From positions 62,001 through 126,000 of the forward strand of contig JAMKCH010019712.1 in the NCBI GenBank assembly GCA_023653785.1: a stretch of DNA of 64,000 nucleotides, written 5' to 3'. The position numbers and the translations under genes were made by a program. Within the stretch, counting starts at the first letter, position 1; every line of letters starts with the position of its first letter. The notes beneath the pieces were generated by a model that was not told the origin of the DNA, did not search any database, and was given only the letters and a program-made list of their open reading frames with translations. Positions 1 to 64,000 of this stretch are shown here, one piece after another. The stretch is from Ophioderma brevispina (lineage: Eukaryota; Echinodermata; Ophiuroidea; Amphilepidida; Ophiodermatidae).

Positions 1-505
1 GTTTTGGAGTTATAGGCTAAAAACAGCAAAAATCAATAAAAGGGTCATTTTTCAGTTGAACAGGGGCAAATTTCAAAGTTGCTCTGATTTGGATAAAATA
101 TAGTGCTATTAATTAGTGTGATCATTATAGGATAAGAAAAGGAATATGTTTTTGAAGTCCTATAATGCTTAGTTTACCAATGTAGGGGCACAAAAGGTCA
201 CGTCCTTGTATTCAATGGTCTTGACTTGTTTTCTCCCTTCTTTGGTACAGCCCAACTATCCTTATTTTAATCCTATGACTCCATCAATCATTTGCACCAC
301 TTTTTAACCAAAATTGGAGCAATTTAAAAAATGACCCCTGACAATGAATTAACCTTTTGACCTGCATTTGCGTGTTTTTAACTTAACTCCAAACTTTGGT
401 TGTCATATAGTACAAACTATACCTTTTTGGAATCCTTTATGGTGGACACATTAATGATGGCATACTTTTCAACATGACGTCTCAAAAATTTTAATATTTT
501 GACCC
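1..505. repeat. Interspersed repeat R1, copy 1
   Basis: Non-coding sequence sharing ordered blocks with 27150-27690: a 'ggaatatgttttgaa' block, a 'ctatacctttttggaatcc' block and a terminal 'tttgacccctgttta' block. Near its left edge the inverse of the terminal block appears (a 'caggggcaaattt' stretch at about 61-75), so it looks like a terminal-inverted-repeat element that may begin upstream of the window. No coding capacity is visible. Confidence 0.55.
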
Positions 506-1606
506 CTGTTTAATCATTTCCCCTACCTGGTTTTATATCTACCATGCCCAGAAATTCTGGTTATAGGTTCGCCATGGCGCAGAAATGCTGGTATAGCTAC
601 CATGCCAGACATGCATCATGCATTTTTGTGTATAGAGGATCTGTGTTGTACTGAGGCTGAATAATACGTATCGTTTTTCCCCCTTCAAGATACCAATTTG
701 GCTATTTAAGCCCCTTTCCAAAGCCGCAATTGTGTGGTATATAGGGTGGCACAGGAATGTTTGTGATCTTTTTTCATCCTCACTTTTTTTCATTCATCCC
801 TCCGGACCGGTTACAAAATTTATACTGGCAGCCTTAACATCGTAACTATTGGTGTCGATGGGAACAGGGACTGTACTAACCTTAAAGTGAATTATGTTTC
901 TTAAATATAGGTAAGGTATCACCTAGTCATCAATTAAAGATCAATACTTATTTCATTTAAAGCGGTGCTCTAATATTTGTAGCTTGTGCGTTATATATTT
1001 TTATGTTAAGACGCCCCTCCATGTGCATATTTTATCTAATTTTGGGGATTTTTCTCGGATTTTCTGCTTAGTTTTTGGCCTTGTAATGCAGATTTGGAAA
1101 AGGTGCGATGAAAGGCTGGTATCAATAGACCAGTTCACACCTAACGTCACTTCTTTTGCTGCCTGCGAATCCATTCCTGCCGAATCGTTATGGCCCCTAG
1201 TATTAAAACGCGCTAAGATACAATTGCCCAGTATAACAGTCAGGCCGACATATTTTCAAATTACCAGGCCCTAACATGTTTACAAACATTGCTGGTAACT
1301 GGTCTATATTTTTCAAAACCGCACTACTAGCGTGGTCATCGGAAGGTCAATTTTGTGACGCTCACATTACTTCACAAAGGTTCCATTACTTTGATGTGGA
1401 CACCATTTAAAATTCTTTTCACTAATATGCTGTGCGGGCCTCCCCTGTCTGTTTTGATTTCAATTCTTAAGTGGTAACTGAACGTGAAGGTGAATTTGCC
1501 AAGTTGACATCATGTATTGTCGTTCGCCAACATTAATGTATGGATGATTTAAAACTACTTTTGAATGAATGGATGATTCAACAAAACGCATACCGGAATT
1601 CTTCTT
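506..1606. other. No recognisable gene
   Basis: AT-rich sequence with short open frames only (for example a 96-codon frame at 984-1274) that show no domain, codon pattern or splice context. There is an imperfect local repeat of 'ctaccatgcc' and 'cagaaat' words at 540-620. I see nothing I would call functional. The upstream exons of gene 1 (signal peptide, Ig domain, first receptor half-domain) were looked for here and not found. Confidence 0.5.
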
Positions 1607-2830
1607 CTTATCATGACAAAGCACAGTGGTTCAATATGTTACGGCCAGAGATGGGTACCATGTCTGGCTGCTTCACTGAATTCTGCATTGTCTCTCCAAC
1701 AGTGGGCAGACCAAGAGATGCTCCATTGTCTGTGGTGCTGTTCCACTACCACAGGTAGTGTCCTGATTTGCTTCCAGGTAGCCCCACTTATGCAAGGAAA
1801 CCTTAGATCGGCCGATTCTAGTTCTCAATCTGTTGCAGCATCGCCATTCGGCCCACGAGGAGTCAGCTCCAGGTATAGAAGATGCTCAACAAGTTCAATA
1901 CCGAGAACACTCAATCACTCAATCACACTGAGCAACCCTCGCAAATGGTCGTTTCAAGAACACCACACGCACAAACTGGGGAATAAGGCTCTGCTGGACA
2001 ACAAGCACCTGCTGCATAACACTTTCAAAGAATCACACCAGCTCGGCAGACAGAGACTGCTCTCGTCAACCTTTCTGTCGACACGCTGCTAAACTCTCCA
2101 GCTCGCCATTCAACATCTTACAGATATGGAATACTGCCTGGCTGGATACTTCAAGACCAGACCAACTCACTATTACACCTATGACAGAACTACCACCCGG
2201 ATTCGCAAAGGAGTCGGTCGCTTCAACAGCAATATGCACCGATGGGGGCTGCGACCATCTCCAGCCTATCAATGTAGTTCTCCATCACAGACTACAAAAG
2301 CCGTGTACAACATATTTAGCTGCTGCCTCATACGCAAGAAGAAGAAGAATACCGAGAGATACTTGGTTGATATCAAGTCTTCTTTCCACAAGGCGACTCT
2401 CTTAAACTCCTAAGAGACTGTTTCAAGAGGTTGGGCTTTGCTTAAGAAACTCTCTCTGGGTTTAAGGCGGTTAACAGCAGGTCTCTGTCCGGATATAGGG
2501 TGCTTCACATTAGATACTACGCTCTTGCATGCTCGCTACACTGCGACGGATGTGTGGCAATTCCTGGTAGGATGTGTAAGTTATCCGTTGGTGTTGGACG
2601 AAGACACCCCGTGATAAACCGGCATTTAACGCTGGATCAAGCTCTCTCCGAAACTTCCTCACCTTAAGCAGCTTTAGCTGTGAAAGGAGCAGCTACAATG
2701 ATGTGTGAGGGTTGGTCCTTCCATGGCTTGGCTAAGTAACCTACTTAATAAGAAGCTGCATCTCAAGCGCAAACTAAAGCTCAGTAGCGGTGGAATAAGT
2801 TATCCGGAAAGTGCCTAATCAGGGTGTTTC
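1607..2830 (-). pseudogene. LINE fragment (C-terminal end), minus strand, interrupted
   Basis: On the minus strand around 1685-1755 the translation contains CGSGTAPQTMEHLLVCPL, the cysteine/histidine motif found at the C-terminus of Jockey/CR1-group non-LTR retrotransposon polyproteins. Sequence from 2358 to about 2830 continues the same minus-strand element: it matches 14110-14600, which encodes the 'AGIAP..RR' segment seen just before that motif. The copy is broken by stops and is split by a plus-strand insertion at 1907-2347. It is a dead, 5'-truncated copy. The clade assignment is from remembered family motifs and is approximate. Confidence 0.75.
1907..2347 (+). mobile_element. Nested 5'-truncated LINE 3' end with 10-bp target duplication
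   Basis: A 441-bp plus-strand insert is flanked by the exact 10-mer aataccgaga at 1897-1906 and 2348-2357. Removing the insert and one 10-mer restores the minus-strand LINE copy in alignment with 14085-14140. The insert translates to a LINE C-terminal stretch (TTRIRKGVGRFNSNMHRWGL) and ends in cctcatacgcaag followed by AAG repeats. The same end (cctcatacgcaag) appears near 10385 in the plus-strand copy at 8871-10460. The duplication, truncation and simple tail are the hallmarks of target-primed reverse transcription. Confidence 0.85.
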
Positions 2831-2914
2831 GTGCGCACGTGAGTACACCCCTGGATACGCCGGTGGGCGAATAGAAATTTTAATTTCCTTGGAAATTATG
2901 TGAAATTCGAAAGT

Positions 2915-3140
2915 ATATTGTCATGTTATTACATAACGCGTTAATTTTTATTACATTACGCGTCAATTTTTTTTATTACATTACACGAAAATTTTATTAC
3001 ATTACGCGTCAATTTTTTTTATTACATTACGCGTCAATTTTTTTTATTACATTACGCGTTTTATTACATAACACGTCAAAATTTATTACATTACGCGTCG
3101 GTTATTACATTACACGAAATTTATTACATAACACGTACGG
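2915..3140. repeat. AT-rich minisatellite with ACGCGT cores
   Basis: About ten imperfect copies of a 14- to 25-bp unit of the form ttattacattacgcgtcaat, with T-runs of variable length between copies. Several copies carry acgcgt and variants carry acacg. Tandem array; the open frame through it is a by-product of the repeat. Confidence 0.85.
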
Positions 3141-3469
3141 TGTAACAACTCCTCTATGTGTCACGCGCCTTTGTGCTCCACGTTCATATGATCGGATGAG
3201 TGCGAATGCCTCATTGTGCTGTAGGCTTTCTAAGGAAGAGCGTCAAAAGTATGGATATCTTCCTGTTTAGATCAGAGAGTCTGGATCGGTGATCAGGTTA
3301 AAACGTTTGCCGAAAACATATCTTTACTGTTATTTTTAATGGATAGATACTTTGCTTACTTTCAAATATGTTTTGTTTGGTTTCTCGTTTCTTTTAAAAT
3401 GATGTCTGTGGTTGGTAGAGCGCAAAAATAAACGTTATGATGATAATTATAATAATAAAAATTACCTTA

Positions 3470-3835
3470 GGATGACACTTAGGGGGAAATTTGAATTATT
3501 CATTAGGCTATAATGAGCTCTTATTATTTAGATTAATTAATATTCATATCCATTGTTAGTCTAGTGGATTATCTTTAATTTGCATAAATTAATATCATAT
3601 CCTTTGACGGAATAAAGCGCAAACAAAGGATAACGTTAAGTGGAAACGAAATTTCCCCCTAACGTATTAATTAGTGCATAAGAATAGCGAATTTCCCCCT
3701 AACCCACACATAAGCTTATAATCGTCTTAATAATAATTATTCTTATTATTATTATTATTATTCACGTTTTAGTTTGTTGTTTGTTTTATTGTTCCCATAA
3801 ATATATCATAACCTATATATTGGACTGTGCGTTTT
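3470..3835 (-). repeat. Interspersed repeat R2, copy 1 (inverse of 21020-21250)
   Basis: The block around 3530-3660 (attaattaatattcatatcc ... tttgcataaattaatatcat ... ggaataaagcgcaaac) is the reverse complement of 21075-21190. Both copies are edged by 'ttccccctaac' words and TTATTA microsatellites. An AT-rich non-coding element of unknown class. Confidence 0.65.
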
Positions 3836-3984
3836 ATTCCGTCACCGTACACTCTGAAGCATGACACTACAACGGAATAGAGTTTGTGAACTAGCGAGTG
3901 CAGTTAGACTCTTTTGTTTCGTTTCCTTTCCCGGGTTCCTTTCCCAATTATGTTATGGTATTGAACACACTTTTTTCTCCACAG

Positions 3985-4151
3985 TGATAACATAACTTGG
4001 CGTGATTGTCCCGATTACATTACAAAAGGGAAAAACACTTGCTACATAAGAGAAAACGATAATAATGGCTCGTCACAACAAATAAAACTTATCTCTACAA
4101 ATCCACTTGGAAACCATACCGACTATACACGGTTTGATCCCAATTATGAAA
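3985..4151 (+). CDS. Gene 1 exon: second half of first cytokine-receptor-homology domain
   Basis: Acceptor ttttttctccacag precedes 3985 and donor gtaagt follows 4151. Read in phase 2 the 55 codons give ITWRDCPDYITKGKNTCYI, then KLISTNPLGN, then TRFDPNYE. The two cysteines match the second disulfide pair of the first cytokine-receptor-homology (CHD) domain, and 'NPLGN....FDP.Y' matches the closing strand just before the inter-domain linker of gp130-type receptors. The exon exits in phase 1 into the next FN3 exon. The half-domain before it (the first CxW disulfide) is not visible upstream. The exon lies just left of a fold-back element and a 780-bp tandem duplication in the following intron. 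Confidence 0.88.
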
Positions 4152-4173
4152 GTAAGTTGATTTCTTATTTACT

Positions 4174-4436
4174 TCACTCTCAGGACATTGGTTAAATTTT
4201 AACCAACATGTATTAACAGGTGAACAGCCCAACGTTGGGGAAAATTTTACATATTTTTGTTGGGTAAGATAACAGATGATTGGGTACATTTTACCCAACA
4301 GTGGACAAAAAATTGTCCAATAATATGCTAAAATAATTTACATTACCCAACAAATGGGTAAAAATGTACCCAACGTTGGGCTGTTCACCTGTTAATACAC
4401 GTTGGTTGAAATTTTAACCAACCGTTCTGGGAGTGT
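4174..4436. repeat. Fold-back element (about 66-bp arms)
   Basis: The left arm (4174-4240) and right arm (4370-4436) are near-perfect reverse complements sharing ggtgaacagcccaacgttgg and the outer cactctcagga/ctgggagtgt ends. A second smaller inverted pair (ttgttgggta / tacccaacaa) lies inside. Typical non-autonomous fold-back MITE architecture, with no coding capacity. Its right arm is where the 780-bp duplication begins. Confidence 0.85.
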
Positions 4437-5950
4437 ATGTTTTTGTGAGGGAGGATAATATGCTTGCATTTGTCTATCCGTGTATAACATGTGTCATTAT
4501 TGTTTTTTATATTTTTTATTAAGAGAATATGGGGGTTTGACGATGCCCAGTTTTATCTTCTTAATGAATTTCCTCAAAAATGCTAAACAGAGACCAAGTG
4601 TATAGTGCCCTTATTTCGAAGTAACCTTCAGTAACTAGACTTGGAGGTTTGTAAAAACAGTGATTATCACTATTGTTTATACTCAATATAAGCTTGATCC
4701 AATTTGAATAGAGAATTTTAAATCCATTTTCTTAATTTGAAATGATAATTTTCAAGAATATTTTTCTGACTTTTTCACTTTTCTTTGATTTTCAAATGCT
4801 TTGAAAATATAGAGTGAATGATACGCAACATGATAATTTTGGCATAAATTATGCAAATTAGGGACCCAATATGGCCGCCATTGGTGGCCATATTGACCAA
4901 ATGTTGATGCATCCTCCTGCTCGAACTGTACCACCTATGAACTTCTTACTTGGTATTAAAACATGTCAGTTCATTCCCCATGTATTGACATTCATATTTT
5001 GTTTAAATTGTAAATAGCATTTGATTAATATTAAACAAATATGCAAATCACTGATAATTTGCGCCTCATTAATATGCGTAATACTGATTTTAAAGAACAG
5101 GGTATCAAAAAAAAATGTCAATACATGCAAAAGTGTCCATAGAATAATTCTGCCAAGTTTCTTTTCAATTGTTAATACACGTTGGTTGAAATTTTAACCA
5201 ACCGTTCTGGGAGTGTATGTTTTTGTGAGGGAGGATAATATGCTTGCATTTGTCTATCCGTGTATAACATGTGTCATTATTGTTTTTTATATTTTTTATT
5301 AAGAGAATATGGGGGTTTGACGATGCCCAGTTTTATCTTCTTAATGAATTTCCTCAAAAATGCTAAACAGAGACCAAGTGTATAGTGCCCTTATTTCGAA
5401 GTAACCTTCAGTAACTAGACTTGGAGGTTTGTAAAAACAGTGATTATCACTATTGTTTATACTCAATATAAGCTTGATCCAATTTGAATAGAGAATTTTA
5501 AATCCATTTTCTTAATTTGAAATGATAATTTTCAAGAATATTTTTCTGACTTTTTCACTTTTCTTTGATTTTCAAATGCTTTGAAAATATAGAGTGAATG
5601 ATACGCAACATGATAATTTTGGCATAAATTATGCAAATTAGGGACCCAATATGGCCGCCATTGGTGGCCATATTGACCAAATGTTGATGCATCCTCCTGC
5701 TCGAACTGTACCACCTATGAACTTCTTACTTGGTATTAAAACATGTCAGTTCATTCCCCATGTATTGACATTCATATTTTGTTTAAATTGTAAATAGCAT
5801 TTGATTAATATTAAACAAATATGCAAATCACTGATAATTTGCGCCTCATTAATATGCGTAATACTGATTTTAAAGAACAGGGTATCAAAAAAAAATGTCA
5901 ATACATGCAAAAGTGTCCATAGAATAATTCTGCCAAGTTTCTTTTCAATT
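4391..5950. repeat. Perfect 780-bp tandem duplication
   Basis: Copy 1 is 4391-5170 and copy 2 is 5171-5950. Every line compared at a 780-base offset is identical by eye, including simple A-runs. Copy 1 begins inside the right arm of the fold-back element, so copy 2 carries a piece of that arm at 5171-5216. It lies inside an intron of gene 1. Identity this complete means a very recent duplication or an assembly artefact. Confidence 0.95.
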
Positions 5951-6931
5951 GAAGTTAGAAAACTGGAGATATTGCGCATCAAATTTATATACACTATCGC
6001 GTAAAATGCGAAATTGAGAAAAATGGGAAAATAGCAAAAATATACATTTTTGCGTGTTCAAAATGTTTTAAAAGTCATTTTTCAAGAATATTTATGTACT
6101 TAAATGTTGCATATAATTATCTTTTTACTGAAAATGACTAAAAAACTACAAAGGAATAACATTATATTGCTTTAACAACAATTTAAGTAACCTTTACACT
6201 AAAAAAATGCTTAAAACTATGTCGAAAAAACAATAAAATACAAAAGAAATGCAATATATGTAAAAGAATAGGAAAATTCAAACTTTTGGCAGATTTCAGC
6301 ATCATTTTATTATATACAAGTTGCCGTAAAATAGAACCGAGTGAAGTATTTCCATCAAATAAAAACTGAGAGAAAATATGAACTTTGACGGTAATCCCTA
6401 CCCTTTTGGGTAGCTGCTGGATTATTTCAAAGGCACTATCAGTGATTTGCTAAATCAGAAAACCGAAAAAAAAATAAAAAATCTTTTTTTTTTAATGTCT
6501 GTAACAAGTACATGTATCCTAGCATGCCTTGCAAATAATAAGACCAGAAGCAACCTAATAAGGAAAAACTCGGATATTAATTCTCAGTACGGACACTTAC
6601 TACAACACGTAATTGAATAGAGATTCATATCCTTGAAAACTGCCGTTTGTTTCCTTTTCTGTCAATTTTTCAGTTGGAAACAGTAACTTATGGGAATTCT
6701 ACAGACTTATCCTTCATTTATAAGCTAGTCCTGTAAATTTGAAATATTTTGACTCTTTCGGGAAAATCAGATAGTGTCTTTTAGTAATGATGGCAATTGA
6801 TGGACCTAAAACTACGCGGAATATTTTGGTGGAGTTAACCAGCATATTGGAGGTTATAGGTTGCAAAACCTGAGGATGGTTACAATCATTCCTTGACGGA
6901 AAAAGCCAATAATGTTTGTTTTATATTTCAG
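5951..6931. other. Intron sequence with repeat R3 copy 1
   Basis: No coding signal. About 6445-6672 is one of three related segments (others 29670-29890 and 31556-31745). It starts near cagtgatttgctaaatcaga and, like the second copy, ends near a 'tttctgtcaattttt' stretch. The class of repeat is unknown. Confidence 0.5.
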
Positions 6932-7086
6932 CCATTCCGAACCCGCCTAATATCGTTAGTGTGAAAGGGGGAAATCAAAACGTTATGGTCAATTGGACCA
7001 TTCCTAAGGAATGGAAGAAAGAACGTATGTATAGTCTAGAGTACAAAATCCGCTACAAAGCATCTGCTTCTGAAACATGGCAAGAG
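6932..7086 (+). CDS. Gene 1 exon: first half of second CHD (FN3) domain
   Basis: Acceptor ttatatttcag precedes 6932; donor gtatgt follows 7086. The entry phase (1) matches the exit of exon 3985-4151. The translation IPNPPNIVSV, then MVNWTIP, then YSLEYKIRYKA and ETWQE is a textbook FN3 A-B-C strand series (Pro-rich start, core Trp, YxxxY strand C). It closely follows the corresponding gp130 segment that begins with the PNPP linker. Exits in phase 0. The second half of this domain, where vertebrate receptors have WSXWS, is not confidently identified downstream; see 16431-16512. Confidence 0.9.
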
Positions 7087-8870
7087 GTATGTCTTTACTA
7101 AACTATAAATGGTATAAATTTAGGTTATGTAAATTACAAATGTATAATTTATATTTTAAAAGCCAGAATATTTCAACTGTCGAAAATGGGGGCGTGCTAT
7201 TTAGGCTGGGACCCACGGCCTCAAAATTTGGAGGACCTGGCTCGGAAATATATACGATTTTTGAGTTCAGATTCATTTAATACCATGTTTGGGATATATG
7301 AAAAGTGCTGTTGTAAAATCTGAATTTCTTGTCCAGTTGCGTACTGGCCTGTTTTAGATAAAGGGTCAGTGCACATGAATAGTGTGTCAATTTCTAAGGG
7401 TTGGGGTAACAAATTCAGGATTATTGCTTATGTATCTTGTGAAAGGCAGACAAAAGTTGCTAATATAACAGTACAACACTTATTTTATAACTTTTTGTTA
7501 TTTTATTCACTTTAACATTTCTTAAACAAGAGTCAAAGGTCAAAGACGTTCTTTTCCGTACTGAATTTTAATACATTACTAATATCGTACACAAACATGT
7601 TTGACATGTCACTTTCCTACCATCTGAAGGTGGATGATGAATTTCGTTATTGTTATTAGTTTTATAGAATCCTATTGTTGAGTTAGGTCCCATGTTGTAT
7701 ATTTTTATAAGGGAGCGGTCATTATTTAAGACAGGGGAGGAATGGAGGATTTCAACTTGTTTTCGTCGAAACAATTTGCGTCCCCCCTTCGCTTCCGTTC
7801 AAAAATGTTGGCATTCCCCCTGATTTTATGAGATTTTTCCATTAAAAAGTTCACGTTCCCCTTCCACTTGATTAAAATGTTTATAAGACTTCCTTATTCG
7901 CACCTCTTGCTTACAATTTTCTTGCGTATTCCCCTAGCTCAAATCCTCCATTTCCCCCTGGCCTAAATAATGCCCCCTCCTAAAGTTCCCGCCCACTTGC
8001 TAGAGAGTCTTTTTGAGTTTTCAAATTTAAGGTGATGCATTGCGGGTTACACGATTTTCGGCATTTACAGAACACCCGGAAAATATTTTGTCTGATTTAG
8101 GCTCAATATGTGCAGAAGTTTCCTGTCTATGCAACAAATGCAGTCAGTAGGTGGGCGAGTAGCGTCCCCCGAAATAAAAATGCAAAAAGTTACCCCCAAA
8201 AGCTAATTCTTGAATTCAGAACCCGGGAAGAAACGACATTAAGGCTTCATATCTGACCAAATGTTTGGATAAGGAAACGTCATTATCCCTGGGAGGAGAC
8301 GGCCCCTGAATTGACTTCACTCATTCTAGCAAAGCCTAAGACCATAAACCGCCTCCCGACAGAGTTTCCAAACCATCGAAATGTTCTGTGTCTGCCAACT
8401 CAATTGGTGACAAACTCCTCGCAAATGGTCGTTTCAAGGATATTTGATAAGGATCGCACCTCTCCTGTTTAAAACGAGATCACCAATCTTCGTCGAGCCC
8501 CTAGGCCCTGGCGTGGACGGGTCGCTTTCACCACCCTTCTCACGAGATTTACCTACCTCTAGGCTATCAGCCCAACTAAATATTGGAAATGCCCAGTTGC
8601 CTTATAATAACAGCGTTGTCCTGAATTCACTGTGTGCCCACACTTTCTTGTAATTTCTCTAGGCTTTTCTGACACAAGTATTTGCCGTGCAGAAGGAATA
8701 GTGGTGAGGGGGGGGGATGGGCGATAGGTGTTTTGTAGAAGTGGGGGGTATGAAAGTGGGTAAGTGCGTAAGGAGTGGTTGAAAGATGAGGAATATTTAT
8801 TAGTAAAGGGGGCGAAGGGGAAAGGGAAGAAAGAGGGGTTGCTCACCAACCATTCCTTACCCACGATCTG
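7087..8870. other. Intron sequence; fold-back at 7712-7980
   Basis: No coding signal. 7712-7752 and 7940-7980 are reverse-complement arms of about 40 bp (ggagcggtcattatttaag against ctaaataatgccccctcc, and ggaggattt against aaatcctcc), forming a short fold-back element. A purine-rich stretch at 8700-8840 is low complexity. Confidence 0.7.
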
Positions 8871-10460
8871 GATGAGTGGCTACCATAGATCGCACTCCCA
8901 AACAACAAGCCCGGTTGACCAACCCCAAAACTAACCGCCCAATATCACTACTGTGTGATTCCTTCAAACTCCTTGATCCTGGCCCGTCTTGTAGCGCAGT
9001 TATCAAATCCCATCTGCCGAACAAGCAGATTTCGCCGTGGCCAGAGCACCGTCCAACAGATTGTAAAACTCACAAATGATAGTGAGGAGAGCTTTGAAAG
9101 CGTCGGAAGGCAGGCGTCATCTTGGTGGAAATTACTGCAGCATATGACACCGTGTGCAACCAGTGCTTGACACTCAAGCTTCGCAGGACCATTCCGGATC
9201 GTCCATTGTACAATCATAAGTATGTACATAATTTCATACCTAGCATGTTCTTAAGACCAGTGATGTGCAGAGCAGTCGACGCATCGTCGGGGAACTGAGT
9301 TCCCGCACAAGGATCAGTGGTTGGATCCATGCAGGATTAACTTGTGTATCAGCGACTTACTTCAAACAACCGCTACGCCGATGATCTTAATCGCCCTTCT
9401 TCACTTGGACATAAGCTGGCCTTGAGTAGAAGTCTACTTCTTGCAGATATGGCCTACTGCAGCATATCTCAGACCTGGAGACTCAAGCAGAGTGACCGCT
9501 AAGACCACTGCTACTGCCTTTCATTTGAACACCAAAGCGGCTCATCGCCAGCTCCAAATCAACCTCAATAGAGCGCCTCTGCAATACATCCTACACCAAC
9601 TTATCTGGGAGTGAAGTTGATCGTCAGCTTACTTATCGACAGCATCTCGAGTCAGTAAGTACAAAGGTATCTTTCGAAACAACCTCCTGTGCCGCCTTGA
9701 TGATCTTCATGGGGTGCTAGTCCTCCACCTATGCACCACCGCCCTGGCCCTAGTGTACAGCGCTGCTGAATATGCCGCCCCAACATGGTGCAATGCTCTC
9801 ATACAAAAAAGCCTGGACACGTTTTGCAACGAGACCATGAGAACCATTACCTGCTGCCTTCGCCCACTCCATCTGAGTTTCTAACAGTGCTTTCCGCATG
9901 GCACCTGCAGTTGCCCTTCGGAAGAATCACAACATAAACTGTGAACATGCTCTGTTTGGACAACAAGCACCTACTGCATATACTGTCACAGAATCACACC
10001 AGCTCGACAGACTGTGCTCTCATCGGCCCTTCTGTCGACATGCCGCTTAACTTTCCAGCTCCCCATTCAACATCTTAAGACAGCGAACACTACCTGACTA
10101 ATACCCCAAGACAGACCAATTCACTCTCCCCTTTGAACAGATTCCCTCGCTGGTACAAACTTCCACGCAAGGAATGTGTCCCTTGAACAGGATTCGCACA
10201 GGAAGCCAGTCGTTTCAAGAGCAATATGCACCAGTCCTGCCAATTTGGTTCTCCACATCAAGACGCAGATCACATTCTCAAATGAGTGCCCTAGATACCT
10301 TTCGTCCACCGTGGATTTAGACCGTTCAAACCCCACCAAGCACCAGTGATCTGGCTCCACCAAATCAACACATAGCTGCTGCCTCATACGCAAGCAAAGA
10401 TGTATTCCATTTACGAGTAACAGTTTGATTAAAACTCGCCAATTCGCTAATTGCAAAGGC
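8871..10460 (+). pseudogene. Decayed LINE copy (reverse transcriptase to C-terminus), plus strand
   Basis: Fragments in several frames match a Jockey/CR1-group reverse transcriptase in the correct order: NPKTNRPISLLCDSFKLL near 8920-8980 (RT motif 'YRPISLL'), then 'FRRGQSTVQQIVKLTND' near 9020-9080, 'LALVYSAAEYAAPTWCNAL' near 9740-9800, and the C-terminal 'CQFGSPHQDADHIL' near 10240. Many stops and frameshifts: inactive. The 3' end (cctcatacgcaag, 10385) matches the nested insert at 1907-2347. Lies in an intron of gene 1. Confidence 0.8.
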
Positions 10461-11929
10461 AATCCCTACCATTGAAAACTTTGGCTTTCGAAAATTGTTT
10501 CGAAAGGGTCCATATTACCCCATGAGTAGGGCAATATGTCCACCTCGACCATAACCCCCGCAGCCGCGCGCAAGTGCTGTAGCCTTCTAACAACTAAAAC
10601 GGGGATCCGTCTGCTCATTACTGTCCACGGTAAGGGTATTTAGCCGGCTGACTTGGTTTTCAGTTTGTAGACTTAATGCCCATCTTTTTCACATTCAGGC
10701 GGGGACAATTGAATATAATTATTAAAAAAATATACAGATTTTTTTTTTTTTTAAAGGAATTTTATTATTGAAATAGCCTCCCCTTTTTAAGAAAAAATAA
10801 AGATTTGATGACGTCCACGGCATTGATTTGTTTATTTTTTGCTTCGGGACCCATTCAAGTAAAAATGACGTACGTATCCCTACATTGGAAAAACAACCGA
10901 TTATCGTCATCGTACGTCCGGTTTTGGAATCTTTAGGGACAAGGTAAATTTTGTACTGTTTGGACATGATAAACGGTGTCTTTTGGAAAAAAATAATCGC
11001 ACTTTGGGCAGAGGGTCATGTACAGACACCTTGATTTAACATAGTCGGATTTATATATCGTCGCCCCCGAAGAGCACACTGATACCTGATACCTGACACG
11101 TGACCTGGTACCTGACCCGTGACCTAAACTATTCATCTCGTTACCGTTTATAACTACAATACGGCAAAAGCAGCAAGCATTCTTACTCTCCGTGTCACAG
11201 CGTATCTGATCAGAGTGGAACTATACAGTGGCTCTGTACTAAGACTAGTTTCAAGCATTTGAAGGCGTAGTAAAGACTAGTTTCAATGCTTTTGAAGGCG
11301 TAGTAAAGACATAGTGTGGTACTTTTCAAGGAAGTGACATTCCCAGACTAGTCCGGCGAATACTGGTGAAATCTATTTACCGGACAAACTTATGCGGTCG
11401 CTATTTATATAGTATAATCTCATCATATCACAATTTATTATCGGTTTATTCCGTAAATCTTATGTAGGATTACACTCAATCACCACCCCCTATCCTCCCC
11501 TCCCTGTGTATGGATAAGACATCGTTATAATGCATGTATCACAGGTTCGAATCCAACCATGGCCTTTTTCAAATAAATGTATTTCAATATTATTAGAGTA
11601 AGAGAGAATATTGGTTTACTAATTCCCACTGCTATTAAAAGGTTCACATCAATCATGCTTCTTTTAAATTCCTTTGCATAACTGAAAACTCCTAGAAACT
11701 TCCCCAATGACAAAAAAAGTAATCTCTACAAACATATCCCTGGAACATACGCGCCATGGCAACAGAGCTATGCGCTCTGTAAGCCATAATGGCCACCGAA
11801 CACTCTAATATAAAAACAGCCTATTATAGTATATACACCCCAAAACCCATTGCACTCCTGGGTTAATTTGCAATAAGAGGCCAGGGTAATGTAGACCTCA
11901 CATAGATCCATGTTGTATGATAAGATAAT
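10461..11929. other. Intron sequence, no gene; short tandem duplications
   Basis: No coding signal. Two small direct repeats are visible: a duplicated 'aagactagtttcaa..ttgaaggcgtagt' segment at about 11244-11308, and short 'gatacctga / gtgacctg' tandem words at 11080-11130. Confidence 0.5.
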
Positions 11930-12165
11930 CAATGAGCTAAATGTCGTTCGTTAAAATAAAAAGCTTGAACGCTTGATGACTGGTTAACTTACCTCTCGCG
12001 CCAACCGCGAGAGGTAAGTTTAACCAAGTCATCACGCTTTCCAACTTGTTATTTTAACGCACCGCCATCTAGCTCAGTGTTTCTATATCATACAACTTCT
12101 CTGCTAGCCGTCTTTTGTTGTTATCTATTGTTGTCCCGTGCGTATCTACTACGAATCGGGTTCGA
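11930..12165. repeat. Palindromic element, copy 1
   Basis: Arms centred near 12002 (ttacctctcgcg ... cgcgagaggtaa, flanked by tgatgactggttaac / gtttaaccaagtcatca and cgttcgttaaaataa / ttattttaacgca) form a long imperfect palindrome. 12110-12160 is the reverse complement of 13310-13365 (gtagatacgcacgg and caatagataacaacaaaaga words), so this and the second copy are related, in opposite orientation. Non-coding. Confidence 0.75.
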
Positions 12166-13204
12166 GGAGGCTACTGGGGTGTTATTTTTAATATCAGCTC
12201 CTAGAGCTGTTATTTTTAATAATGCACAACTCGAAGCTGGGGTCACACGGAACGCGCGGTCACGTGGTAGAGTTTCTAGATACAATGTCCTGACAATTAG
12301 ATATAGCGGCGCGATCGTATATATAATGATGGCAAACTTAAGATAAAAGTCGATGGTGTCCACACTATGCAACGTATGTTGTCTAAATATAGACGTGTTC
12401 TTACCTGTAAAGAACATTTCAAATTGATTGCTCTTTACTAAAATTTTCTCATAAATCGACATGACACAATTTAAATTATTTTTACAGCACAATATATGAA
12501 TATAAATTCAGATATGCAGATTTATTTTTCATACTGTCAGTTGCTAAAATTTGTATGCAGAACGGCACTTCCTTCGGGTAATTGCAATAAGACAAAAATT
12601 AAAAACAACCACAGGAACCTACCCCAAGAAATGTTATTTGTTGATCTACCAAACACTGGTTGAATATAGAAGGTTCCGCACCCTCCCCCCCCAAAAAAAG
12701 GTAATAAGTCGTTTAAACCTCTGAGTCAAAATTGCAGAAGCCCCCATCCTCACGCCGTCATTTCCATTTCCTTCCCATCAAATGCTGTTTTCCACAAATG
12801 TCGACCTCACCCGATACACATAAAGATATTTATAAATATACTACATCAGCGTAGTGTTTAGGATGAATAAAATGGTTACTAGTCCTTTATTCCGTATAGG
12901 CTGGGTTGATTTCTTTCATTCAATCCTACTCAAGGATAAACCAACACACTCGTCATTTTTTGCTTCGTATTAAGAAAAGCACTGATCAATCAAGCATCTA
13001 GTTACTGGAACGGTTTCATGGCCAAGAGCCAGCAATATACCCATTTGGTTTGTTACGCTCGTCCTGGATGGTGACAAGGACAAAGTGTTTTTAAATGTTT
13101 TAACTTAAATTGCGACAATTATTTCGTTATCATCAATTTATGCATGTTTTAACAAAAAATGTTTTTAAAATTTTATTTCATATATCAACTCTAAGTGTTT
13201 AATA
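12166..13204. other. Intron sequence, nothing recognised
   Basis: No coding signal or clear repeat boundary. The 123-codon minus-strand open frame at 12121-12492 overlaps the palindromic element and has no domain features. Confidence 0.45.
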
Positions 13205-13370
13205 TATAATCAATGCGCTAGATGGCGTTCGTGAAAATACAAGTTTCACCTTGGGACTTGGTTACTTACCTCTCCGCGCAAGCCGCTCGAGGTAATAACC
13301 AAGTCATCACCGATTCGTAGTAGATAACGCACGGAAAACAATAGATACCAACAAAAGACGCAGCATGTAG
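13205..13370. repeat. Palindromic element, copy 2
   Basis: Shares the ggttacttacctct ... gaggtaataaccaagtcatca palindrome and the gctagatggcgttcg start with 11930-12165, but its arms have diverged, and its outer part is in the opposite orientation to copy 1. Confidence 0.7.
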
Positions 13371-13772
13371 AAGTTTTAGCAAGATCAAAAGTCATAACGA
13401 GTTGCTTTCGACACGTGGTCCGTATATTGCCCCATCCAAGTCTAGGTGTCCACCCAGATAAGCGTACACAAAGAAAAAAATATCCATCCAGCCTGTAGCC
13501 GTTTTTTTGATATTAGATGTAAGCTAGGATTTTGATACTTACTCATACATGGGTAATGTCAGTGACTATATTGCTATGGTAACAACCTCAAGACAAGGCT
13601 CAAGGAGAAAATGGAAATGTTTAAATTGAAATATTTCTTTGATTTTCAGGCTACTACCTTCGTTTATAGCTGAACAAACTATGAATTATGTTGGTGATGG
13701 ATGGTATTTCACGTAGCAATAGAAGGACACTCCACCATCCTTAGTTAAAAGTTATAAGGGGTCCATAATGCC

Positions 13773-14600
13773 ATGGGGGCCATATTACGTACCCCTCTTT
13801 ACCCTGTTAGCATCAGATCGTCTTCTTATCGTGTCCACACGCTGTACTTCTCAATGATCCCGCCAGAGAAGGGTACAACGCCTGGCTGCCTCATGATAGT
13901 TCGTGCATTGTTTCCAGCAAGGGGGCAGACCAAGATTTCCATTGTCTGTGGTGCTGTTCCACAACAACAGGTAGTGTCTGATCTGATTCCAGGTAGCCCA
14001 CTTCTGCAAGGACACCGTAGATCGGCATTCTGGGTTCTCAAATATGTTGATGGCATCGCCATTCAGCCCAAAGAGGAGTCAGCTCCAGATGAGAGATGCT
14101 CACCAGGTTCAAATAAAAATAGTGTTGCTTGGTTGATGGGCAAGTCTTTCTTTCCAAAGCGACTCTCTTCGCTCTTATAGAAGAACTGTGTCAAGAGGTT
14201 GGACTTTGCTGAAGAAAACTTTTCCTTTCTTTTCTTTTGGGAAAATTTTTTTTTTTTAAATTTTTTAGGCGGTTGGCAGCAGGTATCTGTCCAGGCATAG
14301 GTGCTTCACATTGGATACTGGCAGCTACACTCTTGCATTGCTCGCTACGCTACGACGGCTGTATGGTGGAGCAATTCCTGCTAGGATGATATAGTTTACG
14401 TTGGTGTGGACGGAGGCATCCTGTAAGAAGCCGGCAGGAGGCAGTAACACCGAATCAAGCTTTGGCATGGGTTGATCTTTTACTACAGGGCAAGCATACT
14501 CTGCATCTAAGTAGCACAGAAGGAGCACAGTGCCGTCGATCTTACGGTATGTGGGCGAGCACACCTATTGTGCCAGTGAGTTGTTCAAGATGTTATTTTG
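13773..14600 (-). pseudogene. LINE C-terminal fragment, minus strand
   Basis: Minus-strand translation contains the motif CCCGTAPQTMEILVCPLAG at about 13920-13980 and, upstream on that strand, AGIAPPYSRRSVASNARV at about 14330-14380. These are the two conserved segments near the C-terminus of the same LINE family as 1607-2830. It is aligned base by base with that copy over long stretches (for example gtgcttcacattggatact). No intact frame. Confidence 0.75.
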
Positions 14601-16430
14601 TGAAAAACTTTACTCTTCATCTTCTCGATGTGGGTCTTATATGAGAGAGAAAATTAGGACAAGATGTCGAATTCTGAATAAATTTACAGCCCAACCTCAA
14701 ATTCACTACACAGATATCACACGTTTAAACATGTGCCCCGGGTTGGTGGTGGACCAGTGCTGTGGCAACGAAGCAGTGGTCACGCAAGGTGACATCATTT
14801 TCTTATACGGCAACTATCACCATTGCTACTCATTATACGACATTCTTTCTTCCCGGTTGCTAATGGTTACAAAACTACCTGTTGTAGGCAGAAACTCATA
14901 ATGTGTGTTTTTAAAAAACAAATAAATATGCAGATCTGCTAGCAATTAACTTATAAGATTTGGATCGCTGTGGCGCTAAATGCTATTTATAAATTTGACA
15001 AGGTAGCTATTTCGCGTGATTTGCTATATTCTTGGGGGGGAGGGTGGTGGGTGTTGGGACAAATTTCTTGAACCGTGGTTATTTATCTCCATATCCCCAT
15101 CCCGCTGCCACTTGCATCTCAACTTATTACGAATCATTGCAATCTGAAGTAATCCGGCATAGAATAAGCACTCTATTTTGTAGAGATCATTTCGTTATTT
15201 GTGATAATTTCTTCGCCTATTTTGTGGTTTTAAATTTTATTTTGCATTTTTGTCGCCAAGATAGACTCTATCATCTTTATTATGTGATATGGCAAACGTC
15301 TTAATAGCTTATGAAATACATTTACTCCGGATATCTGTTAGATGATACCCCTACCCCCAAAAAAAAAAAAAATTACCGTTTCTTAGCTACTTTTCATTAG
15401 CTTGTTAATACGCTTCACGTTATAGCACACAACATCACCGGACAAAGAAAAGATAATTTACAACAGCACTTGGGGTATGCCAAGATATGTACTAACCATA
15501 TCTGAGGTCAAAAATTAGTAGTATCTTTCTGAGCCAGGTCCAACCTTTCTAAGCCACTTTTGCCAGTGGGTCCCAGCCTACAGCTTAGAAGGGGGAAAGG
15601 AGTACAATGTCAACAATCGTGTCTAAATTAAAATAAACGGGACGCTTCTAATTATGGTAATATCAGGAAAGCGTTCCTCTTAAGTTAAAATGGCATGATG
15701 CCACAGGGCATTTATCCTATTTTGAAATATTAGTTATGATGAACTGAATTTTATCAAAAATTTACAGCAGGGAAAAATGTTTGATTTTTTGGCGGGGGAG
15801 GGGTCCTGTGTGAGGGTTTGCTAGCAAACAAGTGGACATTACTTCGAAATCTTTATTCTTGATCCTTTTGTTGATTCTTTGTCTTTATCTTTTTCATATG
15901 CCTTAGATTTTTTTATTTGTTAACTTGCGTCTTCTTTTTCCCTTGGTTCCACGTCGGCTTTACTTTCAATAAAGGTAACACTATTAAAAATGCTTTGTCA
16001 TGGAACTTGAATGGTTTTTAGACGCCTTTAAGCGACTATTGTATGATGTTGAAATGAGGCCAGTTCAATACATTAAAAACGTCGTACTGGAGCACATGTC
16101 TGACACAAGAAACGCTATGACAGGCTGAGAAAAAGTACATGTAAGCACTGTGATAAGTCAAGTATAAAATATATTTATAAGTATATATCACTAAACGTAC
16201 GGATATACATGTTTACTCCATAAATAGCCTTCCCTAAATGCATCATTTTTGAAGGGTCAGACACATGACTTTAGGTATAAGGTGTAAAATACGTAGGCAA
16301 ATTAAAAAAACAGTTATGTGATTTCATATGCCTTTGTATGTCTTCTTCTATTCTTTTTATAGTTATTTTAATTATATATTATTGTGTGTTATTGTTATTT
16401 ATCAGTGTATTTTACTTAATTTTATTAAAG
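14601..16430. other. Intron sequence, nothing recognised
   Basis: No coding signal with domain support. Low-complexity A-run at 15359-15373 and G-runs near 15035 and 15790. Confidence 0.45.
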
Positions 16431-16512
16431 CTTACTCTGGAAGAGTACAAGATTTGCTATTGCTGGTTGAGGAAAGATTTCGATACAAAGGAATGTCAAC
16501 TGAGTGGGGTGT
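16431..16512 (+). CDS. Doubtful gene 1 exon (FN3 C-to-F strand piece)
   Basis: Possible acceptor tttattaaag before 16431 and donor gtaagt after 16512. In phase 0, which matches the exit of exon 6932-7086, the 27 codons read LTLEEYKICYCWL then RKDFDTKECQLSGV, exiting in phase 1. The 'YxIxYC ... C' spacing resembles the sure exon at 21740-21907 (YQIRYC ... DHC). In another frame, from an acceptor at 16405, it reads GRVQDLLLLVEERF ending STEWG. That has a passing resemblance to the E-F strands before WSXWS, so the frame is unsettled. If real it could be the missing second half of the second CHD domain or a stray copied half-exon. No WSXWS is present in either frame. Confidence 0.42.
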
Positions 16513-16845
16513 GTAAGTATCCTTTTCTTTTTACTACTGTACACAGGAATTCAAAGAGATAAGAAATGGACGGGGGTTGGGGTGTTTATCTTCGCTTACC
16601 TTACACCAGAGGGTTGTTTTGAATCAAATCTACATAATGCATTGCAATGGGCCTCTATACTGTTCTTTTTTGGTTTTGTTGTTTTACCCTAAACACATGT
16701 CAGTACTTAGGGAGAAAAAGTGTTCCAAACGTTCAAGAACCACAAGACATTCATGATTCATGTTGAAAAATTCCCTAAGAACTATGCTTTGTGGGCTTAA
16801 ATGAGCGTAAAAGCAGTAAAAAAAAACTTGCTATAACAGGGACCC
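16513..16845. other. Intron sequence, no exon identified
   Basis: A pyrimidine-rich tract and acag at 16548-16551 look like an acceptor, but the sequence after it has no FN3 character and the implied intron would be about 40 bp. The phase 1-to-0 half-exon predicted to precede 18610 was sought here and not found. Confidence 0.4.
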
Positions 16846-18200
16846 TGTAAGAACAATAAATTATACATACATTACATATAAACACATTAAAAACATTACA
16901 ATCTGATCAAGAGAAATATAATAATTCGAACTTTACGTTTAAAAACTTTGTCAGTGTAGGTCAAGGACCTTAAATTAACAGGAAGTTGATTCCAAACAGA
17001 AACCCCATGATGGTGGGAAAAGTTTCTTGCCCAGCGTGTTACTGGCATTATATTGTGTAAGACAACCACCTATACTGGATCGAGTAGCATAGGGAGTGGA
17101 TGCTCATTTAGAGGAGAAAAAAATCAGATAAATAGCACGGAGCATCACCTTTTAAACACTTATAGATCATATATGCAGTATCAAAATTAGATCTTTCAAG
17201 GGTCTTCCATCCCAAATTACGAAACTTATCAAGCAAAGGGGCTCTTGGACCTTCATTAAATACCACACGAGCAAGCTTGTTAAATAGAACCTGGAGCTTA
17301 GTTTTATAACACTGGGAACAGTTATACCACACCAATTACAATAATCAGAAAATACGGTATAGCCAAACTTGTAGCTAGACCCAATTGGTTATGTTGAAAG
17401 GAAAGATGTTCGCCTAACCTAGAAAATTAGCCCAAGCGATAGAGACGCTTTTAGACGTATTAGTAATATGGGTATTCCATTTCAATTGTGGATCGAAACC
17501 AAAACCACAAAAGATATTTATATGAATTTACCCTTCCATGAAGTATCACAAATTGATAAACGAGCATATTGAACTTATCAATACAATGATTTGTGCCACA
17601 TAGTATGTACTTAGTCTTAGGAAATATTCAAAGATAACGAATTTTTATATAACCACTCTTCAACTTTAGAAAGGTTCTCATTAAGCAAACCCCTTACACA
17701 ATCTATTCATTATCGCAGAAGCATACATGAGAGCCGTATCGCAGCATAAAGAGTAGTTTTGCATGATAGAATAGACGGCAAATCATTAACAAAATACAAA
17801 AGAGCACGGGCCAAGAAATTCGCGCCCTGCGGGACACCAATGGTGATGAATTTCTTATCAGATGACACACCATTCAACACAGTTGTTTGTTTACGCCCAT
17901 TTAAATAAGAAATAAACCATTTAAACTCATTGTTACGCACACCAATGTCATGAAGTTTCTTTAGTAATAAATTGTGATTAACAGAATCAAAAGCTTTACG
18001 AAGATCAAGAAAAATAATACCAGTGGCTTTTTTACTACCCATGGCTTTCAAAATATAATCTGTTACATCGAGAATAGTGGTTTGTGTTGAATGGCGGGGT
18101 CTGAAACCAGATTGCTATCTAACCAGAACTAACTCTCTAACTCTATGACGTTGCAAAAAAGTATACAATGCATCATGAACAAATCTCTCCAAAATGTTTG
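16846..18200 (-). pseudogene. CR1/L2-like LINE fragment, minus strand
   Basis: On the minus strand 17710-18051 encodes a reverse transcriptase core: ATGIIFLDLRKAFDSVNH (catalytic-site A motif), then 'IGVPQGANF' with a truncated next motif. 17108-17335 encodes the distal part: WYNCSQCYKTKLQVLFNKLA, then 'LGWKTLERSNFDTAYMIYKCL'. Stops break the frame between these. It differs from the Jockey/CR1-type copies elsewhere in the window, so it is a second LINE family. It occupies the intron where a gene 1 half-exon is missing. Confidence 0.82.
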
Positions 18201-18609
18201 CAAAATTTGTGCATTAATTTTGTTTACTTTTCCCATCCATACTTTTTCTCGCTTGTTTTCCCTGGTATTCTAGTTTCCTCATGCTTCTAAATTTGGACCT
18301 CATCCTTAAAACTGTGTTGCCTTTTGTTTGTATTTTCTGTGATATGTTGAGCATCTAAAAAGCAGTCGCACTATTTGAGAATATATGTCGCTGGTTATAA
18401 GATCTAAAATGTTAATTTAATGTTATCGTCTTAGTCAATGTATTAGGTCAATCATTTTAAGTATTCGTAATGCCCTGTGGATTAATTAGGCAAAATAGAA
18501 ATAACTCCAAACGGTAAAATGACAGCTCAAGTCGTGTAATGTTTTAAACCTTTCTCTCTTGAACACACCTGTGGATCTTGATATTAATATAATTTTTTTA
18601 TTTCAAAAG
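18201..18609. other. Intron sequence, no exon identified
   Basis: AT-rich. Checked for the predicted FN3 A-B strand exon (phase 1 to 0). No Pro-rich start followed by a core Trp was found in frame. Confidence 0.4.
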
Positions 18610-18733
18610 TTCGTACGACAAGGGGAACGACATGGCATTATTACACACTACGTACTTCATGTCTATAAGAGAAAGGAAAGCGCTTACAGTGGATCATGGT
18701 ATAATGAAACAAGGCTTATGTTCACCCTAAGCG
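18610..18733 (+). CDS. Gene 1 exon: FN3 domain, strands C to E
   Basis: Acceptor tttatttcaaaag precedes 18610 and donor gtaaga follows 18733. The phase 0 translation runs FVRQGERHGIITHYVLHVYK, then SGSWYNETRLMFTLSG, exiting in phase 1 exactly into 19319 (TLSG joined to IDKYATY). 'G.I.HYVL.VY' is FN3 strand C and 'TRLMFTLSG' is strand E, the same layout as the first FN3 domain after the CHD in gp130 ('GKILDYEV'). Its upstream partner, with the domain start and core Trp, is not seen. Confidence 0.85.
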
Positions 18734-19041
18734 GTAAGAGACAATGGTATAACCTGTATAATTAATTACAAAAGTGCACCAATGCTCAGATTAAAATGGT
18801 GAAAGTGAAAAAAAAAGAAGGTATCATTACCTCAACGTTAAATATAGGGCACAATGCTTATACATAAGATCAACAATTGTGGCAAACATGTGCTGAAGTT
18901 CCAATTGGAATTTTGTCTTGTATTCAGCGTCCTTCAGGTTTGAAATATTTACTCGTCCCTTTACTGCATGCTTGATTCTTCAATTTGACTTTAAACTCGG
19001 CTATGCAACGATTGTCGTCAATCCTTTCAGAGGTGATCGCT

Positions 19042-19112
19042 CACTCACAGACTCAGTCACTCGCGAGCTCACTCACTCACTCACTCACTCACTCATTCAC
19101 TCACTCACTCAC
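19042..19112. repeat. TCAC microsatellite
   Basis: Tandem tcac units (about 14 with interruptions) in an intron of gene 1. Confidence 0.95.
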
Positions 19113-19318
19113 ATTTTGGTTCTGAACGCCCCTGGCGCTGTACGCATGGCAGCCTCTTAGTACTTAGTACGTGGATAGCCTTTGGTAGTCTCGACGCCAG
19201 AGTTCAAAAAACGAAACAATGTATGAATATCTAGTACACAAACGACCAAGCGTACTTGGACTTGTAGCATTGTAAAATACGGAATTGTCATATAGTATTG
19301 TCTCTTTCCCATACACAG

Positions 19319-19417
19319 GTATAGACAAATATGCTACCTACGCCGTTACGATTCGAGCCGTCAATTCTGCTGGGGATGGTCCAGAAGCAATGATCGAGAT
19401 CCAAGATGATACTAGCA
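19319..19417 (+). CDS. Gene 1 exon: FN3 domain, strands F and G
   Basis: Acceptor tttcccatacacag precedes 19319; donor gtaagt follows 19417. Read in phase 1 it gives IDKYATYAVTIRAVNSAG, then DGPEAMIEIQDDTSS. The motif Y.V.IRAVNSAGDGP is the standard F-G hairpin of an FN3 domain. The exon is symmetric (phase 1-1). Together with 18610-18733 it supplies most of one domain. Confidence 0.92.
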
Positions 19418-19728
19418 GTAAGTACACAGTGCTTAAAAGTAACTGTAACTTAACACATTTTATACATTAGAATGTATGAAATTGTTAAGATTTATTACTG
19501 GTGTAAGTCAAAATTAGTTTTGATCATGGAAAACTTATGCTCAAGTTTTAATTGCAGGCAAGTTCTGAAATATGGCTTAGGATTTAGAGTAAAAGACTTC
19601 AGCTTAGTGTTAGAGTTGCAGGTGGGTTAGATTTTTTCTTTTGCCTTACCGTTTTGGACATGTTTGGATAATCATAAATAACTTCAAATTGTCTAGTCGT
19701 CCAGGTATTGGCTGAAATTCCACGTGTT

Positions 19729-19968
19729 AAAGGTGCAACGAGAGATTTTTGAGGCACCCAAATATTGTGTCATTATAGTAATTTCATATAGACTAGACAC
19801 TCAATAATTGTATATGGCTACAGAAATGTCTTAAAAGAGAGGAAAAAAAGTGATTTGCTTATATTTCAATATAAAACATAGGCTGGACTTCATATTTGCT
19901 CCTATACGAAATTAGAAATTTCACAATTTTTGTACCAAAGAAACATTTCTCAGCTTAATCCTTTCAGA
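19729..19968. mobile_element. MITE family M1, partial copy
   Basis: Begins aaaggtgcaacgagagattt, the terminal inverted repeat of the element at 36147-36478. Its interior (atttgctcctata ... gaaatttcacaatttttgtac ... tctcagcttaatc) is the reverse complement of the interior of that element. The right terminus is not recognisable, so the copy is truncated. Confidence 0.65.
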
Positions 19969-20029
19969 TGGGGTTATTTTGGATAAAAGCTTCACAACAG
20001 GGTAAAAATTTTGTTCGATCTAGGAGCAA

Positions 20030-20115
20030 TTTCCCCCTAACCCTAGGCAGGGGTCCGCTCCGTGATTTTTTTTTTCAAAAGTGCATTTAAATGCAGTTAA
20101 GGGGCGTTAGGAATA
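20030..20115. repeat. Interspersed repeat R4, copy 1
   Basis: The stretch around aatttccccctaaccctagg, then caggggtccgctccgt, then a T-run and 'tcaaaagtgc' is nearly repeated at 41262-41350. Same orientation, non-coding. Confidence 0.7.
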
Positions 20116-20316
20116 TATAATCAATTTCTACTTCTTTTATCCATTATCGCTACTTATCCTAAAAAAAAACATCAGACACGCAACTGATCGATAATAAAAT
20201 AATTCGATATTTGGTCTTTCCAAATTGTTACTCATCAGAATATTTTAAAGCATAGCCAATTTCGTACATGATAATATTGATATTAAACATTTTTTATATT
20301 TATAATTGTATTGCAG

Positions 20317-20461
20317 AACCAAACGCGCCTACCTTTGTGAGAGGTTTTCCCTCTAGTAACAGTAACTCAACTATACAGGTTAAATGGAAACCCGCAGCAG
20401 AGCGTAATGGATATCTACGAAACTACACTATTGAATGGAGAATTACTGATGCAGAAAACTG
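20317..20461 (+). CDS. Gene 1 exon: FN3 domain, first half
   Basis: Acceptor ttgtattgcag precedes 20317; donor gtagga follows 20461. Entry phase 1 matches the previous exon. Translation PNAPTFVRGFPSSNSNS, then TIQVKWKPAAE, then GYLRNYTIEWRIT and AENW: Pro-rich start, core Trp in strand B, strand C 'Y.IEWRI'. Exits in phase 2 and its last two bases complete the next exon's first codon as Trp (TGG). Confidence 0.93.
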
Positions 20462-20929
20462 GTAGGACGTCAATAAATATGCTTGGTGTAATTGAAACGG
20501 CTGAATTTTTAAATTAATTAATTTAAAAATATTATCAATGTTATATTTAACTATGATGATAAAAATACGAAGGGATTCAACAAAGTCAGTTTCTTGTTCA
20601 TGTAAAGTAATATCGGAATCAACATTGATGACCTTGAAAGCGAGGTTAAAAGGGGTTCACGTTTTATCTCATCCAATTTAGGATTTGGTATCATTGAAAC
20701 CGCTTAATAATAATTTTGAAGGGAAAAAATTAAAAAACAGCTTTTATTTGGTCAACGGTTTTTAGCTTTTTTGTGCATTTTGGCCGAACAAAAATGCCCG
20801 TTTTGTTGTTCGTTCGTTTGCTCTGTTTGAAATGTATGCACATTTCGAGATTTTGTACGACGGACTGCCTCTAAGACGATTTTGCTCTATACAGCCCGTT
20901 GTACAAATCATTATAACCTAATGAATGTG

Positions 20930-21286
20930 TAACGTTTCACCCTAATGTCGTTAATAGCGTCATTATTATTATTTATTATTATCATCATTATATTGCTAAT
21001 AGTGGAATAGGGATTTGCTTTTGTTATTCACTCATTTTGGCGTTAGGGCGAAATATACCTTCCCCTTAACGCCTCCCTTTGTATTGCGGTTTATTCCGTT
21101 TCGGATAACAAAGGATATGAATATTAATTTATGCAAATGAAGGATAATCCACTAGAATGACAAAGGATATGAATATTAATTAATTTAAATAATTATATAT
21201 AAGAACTCATTATAACCTAATAATTATTAAACCTTCCCCCTAACTACCATGTTAGAGTTATTATTATTATTATTATTTGTGAACAG
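20930..21286. repeat. Interspersed repeat R2, copy 2, with TTA microsatellites
   Basis: Reverse complement of much of 3470-3720 (aaaggatatgaatattaatt, tttatgcaaatgaaggataa, ggtttattccg). Two TTATTA tracts flank it, the second directly before the acceptor of the next exon. Non-coding. Confidence 0.65.
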
Positions 21287-21438
21287 GTCAAAATTTGATA
21301 CATTGTCGGAGAATGTCACGGATTACGAAATTACAGGATTATTGGCGTACACCCTTTACAATATTAGAATTCGTGCAAATAACGACAAATACAATGGTAT
21401 CTGGACGGACATTAGATCAACTCGAACCAAGGACGGTG
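21287..21438 (+). CDS. Gene 1 exon: FN3 domain, second half
   Basis: Acceptor tttgtgaacag precedes 21287; donor gtaagg follows 21438. Phase 2 to 1. Translation (W)SKFDTLSENVTDYEITGL, then LAYTLYNIRIRANNDKYNG and IWTDIRSTRTKDG. 'V..YEITGL..YT.Y..RIRA.N' is a complete E-F-G FN3 half and completes the domain begun at 20317. 'NVT' is a potential N-glycosylation site. Confidence 0.93.
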
Positions 21439-21739
21439 GTAAGGTCAACATTCTAAAAGTCCTTTGCTGAAACCGTTGCTTTGGAATATTAGCAAAGCGC
21501 TTGTTCTTACGTCTCAGTTGTTTTAACGTATCTATTTTTTTATTATGTTTTTAAATACAACAAGAGATTGAGCTGATGCAGTTGCATACAATTTTTATAA
21601 AGATAACTAAGTTGTGGTTAACTCATCATTTTTCACAATCTAGATACTCCTAAAGATATAACTTTTCAATGCTGCGGCTTTGGATGTTTCAAACTCCATA
21701 GTTCAAATAACTTATAGGGATGTCCATTATCTTATTCAG

Positions 21740-21907
21740 TGCCTACTGGAGCGCCAGATGGTGTTGTTGTTAAGGAAGATACCAAACACTGGGATAAACT
21801 ACAGGTGACATGGAATCCTCTCGAAGAAATTGAAAAGAAAGGCGATATACAAAAGTATCAAATACGTTATTGTCGTCTAATGGAAGAATCTACTGATCAT
21901 TGTATAG
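21740..21907 (+). CDS. Gene 1 exon: FN3 domain, first half (Cys-bearing)
   Basis: Acceptor cattatcttattcag precedes 21740; donor gtaagc follows 21907. Phase 1-1. Translation PTGAPDGVVVKEDTKHWD, then KLQVTWNPLEE, then IQKYQIRYCRL and ESTDHCIG. Core Trp and strand C are clear. The 'YxIxYC.........C' pattern recalls a gp130 membrane-proximal FN3 domain that also has a cysteine pair here. It joins in phase to the half-exon at 25816. Confidence 0.92.
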
Positions 21908-22017
21908 GTAAGCGTTAATCGTTTAAGAGAGTGGAACAATCTCGTATGGCAATAGCTGCTTATGTCATAAATATATACATTTATGGATGTATGATATATT
22001 GACTTAGAACTGTGGAT

Positions 22018-22165
22018 GCAGGCGCGTAACCAGTCCAGTGGTTTCGAGGGGGCAAGTCCCCGGTAGGTGCAAACAAAATGTCAAGATTACAGGCAAAAGG
22101 GTGATTTATTATGAATATCCGTCATTTACTCTGCCCCTCTGCCCCCGCCTGGCTACGCCACTTTT
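22018..22165. repeat. Short terminal-inverted-repeat fragment
   Basis: Opens tgcaggcgcgtaaccag and closes ctggctacgcc, imperfect inverse ends; similar 'ggcgtacccag ... ggggct' sequence opens the segment at 44345. Non-coding. Confidence 0.4.
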
Positions 22166-23594
22166 GTTGTCAAATGTTTCAATTGGGTCATTTGGAAAGG
22201 TTGCTTTCGCGATTAAGGAAAAAAGCATGCTAGCATGCTAGTACTAAATCAGACTTGGGTCACAAAAGAGAGCAGCTGCTTTACAGATACGACTTTGTTA
22301 CCCTCAGAAAAGTTAGGAAATGAATAATATATAATTTGCACAATTATAGAATACGTGATATTTTTTTCTTCTGTACAACTGCACAAAATAAATCTTCATC
22401 GTCAGATTTATTTGATAAAGCCCAAAGAGGTATTTCAAATGACATAGGCACATTTCCTGGGAAGTACAAAATATCTTAATTTCTAAGTTTGACATCAGGT
22501 TATAATATAATAGCCACCTAAACTGAAGTGCCCTAGTTTAAAGTGGAAGTCTTTCTAACATTTTCCATTCATTTTCATTAAAAAAAAAACTTCCTTAATT
22601 GATTTACAGGGAAATTTACCCTAGTGTGATTTTTCACAAAAATGATTGACTCTTGATAGGCCTACATCCTCTTTTGTAAAGGCATGTTGAGAATCGGTTA
22701 ACCTGAAGGTTTCGTAATCGCAGGAACACATGTGTTTTATATAAAGGCAAGAGTAATGATATAAATTCACACTCATTTGCCTAGTCCTTTAAATATGTTA
22801 ATAGATACAAAATATGTTAGATCGATCCTTGATCTTGCCTCTATTATTTAAGCATATTATACAAGCTCGTCATTGTCCTGGAGAACATAATCTATAATAC
22901 GAATGACTTACTTTTCCCCAAATCGGTAAAACTGGTTCTCGACAAGCCTTTAAAAATATGCTATATCATGAGAAATATTCAATCCTTTCATTGATAATAC
23001 ACTGTTGCTCATAAATTATTTTACCACTTTTTATGGAATGATTCTTACAGTGTGAGTTATTTATGATATCTAGGATGTATATCGCCACACTACTTGATTG
23101 ATCAGTCTCTTCCGAACATATCACCATGAACTTAATCCACAATTAAACCTTTCCCAACTGTGTCCTTAGCCTGAAAGGAAAAGGGGTTTTGAACAGCAGA
23201 TTTAAGGATTTTGTTACAATTTTTCACATCACTCAGTTTTACAGATTACACAATTTGGGTGATTTCATGCATCGAAATGTTCAATAGTACTATTTTAAAT
23301 GCCAATCAGTCACTAATATCGATTCTAATACCTTTACTGCCCATTATTCAAAAGCACGCTCTTTGATTGGTTAGTTTACTGGCCATTATTCTGCGATAAT
23401 GGGTTGCGATTGCGCCCTAGTGCATGATGCAAAGCGAACATTCTTTCGGCGCGTGTCACCATCACTAAAGGCGCACGCGCTAACATTTACGCTGACGAAA
23501 CACGGCTCGCGCTGTAAAGACGTAAACAACTGTTCCGTTTTTAGTAAGAAATTGCAATTTTTTCTGTTACTATTTCATTTATTTGGGTAATAGA
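22166..23594. other. Intron sequence, nothing recognised
   Basis: AT-rich with no supported exon. A G+C-richer patch with several CpGs at 23395-23530 contains an open frame of 63 codons without domain features. Confidence 0.45.
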
Positions 23595-23762
23595 ATAGAA
23601 ATAAAGGGTGCGATGTCCATGTTTATGCCGAATAATATGTCCTCGGCAGTAAAAAACATTTGAATAATGGGTCTCGGCTTCGCCTCGCCCATTATTCATG
23701 TTTTTACTTGCCTCGGACACATTATTCTTGCATAAACATGAACATCTTACCCTTTATTTCTT
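23595..23762. repeat. Fold-back element with about 75-bp arms
   Basis: Arms gtccatgtttatgc...aataatatgtcc / ggacacattattcttgcataaac and cccattattca / tgaataatggg, closed on a ctcggcttcgcctcg loop. Nearly the whole segment is palindromic. Confidence 0.88.
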
Positions 23763-23769
23763 AAGTATG

Positions 23770-24252
23770 ACCACCTCTGGCATGAATCATTCGTCAAGAC
23801 GTCGCGGAATACTGTCCACGAGGTTGTTTATGATGTCAATGGGCATACCGTCCCACTCATCGGTCAGAGCCTGAACTCCTGTAGAGTTTGAGGACGATTG
23901 TCCCTGTCATTGATGGTTTGACCTACGGCATCCCAGGCTTGCTCGATAGAGTTCATATCAGGGGAGCAAGCAGGCCATGGTATCTGCTCCACCCCCTCTG
24001 CATCAAAATATTGTCTCACTACAGCAGTCTGCGAACAACTCGTCTGGTAGTCAATTATGGTCGTCCTGGAGATTTTCGTGGCCTCAAATCACCCACTTCT
24101 CGATGATGTCTGAGGATTTTACAGACCGTACTCTGTGATATCCCGAGGAAATGAGCGACTTTGGCTTGTTTGTACCCTTCCCGTCGGAGTGCAAGCACTC
24201 TTAGGCGTATTGGCAATGCCGTTGGACGAGGTATAGCCTAGGGATCCTCGTG
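23770..24252 (-). pseudogene. Internally deleted Tc1-like transposase
   Basis: Minus strand. 24060-24250 encodes a helix-turn-helix N-terminus (RLRVLALRREGYKQAKVAHF, then LGISQSTVCKIL, then a GRP hook). It runs almost directly into a catalytic C-terminal segment at 23800-24006 (IPWPACSPDMNSIEQAWDAV), the 'DWPA.SPDLNPIE.vWD' motif of Tc1/mariner transposases with the first Asp lost. The middle of the gene is deleted and stops follow, so it is inactive. Confidence 0.85.
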
Positions 24253-25815
24253 ACCATTTAGTTGTTAAAGGTTACAACCACTCTGAAAAACGTGAGCTCC
24301 GTTGTACACAGGCACTTGGGAAGCAGGGAAAGGAACAAAAAAAAGACGTCTTGCCCTTTAAGCTCCCAACAAAAGGCATGGTTACGTTTAATTCAAAAGT
24401 ATGCATGAATCAAGTCACACTGGAAGTAGTGGGGTAACATTATGTAATCATTCACCTACTCTATAGATTACGAGGTGTTTTCAAATAGAAATAAGTTTTT
24501 AAGATGGGTCTGAAAAAATAATTCCAGCTTTTGAGCAAAGTGTTTTTGTTTGTAACCATCCCCAGATGAAGAAAAAAGCCTACAAAGTACAAACCTTCAT
24601 ACATTATAATTTAACCTTTAAATAATGTTATTCTAAATTTCTATTGAAATTTTGGGACGGGACACGCGGTATCCGCTTAGGATTCCAAAAATCATTTCCA
24701 GGATGAATGTTTACTAAAAATAAACACAACGAGCTAACTTAGAAAATATTGGGCGATGCACGTGTCGATGCTCCCCTAATTTATAGTCTTACTTCTTAAA
24801 CTTTCGCCCTACCTCAGGAGATCTTAGGACAGTAGTTTTTTTTTGATGCTCCTCAAAACCACCGATCTACGACTCACGGGTATGCCATTTAGAAACCCCT
24901 GGTCCTTATTAATTCAGAAGTGAAAACATAGGTTTACGGAACTAAGATGCACTTTATTGCGTTTTCGACTGCTAAAATTTACTTTTAAAAACACTAAAAA
25001 CCAAAGGGTCTTAAATGGGCAAACAAAACCCGTCGCTAACAGCATCGGGATCACTTATTTGTAAATATATTAACCTCGTCTTACCAAGGATGGGAGGGGT
25101 GGGGGGGGCGGGGCTAGTGAAACTTCGCGCCCGGTTGCGCTAAATGCCAAAAACTTGTCGTAAAAAAGCTTCTAGGTACTCATTCTCTCATCCTTTGCGG
25201 TAATTTAGCGAAAAAAATGTGAAAAGTACCACATTCACGGGGGTTACGGTATTGCCGTTCAATCAAAGTCGAAGGTTAGTGGGGGGGGGTGGGTGCCACC
25301 CAAGGATCTTTTATGGTGCATTTTTGACATATTATGCACAGATGGCTCTAAAACTCTAATAGCAAGTGCCTCATGTAGAGCTGACACCGACATGAAAATC
25401 CGATATTCCTATGTTTTTTAGCGCAAAATTGGAATTTTCGCCTATTTTCTGGGGGAAATGCCAATCCTTTTGCCGACTCGAAGACTGATGACGGTCATTG
25501 TGAGCATTACTAGGTAGGTTGGTTGACTATTTTGTATCAATGGAAAGAGGAGGACCATAGCTATTCATGGTATTCAAAATAATAAGCATCGGGTGCTTTA
25601 TAACGAATTCCGAGGGGGGGGGTGGTGTGACAAAAAAGGATTGGTCAAAGCGAGGGTTAAAGGGGATACTAGTTTTTAAAAGGAAAACTAGCGACGTGAC
25701 AAGAGGGTCTATCATTCGAATAATAAGTAATTCAACCTTCAACTTCATGTTGTTAAGGGAACTATTCTTCAATCAAAGATAACCACGGGCGTGTTCTTCT
25801 GTGTCGGGTTCGGAG
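24253..25815. other. Intron sequence, nothing recognised
   Basis: No exon found. G-runs at 25095-25110, 25280-25295 and 25610-25625. Confidence 0.45.
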
Positions 25816-25923
25816 TGGTTCTGCAATCTTTTAACCGGCATGACCTAGTATGGGTCGTAGCCTACACTAGTGCAGGACCGGGGCCAGCGTCGCAGAAGAT
25901 AGCGGCAAATACTAGCCAAGGAA
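25816..25923 (+). CDS. Gene 1 exon: FN3 domain, second half (probable)
   Basis: Acceptor candidate gggttcggag after a pyrimidine-rich run (gtgttcttctgtgtc) precedes 25816; donor gtatgg follows 25923. Read in phase 1, which matches the exit of 21740-21907, it gives VVLQSFNRHDLVWVVAY, then TSAGPGPASQKIAANTSQ. 'VWVVAYTSAGPGPAS' is a typical FN3 F-G hairpin and would close the domain opened at 21740. Exits in phase 1, matching 30049 and 30916. The splice sites are weaker than in the other exons and the E strand is poorly matched. Confidence 0.68.
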
Positions 25924-27149
25924 GTATGGAAAACATAGATGTATTTAATAAAGTTTTGTTTTGTTTTGGCCATTCGTCTCTACAACGTTCAGATGGCCTC
26001 AACTATACAAAAAAAAATTAAGTGATTATTATGATGACTCTATCGGCACATATATAATGGAATATCCCGAAATAAAACGCACCAGATGGGTTCATGGCCA
26101 TTGGTGTATTCCTTGCGAACAAATCCAGATTTATTCCGACAAATGTGCACAACGGTACAGCAATCATGGAATGCTACATGTTTACCTTCCCTGTGTATAT
26201 TTACAAACGCCGCATGCATTGCAATACCAAAACAGAAGCCGAGAACATTCATCACGAACTCAGCGGTTTGCCACAAGCATATCTTGTGAACTTCGTTGAG
26301 CAAACAAAGGATAGGAGCGAAGTTTAGTTTAGAAATTTTTATTGCAAAACAAACTACACTTTTTAAAATTCAGTGATTGAGAAAAATGTAAAGAGGGGTG
26401 TTTTAGATATCATTGTGTGATTACCAAAGTTTTAGTTGGCTAAACCTAACAATCCATGAAAACGTGGCCATTTTAAAAGGGGTTAGCGTAATATTTATGT
26501 TTTATCGATCATTCGCACGTAACCAATAACAATGAATTGGCTACACAACAGTGTGATTGTATATTGATGAATGGGGCAACGGGAGGGGGGGACACCGTTT
26601 AACAGAATTTGTATCCGGGCGGTGCACGTTTTATAAGAGACATGCATCCCATACGCGCAAAAATACAATGAGCTCGCACTGAATTGGCTTGGTTCTGTAG
26701 TCTGTTATGTCGCTTATTACATTTCAATGGGAAAAAAATTGTAGAAATGACCGACTCTTAACCACCTGCTGGGGCTCTTTTTGGAATGACCATATGGCCG
26801 TCGGTTGCTTTGCCACAATTACGAAGCCCAGGTGTCCAATCCATTGTATATTGAGAATTTAGTGGGGGACGTAGTGAACAGATCTTATGTTCGAGTGTGC
26901 AAATCGGATAAAATTGTGAATTTTGTACCCGCAAGTACTTTTATACCATTGATAATCAAAAAATTGATGGAAGCAATTGCCACGCCCATTTCATGGCCCC
27001 CAGCTTGGATTTCAAGGTTTACACAGAGGGTATTTTTTTTTAAAAATGTGCCGATTGTGTTGAAAAGCCACACCATGCATGTCTGGTTACAGGATTCAAA
27101 AAAAAGAAGATGTTTACTACCTGTGACTTATCGTTTATGAATTATGGGG
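25924..27149. other. Intron sequence; unexplained open frames 26040-26330
   Basis: 26040-26330 is open in several frames on both strands (up to 112 codons) but none shows a domain, a splice-flanked FN3 piece or homology I recognise. The 111-codon frame at 26805-27140 is likewise unrecognised. I leave both uncalled. Confidence 0.4.
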
Positions 27150-27690
27150 TAAAAACTGTAAAAACTGGAAAAAACAATCAATTTTGCGTTTGTTACAGGG
27201 TCAAAAAGTAAAGTTGCTCAATTTTTGTAAAATGGGGTTCAAATGTTGTTTAGCTCATGAAGAAATTATAGGAATATGTTTTGAACTTATCTTACGTGTT
27301 TGGTATTAACCAAAATGGCGAATAAAAGTCAACAGGGCCCTTATTGGCAGCTATTGGATTCTATTGACCTGTAAACCCTATTTGTGGATAACGTGAAAAC
27401 TAAGCATAAGCCCCGATAAGGCAAACTATTCCTTATTTCTATCCTTTAAGCTAGGAAAAACAATTTGCACACATTTAACTGAATCAAAGCAACTTTTAAC
27501 TTTTGACCCATGTACTCACCAAAATGACTTTTCACCATTTTTAAAGTTTTTACCCATTAACCCGGAACTATAAGCCCTAGATAGTGTAAAACACTATACC
27601 TTTTGGAATCCTTGAGACCAGACAAAAACCATGGTGTGCTTTTTTAACACATCAGAACATTGTAAATTTGACCCCTGTTTATAACTTGAA
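27150..27690. repeat. Interspersed repeat R1, copy 2
   Basis: Shares ordered blocks with 1-505: ggaatatgttttgaa, cactataccttttggaatcc and a terminal tttgacccctgttta. At its left, acagggtcaaaaagtaaagttg is the approximate inverse of the terminal block. Non-coding. Confidence 0.6.
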
Positions 27691-28921
27691 ACCCAAGCTG
27701 GGGGCCCATAAAAGGGGTGTTGAAAGTTTCTTCCATCAATTTTGGATTACAATGCCTGAACGACGTGATGCACAAATTCCACAATTTTATCGGAAAGCGC
27801 ACACCTTACCCTACAGTCCCCTGCTAATTAGTGTTCGAAACCACTATCTGCGCGATTCAGCAATATTACGTTTTCAATGTACCGAGTAGCGCTTCTCTTT
27901 GTATTGATGAAGCGTCCTAATTTTATTGTTAAAAAATATTTCTCGGAATCCCAGGATCATTTTATAAAAATTAGGCACAAATGTATGGCATTTTTGATAA
28001 ATTGATATATTTAAATGAAAAAATAAATTAAAACTGTGTTTTAATTTCATGTTAAAAGTAAACGCGATAGGGCTTCATAAAGGCCAGAACTTGAATAACC
28101 ACGATCATCTTTTCAATTGGTGTGAAAGACTAACATGGCGTGTGGTAAAACGATTGCGTAAATAATAAAAATGGCGCTCGTTCGTTAAACTGTCTTACTG
28201 CTTCGAAAGTTAAGTATGCTGCACAATGTGTTTTCTTCGCAAGAATACCAATGACATGAAAACCATCTGGTACGTCAATTTCGGGAATTTCATTATATAT
28301 GTGCCGATAGATTTCATACCAATTTTAAAACCATTTTAAAGGATAACAGTAGTAAATAAATGTTTCAGTCTAAAAATAACTATTCCGATCACGTTTGTAT
28401 TGTGATGTTTAGAGGTTTAACGTTTCGTCAATGCTGCAAACTGAGAAGTACATATTAAATTATCTGGCAATTTTTTTACCTAATTGACCTGGAAACTGAT
28501 TCAATTCAGTTGCTAAAGTCGTCCAAAGCGTAGCATTGGCCGAACACCATATCGCACACTTCTAAATCAACCAGAAACCTTCCAGTTATCACGACCTCCT
28601 ATTCTCGAGCGGTATTAGGAATATTATCATACTTGACATCACACACTTGACAACTCTAGGTGTAAATTCTACAAGTGTTGCTTTATTCACAAAACATCAG
28701 CCAATCCTAGCTGTCTCCTTTGTCAATGCAAACTTATTCGATGAATTTTCCCCTCAAGCTAACTCCAGGCAAAAATCTAGATCACTCTAAAATCACAGCT
28801 TATATATACATTTCCTTAGAAGCTTCTAGAATTCTCAAATTCAATCCTAAGGATTGCATGATAACTCTATTAGACTTGGCACTGTACCTTGTGCTATCGT
28901 GTTTGTCAATGGGATTTAACC
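27691..28921. other. Intron sequence, nothing recognised
   Basis: No exon or repeat boundary I can support. Confidence 0.45.
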
Positions 28922-29262
28922 TTAAAGGTGCATTTCGTGATTTCGCACCTTCTGTTTTATTCTTGATCACTAGATATCCTTGAGAAAAGCTATTCTCAAA
29001 ATTTGAGCTGACCCCGATCTTGCGGTTTTGTGTTATTAGCAATTGCGGCTTTTCCCACGGTCCCTAGGCTAACTGTGTTTTAATTTTCTGTCCGTTTTAC
29101 GGACCGAAAATACAAACTTGCGAATTTCTTACATATGCGAACCGAATTTGCACGTATTTTGGGCACACGTTGTATACCTAAGGCTAATCGGTTCAGATGA
29201 GAAAAATCTCCACATTTTTAGGTAAGTCGGGGGACGAGGCTGTGGCTCAACGAAATCCCCCT
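28922..29262. mobile_element. MITE family M2, copy 1
   Basis: Starts aaaggtgcatttcgtgattt and ends near aacgaaatcccc. About 80% alike by eye to 43764-44109 across the full length (ccgatcttgcggttttgtgtta, ccacggtccc, gaatttgcacgta, ttaggtaagtcgggg). An internal gtccgttttacggac palindrome is present in both. No coding capacity. Confidence 0.82.
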
Positions 29263-29669
29263 GGTTAGTACATCAATCTCTATAAATAGTTGACTCTCTC
29301 TACACTTGTGGATTGTTCTAAGCATGTTCTCTAGATCTAAAGCTTCTCAAATCTGAGCTAGATTCTTTTCATCTTTACTAACTGTATTACATTACAAAGT
29401 ACAAACTTCTAAGCCTTCTAGCGTAATTGCATGTGTTATAATTACTGCCAAATTGGGCGAGGAATATAAATTCTTCCACAGTGCCTTTTGGAAGATGCCA
29501 TTCTGGTCCAACCCAGCAATCAGATATAAATAATAACTTAGAAAGTGGTGCCATTCCCTATCCGAAATTTTGCAAGTAAATGTACAAAACTACAAATTAG
29601 TTTAATACAAGAACCTCTCGTAGAAAAGAAACTGAAAAGGGATTGAACATTCCTGGACCTTAATATGAT

Positions 29670-29890
29670 TTTTCAGGTTGCTCGATCAGAAAATAAAAAA
29701 TATAAAAAAGTAGATTTTTTGCATGTCTGAAAGAATATGCATCTTACATAACCTGCAAGTATAAGCCAAAAGCAACCAAATGATGACAAAATCGATATTT
29801 AGTCATTACTGTCCGTGGACGGACACTCACGTTATTGACTGCCGGTCATAACGTTGATATTCCGGTGTTCTTCCTTTCTATCAATTTGTT
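29670..29890. repeat. Repeat R3, copy 2
   Basis: Similar in order to 6445-6672: a 'gctcgatcagaaaa' start, a T-run, 'tgtctgaaa', 'gcaacc..atga', a 'ggacac' block, and a 'tttctatcaatttgttcag' end. Lies just before the decayed exon at 30049. Confidence 0.5.
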
Positions 29891-30048
29891 CAGGTTGCAT
29901 CGGCGGTTGCATCATCACTGATAGTGTCTTTTTATGGTTTTCAAGTATGGATATATCTGTCTACAGACTATATTGTTTCTCAGAGAAGCGAAAAGCACTT
30001 ATGAATGATAATTTTTGTTATTTTGGTTTGTTTTGGTTTCTGTGTCAG

Positions 30049-30337
30049 TTGCACAACCGCACCTCTTAATTTACAATAACAAATACAACATCCACTACCA
30101 TCAGCTCTCCTGGGATACGACCCCAGAACTCGAGGGAATCCTTCAGCACTACACGGTAGAATAATTTTCCCTTGCCAGTGACCAAAACCAAAATCCAGAG
30201 AGTATCGAAGTGAACGTTTGAATGCTGTGTGTCTGGACTGCTAGGGTATGAAACTTACATCTTTCGCGTCAGTGCTCAAAATGCCCTACATCTGGGACGG
30301 TTTTCTGAGGACGCGTGGGATACATACCAACATTGAG
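30049..30337 (+). pseudogene. Decayed FN3 exon of gene 1
   Basis: Acceptor ggtttctgtgtcag precedes 30049 and donor gtacgt follows 30337. The first part, read in phase 1, gives AQPHLLIYNNKYNIHYHQLS, then WDTTPELEGILQHYTVE, then a TAA where the aromatic residue after strand C should be. After SIEVNV the frame is lost; in the +1 frame it resumes as CCVSGLLGYETYIFRVSAQN, then TGA just before the donor. So one whole FN3 domain in a single exon, like 30916-31230, has two stops and one frameshift but keeps both splice sites and a symmetric 1-1 phase. It can be skipped without disturbing the frame. Alternatives: sequencing error (three separate lesions make this unlikely) or a tiny unannotated intron. 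Confidence 0.82.
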
Positions 30338-30915
30338 GTACGTCACTGTTAAGTCATGACAAGGGAACAGGTTCGTCATGGTGTAGTTGAGTTTTTTACG
30401 ACATGATTACAGAATATTATCAACCAACACGACATATGCACTTGCGCGCCTACTCTAATAAATGAATATGAATGTTAAACTCCTCTATCCAGTGATGAAT
30501 AATGTCATTTTATCTCAAATATGAAAACCCATTCAGCATCATCACTTCTGAGTAGATAGAATGAGAAATGAGTTAGGAAATCATAAAATCCTGGAGTCGT
30601 AAGAAATACCTAATAGGTTATACAACCAAATAGATATACCAAATACTTAATACCCATACAGGCATGTACAGTAACAGGATAGGCCTAGTGCCTCTAGGCT
30701 CGAGAGTGTTAGCTTGAGTTTCATCTGGATATAATTTTATTTTAAAGTGGCTGGTTTGCAAATTAAGATTGGTGTTATTGTTACGTATTATCCATGGTTT
30801 GTGTTATTTAAACAAAATTATGAATTATAACGTTTGCGATGAATTCAACAGTAATTTTCTCTTGTTACAATGGTATCATCAATTTATGATTGTGATTTCT
30901 TTATCACCAATACAG
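30338..30915. other. Intron sequence, nothing recognised
   Basis: AT-rich; no exon. Confidence 0.5.
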
Positions 30916-31230
30916 CACCTGGATCACCGGTCCAATTCTCTGCTTCACCAGTGTCATCCAAAGGGATGTCTCTCTCGTGGGATTTCCCGCTACATCTCAA
31001 CGGACCAAAGCCATATTTCATAGTAGAATACAGAAGATCTTCAAACGAGGAATGGCAGAAGAAGAAAGTCACCACAACAAATACTACCGTCAGTGTGGAG
31101 TGTGATTTGATAGAAAAGGGCGTCATGTTTGATTTTAGAGTTTCGGCTGTAAACGTGGATGAGAAGGGACAAATGTTACAAGGAGAATCAACAGAACCTT
31201 TGCAATATCAAATGTGCCGTCCAGTGCCAG
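30916..31230 (+). CDS. Gene 1 exon: complete membrane-proximal FN3 domain
   Basis: Acceptor ttatcaccaatacag precedes 30916; donor gtatat follows 31230. Phase 1-1; 104 codons. Translation PGSPVQFSASPVSSKGMSLS, then WDFPLHLNGPKPYFIVEYRR, SNEEWQKKKV, VSVECDLIEKGVMFDFRVSA, and PLQYQMCRPVP. This is a full FN3 domain (Pro-rich start, core Trp, Y.IVEYR strand C, FDFRVSAVN strand F) with no internal intron, unlike the upstream domains. It joins the transmembrane exon in phase, completing a Val codon. Confidence 0.94.
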
Positions 31231-31364
31231 GTATATTGTTTATATTTTGAGAATGTTATATTTTAATGTATACGTTGATGTCAAACTCCCAAGGTCAAAA
31301 GAAAGCTAATGTCTTTATTTGTTGAGTGTTTGAATTTCATCTTATTTATGAATTGCAATTACAG

Positions 31365-31513
31365 TGTACGTGGTCGTTCCAGCGGTAGTTATTTCGCTGA
31401 GTGTCGTTGGGGCTGTTATCTTTATCGCCTGCTTCGTTAAACATATCAAGAAAACCAGCGTCTTCCAAGAGGTGCCTGAGCCACATTTTATTCAAGACAC
31501 TAGAATGGACATA
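31365..31513 (+). CDS. Gene 1 exon: transmembrane helix and Box 1
   Basis: Acceptor attgcaattacag precedes 31365; donor gtaagg follows 31513. Phase 1 to 0. Translation VYVVVPAVVISLSVVGAVIF, IACFVKHIKK, then TSVFQEVPEPHFIQDTRMDI. A 23-residue hydrophobic helix is followed by a basic stop-transfer (KHIKK) and a Box 1 motif 'F..VPEP', equivalent to WxxVPxP in gp130 and the leptin receptor. In this family Box 1 docks the JAK FERM/SH2 unit. Exits in phase 0 into the tail exon. Confidence 0.95.
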
Positions 31514-31555
31514 GTAAGGAATTCATTTTCATTTCATGTAAACATTAAGTCACCA

Positions 31556-31745
31556 TCAGTGATTTGCTAAATCAGAAAAAAATTATTAAATCCGATTTGT
31601 GCATGTATGTAATAAGTTTAGGTACCCTAACATATCATGTGGTAAGCAACCTAATAATGTATGCACAGACCATTTGCAAAAAACAATTGAATGGAAATTC
31701 ATTTGTCCAGTACTCTTTCTTTGTTCATAATTTTTTTCATTACAA
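31556..31745. repeat. Repeat R3, copy 3
   Basis: Opens cagtgatttgctaaatcaga like 6445 and continues with 'gtgcatgtatgtaa', 'aagcaacctaataa' and an end 'attgaatggaaattcat..tccag..tctttctttg', in the same order as the other copies. Confidence 0.55.
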
Positions 31746-32069
31746 ATACTTTATGATAATTCTACTGGCTTATCCTTTCTTTAAGCTATCCTCCTATCCT
31801 GCAAATTATGCGTGAATTAGTGATACATTTAAAGAACGTCATCAATAATATTGTCGATTTATTAAAAACTTGTTTATTACTGATTTTATAGAACAATGTA
31901 TCTCGAATTTATTATGCGTGTTACGTAGTATCTGCTCCATGAACGATATCTATATTTCCATTCACAATGTTAGAAATGTTGAAATTATTTGTTATTTGTT
32001 TTAACCTAAAGGTAATGTTTTAATTAATGACTATTGTGTAATACTATCATTGTTAATTCAAAATGTTGA
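31746..32069. other. Intron sequence, nothing recognised
   Basis: AT-rich, no features. Confidence 0.5.
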
Positions 32070-33285
32070 AACCCTCTCCAGATATTCAAGCTATATGTTA
32101 CGTCTCCGTCGCCTGCACCGATTTCTTACGCTTACACTGTTTCGTCATCTTCTTCTGGATGTATTCCTACTTCAAGTAGGGTCGCCGGTGCGGATTGCTG
32201 CCGTCCATAATTTCTTGTTTAAGGCCTCCTCATCTGCCAGTCCAGCCGCTTTCATATCCTCCTTGACACAATCTGTCCATCTTTGCTTTGGTCACCCTCT
32301 CTTCCTGCTTCCAACTTTGACTTCCTTCGTCCGTTTTCCAACATATAGGACTGCTCCTTGCGTCTGAGGTGGCCCACCAGCGTAATCTAGCCTCTGTCAG
32401 CTTAGCTTGTCTCTAATAGCTTCGTTTCTGAGTCTATCCTTTCTCGTCACCCCCATGGAGAACCTCAGCATTTTCATTTCAGCCACCTCCATCTGCCTTT
32501 CCTGCTTTTTGGTAACTGCCACTGCCTCCATTCCATACAACATAGCTGGTCTCACCATGGTTTTGTACATCTTTCCTTTCACTTTCGGTGGTACCCTCTC
32601 ATTGAATATCATTCTTGTCACCGTTCTTCAGCCATTCCAGCCTACTTGTATCCGCTTCCTCACCTCTTTTCCAGAACCTCCATTCTCTTGGAACGTTGAA
32701 CCGAGGTACTTGAAGTCATTAGCTTTCGTCACTGCCACCCCTGCATTTCCACATTTTTCATTCACCGCCAACACATAAGTGCTCTGTCTTCTTCATGCTT
32801 ACTTTCATCCCTCTGTCTTCCTGGCAAGCTCGTCATTGCTCCAGTTTCTCTTCTGCTTCATTCTTTGTCCCAGTAGACAGCACCACATCATCTGCAAACA
32901 GCATCTCCCATGGTGCCTCTTTCCGCGCCCCTTCTGTTATGCAGTACATGATATTTCCGAAGAGCAAAGACTCAATGCTGATCCCTGGTGAACACCAACT
33001 GTGACGCCAAAAGCCTCGGTGTTTCCCGCTGTGCATCTTTTCTGAGTTTTACTCCCCGCATACATGTCCTGAACTAATCTGATAAGCCTTTCGCATACTC
33101 CATTCGTTCCCAACAATTCCATACTTCGGCTTTTGCTTTTGCCGCCCCTATCTTTGACCTTTTGTTGACTTCCTTATGCTCTTTGATGGTCTCCTCGCTT
33201 CTATCAAAGTCCTTGGTCGCCTTCTTATCTCTCTTAGCCTTAATGGCCTCCTGAACATCGCGAATACTGTATGTTTACATTATAT
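32070..33285 (-). pseudogene. RTE-like LINE fragment, minus strand
   Basis: Minus-strand translations match an endonuclease/reverse-transcriptase element. Around 33130-33260 is a Lys-rich linker (KAIKAKRDKKATKDFDRSEE). At 32833-33122 there are remnants of RT motifs including the active-site block MLFADDVVL. At 32397-32621 is 'VPPKVKGKMYKTMVRPAMLY' followed by GMEAVAVTKKQERQMEVAEM and 'MGVTRKDRLRNEAIRDKL'. These C-terminal blocks are characteristic of a widespread RTE-like family. Frames shift repeatedly, so it is inactive. It sits in the intron before the tail exon. Confidence 0.85.
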
Positions 33286-33356
33286 ACGAACAGGTTACAT
33301 TCCGAGTTAGTTCTACACCAATTTCTCCTGTATTTATTTTTTTTTTTTAATTTTAG

Positions 33357-36123
33357 GAATGGAACGGAACCTTTCATACTCCTGAAACAGAAGTTTTTGA
33401 CGAGCTTTGTGAAAATGTCCCTGAGCTCTTTTCTTCAAGGCCTGATAACGAATTGCCAACAGCTGCCGATTTTTTTCTTTGTGATTCAACACCAACTCAA
33501 ATTCAGCAATATCAACCACAAACGGTCACCAAGACACCAAGTCACATCAATCCTATTGCTCCAGTTGCCGCATTTAACCGTTCCGAGAGTACAGATAGCG
33601 GATTTCCAGATACACCATCTTCAGCTAAGGAATTTTTTCCAATGTTAACATTAGCTGAGGATGATGATGTATTTGAGAGCCACCTACTTTCATCTGAGAA
33701 CAATAAGATGAAAGACAATCCTATGGCGATTGATATACATTCTCTTTTTAATCCCAATCATATGGGTTCATCTGTGTCTGTATCGTCTCATATGAAATTA
33801 GCGCAAAATCCAGGTGACAAACTGCCGATATTACAGCGCAAAACACAGGTCGAAACCACAGCAAAAACGTCCCCAACATTAGGTCATACTCCACGTTCTT
33901 CGCTTTCAGTAGGTGATGATCCTTATTTCAAAATGTCTCGCCTTCCCACTCAGCAAGAGAAACATCCAAACACGATGCGACCACATCATGGCAGTATCAC
34001 AATAGACCCAGTCTCCGAGCAGCCACTGATGCCTAATTCAATATTAAACACTCAATCTATTCTTACTACTTCTGATAATTACGCAAAAATGTCACAAATT
34101 CCACATTTAGCAACTATGCCTAATACCAATCAGACCGATCGGAAACAAGTCGAAATTATCCCTCAGGTACAGAGTCTACCGTTTGAGGGCGCATCAACGA
34201 AAAGAGTTGAATTTGACCCTTACTCAAAGATGTCCCAACTGCCGACTTTTCATTTATCTGAGCACGAACAACAGCAACAAATCAAAGAAAATACTCCCAA
34301 CATCTTAGAACTTTCAAAGTCAGCCGATAAAACTGAAATTAACAGAAATACTCCCCCTCCAGTTTCACATGCATTAAGCCATATTCCCAGCTTACAATGT
34401 GAGCGTGTAGGGAATCCATCATCCTTTAACAAAACTGTAAGAAAAAGCAATTCCGACCCTTACTCAAAGATGTCCGCTCTACCGCATTTCATGACAGCTA
34501 AACCCAAAGTAAAACAAAATTATCAAAGTATGTATCAAGATTCCAGGCCACCTTGCGGTACCGGGACTTTCCCACAAAATTCACCAAACCCAAATACATC
34601 AGAACAGATTCCAGACACTCACCTTGGTCAAGCGAGACACATAGCCTTAAAACATGCTTCAGGAGGAGTAAATAATCCCCCAGTTGGCAATCTATCTCAT
34701 CAAAGCATACGAAAACCAGATTCTGATCCTTACTCCAAATGTCTCAACTTTCAAATCTCGTCACAGTTGAACAGCAAGTCAAACACATAGACCGTAGTAT
34801 TTCACATGGATTAAGGTCACCTATAGGAACTGCGAGTGATGCACAAAGGTCACAGACTCCAAAAGCATCACAGAATGTTCCAATGATGCACCTTAACGAA
34901 GAAAGAAATGTAAGCTCAGAAAATGTTCCTCGGGCAGGGAGTCGACCTCTCCAAAACACAATAATGAAAAAACCTACTCCAAACCCTTACTCAAAAGTTT
35001 CACAACTTCCCAATTTTCTGACAGCTCCACAAGTCAAACATGATGGTCAAAGTATTTCCCAAAACTCAAGATCATCCATCGAAACTGGGACGTATGTAGA
35101 AAGTTCACAAATGCGAAATGTATCAGAGGATGTTGCGATCACTCGTAGTTCAGACAATATTTCCCTGGCTGGGAATCCACCTTCCCAAAATTTAAGAAAA
35201 CCCGATTCGGACCTTACTCAAAAATGTCACAACTTCCAAATTTTCTGACCGCTGCACAACAGAGGAATCCATCGCCCCAAAACACAAGAATAAGACAATC
35301 AAATTCAGATCCTTACGCAAAAATGTCACAACTTCCAAATTTTCTGAGAGCTAAAAAGGATGAGACGGAACACGAAAAGGACACTTCCCAATCTTCCAAG
35401 ACACCCTTAGAAACCAAGACTCAAGCGAAAATAATTTCAGACCCATCAGGTTCTCCCAGCTTGGCCGTCAACCAATGGCAAGACAGAGTAACTTGTCCTG
35501 GTGTGCAAAAGCCATCACTTCCACTGCCACTTCCTAGTTCCAATCCTTACTCGAAGATATCGGAACTTCCAAATTTTCAAAAACGTAACCAACCAGTGAA
35601 GTCCAAATGTGCAGCTGACCATTTCAATTCAGTATCGGAAACTTCAATTCCAGATCCGTCAAAGGCTACTTCCGACAGGCATAACGACATTCAAAGCACC
35701 GCAAACGATAGAACTCTTTCTGATTTCGGAGGAATTCAAATTCAACAATATACACCTTCGTGTTCTGTGCCGCGAGAGGACTCTTCCTTAAATTACACAC
35801 AGTCACACCCAGGTTCTATGAAATGTCAGGCTCTTTCATCTATCTCTAATAAAGCAGTTGCTCCCTACGTAAAGTTTTCCGAGCTTCCACTTTTGTCCAC
35901 AAATAATTCAAAAGGGCAAGAGAATAATGAGAATAGTATATGTTTTGAAAAAGCGATGGGTTCCTCGGAATTATCGGAAAATGGCACACAAAGTAAACAA
36001 GGCAACAAAGTCCCATCAGGATCTTCTTACACGGTCACCAATCAACTAACAATGGGATCAAATCATAGTGACTTCTCAAATCCCTACCTAAAGTTGGCTC
36101 AGCTCTCCACACATCAACATTGA
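33357..36123 (+). CDS. Gene 1 terminal exon: giant phosphotyrosine-repeat cytoplasmic tail
   Basis: A T-rich tract and ttttag precede 33357; entry phase 0 matches 31513; stop TGA at 36121-36123. Three long open stretches in different frames (33357-34738, about 34739-35211, about 35212-36123) together encode about 920 residues, against about 277 for the human gp130 tail. Low complexity, Ser/Pro/Gln/Asn-rich, no folded domain. Features: YQPQ at 33510-33521 (STAT3-type YxxQ), a DSG-F-P-D-T-P-S element at 33594-33620, then eleven tyrosine modules (see 33915-36093). The frames are linked by two single-base losses, one in an A-run (34737-34739), one in a C-run (35212-35213), each inside a module. 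Open frames and modules persist after each, so sequencing indels or very recent mutations are likelier than an old pseudogene. If real, translation would stop at 34788-34790 after four complete modules. Confidence 0.92.
33915..36093 (+). repeat. Eleven-copy tyrosine module PY-x-K-hydrophobic-[SA]-x-L-P
   Basis: Within the tail, Tyr codons at 33924 (PYFKMSRLP), 34080 (NYAKMSQIP), 34221 (PYSKMSQLP), 34461 (PYSKMSALP), 34731 (PYSK then frameshift, then MSQLS), 34988 (PYSKVSQLP), 35215 (PYSKMSQLP, reached after a frameshift), 35314 (PYAKMSQLP), 35548 (PYSKISELP), 35866 (PYVKFSELP) and 36085 (PYLKLAQLS). Most are preceded by SD or SN. Spacing is irregular (99 to 333 bases) and the linkers differ, so this is not a simple tandem repeat. 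Six copies fit YxxM, the PI3K p85 SH2 consensus; YSx[MVI] also resembles the gp130 SHP2/SOCS3 site. The partner is unknown. Confidence 0.93.
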
Positions 36124-36146
36124 TGTAACTTCTTAAATCAAAATTA

Positions 36147-36478
36147 AAGGTACAACGAGGGATTTCACATAAACGGTGTCCCTAAAAATGTGAAAATTCT
36201 GATTTTTTGAACTATTGTAAAGCTTTCTATCAAAAGTATTCACATGTGAAATGATTAAGCTGAGAATTATTTCTTCGTACAAAAATTGTTAAATTTCTAA
36301 TTTACTATAGGAGCAAATAAGTCTATGTTTTATATTGAAATTAAGCAAATAGAAATCGCATTTTGTTTTCACTTTCAAGGCATTTCTGTAGCCGAATGCA
36401 AGGCAAAATGGGTGTCTTATATGAAAACGCAATATATGATACAATATATGGATGCCCCAAAATCTCTCATTGCACCTT
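36147..36478. mobile_element. MITE family M1, complete copy
   Basis: Terminal inverted repeats aaaggtacaacgagggattt (left) and aatctctcattgcacctt (right). The 332-bp interior is AT-rich and non-coding. Starts about 24 bp after the stop codon of gene 1, so it is probably in its 3' UTR. Confidence 0.82.
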
Positions 36479-38374
36479 CAATGAGCACTCTTAGACAGAG
36501 CTGGGAATCTACGCAAATCTGGGAACCAAATTTGAACAATTTAGTTCCTGCCCGGGTTCAATTAGTAATTTAGACCGAGTATTTCGCGCTGCGTATTTAC
36601 GTTATTTGGGGGTTAATTCGCTCGTATCATACCTAGTTTGCTATATTCGCGCGCGCCTGCCAACATTGCGTTTCGTTGTGTATGTATACGTTCTTTGCGT
36701 TCAACGGGTTTTTCGATTTTTATCACTGGGTGATGGCAATTCTTTCTTGTTGTATTTAAGCCATAAGCATCCAGAAATTATGTTAAAGATTACTTTTCCT
36801 TATAAATATGTTTGAGAATGAGAATAGTGGGATTTTTATGAACCCTGAAATCAGTTGTTTCCGCTAATTGTCTACCTATTTATACCGCATCTTCTGACAT
36901 TGACATGTGTGGCGATATTGCGTTAGGGCACATAGTGTCCCTCTCCCCTTGACCTCAAATGACCCATGACAAATATAATTTTCTGAATGTAATGTGACCT
37001 TTGACCTTTAAGTGGTGGTAGTCATTGTATGTAACGTATGTTACTCATATACAAAGGCTAATTAAATACAATGTTTTCAGTAACCACTTACATGATTTGT
37101 TTCATTTGCCCGTAATTTGTCCGCTTGTCCCTGTATAAATGAAGTGGTAAATACATGTTGAAAACCATTGTTTTGTTAAAACATAATTAATTTGTCTATT
37201 CTTAACTTAAACCTATCATAGTTTAACATTTTGTATCTTTTGGCTTGGGAGACAAACACAGACAAAATTTACCGTCTTTTTGTCAAAAATCGGCGAGCGC
37301 AATAAAAATCAATGGTTTACACCTTATTTTTCAGGTCGAGTAATATTTCTAAATAGTTAGTCTTGACATGTGACGAGTTCCGTTTGAAATATCCAATCTG
37401 TAAAGGTTTTAAAGTTAGGGTCCATAAGGACCCCCTTGACAAACAACGGGCGTGCCAGACCCGTTGACCATTTCTGTGTAAACATGTACTTCTATAGTAG
37501 GATTTTTTATTCCTTTCAGTTCTTAAAGTTTTGGGGGGCGTGTCGAGATTCGATTCTTTCTGAAGGTTTAATACTTACACAATCAACAATAGAGATTCGA
37601 TTCACGATCGTCAGATACGATAAGGCATAATTAAAAAATGTCCCTTTTCTCACGAAGAAAAATATACAATACAAGCACTTAATAAATTCCAAACACCAAA
37701 CCGTAACACACTCTGGCAGCCTCAGTAATGTATTAGAAATGTATCCGATTTGCATTTATTCGTCTGTTCCATAATAGTATTTGACAGCTTGGTCCAATCA
37801 TTTGGACTTTCTAGTTTTGTCACTCATAACAAACTACAATATTATGTGGCCTATCCTCCTCTTCACCAGCCTCAATGTACATGACACTTAATCCGTTCTT
37901 TGATTGACGCCAAACAAGGAATCGATAGCGTGTCCTTCAGATTTAATAGGCAATCTATTCATTGAATCTGGTAGGACGCCGTTACAATTCGATCAAAACT
38001 TCATGTAAAACTGGGTTAAAGCATCATATTTGTTTTGAACAAAGTTGAACATGTCCAGCTGTTATTTTTTTTTTTATAATACACGGCTTTTAGTTTGGGG
38101 GGGGGGGGGGGATCTCAATCACATCTCTCCAATGAATTCTTACCATCGACATATGCGTTTTTTACCTGACATGAATAACGCACTCAGACTATAATTAGGT
38201 ACCAATGGATCGCTATGCTCGATCCTCCTCTTTCTCATGATCAAAAACCCAATGCATACCTACTATGCGTTATCAGTCCGCAAAAATTCAATTTGTACTA
38301 AATAGTAATAAAGATTTACATGTGTTTTGCTTGCATCTAAAAGTGTCATAACTAGTTTATATATACAGAGAGTT
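36479..38374. other. Gene 1 3' flank; possible polyadenylation signal at 37301
   Basis: No coding signal. The first canonical AATAAA I see after the stop is at 37301-37306, about 1.2 kb downstream; ATTAAA variants occur earlier. Nothing else recognised. Confidence 0.4.
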
Positions 38375-38678
38375 TTAAAGGTCTCAGGAAATTCAAATAG
38401 AATTGAATGTGGTTTGTGTCAAGTCTACAAGGAGGGACTAGAAAGTATTCAATAATTGGGTTGGTGATGACATCATTAGTGAAACTATTGATTTTTCAGA
38501 GAGTAATAGAAAATTCCAGGTGACTAGTGTGAATCTATTCATGACACTGACTGAAAATCAATAGTTTCACTAATGATGTCACTAGTAGTGTATTCTTTTT
38601 TCTGGCCCTGTTTATTGGAATGGAATGTCCCGGAAAGATTTGTAGTAGGTTTATCATCTCATTTCCTGGGACCTTTAA
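38375..38678. mobile_element. MITE with nested inverted repeat
   Basis: Outer ends ttaaaggtctcaggaaat and atttcctgggacctttaa are inverted. Inside, gatgacatcattagtgaaac...tattgattttcag and its reverse complement (38465-38503 and 38548-38583) form a second hairpin. Non-coding. Confidence 0.85.
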
Positions 38679-38740
38679 TGCCACACTATGCAGAATATTT
38701 TAAAGGTTCTCTGCACTGCAAAAACGCGTTGTTTAAACAA

Positions 38741-38793
38741 GTTGTTTAACGGGTGAACTGAACAACGTTTGTTCAGTTCACCCGTTAAACAAC
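38741..38793. repeat. Perfect 25-bp-arm palindrome
   Basis: gttgtttaacgggtgaactg (38741 onward, 25 bp in all) is exactly inverted at 38769-38793, with a 3-bp gap. Flanking gtttaaac words extend it imperfectly. Confidence 0.92.
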
Positions 38794-39099
38794 GTTTAAA
38801 CTTTTAAACAACTTTATATAATGTATTACTAGATGACATAAATCTCATATATCTCATATTAATGAGACATTTTAAGTTCACCTACTTCTATACAGCTTTA
38901 TTTTCCAAATTTTGACATTACGCAACCTTAGGATTAAAGTTGTTCTAACTTCATTAGCTGTGTTATCTCAAATTTATTCATCCCTTTATTTCTTCATTTG
39001 AAAATAAATGCTGTTTTCTTTAGGAATCACGAGTGTGTATGATGTTTAAAATACTTGTATATTGTTTACATTATATCTATTTTTACGATAATCTGAAGA

Positions 39100-39236
39100 C
39101 TTACTGTATTTTGCGAAACGAAACGAAACTCCCATTGGTTTACACGCTTTATTCCGTCATGCATACATAACGTGCTTAACGGAATAAAACGTGTAATCCA
39201 ATGAGCGTTTCGTTTCGTTTCGCAAAATACAGTAAG
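39100..39236. mobile_element. Fold-back MITE, 137 bp
   Basis: Left cttactgtattttgcgaaac... and right ...gtttcgcaaaatacagtaag are perfect inverse ends. The arms continue through gaaacgaaac and cattgg...acacg...tttattccg with few mismatches, so almost the whole element is a hairpin. Confidence 0.92.
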
Positions 39237-39432
39237 CCTAATCTGAATAAATGTCACATTCGCATTGGACGTGTGAAATTAGCATTTTGACATAAGGCCG
39301 CTAATGAAGTTAGAACAATTTAATCCTAAGGTAGCGATTAACTATAAGGTGCAAACTTGGGTTCTCTATACAGTATTTCTAAAACATTCATGGTGCAAGA
39401 GTGTTATATATAATAGGATAACAGGAGGTAAA

Positions 39433-40160
39433 GTGATGACGTCATCTGTTTCGTAACTGGTTCACGCAGCATATACGACAAAATGTCATGAAAATAACTA
39501 ATGCGTGAACCACTTACCAAGCAAATGACGCCACACCTTACACCTAATGTAATGTAGTCTTCAAGTTGTATAGTGATGACGTTATTTGCTTGGCAACTGG
39601 TTCACATTTGGTTTAAGTAGAGTTGAATGCTTGGAAAGAAGCAGTTGTTCCTGCAAGATCAGATGCGTGAACTAGTTGTCAAGGAAATGACGTCACATTT
39701 TATACCCATTGACCTTTTGTGCATTCAAATGAAATCGCAACTTAGATCAAAGTACGTCATATCTGCTAGTATGAACATATGACATACTTTGATCCCAATT
39801 AGCCATTTGTGCATTTCCCGTAGTGCATTGCGATGGTGAGTAAATTACGTCACACGCGGCATCTGTTCGCTTACTCGTTCTGGTACGCATGCGCATTGGA
39901 TATTTAACAGATAAACAAGATTGTGCGTGTGATGTCATTGCTTGCTAACTGGTTCACGCCCTGAGTATATTTCTCCTCTACAGGTATCGTCACTCAATTA
40001 GCGTGAAGCAGTTAACAAGTAAATGACGCCACTATTGACCACTTTTGTGATCCCGCCAAACCTGTAAATAATTGACATCATTCGTATGGCATTCATTCAC
40101 ACCTGTCTTATTTCACTTTTAGTAGTAATTTGTGTGAATCGTACAAACAGATGACGTCAC
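39433..40160. repeat. Alternating inverted array of CRE-containing ~33-bp units
   Basis: Unit: gtgatgacgtcatttgcttg...aactggttcacgc. Forward copies at 39433-39467, 39573-39605, 39927-39959; inverted copies at 39503-39534, 39665-39696, 40001-40032 and a degenerate one at 40131-40160. They strictly alternate, forming successive hairpins with differing loops. Several contain TGACGTCA or one-base variants. A further palindrome (gatcaaagtacgtcatat ... atatgacatactttgatc) lies at 39747-39794. Non-coding. Confidence 0.88.
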
Positions 40161-40385
40161 ATTTAAAAAAAATGGCACCACACGGCTTTAAGGTGACGAT
40201 GTTCTAAAATTGGCTGTTGGTTAATGCGCTGAAAAGTTCACATTTTACCAGTACTATCCCATAAATTTGCGAGAGCAACTTTTCAAGCAAGGAATGTGCG
40301 TCAAAGTCTGGTATTCAATACCATCATTGTCACGTTCTCACACAGGAACTACCAGCCATGTTAATGAATAAATGATATTCATTGA

Positions 40386-40634
40386 TGGGACATTTCGTGA
40401 TCTAAACACCTTCTTTTCGTTTATGGTTCAACAAATTGCATCAATTAATGCCTATTTGAAAAAAGTCATTATCGTCGTGCATTTTGGTGTTATCCATAAG
40501 AACCATATTCACAAGTGTCACATTTTTGCAAAGATGATCGAACCTCCGCATACAATTAGGCACAAAATCATTTCTTTTTATAAGAACTCTTTTGAGACAA
40601 CTAGGAGGGCGAGTCTATGGATCACGAAATGTCC
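40386..40634. mobile_element. MITE family M3 (TTCGTGATC ends)
   Basis: Perfect 16-bp terminal inverted repeats gggacatttcgtgatc and gatcacgaaatgtccc. 249 bp, non-coding although open in one frame. The ends resemble those of family M2, so the families may share a transposase. Confidence 0.88.
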
Positions 40635-40660
40635 CTTAACCAGCGCTGTTGTCATTTAGA

Positions 40661-42540
40661 TCACATGCAAATTCGGTAGAGTGATAGATGTTATAGTATG
40701 TGGAAAAGAATTGAATAAAATAGCAATACCATAAATTGTTGTGTACTGTACAACTTTTTCTCAGAAAGTATTCTTATTATTTTAATTTTATTTGGGAATA
40801 ATAAAAGACACTAAGTTTGATGGAGACTGACCTTTGACTTCATTTCCCAGTCACGTTCACAGGGTCAATTTTGAAATTGTTTCATGCCCTGAAAACAAGC
40901 TGGTCAAACACAGACAGCACTAACATAAAAGTAGTGGGTTTAGTCCAGTGTCAAGATTGGCAATATCTAGACAAGCTTTAAGTTATTCATAAATTTGTCC
41001 AACATGCTTGCCTGATATTCAAAAGCTTAGTTAAAGTAATTAAAAGCTGACTCATAAATTTCCCGAGGAAAGCGCAATTAATTTTTTAACAAATATTGTT
41101 GTATGCATACACATAATGTTTGTCCACATACTACATCAAATAATATGTGAAATAGCTACACTCAAAATCGACGTCCTTTATATCCCGAACGTCCTATAGA
41201 GGAAAATCTGAGGATCACCGCAAAAAAGGGAGGTAGCGTTATTTTTCTTTTTAGATCTAGGGTCAATTTCCCCCCTAACCCAAGGCAGGGGTCCGCTCCG
41301 TAATTGTTTTTCAAAAGTGCGTTCAAATTCAGTTAAAGGACGTTAGGGATATAGAAAAATCACAACTTTGTTATGAAATTCCTGATCCGAATTGTTTAAT
41401 TATACACATGTACCCTATGGTACTCTTAAACTACACAATAAACATGATAAGGTTTACTCCCTCAAAATGTAAAATTCCGATTCATCTCAAACTCTGGAAT
41501 TGAGTAGTTTAGCTAACTATTTTCTATTGTAGTTGACTACGTTTAAATGATACATATTTCTATTTAAGATAATAAATCTCCGAGTCTGCCTTTGATCCGG
41601 CAGGACTTATTAATGGCAGCGGGACATTAGCCCAGCCAGTTCATTATTTGGTTAGTTCGGACTAGCTTTATATTATTCAGACTGACGATTTAAGTTTTCT
41701 GTACACACGATTTAAAGTTAACAATAAGTTAATAAATCAAATTTTTTGGTAGGAATTGCATTGGTTGCCATGGAAACTATTATAGATTTTACCAATACTC
41801 GAATTGGTATAAATCCGCCATTTTCACCGATGAGGTCCGTTTTTGATCGCTGTTGGGGCCCTTGCCTAGCCTTTTGGTTTTCCGAACCCTACTCGCTCTT
41901 GAAAACTTCCCCGCGCGCCGCGAGTACAACGCATTGAAAATCCGTTGGGTTAAAGTCGTATGTATCGCAGATTTTGTGAAACTTATCTCCCAATTGATCA
42001 AGTTGTAACTTTAAAATCGAAACTTTGCAACCAAAACGAATTTTGTTTTCTATTAACTACCACATAATTATTGTGATCATGATTATTTTCTATGAACGCT
42101 TCCTTTGTCCTACCAAGTAGAAACTAGCCTTAATAACTTTTACATTCATTATTATCTAAACCGTAAAATCAAATGAAAGTGACTTTCAACATTCTGATTC
42201 AAATCAATGAAGTGAAAGAAATTAACACGTGCCGCATAATGAGGAAGTCTTCAAAACATACAATTAAGACAAAAAAAACAGGCAGCTGCGTGCATTTTAG
42301 TTTCCATCGCGTTATATAGTTCGTATATTGATATTAGGGATAAAAAAGCAATGTATATGAAATAATATCATATACCAATGCTACATGTTTTGTGTGTTTG
42401 ACCTATTAATTAATTGGAAAAGTGATGGGCACGTGTTACATTTGTTCAATTTACCATTGATGCCTCGAAACTATATACCATTTTTATGAAAACATCATGT
42501 GAATGCACTAAAGTGCAACGATCCTTAAGCTTGGGACCAG
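40661..42540. other. Intergenic; repeat R4 copy 2 at 41262-41350
   Basis: No gene. 41262-41350 repeats 20030-20115 (caatttcccccctaaccc, caggggtccgctccgtaatt). Nothing else recognised. Confidence 0.5.
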
Positions 42541-43763
42541 TCGCGTGACCAGGACCGATATCCGCTCTCAATGCAATTTGCCTTTCTTGTGACAATTTTG
42601 TGGCAAAATCCCTGGTGTTCGCCCTACACTCATTTTAAACAGAAATACATTATTTGGGAAACTTATGGGCCCCCTCTTTTTGTTTCGTTTCGTGGCCCGT
42701 ACCGTATCAAATATTGGTGTGTCAAACTTTCAATGTTGAAAAAATTGACTTATGTCATTTTGGGCATGGTATCATATAAAATATTCCGCGATAAGCGGTC
42801 AAGGACAAAACGCTTCTTCTACTACTTACAGGTGGGTGCCCGTTCTCACTTTACTCTATCAAATTGAGGTTTGGTATCAGAAGAGAGTTAATATTTTTCG
42901 CATTACCCCAGTGAAATTCTACGGCCAGGAAATGTGTCCTTTTGATGTTATGAACAAAAACGTCTCCAAATGTGGTATACCGTTTATTAACACACATGCT
43001 GCCATGGGCCAAGTACACAATTTTTCTTGTACTATCCAAACGCCTGGACAGATTTCACTCAAAATTTTGATGATGCTTCTATGTGTGATTAGAAAACGTC
43101 ATATGAAAAATCGGACCATGCTTGCACCTTTAAATGAATGCCCTCAAACTAATGCAGTCACGAAGATTCTTTTGGATGGAAAGGTCTATATTGGGCATTA
43201 GAAACAGAAGAGTTAAGATGTTGTGATAAAGCCACCATTATACTTTTTCAACAGAAATAATGCGTATAGTTTAGGAATAGGGGTTGAAGGTCATCAAATA
43301 TAATTGAGGTAATTGAATCAACACAGAGAAAATAATTGCACATAATTTACACAAGTTATGTAAAATTTACACAGATTATGTAAAAGTAGAACTCTAAAAT
43401 AATTAGGTAAATGGGATTACCTGATTTAAGTAAATTTATACCTAAAATTTCAGTTATTTCCCTCATTATTACGAAGTTCTAGGTATTTCTAGATTTTTTC
43501 CTGTGTGAAGAAGCTTTGAATGTGTAAAGATTTATTAAATTTAGTGACAGGTGAAATATACGACGTGTTGGAATGTCTTCATCGTTTATCACTTACGATT
43601 TTTTTCCAAGTGACACGTTTTTTTCTGTATAACTGTATGAAGAGTATAAGGATTAGGATTAGATATAGGGTTGAGGGCAATGATTAGAGTTAGGATTTGG
43701 GGTTGAGTGTGTATTGGGGTAGCGGGCTACGATTACAGTTAGAGTTGTAGGAATTTAAATAAT
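42541..43763. other. Intergenic; unexplained open frame 42752-43201
   Basis: A 149-codon plus-strand frame with ordinary amino-acid composition but no domain I recognise and no convincing splice context. It may be a relic of a mobile element. 43325-43507 has aacacagagaaaat / attttttcctgtgtg inverse ends and may be a small MITE. Confidence 0.3.
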
Positions 43764-44109
43764 ATTAAAGGTGCATTTCGTGATTCCAGTTCCTTCTGTT
43801 TTATTAATTGTTCATAGATATTCTTGAGAAAAGCTTATTTACAAAATTTGAGTTGGTCCCGATCTTGCGGTTTTGTGTTATGAGTGATTGCTTGTTTCCC
43901 ACGGTCCCATAGGCCACTGTGCTGTAATTTCTGTCCGTTAACGGACAGAAAATAGAAAATTGCAAATTTCTTACAGCTACGGCCGAATTTGCACGTAATA
44001 TTAGGTACGCGTGGATTACTAAGGCTGACGGTTTAGATGATACAAAAATCTCAACTTTTTTAGGTAAGTCGGGGGGAACGAGGTTGTGATCAAGAAATGC
44101 CCCTTTAAT
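43764..44109. mobile_element. MITE family M2, copy 2
   Basis: Ends attaaaggtgcatttcgtga and agaaatgcccctttaat are inverted. Full-length relative of 28922-29262; internal gtccgttaacggac palindrome. Confidence 0.85.
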
Positions 44110-46090
44110 ACTGTCGTAATTTCAAAAGAGTGCTAAACAAAAGTAGGTCAGGTTATGTCAACCCCCATTATAACCCCCGGAAACACTGATGCCCTACAGC
44201 TGTCAAACTGTATGTGTACCATATGGGCCTATTGTTTTAATAAAATTACTTGCCCAAACTGTCAGCATATGCCTGTACGCAAATGCACCTCCTCACAAAC
44301 TGTGCAACGGGATGAAGCAGTAATGATGCCTGGTTAACATTCGACCCGTTTGTTAACGCACTGGCGTACCCAGAGGGGGCTTTGGGGGCTAAAGCCCCCT
44401 CAAAGTCTCAAGAAAAAGAGAAGGAAGAAAGAGGAAGGGAGAAAGAAAAAAGAGGAAAAGAGAAAGGAAAGAAAAAAAAGAAGAAGAACAAATGGCCTTG
44501 ATGTTATGGTTTACATATAAAAAGTGTCGGAAGAAGTACCCAAGGAAAGGAGTTTTCACAGTTGCTCTGAAAACCCTAAAACCTAAGGCTTAGGCGGGCC
44601 CCTGGACCCCACCCGTTAGTCGCTCCGCTCGCTTCGCTTCATGGTCGACCCATTCTTTAGTCCAGCCCCACTCAATAAAATTTCCTGGGCACCGACATAT
44701 TGTAAAACGTTACAACTTTTTATGAAGGTTATTTGAAACAGAAGAGTTTGTAATCACTCTCAGATGATTGCAATGTGTGTGCACAATATCTTTTGCAACG
44801 GATAAAACATTTCTTGTTTAAAGGACAAGCAAATACCGGTGTTAACAAAGGTTGAACAAGATACGACCTGTAAATGTTTAAAATTGTAACAACCAAACAC
44901 GACTAAACAAATTCGTAGAAGCCCATCAAATGTATTCTACGCGCAGCGGCCGAGCCTGAAAAGTCCTCTAGTATTCGAGTTACCCCTCCCCACCCGTACA
45001 AACAAAACACAACCACCTTTATTTGAAGGATAAGTAATAAGATTTAAGAAAATGATGGTTGTGGTGAAAATATTTGGTGGCCAGGGATGATTTCATGCCG
45101 AAAATGAAATTTGGGGCTGAAAGTTAAGCGAAATTATTATTATTTTTTTATTTGTAAGGTAAGTAAAACTAATTTACAATCTTATTTTATGGTATCCTTT
45201 TGTATTGATATGGTTTTATACATTGCATAAAGGGTTCAGGAAATACTCGCTGTGATGACACGTGATAAACCAGGTGCTTTTTTAGGAACAAAGGTGATTG
45301 ATTTTTGGGCTAAATTCAAGACCCTTTATATATTGTATTAAAACAGAAATCTATAATATAAATGTCAGAGCTTGATAGTATTGCATGATGTTAAAATTTG
45401 TTTTGCTAAAAAAATTATAAAATCTTTGATATTCTTAGTTTTTAGCTCAAAAACGTGATTTTTGGACCCAAAAAACACCCCTGCCACCAAAGTTTTTGAC
45501 CACAACCATTTCATTATTTTACAAATTATTTAGTACATCTTTGAATAGAAAGTGGTTGCGTTTTGTTGTACCGAGGAGGAGGGTGGTAGACAATTTTTGC
45601 AGTTCCAAACCGCTCCACTATTCGTACGATGCGCTTTATGAGTCCAATATCTGTGAGTTTTAGGTGCTAGAAGGGTATTTAACGTCATTCCAACATTTAA
45701 ATATTGACTCAAGTTCCACTTATGCATTCAGAATCAGTTATCCCAAAATACCAATGTTAAGTACATAGTTTTCTGATAATGACCAACCATAACAAATATG
45801 ACCTTCGAACTTATTCCGGAAGTGCGAAGTTCATAGTACAAAATACAATAAGTGGTACCTAATTCACCTTGTTTGCTCTGTGTATTTGTATACTCTATTT
45901 AGACATAACGAGCACGTAACTAAATCAAATTGGAGACTCTGCGGGCTACCTCTACCATTCACCTATACAGAATATTAGACCGCCATATGCGTGTATATAT
46001 TTTTGCGAGACATCAAGGTAGAAAAGCATTTGATTTCTTTGCCTGTGCGAGAAGACTTTAATCTTCGATGTATTTTACTGGTTTTAAAAG
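44110..46090. other. Intergenic; GA-rich tract at 44405-44490
   Basis: 44345-44405 is a 'ggcgtacccagagggggctttgg' repeat remnant followed by a purine-rich tract. No gene seen up to 46090. Confidence 0.5.
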
Positions 46091-46140
46091 GTGAATGAGT
46101 TCAATAAGTACTTCTATTTGGAATGTAGTGATCATCCAAT

Positions 46141-46255
46141 AGCACTGTGCGTGTTCGTGCGTGCGTCCGTGCGTACGTATGCGCGTGCGTGTGTGTGTGC
46201 GTGTGCGTGCGTGTGTCCGTGTGCCTGTCTGTATGTGTGTGTCTGTGTATGTGAA
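46141..46255. repeat. GTGTGC-type microsatellite
   Basis: Imperfect gtgc/gtgt dinucleotide-like repeats with CpGs. Confidence 0.95.
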
Positions 46256-46317
46256 TATCAGGATATAAAGTAATTTTTCTTCCTAATGTTTTATGATCAA
46301 TATTACATCAAAACCCT

Positions 46318-46471
46318 GTGGGGGTGGTGTGTTGGTGGTGGTGGTGGTGGTGGTGGTGGTGGTGGTGTGGTGGTGGTGGTGGTGGTGGTGGTGGTGGTGG
46401 TGGTGGTGGTGTGGTGGTGGTGGTGGTGGTGGTGGTGTGGTGGTGGTGTGGTGGTGGTGGTGGTGGTGGGG
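46318..46471. repeat. GGT trinucleotide microsatellite
   Basis: About 50 ggt units with occasional gtgtgg interruptions that shift the register. The open frames it creates (poly-Gly, poly-Val, poly-Trp; poly-His, poly-Thr, poly-Pro on the other strand) are not genes. Confidence 0.98.
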
Positions 46472-46519
46472 GTTAATTTGCAAATAATGCACATTCAAAG
46501 CCAGGTTGAATAACAATTG

Positions 46520-47607
46520 TTAACAAAATCTGACCATACTGAGGTGGGCAGTAAGGTCCCACCATCTAACCCTGTCTGTATAATATTGAGCTCTAAAATT
46601 CTGCATTTTAAACAGTATTAAGCTGGTGTGAAATAAAATCTTTTAACGGATTCATTTTCATGAACCCTGTTGTCTCCACCATGTTCTCGGGTATGATTTT
46701 CATGAAAAGTGACTTGAAGGTATGAGTATGATTTTAAAAGTTTCCGCACTCTGTTCATGATTATGGGGGCTAGTGTGAGATATTTGCTCGTTACTATCCA
46801 CTCTGTAGATGATTACCAAGGCTGTCCTCCCCCTTTTGTTTTGCATGATCCACTTTACCGCTCGCATTACTGTTATATAGTTACCTCGACGGCCATTGTC
46901 TGAAATGTGTTTTATGTGATCGTATTTTCAATCAATTTAAGTTTGCCATCACAACGAAATATAATAAACATGACAAAACACATATAAGTACAAAGGCTAG
47001 ACCCACCGCAGGTATCCCACTGAAAGTTTTAGACTTGGAGACAGACAATAAATATACAAGCAAGAATACAATGCAAAAATCAGAGGTAGGCAGAAAAAAA
47101 ACATAATCAAAATCATACTGTACGAGATTTCAAAGTACAATCGTTCACGATTATAGTTCAGACGGCTATTCTTTTCTGAAATATTGTTAATTTAAAATAA
47201 TGTTTACTAAAATGTCGCCCTCTATACAGACAGGAATGGATTTCGAAATAATGCATGTCCATCCTATGTATTTTCAGGAATATTTCCCCCTTCCGAGAGA
47301 TGGGTCATGTGGTATACGTATTGTCGAGATGGCTCTTTATTGCCAACCCAAATTTATCGCTGTGCCCTCTCTTTTTTTTATCCCCTTGGCTTAAAAAGCA
47401 GACGGGGATATTGCGAGGGCGCGAATGTCCGTGTGTGTATGTGTGTTCCAGTTTGTTTATTTTTCGTTTTTCAGGTCTTGTTCGAAAAAGTTAGAAGTCC
47501 CGATGGAAACCATTATTATGTTTTCAGAATCTTCCATCCTATACCTTTGTACAAAGCAGAATGGACAATAAAACCATCCTCCCGAGGCGGTGGCATGAGT
47601 TTTTGAG
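46520..47607. other. Intergenic, nothing recognised
   Basis: No gene. 47430-47490 (gtgtgtatgtgtgttccagt ... tttttcaggtctt) reappears at 49045-49095 just before gene 2. Confidence 0.5.
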
Positions 47608-48478
47608 ACCATGATAGTAGGATTATAAATCAGAATCCTATTCTAGAAGTTTGGGGAAGAAGGTTTGAAGATGTTTTCTATAGTTTGAAGGGTGCCGAAT
47701 CAGAATTTTTGGGTCCAACCTCTGGGAAATGTAGGGAACTTTGTAAAATAAGGGGGTAAAATTAGTACAGGGGTAAATTTGAAATAAATTCAAATTGTGT
47801 TTAAATTTACACCAATGTAATTGTCTCATTACAAGGATTAAAAAAGGTATAGTTTGTCTAGGTTCCTACCTTTAGTTAACAGGTACAGCCCTATTATGGT
47901 TCAAGGTCATTCTGGGGGTAAACGTTACCTAGTGCTCCGATGGTGTCAAATTGTTCGTCTTGCCTTATTTTACAATGTTTGGCATTTGGTTTCGTAATTA
48001 GTGGGCAAAATGTAACAAGGTTCTACATGGTCAATAGGGGTCACCAAAACTTGACCTCAAATTGTATAGAGAGCTGTCACCCAAAGAATTAAAATGAATG
48101 TTATGCTTCAGTATGAACAAGTCAATAATTTGACACCGGTTTCAACAAAATCTGAGCATTGGATATCTTGTGCCCCAGAATGACATTGAACCTTCTCAGG
48201 GCTGTAGCCGTGTAACTAAAGGTTGGAACCTAAACAAACTATACCTTTTTAATCCTTATAATTGGACAAATACATACTACATTTAAACACAATTTGACTT
48301 GATTTCAAATTACCCTGTACTAATTTTACCCCTTTATTTTACAAAGACTCCCGCATTTTCCAGAGGTTCGACCCAAATATTCTGATTCAGCACCCTTCAA
48401 ACTATAGAAAAACATCTTCAAATTTTCTTCCCCAAACTTCTAGAATAGGATTCATGTTTATAACCCTACTATGAAATG
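47608..48478. repeat. Long inverted repeat, about 280-bp arms
   Basis: The left arm 47608-47895 and right arm 48190-48478 are reverse complements with scattered mismatches: catagtaggatt / taaccctactat-type ends, attctagaagtttggggaag / cttccccaaacttctagaat, ctatagtttgaagggtg / cacccttcaaactatag, and inner ttaaaaaggtatagtttgt / acaaactataccttttt. Spacer about 295 bp. No coding region. Confidence 0.9.
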
Positions 48479-48814
48479 AGTTTTAAAAGACCAGGACATG
48501 AGTTTTCTGGGAAGCTATTGATTGGTTGAAGTAGTTTAAGGATGTTCCATTTTGTTGGAGGGGGTATCATGATTTTGGATCTTGCTGTCTACTGTTTTTA
48601 ATTTTTGGAGATTCCTGCTGTCTTGCATTACTTTGGTGGTTCCCGGTGTCTAATGGTTCGATTTCACAGGTCCTTATGTCTAAATTTTCTTTTCACTATA
48701 ATGTTATAGGATCTAGATGCTCTAAACTTAAAGCCAGGTCAAGCCTGCTTCGCTAGTTTGGGTTCAAGTCAGATTTTGAAAACATAATAATGATAAGGAT
48801 GATTTTATCGCAGG

Positions 48815-48918
48815 ATACAATAATTTATCGGTCTCACTATGAGTTTTGAAAATATTGCGCTCGTCACTCCGTGACTCCCACAATATTTTTAAAACTCATA
48901 GCTCGACCGATAAATTCG
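48815..48918. repeat. Fold-back element
   Basis: ttatcggtctcactatgagttttgaaaatattg and its near reverse complement (caatatttttaaaactcatagctcgaccgataa) flank a short ctcgtcactccgtgac loop. Confidence 0.9.
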
Positions 48919-49002
48919 TGAATCATACTCAAATCATCCAATATTATATCAGACATGGGGTTTAGATGAAGTAGGGGTTCCTTCATATGTGGATGATGTC
49001 AA

Positions 49003-49038
49003 AGGTCATAGACCACGGTCAAAGGTCATCTGAGGTCA
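49003..49038 (+). promoter_or_regulatory. AGGTCA cluster with a DR4, upstream of gene 2
   Basis: AGGTCA occurs at 49003-49008, 49023-49028 and 49033-49038. The last two are direct repeats separated by four bases (DR4), a spacing bound by nuclear-receptor heterodimers with RXR in animals. The cluster is about 150-185 bp upstream of the gene 2 start codon. Function is inference only. Confidence 0.3.
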
Positions 49039-49186
49039 TGTTGTATGTGTATGTATGTGTGTTCCAGTTTGGTCAGGTTTTCATTTTTCAGGTCTTCTTC
49101 GTTTTATCCATAACTGAAGTTTTATTATTTTCTTTTTTTTTTAATATGTGCAAGGATTTAATAGATGTAACTGACCCCGCTTTACA

Positions 49187-49253
49187 ATGGCGAAGCACCA
49201 TTACCATGCAAGATTACTCGCACTGGTTGCTATAGTAAACGCAAGTGATTTAG
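49187..49253 (+). CDS. Gene 2 exon 1: signal peptide
   Basis: ATG at 49187; donor gtaagt directly after 49253. Twenty-two codons, MAKHHYHARLLALVAIVNAS then DL: a short positively charged start, a hydrophobic core LLALVAIV and a small-residue cleavage region (VNA-S). Exit phase 1 matches the Ig exon at 53721, giving DL-V-IDPVG across the junction. That parallels gp130, whose mature protein also begins close to a 'LDP.G' Ig strand. An in-frame upstream ATG was not required. The promoter was not identified apart from the AGGTCA cluster. Confidence 0.75.
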
Positions 49254-49394
49254 GTAAGTGAAAGCAGAAGAGTTATAACCAAAGAGGTTCTATATAGATA
49301 GAGAGGCAAAACGTTACGTCATCTTTAGAAATTCATCGTCTCGCATGTTTTGCCGACCACAAAGAAAACATAGAGTACCAACAATAGAAAGCAA

Positions 49395-50010
49395 TGGCTG
49401 CCTCCGCTTCTTCCACATACTGTGGGTGCCGCTTTGCATATACACTAATCGGTAGTAATATAAATTGATGTATGTGTTAGAGGTGGCCAGGTGTAATAAT
49501 TCGCCATCGAAGTGGTTACATAACTCCCTGGTTACTGGATCACGCACCTTTTGGAATGTTATTGCAGGCCGTAGACTTTGTGTAGTGATCATTTCGATCG
49601 TGGTGCATGACTCAAAAGCGTGATCCAGTTGACATTGTAACGACCGGATTACACGTAACACTTCGCTAGCGAATAGTGTACCTGGATCATTGTGCTCAGG
49701 TACTCACTCACTTAGGTGCTTAGGCGCGCTTAGGTGAAAAGATGTATTCATTGAGGCGGTTTATTTAAATCAAGACGACTGACGTGTCATTTCATTCGTC
49801 GTGTGGCCATGGGTAGGACAAAGTTTAACCACCCAATAGCACCCAACATCCAACAACTGGGATATTTTGCCGGATTGTTTGGATCGAATTGACAATTACT
49901 TGTGTGTCTACAAGCAACCCAACTAATAAATTATTCGTGCAATATTCAAAATATCAGCGCCAGCACGGCCGACTGTTTTGAATGGGCTTACACCCCCTTG
50001 GTTATAACGT
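49395..50010 (+). repeat. Segmental repeat R5, copy 1
   Basis: Matches 54120-54565 over most of its length: ccgcttcttccacatactgt, gttagaggtggccaggtgt, ggtgcttaggcg, catttcattcgtcgtgtggccatgggtagg, and ttgaatgggcttac. About 160 bp (49500-49660) is absent from the second copy. Non-coding. Confidence 0.88.
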
Positions 50011-50289
50011 TTTGGTATAATGTGACAAAATAGCGGGAACTGAAACCGGTTTTTCATCTGGCAATTCGGTTCGCGTGAAGCACGAGAGCAAGCACGAGAG
50101 GATCACTCTTTGTTTTTCAGTAATAAGCGCCACTTTGTCTGGACATAAACATAGTAAACACATCCGGTGGCAAAACAACTCAAATTGTGGCAAAATAACC
50201 TGGGTAAACATACTCCAACCATGTCATACGTCAACGTCATTTTTGCCCTGCGAACCGATAGGGCTTTTGCACGGCAGGTCAATAAATTA

Positions 50290-50320
<31 letters not shown>

Positions 50321-51269
50321 CCCAAGCATGCAGAGAAATACAAAGGAATCACCGGCCGAAATAGCTGAAAAGTTCAGGTGAACCAGGTGAATGCATTGTA
50401 TTCTTCTCAGCTTGGTGATCTGGTGGGACAAACAAAAAGTCCTAACATAATGCGCTTGTCAAGGGCCCTATTCCGGACAAATCGTTAATAATAGCATCAC
50501 AATTCCAAAATGGTACAATTGCCCCGGGTGTTGATAACAGGTACGGCCGACGTATTACATGTGTACAAACACGGCTGTTTTGGTCTATAGCTGTGCAGTG
50601 TTGGGACAGTTCCAGTTTAATAGAGGATTCCGAAAGAGTGTAAACAGTGTGAGTACAGTGATTATTGATTATGTAATCATGGTAATTAATGATCTGCTAA
50701 CACTTCTGACACTCGGCGTTAAACCATTTCACGTACTCAGTGATAATCAATAAACAACTTTATTGTTACCAGCAAATTATTTGTTACCAGCAAAATAATG
50801 ATGGGGACACTATTTTTGCACGAAAGAATCATAATATGATATGTATATAGGAGTTGACTAGGGATTTGTGGGCTTATTCGTATAGGGTTTGATTGATTAG
50901 CTTTGGATTGATTACTGTTAATACAGGAAATACGCAAGTACTCACCCAGAAGTGTTACACTGATTCCTGGTTCTGCTCATGGACTAATATTATGTTGATC
51001 ATTCCTCAGCGACGTGCCATTAGATCACAAAGACTGGTTTACTCAGGAAGCTTTAAATTGGCTTTCTGCTGTAATTCAGTGTACTATGGGAAGACGATAT
51101 TTGAGGTTATAATTACGGGTCATGCATTGTAAATCGTTGGCACCTACTGCCACGCCAGCATACAACATGAAATTTTAAAAGAAGCCCACCCCCCCCCGCA
51201 CCCTCAGGATTTTCAATATTTTCGTCATTTAAAAGAGTGAGTCCAACTCATTTATGTAGACAGGTAAAT
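50011..51269. other. Gene 2 intron 1 sequence, nothing recognised
   Basis: No exon. A run of about 26 A at 50297-50322, and duplicated gcaaattatttgttaccag words at 50770. Confidence 0.5.
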
Positions 51270-53520
51270 CCAGGGAAAAAAGCCATTTTTTTTTTGTGTG
51301 GGCGTCAACTTTCTCAACGGTTTTATGTTCCTTAAATCTCAAACTCTTTCAAATAAGCTTTGGGGACACCCTAAATTGTTCCTAAACCCCAGATGGCGGC
51401 CTAAATTACAAATTTGCCGCCAAAAAGTACATAAATTACATTAAAAAAGTAGGTGGAAAAGTGTCATTTTCAGATTTTTCTGGTTCTTGATATCCTTGAC
51501 CTATGTGCTTTAAATCCAGCTGAAGCACTACTCATGAATTTATATCAAATCCAAGATGGCGGCCAAAAATCCAAAACTATGTGGATAAGATTACTTAATT
51601 TGAGCGATTCGCCTATTCAAGTTCCCCTTTTATGATTTTTCTGGTGGATGTGTTTACTCTGAACTTCATACTTTCTATTTGCCTGAGCTTACCGGCTACC
51701 TAATATTTAGTCTCAAATCCAAGATGGCCACCAAAATGGGAAAACCCAAAATATTTTACTTGGTGTATAGTGTAGTGGAGCTTCCATTACAAGTTAATTC
51801 AGTTGATCGCTCATCTTAAAGATATATCTTCACCCATCACTGGAACGCCATCCATTATAGGCTCTGAATCCAAGTGGCGGCAAAAATTCCAATTGGCCGT
51901 CAAAAAATTACATTAATACATAATAAAGTAACTTGGAAACTGTTATTGCAGATTTTCAGTGGTTCTGATATCATTGACCTAAGTACTTAAAAGTAGCTGA
52001 AGCACTGCTAATGATGAATATCAAAATTCAAGATGTCGGCCAAAATTCAAAATATCTAAATTTTAAAAAAAAAAAAAAAAAAAAATGCATATTAATTTTC
52101 CATTTCAAACCTTTTTTACTGGATGTTTACTCTAAATGTATACTCTATGTGCTGAGATTACAGGGCTACCTAATATTTCGTCTCAATCCATGATGGCCGC
52201 CAAATGGCCACCACAATTATCTTAATAACTTGAATAGTGTATTGGAGCTTCAAACATACCATAAAATGAACTTGACATGATTGCTATGTATGCTTATGGA
52301 AAATTAGGCATAATGAGTATACATAAGAGGCCTCTAGTGCCAAATAAAACCCATGTTCCCAAAAAATTTTTTTGCGCAAAAGAACTGGTACAATTAAATT
52401 TGATGAGGAATAGGGGATTTTTGGCCAGCCATTTCAGATTCAGGCCGCCATATTGGATTCACGACCCTATAATCGATACTGTTGTGTGAATTCGAAGGAT
52501 ATATCTTAAGGAGGAGAGAGCTACTGAATTTACTGGTAATCGGAAGCTCCCTCAGTTACACACACACCTAATTAAGATATTTGGTGGCCTTTTGGGCGGC
52601 CATTTGGATTGAGAAGATTATATTAGTCGCCTGTAAACTCAGGACATACAGTATAACTTAGAATATTTTTTTTTTTTTTTTTTTAAAAAAAACACGCAAA
52701 ACAAAGGTTGTAATGGAAATTTAATAGCAGTTATAGTTAACGTAATTTTATACCTAATTTGATTTTGCGCCATTATTGATTTTGAGATGAAGACATGGTA
52801 GGCTCAGTGGATTTTAAGTACTTAGGTCCAAGGATAGCAGAACAACTTAAAAAAATATGCAAATAACGGTTTTCAAGTTACTTATTATGTAATAATGTAA
52901 TTTTGACGGCCAATTGGGAATTTTGGGTCCGATCTTGGATTAAAGCGTATAACGGATGGCAGTTTCAGGGGAATTTGAAAAGGAATCCATCTTTAGGATG
53001 GACAATCTACTGAATTAACTTGTAATCGGAAGTTCCCATGCACTATACAACTAAGTAAATAATTTGGTACCCATTTTGGTGGGCCATCTTTGATTGAGCA
53101 CTAAATATTAGTAGCCTGTACGCTCAGCAAATAGAGTATAAGTTCAGAATAACACATTCCAGCCAGAAAAAGTATAAAAAGGGGAATTCTTAATAGGCCG
53201 TATAGTTCAAATTAAGTATTTTATCCCCCTAATTGGATTTGACCGCCATCTTGGATTGAGATCAAATCAAGAGTAGTGATTCAGCTGGATTTAGTAGTAG
53301 GTCAAGGATATCAGAAACACCGGCCAAAAAATCTGAAATGACAATTTGCAACATACCTATTATGTAATTAATGTAATTTTTGGTGACCAATTGTTAAAAA
53401 ATTTGGCGCATCTTGGATTCTAGAAAAGTTGAGGGTTGTCCCCAAGCTATTGAAAGAGTCATGAGGTAGGAACATAAAACCGTTTGAGAAAAAAATTGAC
53501 CCCACAAAAATGGCGTTTTC
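51270..53520. repeat. 2.2-kb long inverted repeat built of 'AAGATGGCGGCC' subunits
   Basis: Outer ends are inverse: cgtcaactttctcaacggtt...atgttcc (51304 onward) against ggaacataaaaccgtttgag (53470 onward), and tggggacaccctaa / gggttgtcccca. Within the left half the words aagatggc(g/c)(g/a)ccaaaa recur about every 170 bp in one sense (51390, 51560, 51720, 52030, 52190). In the right half the inverse (ttggcggccatnttggatt) recurs (52440, 52590, 52915, 53080, 53245, 53410). No coding region. Lies in intron 1 of gene 2. Confidence 0.85.
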
Positions 53521-53720
53521 CTAGATGATTAAACATGGTCTAATGTGAGTACAATGTATAATATGTATATTATGTTTTCCCAGTCCTAGTCTTATCGTTT
53601 GGGGAATATAAAGTAAAGGAATTTTATATTTGTGAAAGATGCGCCTGTGTCATTTTAATATGCATAAATAACAATGCTAATTGCTTAGTATGATTTTAAT
53701 TTATTATTTGCTACCAACAG

Positions 53721-53988
53721 TTATCGATCCAGTTGGCCCATTCGTGAAACCAGGCTCTGATTTAAATATAACATGTACGTGCAATAGCCCTGGCGTAGTT
53801 AAGAACTTGTGTGGATGGAAAACTACGCGGAGCTTCCAAAGAATAGATACATCATTAAATGAAACGAAATCCCAGCTAGCTATACTGTATAACCTCCATT
53901 GATGATCACGAACACGACACTTATAGCTGGCTGTTTTGAAAGTAATCAGCTCGACTGTTATGCGTACGTTACTTTGGTATCAGTGCAA
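53721..53988 (+). CDS. Gene 2 exon 2: Ig-like domain (two apparent indels)
   Basis: Acceptor tgctaccaacag precedes 53721; donor gtaaga follows 53988. Entry phase 1. The first part reads IDPVGPFVKPGSDLNITC, TCNSPGVVKNLCGWKTTRS, then NETKSQLAILYNL. A stop follows in frame, but in the next frame the text continues as SIDDHEHDTYS, and after a second shift as FESNQLDCYAYVTLVSVQ. That order (B-strand Cys, C-strand Trp, 'IDDHDTYS' before strand F) is a C2-type Ig domain like the N-terminal domain of gp130. The shifts are one base near 53892-53897 and one in a T-run at 53934-53937. Where the F-strand Cys is expected the text reads Trp. Either sequencing indels or a dying exon. Confidence 0.78.
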
Positions 53989-54119
53989 GTAAGATGAACT
54001 TTGTTTTTTAATTCACTTTACAAATGTGAACATAGTAATTTAATTATTTCCGCTGTGGTTTTGATTGAATAATTCTATGGAATTCTGGTTAGTAGGTTAC
54101 ATACAAAACTAAAGCACAT
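53989..54119. other. Intron sequence
   Basis: Nothing recognised before the segmental repeat copy. Confidence 0.5.
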
Positions 54120-54565
54120 GGCTATGCTCCGCTTCTTCCAAATACTGTGGGTGCCGCTTTGCTATAAACTAAATCGTAGTGATACAAATTGATGTAGTGT
54201 TAGAGGTGGCCAGGTGTCTGTAATAATGTGCACCTGGATCATTGTGCTCAGATACTCAATCGCTGAGGTGCTTAGGCGAGCTTAGGTGAAAAGATGTATC
54301 ATTGAGGCGGTTTATTAACCAAGACGATGACCGTGTCATTTCATTCGTTGTGGGGCCATGGGTAGGAAAAAAATTTAAACCACCCAATAGCACACAACAA
54401 CCAACACTGATATTGCCGGATTATTGTTTAGAGATTTGACATTATGTGTGTTTATACAGCACCCAAAAATACAATAATATTATTCCGTTGCCGCTAGTAT
54501 TCAAAATTGTCATCGCCCAGCACGGGACGACTGGTTTTGAATGGGCTTAACCCCCTTGGAAAGAA
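54120..54565 (+). repeat. Segmental repeat R5, copy 2
   Basis: Second, shorter copy of 49395-50010 in the same orientation, placed in the next intron so that the two copies bracket the Ig exon. Confidence 0.88.
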
Positions 54566-54728
54566 GAACCCCTTCCTCTTACACGACAAAAAAGGCAAGA
54601 CATTTCAAATGCATGAAATTGCGCAAATATTTGATTTCTCGCCTGCTGGTGGCTGTTACAACGTACATAATGTGTTATTTTGTCTCCGAAGATCACCCGG
54701 ACCGGTTCACAGATTTTCAATGCATAAG

Positions 54729-54813
54729 CCGGAAATAATCGATCTTATGGTGTCAATGAAGGAAGGGAATTCTACTAATATCAGAGTGAATTACAGTTTC
54801 AAATATTCGGCCC
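54729..54813 (+). CDS. Gene 2 exon 3: start of first receptor (FN3-like) domain
   Basis: Acceptor candidate tgcataag before 54729; donor gtaagt after 54813. Phase 0 to 1. Translation PEIIDLMVSMKEGNSTN, then IRVNYSFKYSA. Joined to the Ig exon this gives VSVQ-PEIIDLMVSM, matching the gp130 Ig-to-CHD junction (a short linker, then 'P.NL.C...G....C.W'), although the usual cysteines and Trp are replaced. NST is a possible N-glycosylation site. An alternative acceptor at 54691 would add SPGPVHRFSMHK but does not keep phase. Confidence 0.6.
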
Positions 54814-55689
54814 GTAAGTTCGCTATTTACCTCTTATTTTGTCACTTGTTTTTGTTCTTGCTTTCGGAACTCACAAGCATACACCAAATAAAAAATCGAC
54901 AAAATGTTGAATTTTGACTACTTTTTGGTCTAATCTTAAAAACGCCTATATCATTATTCACATAAACTTTTGCGGAATTTGCTTCCCCAGAGCATAATAA
55001 TCAGGGGCGGCGCAGGGGCAGGGGGTAGCACCCCTGAGATTTCCAAAATCAGGATTGTAAGCAATAAATGGTAAAAATTAGGGGTTTTAGCTATATGAGT
55101 TAATCGTGAAATGTTTCGCCCCTCCTATTACTTCATGGGATCGAGAGAGAAAGATGTTGCATAATGAGATTGTTACGCAATCGGCGAAAGTAACTGATGT
55201 GCCAGTAATATTGTCTAATGTATACCTTTCAGATTTGTCACGTGCAAATTTGCCAATTGATTGTTGAAATGAATAAATGTCATACAATTTCTTTTCCTAA
55301 ATATAAGTGACCAGTAGATGTAATCATGCTGCATTGACTCGAGCAAATAATCGCACTGTTGAATCCAGTAAATCCGCTCGGTATTGCAGAGAGGATAAAG
55401 CACTACAAAGTAGATGTTCAACTGTATGGATAAAAAGGGAATTTCAGGTGCTCATCACAGACTTAAGATCGAGCATCATAATTGTTTTTGCATGACGCAA
55501 AGCGCAAGATATCGTCCTCTTTCACGAATATAAATAAATCTTAGGCTTCTACTGTGCGTTTTATTAACTTGACCATAGATGTCATCATTTTTCCGAAAGG
55601 AAAAAAAGATGAACAAAAAATACATTGAAAGAAAGTGTTTGGCAGACTTTGTGACATAACATCTTGGTGCAGAAACGAAACTGAACTTA
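54814..55689. other. Intron sequence, nothing recognised
   Basis: No exon found; a 'ggggcggcgcaggggcaggggg' repeat-like start near 55000. Confidence 0.45.
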
Positions 55690-56725
55690 CAGGAACTGGT
55701 CGCGTAACCCCCATTTCTTTTCAATTTCTGTGTTGTGAGCATATAAGCACAGCCCAGAAGGTGTGATCAACGACGATATACCAATATAATATCTGAACAG
55801 GGAAAATTCAGAGGAAAATATAACTTTTGTGGCAATATGAATGTCTGCCGGAGACCCCGCTGCTGCGTGTGGCCCCAAGAAGAGGGGTAAGTTACTATGG
55901 GGTCAGTTTGAACTGCTCAAATCTAATGTAATATAACTCAAATCATTCCTTGGGTACCAGGAGTAAACAATCATTGGGCCAGCATTGCGTGTGGGTGCCA
56001 TCCGTTCCAGATATTTGGAAAAAATAGGCTAAAGGTCATTTGTTTATTCATAGAAAGGTCACCCTTTGGCAATACCCATATTTTTGTAAAAATTATTAAT
56101 GATACTGATTCTATAGATGAAATGCTTTGCAACTTTCGGCCTTTTCTTGTTTTTTATCATGGGAATGGGGTAAAAAATTCCAATGTAGGGCTCTATGGGG
56201 ATGGGGACATTATACCCCCCCTATTAAAGAAACCAACCCTGTTCAAAATTAAAAGGCATATTTTGACTCAGTAGCATTAATTACATTTTGTTGATATTTA
56301 ACAAAAAAATAAATCTGGGTATTGCAAAGGGTGACCTTTCTTCAATAAACAAATGACCTTTAGCCTATTTTTCCCACATACTTGGAAAGGAGGCACCCCA
56401 CGCATGTGACCCAATGGACTTTTTTACTCCTGATTCTAAAGGATAATTTGAAGCTACATTGCAGGTCATTAGATTTAGAGCAGTTTCCAAACATATGACC
56501 CCCCTAGTAACTTTAACCCTCCTCCCGGGCGCACACGCAGCAGCGTGTCTCCGGCGACTTCTATTTGCAAATGTTTATATTTTTCTTTCTCTTGAATTTT
56601 CCCGTATTCAATTTGGTATCTTCGTTCGTTTGATCAAAACCTTCTGGCTGCCGGTCGAATAGGATCGCTAGAACCCCCATTCTTTTGTATTTTTCTCAAT
56701 ATCGGGTGTACATTGAATAGAAATG
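55690..56725. repeat. 1.0-kb long inverted repeat, about 400-bp arms
   Basis: The left arm 55690-56090 and right arm 56290-56725 are inverse: cgcgtaacccccatttctttt / ...cccccattcttttg ends in mirrored order, gccggagaccccgctgctgcgtgtg / acacgcagcagcgtgtctccggc, ggctaaaggtcatttgttta / taaacaaatgacctttagcc, aaggtcaccctttggcaataccc / gggtattgcaaagggtgacctt. Spacer about 200 bp. In an intron of gene 2. Confidence 0.9.
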
Positions 56726-56857
56726 GGGTCCCACAATAAGTTATGGATCTGGTTCTGCACAGACTGTTAGGTCACAGCTTACCAAGCAACATATCAACCG
56801 TGAGTTTTGTTCACATATTAGTTTCTTCTTTTTTTTTCATAACTGATAAATATACAG

Positions 56858-56933
56858 TCAAAATTATTGAACTCACAGTAGAAACCTCAACGTTTATTTT
56901 TATCGCGAACGAGGCCAGCTCAATCCAAACTGG
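56858..56933 (+). CDS. Gene 2 exon 4: receptor-domain strands (probable)
   Basis: A T-rich tract and ataaatatacag precede 56858; donor gtagaa follows 56933. Entry phase 1 matches exon 3, exit phase 2 matches what gene 1 exon 3985-4151 requires. Translation KIIELTVETSTFIFIANEAS then SIQTG: alternating hydrophobic strands with an 'ANEAS' turn, as in the F-G region of a receptor domain. Short and with a weak donor, so I rely mainly on phase and position. Confidence 0.45.
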
Positions 56934-57764
56934 GTAGAACGTTCATATTGAAGTCCCAAGTATATAAAGGGAGTTGCCATTGATTCCAAGTCTGCGCTAA
57001 TGCACAACATTCCTACAGTGCCATGACGGAATCAAGGCAATACCTCATTTGCGTACTTAAGACTTCTATGTGAAACGTCTAACCAAAACTGGGCAGGATA
57101 ACCAGTTATAAACGCCTGACATCTAGTCAACTGCGTGGACAGTATAACAAAGGCTATGCTGTCAACTAAACAAAGGGGAATCTGAAGTCTTTGTCCGCCC
57201 GAAGAGCAGGTGGATTTACTTGGCTAATTGCATATTGTTGAGTCAATGGAGCATAGTGTATGTCCCTGATCATGTATTCAGAAAGAAAAATTGAGATTGC
57301 ATTTTATTCATTTTCATGAAAATGTGCAACCTTTACAACTTGCCATAACCAATAAATGGTAAATATAAAATTTTATACTTATAGTGGAAAAATGTTACTC
57401 TAGAAGGATGTAATCAAAATGAACAATTTTTCCTTGTATCCATGGCAATATGATTTACCCGGCGCGCCCTATCATAAATTAATTCATTTACTAGAAAGAT
57501 TCCTTCCATAGCTACTACCAGCAGCTGGTTTATTCTATACGAACGTTTGCTGAGAAAATAAAAAAAAAATAATGTCAAGGTGGGCACTTAATCTGGGCGG
57601 CTCTCTCAAAACCTGTCCAACTTTAAAATTTCTTCTTCTATTACCCCATACTAGACTAAGTGATTGATTACACTTTTCTACATTCCTGTTCGTCTAATTT
57701 CTCTGCTGCTTTATTATTTATCATCTTCATATAAATAAAACATTATATTCATTCATATAGGTCA
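56934..57764. other. Intron or flank, nothing recognised
   Basis: No exon or repeat I can support. Confidence 0.45.
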
Positions 57765-58165
57765 TTTCAAATTACATTCGCTTACTCCATTTCAATTTGC
57801 ATTAACGTATTTCATTTCAAATTACATTCACATATTTCATTTCAAATTACATTCACATATTTCATTTTTAAATTATATTCACGTATTTCATTTCAAATTA
57901 CATTCACATATTTCATTTCAAATTACAATCACACATTTCATTTCAAATTACATTCACATATTTCATTTCAAATTACATTCACGTATTTCATTTTTAAATT
58001 ACATTCACATATTTCATTTCAAGTTACATTCACGTATTTCATTTCAAATTACATTCACACATTTCATTTCAAATTACATTCACGTATTTCATTTCAAATT
58101 ACATTCACGTATTTCATTTCAAATTGCATTCACGTATTTCATTTCAAATTACGTTCGAGTATTCC
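57765..58165. repeat. 25-bp tandem repeat, about 15 copies
   Basis: Unit acattcacgtatttcatttc plus aaatt (25 bp), with 26-bp variants that have one extra T. Copies differ mainly at cacgt/cacat/cacac. Confidence 0.95.
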
Positions 58166-59239
58166 ACATTAGATTCACATTATATTCTAATCATAACAAA
58201 CAAGCGAAGGCGAAACAAAAGAAAACACAATTCAAAGAGTAAAAACAAATCAACCATTCAAAAAGAAGAATTCTTATTTTACTAATGATGGGTCATTTAT
58301 ATTCATAGGTTTACAATATTACCTCTTTTCTGTTATAATAATAATAATAGCTTTATTTCAACGCGGTTAAAACATGTTCAATGTACAATATTGTTCCTCC
58401 ACATGCCAGTGGCTTTAAAATACTGCAGAATAAAATATACATTTTAATTTTACATTTTAAATGATTATACAATTAAACAGAAATATATGTGTTTAAAGCA
58501 AATGATTAAAAGTTGAGAGTAAGGAAACAGATAAACGATTACCCAATTAAAAATATCCAAAATATTGCTTATCTCTCAAATAGAACAAATAAATAACCAT
58601 AAAACTATACAATTAACAAAAGTACTTGTAAAGTTGCACCACGCTAGATTAAAATGACTCAAGACAAACGAGAAGCACCCAAGTAAAAAACAAAAATATG
58701 TACAATTTTAAATTCAGGCAAATGTGTTATATATACTTGGTCTTATGGGTAATAAAAAAATCCTTTTAAAAAGGACTTAAGGGGAGTCAAGGGGAACTAT
58801 CCATGTAAAAGGTATGCGAGAAGGATTAGTAAAATGACATTTTGTGGGAGTTTTGCAAGTTGACTTATTTGATTTTGGAACACTTAGCCGAGGTATACAT
58901 GAACGTTAATAATTTACACACAGAGTGAATAGAGGGGTTCATATCCCTCTATTAAATTTTCGATTTTTAAAGGAAATGAAAGGAAAAATGGACAAGATCT
59001 CCAAAATACAACATAATTTACCACTTTATTGGGAGGAAAACAATCAAAGCTAACTTATCCCCCACAAGGTTTGACCACTGCAGAATCACCAGCCGAAATA
59101 AAAGAAAGCAATTCCAGCTATTTGCATGCCGACGGACTTAAAGTATGTTATAGGATTAGGCACACGTACCAACGTGATAACTAACATTTTGTTTTAAAAA
59201 CTAGGTTTAAACCCTTTAAAAAATGTAAAGCTCCACATT
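58166..59239. other. AT-rich sequence, no gene
   Basis: 58340-58400 (aataataataatagctttatttcaacgcg) resembles the 3' end of a retroposon. Nothing else recognised. Confidence 0.4.
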
Positions 59240-60059
59240 TCAAGCATTAGGCTGGGAAATATATGATATGACCTGGAAAAATTGCAATATTAATTTTTTT
59301 CACCACAATGCATTTTCTATAAGGTCCCCAGAATGACATTATAAAAGTCCAAAAAAATCCAAGTAGTGGAAGTACGCCTAATTGCATAAATCCAAAAATG
59401 GCCGCCAATCCTATGTTTTTCATTTCATTTTGTTGCATAGTAGGTTCTAAATTGCTGTTGCAGCCCTAAAATGAATATGTTTACATTAATAAGGATAAAA
59501 TGTTTTAGACGTTATATAGAAATACGTAACCTAATTGGTGGAAGCATAACTAATTGCATAAATTAAAAATGGTCGTCAATTCAGATTTTATTAAATTTTT
59601 GCTGTATTTCTTCTCCTAGAGAGATATGAGAGCAATAAATTTAACATTCCATACGGGTATATACTCAATCATGTTATAGAGAGAAGCTAGTCCTTACTTG
59701 TATGAAACCCAATGGCTGTCAATTATACAGTTTTGCTCTTCATTTGATCCCAACTTTGTGAAACAAAAACTTTTGTGAATAGTGACACAAACTTGTTGAT
59801 GGACCTTTAAATTTATATTCCATAATATCTATTTTTCTAATGAATATCTCTGGTAACTTGGTAATGCCGTTTTGTGTTGTTGTACCTTAATTTGCATTAC
59901 ACCCATATGGCTGAAAAGGAGCAATGCAATTAAATATGATCAAGATGTTATTTTTCTGGTGGAGAATGACTATTCTAACAACGCCAACTGCGTTTGTTAG
60001 GAAGGGTCCACCTGCCTTAACTACTCAGAACTAATGGGTCGTTTACCTCTCCCGGCCTG

Positions 60060-61860
60060 TAAACAGTGCACCGAGAATTCAATCCGCTGCTTTCCCGAAG
60101 ATCCTTCCAAGATTCCACCAGATCAGGCCACTGGCCTATCTTGGTTATCAGTGACATAAGGTCACTCTCCGGCCCTTTACAAAAGAGATGGAACTTCAGA
60201 GAAAAAAAAGCCAAGCGCCCCAGTTCAAACAAAATCCTCATTAGTATAATTATCTATCAGCATGCCAAAACCTGGCTTTCTTCAGTATTTAACATCAACG
60301 CACACATATCTGACTTTGCTCTATGCTCCACCTAGCAGCTAAACAATCTATTCCAAGAGGCTGAAACACCTCACCCAATGTTGGGGGCAAAGGACTGTGA
60401 CGAGGGGCGATATCCAATATCAAATTTACCACTCAAGCTGCAAGGCCTGGAACAACGTCAACAAGCTCACTGGTAGGAGCTGTCCAGTTTAAGCGGTCCT
60501 GTCTCTGACAAATTTGCATCGTCTCAGTACTTGTCACCATTGGAAAGTGGCAAGACCATACCCCACCCCACAGGCAAAAGCCCACGCTCGTGCTGTTAAC
60601 AAAGAGATTTAAAACTTTTACAACCTCTACACCGTCGAGTCCCTGTCTGAACCTTTCACCTATGATGAGATCACCCGAAAGCAAGTCAATGTTTTCAAGA
60701 ATGGGAAAGGCATCCTGGCAATGACAGCACCAGTTCAGAATTCTGGAAGCATTATGGCACCGGAAGCTGTGCGATGGCTCCCAATTCTTTCCCTCTACTG
60801 CTATCTCACATGTATTTGACCGCTTGCTTGAGAGACTGGTACTCAGTAGGATCAAATGATTACAGTCAAAGCAAATCTCCCCTCACCCAAATTGGCTTTA
60901 AAAGAGGTAAATCAACAAAAGATCAGATAGCAAGATTTGCCAATGATATTGAGGCAGCCTTCAAGAAGCAGCAGAGGTTTGGAGCAGTCTTTATAGATCT
61001 ATCTGCTGCCTATGATACAGTCTGACATGGCGGTCTCTACCTTTAGCCACTCAAAATCTTCCCTGATGTCAAGCTTGTCAAGTTCATAATACTGCTCATC
61101 CCGGATCTTTCGTCCTGGGGACATCAAATGGGCAATGCCATGTCATAGAAAGCCAAAAAGTCTGTTCAACATTTATATCTTGGAATAGCTGCCGATTCCT
61201 TTGAGGCCTTGGTGCTTCTAATGCCTCAAAGACCATATCACTGTAAGCCAATTCTTCCACCGATGGCACTTGAAACTCAGCAAACCCAAGACTGTCGGCT
61301 CTATTTTCCACCTTGCAAACCATTGCGCTAAAATAGAAGTTCACATCACTCTAGATGGAAAAAAAATGTCATGCGATCCAACACCAAAGAACCTTGTCGT
61401 CATAATTGACTACAGCCTTACTTTCCATCAACACACCAAGACAGTCGCTGCCATGACCCAGTCTTGTGTCAACCTCCTCAGAAGGCTCGCAGGGGCTGGA
61501 TGGGGTGAATTCTTTGGACACTTGACACAAAATCAACTGTTGCTGTGGCCTACTCAACTGCCTGAATATGCCGCACCAGTATGGCGTAACCAGTGTACAT
61601 TCACACAAGATTGATGTCATTCTGAGTGCAATGAGGACTTAGCGGTTGCCTTTGCGACGACTGTAGAATAATCTCAAGTTATGTCTGGCATACCTCCTGA
61701 CAACCTTTGGAGGATCCTCAGACAATCGAGATCGCAAGAAGTGGGACGAAACTGGTAACATATTCCCCCTACCAACACTTGATTTAAAGATCAGAGAATT
61801 CCGCGGAATCACTTGCTACCCAATCATGACACTGCAGTCGCAGCATGCCCATAGATCATT
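60060..61860 (+). pseudogene. Decayed LINE reverse transcriptase, plus strand
   Basis: RT blocks in order: TQIGFKRGKSTKDQIARFAN, then 'AVFIDLSAAYDTV' at 60880-61022 (catalytic A motif with its Asp), then PTPKNLVVIIDYSLTFHQH and 'NLLRRLAGAGWGEFFG' and 'LPEYAAPVWRNQ' at 61350-61600. Same Jockey/CR1-type family as 8871-10460 but a different copy; frames broken by stops. Not a host gene. Confidence 0.82.
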
Positions 61861-62041
61861 GTGGATCACGCCAGATGGTCTGAGCAATGTCATCTTCTAC
61901 CTTGAACCTAAAGCAGTGTTTGTTGAAAGCCTATCTAAGAAGCCCAAAGGTTGTGACCTTGAAGGAAAGCCACCGATCAACCTCAATGCGACTCAGAGAA
62001 CTGGGACACATAACACGTCATTGATGAACTTTGAGGTCTGA

Positions 62042-62460
62042 AGTCCCCAATTCTCAATTGAACAAAACCTGGTGGATTCTGATGGTAATTTGATATATCG
62101 CCGAAGAAAGAAAAAGCTTTTCGATGAAAAACTAATTTCTCGATGAAAGAATTTGGAATCTCGATTGAAATCCTGGTTTCCATTTGAAAAACTGGATTCT
62201 CAGTCGATAAAACTTAATTCTAGTTGAAACTCGGTATATTGGTTGTATCTAGTCCCCAAGTCTCAAATTGAAAAATCGGATTCTGAGGGTAATTTGATAT
62301 ATCGCGAAGAAAGAAAGGAAAGGTTTTTTTGCGATTGAAAACACTAATTCTCAATGAAGAAATTGGAATCTCGATTGAGATCCTGGTTACCATTGAGAAA
62401 CTTGCGGATTCTCAGTCGATATAAAATGACTGGATTCTCGATAAAAACTTGGTTGTAATC
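62042..62460. repeat. Tandem dimer, period about 209 bp
   Basis: Copies begin agtccccaa at 62042 and 62251 and share ttgatatatcgc, gaagaaagaaa, ggaatctcgattga, atcctggtt and ggattctcagtcgat in order. Within each copy a shorter 'gattctc..ttgaaaaact' word also recurs. Confidence 0.85.
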
Positions 62461-63240
62461 TTGGTGTATTGAAAAATACATAGGTCCTCGGACCGCATGT
62501 GTCACCTGGCAAATTTTATCATGAAGGTATTATCATGAACAGTTATAATTATTATCATACAAAGATACACATTTTCCGACCACAAGTGTGTGTGCGTGAG
62601 GGCGTGTTTAGATGGAGGTGGGGGTTGCTCTAAGCATTATCTAGCCAGTGATAGTAAACAAACAAATCTAAAATTATTGTTAGGTCTTGTAAGTGCAATA
62701 ATAGAGCTATAACCGAGTTTTACAAAAATTTTACTCCAAATGGAAATTGGCGCCATTTTGATGATGCCAAATTAGGGTATATCTACCAAGCATGTATGGT
62801 GTCTCTGTATAAGATAAATGAATTATAATAAAGGTCAAAAATTTAATACATTTAGGCAGTTTAGGTGGCAAAATAAATTTTAGATAAGCAATATAACACA
62901 ATCAGTTCTGTAAAAATTGTAGAATTGGCGGCCCTTTGGCTTTATGCAAATTAAGGTACACTTCTGTAAAGATTAATGAGAATGGGGTCTGTATAAGGAC
63001 CTACCAAATACTGTATTCATAAAGATACCAAATTTAGGCATATAGTGCCAAAATATTATTTTAGATAAGTTATACAACAAAAGCTTGGCCTTAAAAATCT
63101 TAGTGTATGGCGGCCATTTGGGATTATGCAAATTCGTCATATTTCCACCACTTGGATTTTTCTGAACTTTTAGTATGGCATTCGGGGGACCTTATAGAAA
63201 TGCACTGTGGTGAAAGAAATTCTATTGCAATTTTTCCCAG

Positions 63241-64000
63241 CTGCGCTAGCATTTAAGTTATTTTGCTCAGCTACAACATTGTACCCAATGACTCATATCA
63301 TTTTCTTAAAGTTTATCTGTCCCACAAAGACTTAAAATTTGTAAAATTTTAAAATGTTCCCCCACACCAATTTGCACTATTTCAATCATATACAAACGTA
63401 GGAACATTCGTTACTTCATGACATATTACATATAATCACCGGATTTACCGTAAATATCACATCTATTAAAAAAGTGTGCACATAGTAAAAGGTCACACCA
63501 CAGGGGAAATGCACTGTACTACTAACATGAGCATCTGTCTGTCCGATTAGCGTTTTGAAGCCCCTTGACCTATGGGACCTGATGTTTGACATGCAGGTAG
63601 AAAACTTTAACAGCTGAGGTTTATATCCCGGTGTTCAGGGTGACCAAAAAATCCAAAAGTCATCTAGAGGTTAATTTGCGTTAAAAATGCCCGTTATAAC
63701 CGCAACTTAAATAAAGGTGACTTGTTCCAATCAAATCCAGCCCATTCATATTTCTTAAAAAAATATAAGAGCCTCATTATTAAAGGTTGTGATCCAAATC
63801 AAAATTCTACCACTAATGTTTCCTCGGGCCTCACTTATTAATACATTAAAAGCCATTAAATATCCAACTTGGATAGTGAAAGATTTTGAAAACGTTTTTT
63901 TAATAACATCAAAATGAAAACATTATTAAATGGGCATTTCGTGATCAAAGCATAGTCCCCTCGATTTCTTAAAAGAAATTAATAATTATTTTAAAGAAAG
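63241..64000. other. AT-rich flank; M3-type MITE end at about 63930
   Basis: No gene. 63930-63950 (taaatgggcatttcgtgatc) matches the terminus of the MITEs at 40386 and 43764; the rest of that element is beyond the window. Confidence 0.5.

Follow-up and report, generated by a model that had tools for sequence, protein, structure and literature searches.

Does the tyrosine-containing peptide that recurs in the tail of an ophiuroid receptor gene represent a kept docking site, or is it the residue of a broken gene or of repeat growth? We present here an analysis of this locus in a stretch of 64,000 nucleotides from Ophioderma brevispina (contig JAMKCH010019712.1, positions 62,001 to 126,000), referred to below as the window. 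The 3′ portion of a receptor gene lies on its + strand, with ectodomain exons from approximately 3990 to 31230 as delimited by eye. Sequence comparison points to a module that is probably a kept docking site, common to the window gene and two sister genes. The parts of the gene needed for this argument are as follows.

6932..7087, + strand: FN3-like ectodomain exon with the open frame ...IPNPPNIVSVKGGNQNVMVNWTIPKEWKKERMYSLEYKIRYK..., read by eye, ends approximate
20317..21453, + strand: FN3 domain in two exons (about 20317-20463 and 21285-21453), Pfam fn3 match, splice-like ends
30010..30333, + strand: FN3-like exon, broken by at least three frame changes and an in-frame stop, read by eye
30916..31230, + strand: membrane-proximal FN3 exon, intact, Pfam fn3 at 34.1 bits (cut-off, 25)
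31365..31513, + strand: transmembrane exon with box1 (VPEP, 31472-31483), from sequence reading
33357..36123, + strand: last exon, the intracellular tail with the module array, joining in phase 0

Pfam fn3 scored above its cut-off in two of the nine window pieces that were scanned, each an ectodomain exon of the receptor gene; the match on 21231-21467 reached 25.7 bits (cut-off, 25). A VPEP or VPDP box1 lies directly after the transmembrane segment in all four family transmembrane exons read. Upstream of the window, a probable Ig-like first exon (L017:8318-8680) has Lep_receptor_Ig as its top Pfam match, at 17.4 bits, below the cut-off of 28.8. The WSXWS motif was seen as CWSVWS in the paralogue C24284 (L043:8047); a WSXWS exon was not found in the window gene, where no exon matching the C24284 one was located. 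The two longest of the three frame pieces that make up the tail match no Pfam family at E values up to 1, and so no catalytic domain was found in them. On the − strand at the array, one translated frame contains many stops, and no stop-to-stop frame reaches 150 amino acids (aa). As far as tested, the window gene is a class I cytokine receptor of the gp130/Domeless type; FN3 domains, a single transmembrane segment and box1 bear out the gp130-like receptor of the original prediction.

The tail exon spans about 921 codons, roughly 3.3 times the human gp130 tail of 277 residues, in agreement with the predicted threefold length. It is open just as three overlapping frames (33357-34790, 34727-35248, and 35149-36123), a division absent from the original prediction. 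The pattern Y.K[MVILF][SA].[LI] occurs 10 times in these pieces on the + strand, from 33924 to 36105, compared with 0.004 on average and never more than 1 in 2,000 shuffles of residues within each piece. The modules and two further tail sites are listed below.

Module peptide: DPYSKMSQLPNFL
Module 1, 33918..33947 (Tyr codon 33924), + strand: DPYFKMSRLP, pattern match
Module 2, 34074..34103 (Tyr codon 34080), + strand: DNYAKMSQIP, pattern match
Module 3, 34215..34244 (Tyr codon 34221), + strand: DPYSKMSQLP, pattern match
Module 4, 34455..34484 (Tyr codon 34461), + strand: DPYSKMSALP, pattern match
Module 5, 34725..34754, + strand: DPYSK, the rest shifted out of frame by the first frame break
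Module 6, 34982..35011 (Tyr codon 34988), + strand: NPYSKVSQLP, pattern match
Module 7, 35209..35238 (Tyr codon 35215), + strand: GPYSKMSQLP, located at the second frame break or immediately after it
Module 8, 35308..35337 (Tyr codon 35314), + strand: DPYAKMSQLP, pattern match
Module 9, 35542..35571 (Tyr codon 35548), + strand: NPYSKISELP, pattern match
Module 10, 35860..35889 (Tyr codon 35866), + strand: APYVKFSELP, pattern match
Module 11, 36079..36108 (Tyr codon 36085), + strand: NPYLKLAQLS, four codons from the tail end
33510..33521, + strand: YQPQ, a YxxQ (STAT3-type) site outside the array, from sequence reading
33732..33749, + strand: DIHSLF, a tail motif conserved among three aligned paralogues

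Eleven copies had been predicted; ten match the pattern, far above the shuffled expectation, and the eleventh (34725) is cut by a frame break. Lys at +2, a hydrophobic residue at +3, Ser or Ala at +4, and Leu or Ile at +6 are present in 10 of 10 because they are built into the search pattern. Positions free of the pattern carry the predicted Pro-Tyr core and usual Pro at +7, with Pro at −1 in nine of ten modules (Asn in the 34080 copy) and Pro at +7 likewise in nine. Modules contain 11 of the 18 tyrosines counted in the window tail.

Sister genes were located by scanning the 2.51-Gb assembly (65,844 contigs). A looser degenerate-DNA module pattern led to C13895; its 50 matches, against 62 for the reversed control, show no overall enrichment in the genome, so it served just for locus finding. 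A second pattern (22 matches; control, 6) led to C24284. The stringent pattern gave 28 matches (reversed control, 15), of which 17 lie in five receptor contigs (C19705, 6; C13895, 4; C24284, 3; C49330, 3; C13918, 1) and the remaining 11 are singles on 11 other contigs. Separately, contig C45541 contains two identical looser-pattern matches 590 bases apart, and the other pattern matches examined showed at most a single copy, in a short frame.

The C13895 tail is open for 1,522 aa and contains six modules of the window kind and eleven of YS[QR] or YTR type; beyond one more frame change lie eleven tandem units of about 41 to 46 aa around DDYSQMSVS. The C24284 tail is open for 1,224 aa, ends in DPYTKLDRQIP, and has six modules (DSYSKMSQIP, SSYAKMSQIP, DPYSQISQLP, DTYSKVSQCP, DPYVKASQIP, and DPYMKINELP), one of the six with Gln at +2. 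From the transmembrane segment through box1 to the tail start, the three genes compared can be aligned, with 38 of 278 columns invariant. Farther into the tail, window and C13895 share about 30% identity across some 300 residues; these tails align overall, so part of their likeness is common descent. Used as a genome query, the C24284 tail matched its own locus, the C49330 copy, and a partial copy located in an intron of the C24284 gene, with no match to the window tail. Judging from these comparisons, the likeness is mostly the module between window and C24284, and the module plus weak overall descent between window and C13895.

Further members exist, as the membrane-proximal FN3 exon has nine matches in its own genome, itself counted, four of them in C26830, C17083, and C61147 (two). 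No tail exon was recognized in C26830 from the transmembrane exon to the contig end, and a 2,001-base fragment of C61147 has no recognizable transmembrane segment or tail.

Conservation was assessed on 22 modules from the three genes, a set without the split window module and two YSQ-type C13895 copies; the split module was also left out of the shuffle, pN/pS, profile, and motif-class counts. Selection for the set required [MVILF] at +3 in window modules and [MVILFA] in paralogue modules. At positions outside the selection pattern, Gln or Glu occupies +5 and Pro occupies +7 in 20 of 22 modules each, Asp, Glu, or Asn occupies −2 in 18, and Ser or Ala occupies +1 in 17. Nei-Gojobori comparisons between copies, from Tyr to +6, gave pS and pN values of 0.68 and 0.21 for the window (n = 10), 0.85 and 0.25 for C13895 (n = 8, the two YSQ-type copies included), and 0.81 and 0.31 for C24284 (n = 6). 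The resulting pN/pS of 0.29 to 0.38 in modules compares with 0.79 to 1.05 in flanks; module pN is lowered because copies were chosen by motif, and the flank ratio is near 1 because flanks are mostly not homologous, unrelated sequence giving the same value. The high pS between copies indicates that most modules are not recent copies.

These values bear on a reading in which the motif spread by slippage or local duplication as functionless low-complexity repeat growth, unselected. Some linker is shared by neighboring modules: a repeat search of the window tail found copies of 48 and 89 nt that extend into linker and are up to 90% and 78% identical, which implies that some modules arose via local duplication, and the C13895 tail ends in its tandem series of about 41- to 46-aa units. 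Against such growth, pS of 0.68 to 0.85 with pN of 0.21 to 0.31 marks the copies as old yet alike in peptide, and the peptide is shared by three genes, two of which have tails that otherwise do not match. We consider unselected repeat growth very improbable. The original prediction had described the linkers as not conserved and had invoked selection rather than recent tandem copying. Much of the linker does diverge, and the first statement fails for the 48- and 89-nt copies; the second must give way to some local copying that carried linker along, and it retains the high pS and the lack of a clean tandem repeat, Tandem Repeats Finder having detected no array in the window tail. Recurrence of the module in three genes while much linker diverges fits selection on a docking motif, as had been proposed.

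The frame breaks raise a different alternative, namely that the gene in the window broke recently and that its array is a relic of functional paralogues. Each of the two tail breaks falls in or at a module, the FN3-like exon at 30010-30333 has by eye at least three more plus a stop, pieces of that exon match an open, intact counterpart in C24284, and the failure to find a WSXWS exon points the same way. Elsewhere in the genome, two more family copies, C13918 and C49330, carry numerous stops. C13918 has 81% nucleotide identity to C13895 over the aligned tail and 86% in modules, and of its 18 aligned module rows 10 contain gaps of 1 to 3 bases; its modules are slightly better kept than the rest, a difference that favors neither view strongly. 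Between C49330 and C24284, the longest match has 90% identity and 101 gap positions in 2,613. Stop-ridden copies of this kind fit dead genes or poor consensus sequence in parts of the assembly alike, and the small gaps in both also count on the side of poor consensus. Decay of the window copy is further opposed by the motif being kept in 10 of its 11 modules, by the intact last FN3 and transmembrane exons, and by the form of the tail breaks, each of which, compared with sister modules, looks like the loss of one base from a short homopolymer run. On balance we find the relic reading rather unlikely. Because of the frame breaks the window copy is weaker than originally thought, and the family is stronger; given the two tail breaks and the broken FN3 exon, the window copy as assembled may or may not be functional.

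For the module as a kept docking site, we infer the following mechanism from the gene architecture, the array, its presence in three genes, and the conservation between copies. The window gene would belong to a small family of class I cytokine receptors of the gp130/Domeless type. JAK would bind box1, and upon ligand-driven dimerization it would phosphorylate the module tyrosines, which lie in a long tail of low complexity and mostly follow an acidic residue or Asn at −2. Every pY-[SA]-K-[MVI]-S-Q-[LI]-P would then be an identical binding site for a single SH2 protein whose +3 pocket is hydrophobic; a STAT or a regulator of the SOCS type is the likeliest candidate. Repetition of the site 6 to 11 times, with the second YS[QR]-type series in paralogues, would raise valence, and with it the tail could control the gain or the duration of the signal, or seed a signaling cluster. 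Phosphorylation by JAK and SH2 docking are suggested by box1, the acidic residue or Asn at −2, the hydrophobic +3, and the gathering of tyrosines in modules. We give about an even chance to an array that acts downstream of JAK as a multivalent phosphotyrosine/SH2 docking platform, with one SH2 protein bound many times. Several STAT activation tyrosines carry Lys at +2, so the module Lys may serve recognition by the kinase and not by the SH2 domain. More tentatively, and with less than even probability, pY-[SA]-K-[MVI]-S-Q-[LI]-P and the YS[QR]-type module may form a private SH2 code, stacked so that a tail has from about ten to over twenty tyrosines; valence and condensate-like clustering of one SH2 protein would then set how strong the cytokine response is, and paralogues would be tuned by copy number.

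Candidate readers were compared by motif class. The modules might instead act as an IRS-like PI3K array in which YxxM recruits p85 straight to the receptor. Met is at +3 in 12 of 22 modules, and IRS proteins provide a precedent for several YxxM sites in one scaffold; the other 10 modules have V, I, L, F, or A at +3, and p85 is not known to recognize +6 or +7. This makes direct p85 recruitment an improbable account of the array. For Csk SH2 sites, the core pY[TSA][KRQ][MIV] would be fitted by 16 of 22 modules; Table 2 of PMC9783222 places CSK under pY-x-N. Csk as the module reader may be entertained as an idea only.

Further classes were taken from the motif lists in the tables of PMC7444064 and PMC9783222. 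The class pY-psi-x-psi (p85, SHP, and SOCS) is fitted by 8 of 22 modules. The STAT motifs listed there occur as follows: YxxQ, 0; YxxP, 0; YxxF, 1; YxxL, 1; and Y[VLTFIC], 4 of 22. The modules do not fit the listed STAT docking motifs, those of STAT5/STAT6 (YxxL, YxxF, and Y[VLTFIC]) included. A Pfam search of the genome for STAT_bind was uninformative, giving no match anywhere, controls included. The tyrosines could also serve without phosphorylation, as YxxPhi sorting signals bound by AP-2 mu2 that would direct endocytosis and surface level instead of signaling. Table 2 of PMC7444064 gives Y..[LMVIF] as the tyrosine internalization motif of class I receptors, and 20 of 22 modules fit it, a count that reflects their selection for a hydrophobic residue or Ala at +3. 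Two modules have Ala at +3, and sorting leaves unexplained the conservation of Gln or Glu at +5 and of Pro at +7 (each 20 of 22) and, we would argue, the need for so many copies. We hold a sorting function to be improbable and favor the docking array.

The original prediction suggested a search for the motif in other invertebrate receptors, and no module-bearing protein was found in a word-limited protein database. A query with the first frame piece of the window tail gave 0 matches among 2,285 candidates of about 262 to 835 aa. The C24284 receptor model, with search words from its first 500 residues, ahead of most modules, gave 22 matches among 7,487 candidates, none recognized as a cytokine receptor; by listed names and domains these are titins, receptor phosphatases, sidekick, and other or unnamed FN3 proteins. 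A 24-module query at E values up to 10, run without a positive control, gave 0 of 5,396 candidates. Limits of length range, word region, and word sharing make these searches weak evidence for a lineage-restricted array. In mollusks, IL6R-like receptors, JAK, and STAT have been reported, with tail repeats not described in the available part of PMC13203501.

One genome thus holds receptor tails of about 921 to 1,522 residues, and in the window gene one repeated module dominates. If the array functions in the proposed way, it would offer a natural test of how docking-site valence affects JAK signaling, its strict consensus would make the reader findable by peptide pull-down, and it would bear on the coupling of invertebrate cytokine receptors to STAT and SOCS proteins.

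Among known systems, the gene resembles the gp130/IL-6 receptor family and arthropod Domeless in its FN3 domains, single transmembrane segment, VPDP-type box1, and probable Ig-like first exon (a weak match), and in its long tail with spaced tyrosines and no catalytic domain seen. Unlike human gp130, whose 277-residue tail has YxxQ sites (PMC7444064 Table 1), it has about 921 codons and one repeated non-YxxQ module. The longest tail among the 29 human class I receptors surveyed in PMC7444064 is that of IL-4R alpha, at 575 residues, and the tyrosines listed there mostly differ from each other within one receptor. A module profile was compared with 125 human tyrosine sites in long isoforms from Table 1 of that paper, at least three at extreme tail ends being omitted; PTYMRVS, PSYVACS, and RSYVAL rank too high because the missing positions of truncated sites went unscored. 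GHR Y487 (DFYAQVSDIT), through which SOCS2 acts on GHR (PMC3183054), ranks first with a score of 3.3, below every module (6.2 to 32.5, leave-one-out), and with a per-site null of 0.28% this best of 125 is not significant. It resembles the modules in Asp −2, Ala +1, hydrophobic +3, Ser +4, and Ile +6 and differs in being a single site with Gln rather than Lys at +2 and without Pro at +7. IRS/Gab-type scaffolds likewise repeat a phosphotyrosine docking motif many times along a disordered chain. Those proteins are cytoplasmic adaptors that carry PH/PTB domains; here the array lies in the receptor itself and the conserved peptide is longer. ITAM/LAT-type scaffolds show the valence-dependent SH2 recruitment that is proposed here and use another motif, Y.N being found in none of the 22 modules. 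Compared with these types, and as far as literature searches not aimed at the module string can tell, the apparently new feature is a single repeated module in tails of about 921, 1,224, and 1,522 residues in three paralogues.

The intracellular tail of the C13895 paralogue of the window receptor, a gp130-type class I cytokine receptor, contains a second type of tyrosine module. It is represented by eleven tandem units, each ~41 to 46 aa long and centered on IDDYSQMSVS, in a different frame from the preceding tail. Ahead of these units are a further eleven modules of the YS[QR] or YTR type. This tail and the tail copies found in the same genome are located as follows.

L009 4050-8690 and contig C13895 17060-18478: tail with tandem units and YS[QR]/YTR-type modules
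C24284 30230-30849 (L037 2431-3050): partial tail copy in an intron 5′ of the transmembrane exon, second paralogue
C13918 22605-26663: receptor-tail copy
C49330 6939-10822: receptor-tail copy

The intronic copy in C24284 is 88% identical to that gene's own tail across an open frame (30358-30849) and 77% identical, with one stop, across 30230-30400. It carries one module, DPYMKINELP, and may represent an internal duplication, an alternative exon, or a misjoin. The C13918 and C49330 copies, with dozens of stops and numerous small gaps, are either pseudogenes or unpolished duplicate contigs. Two identical PYLKVAKMP-like matches to a looser module pattern, spaced 590 bases, were found at 9488-10103 of C45541, a contig without an established tie to the receptor family.

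In the tail alignment, SHMKLA (window 33786-33803) is the counterpart of PYMKVG and PYLKVG in the paralogues, and marks an additional Tyr-x-Lys site with Tyr replaced by His in the window gene. Ahead of the module array, the window tail contains DSGFPDTP (33594-33617), a putative DSG phospho-degron-like site absent from both aligned paralogues.

An Ig-like first exon of a second gene of this receptor family is present at window 53681-53899 (+ strand), sharing 58% identity across 43 aa with the exon upstream of the window (the probable Ig-like first exon of the window receptor). The tail of this second gene lies outside the available sequence, as the contig stops at window-equivalent 66052. A tandem repeat at window 57739-58242, with an open frame translating as repeated FHFKLHSHISFQITFTYF, is probably a satellite. 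The fragment at 17713-18114 (− strand) resembles a reverse transcriptase (QSGFRPRHSTQTTILDVTDYILKAM...LDLRKAFDSVNHNLLLKKL), LINE-type as judged by eye.
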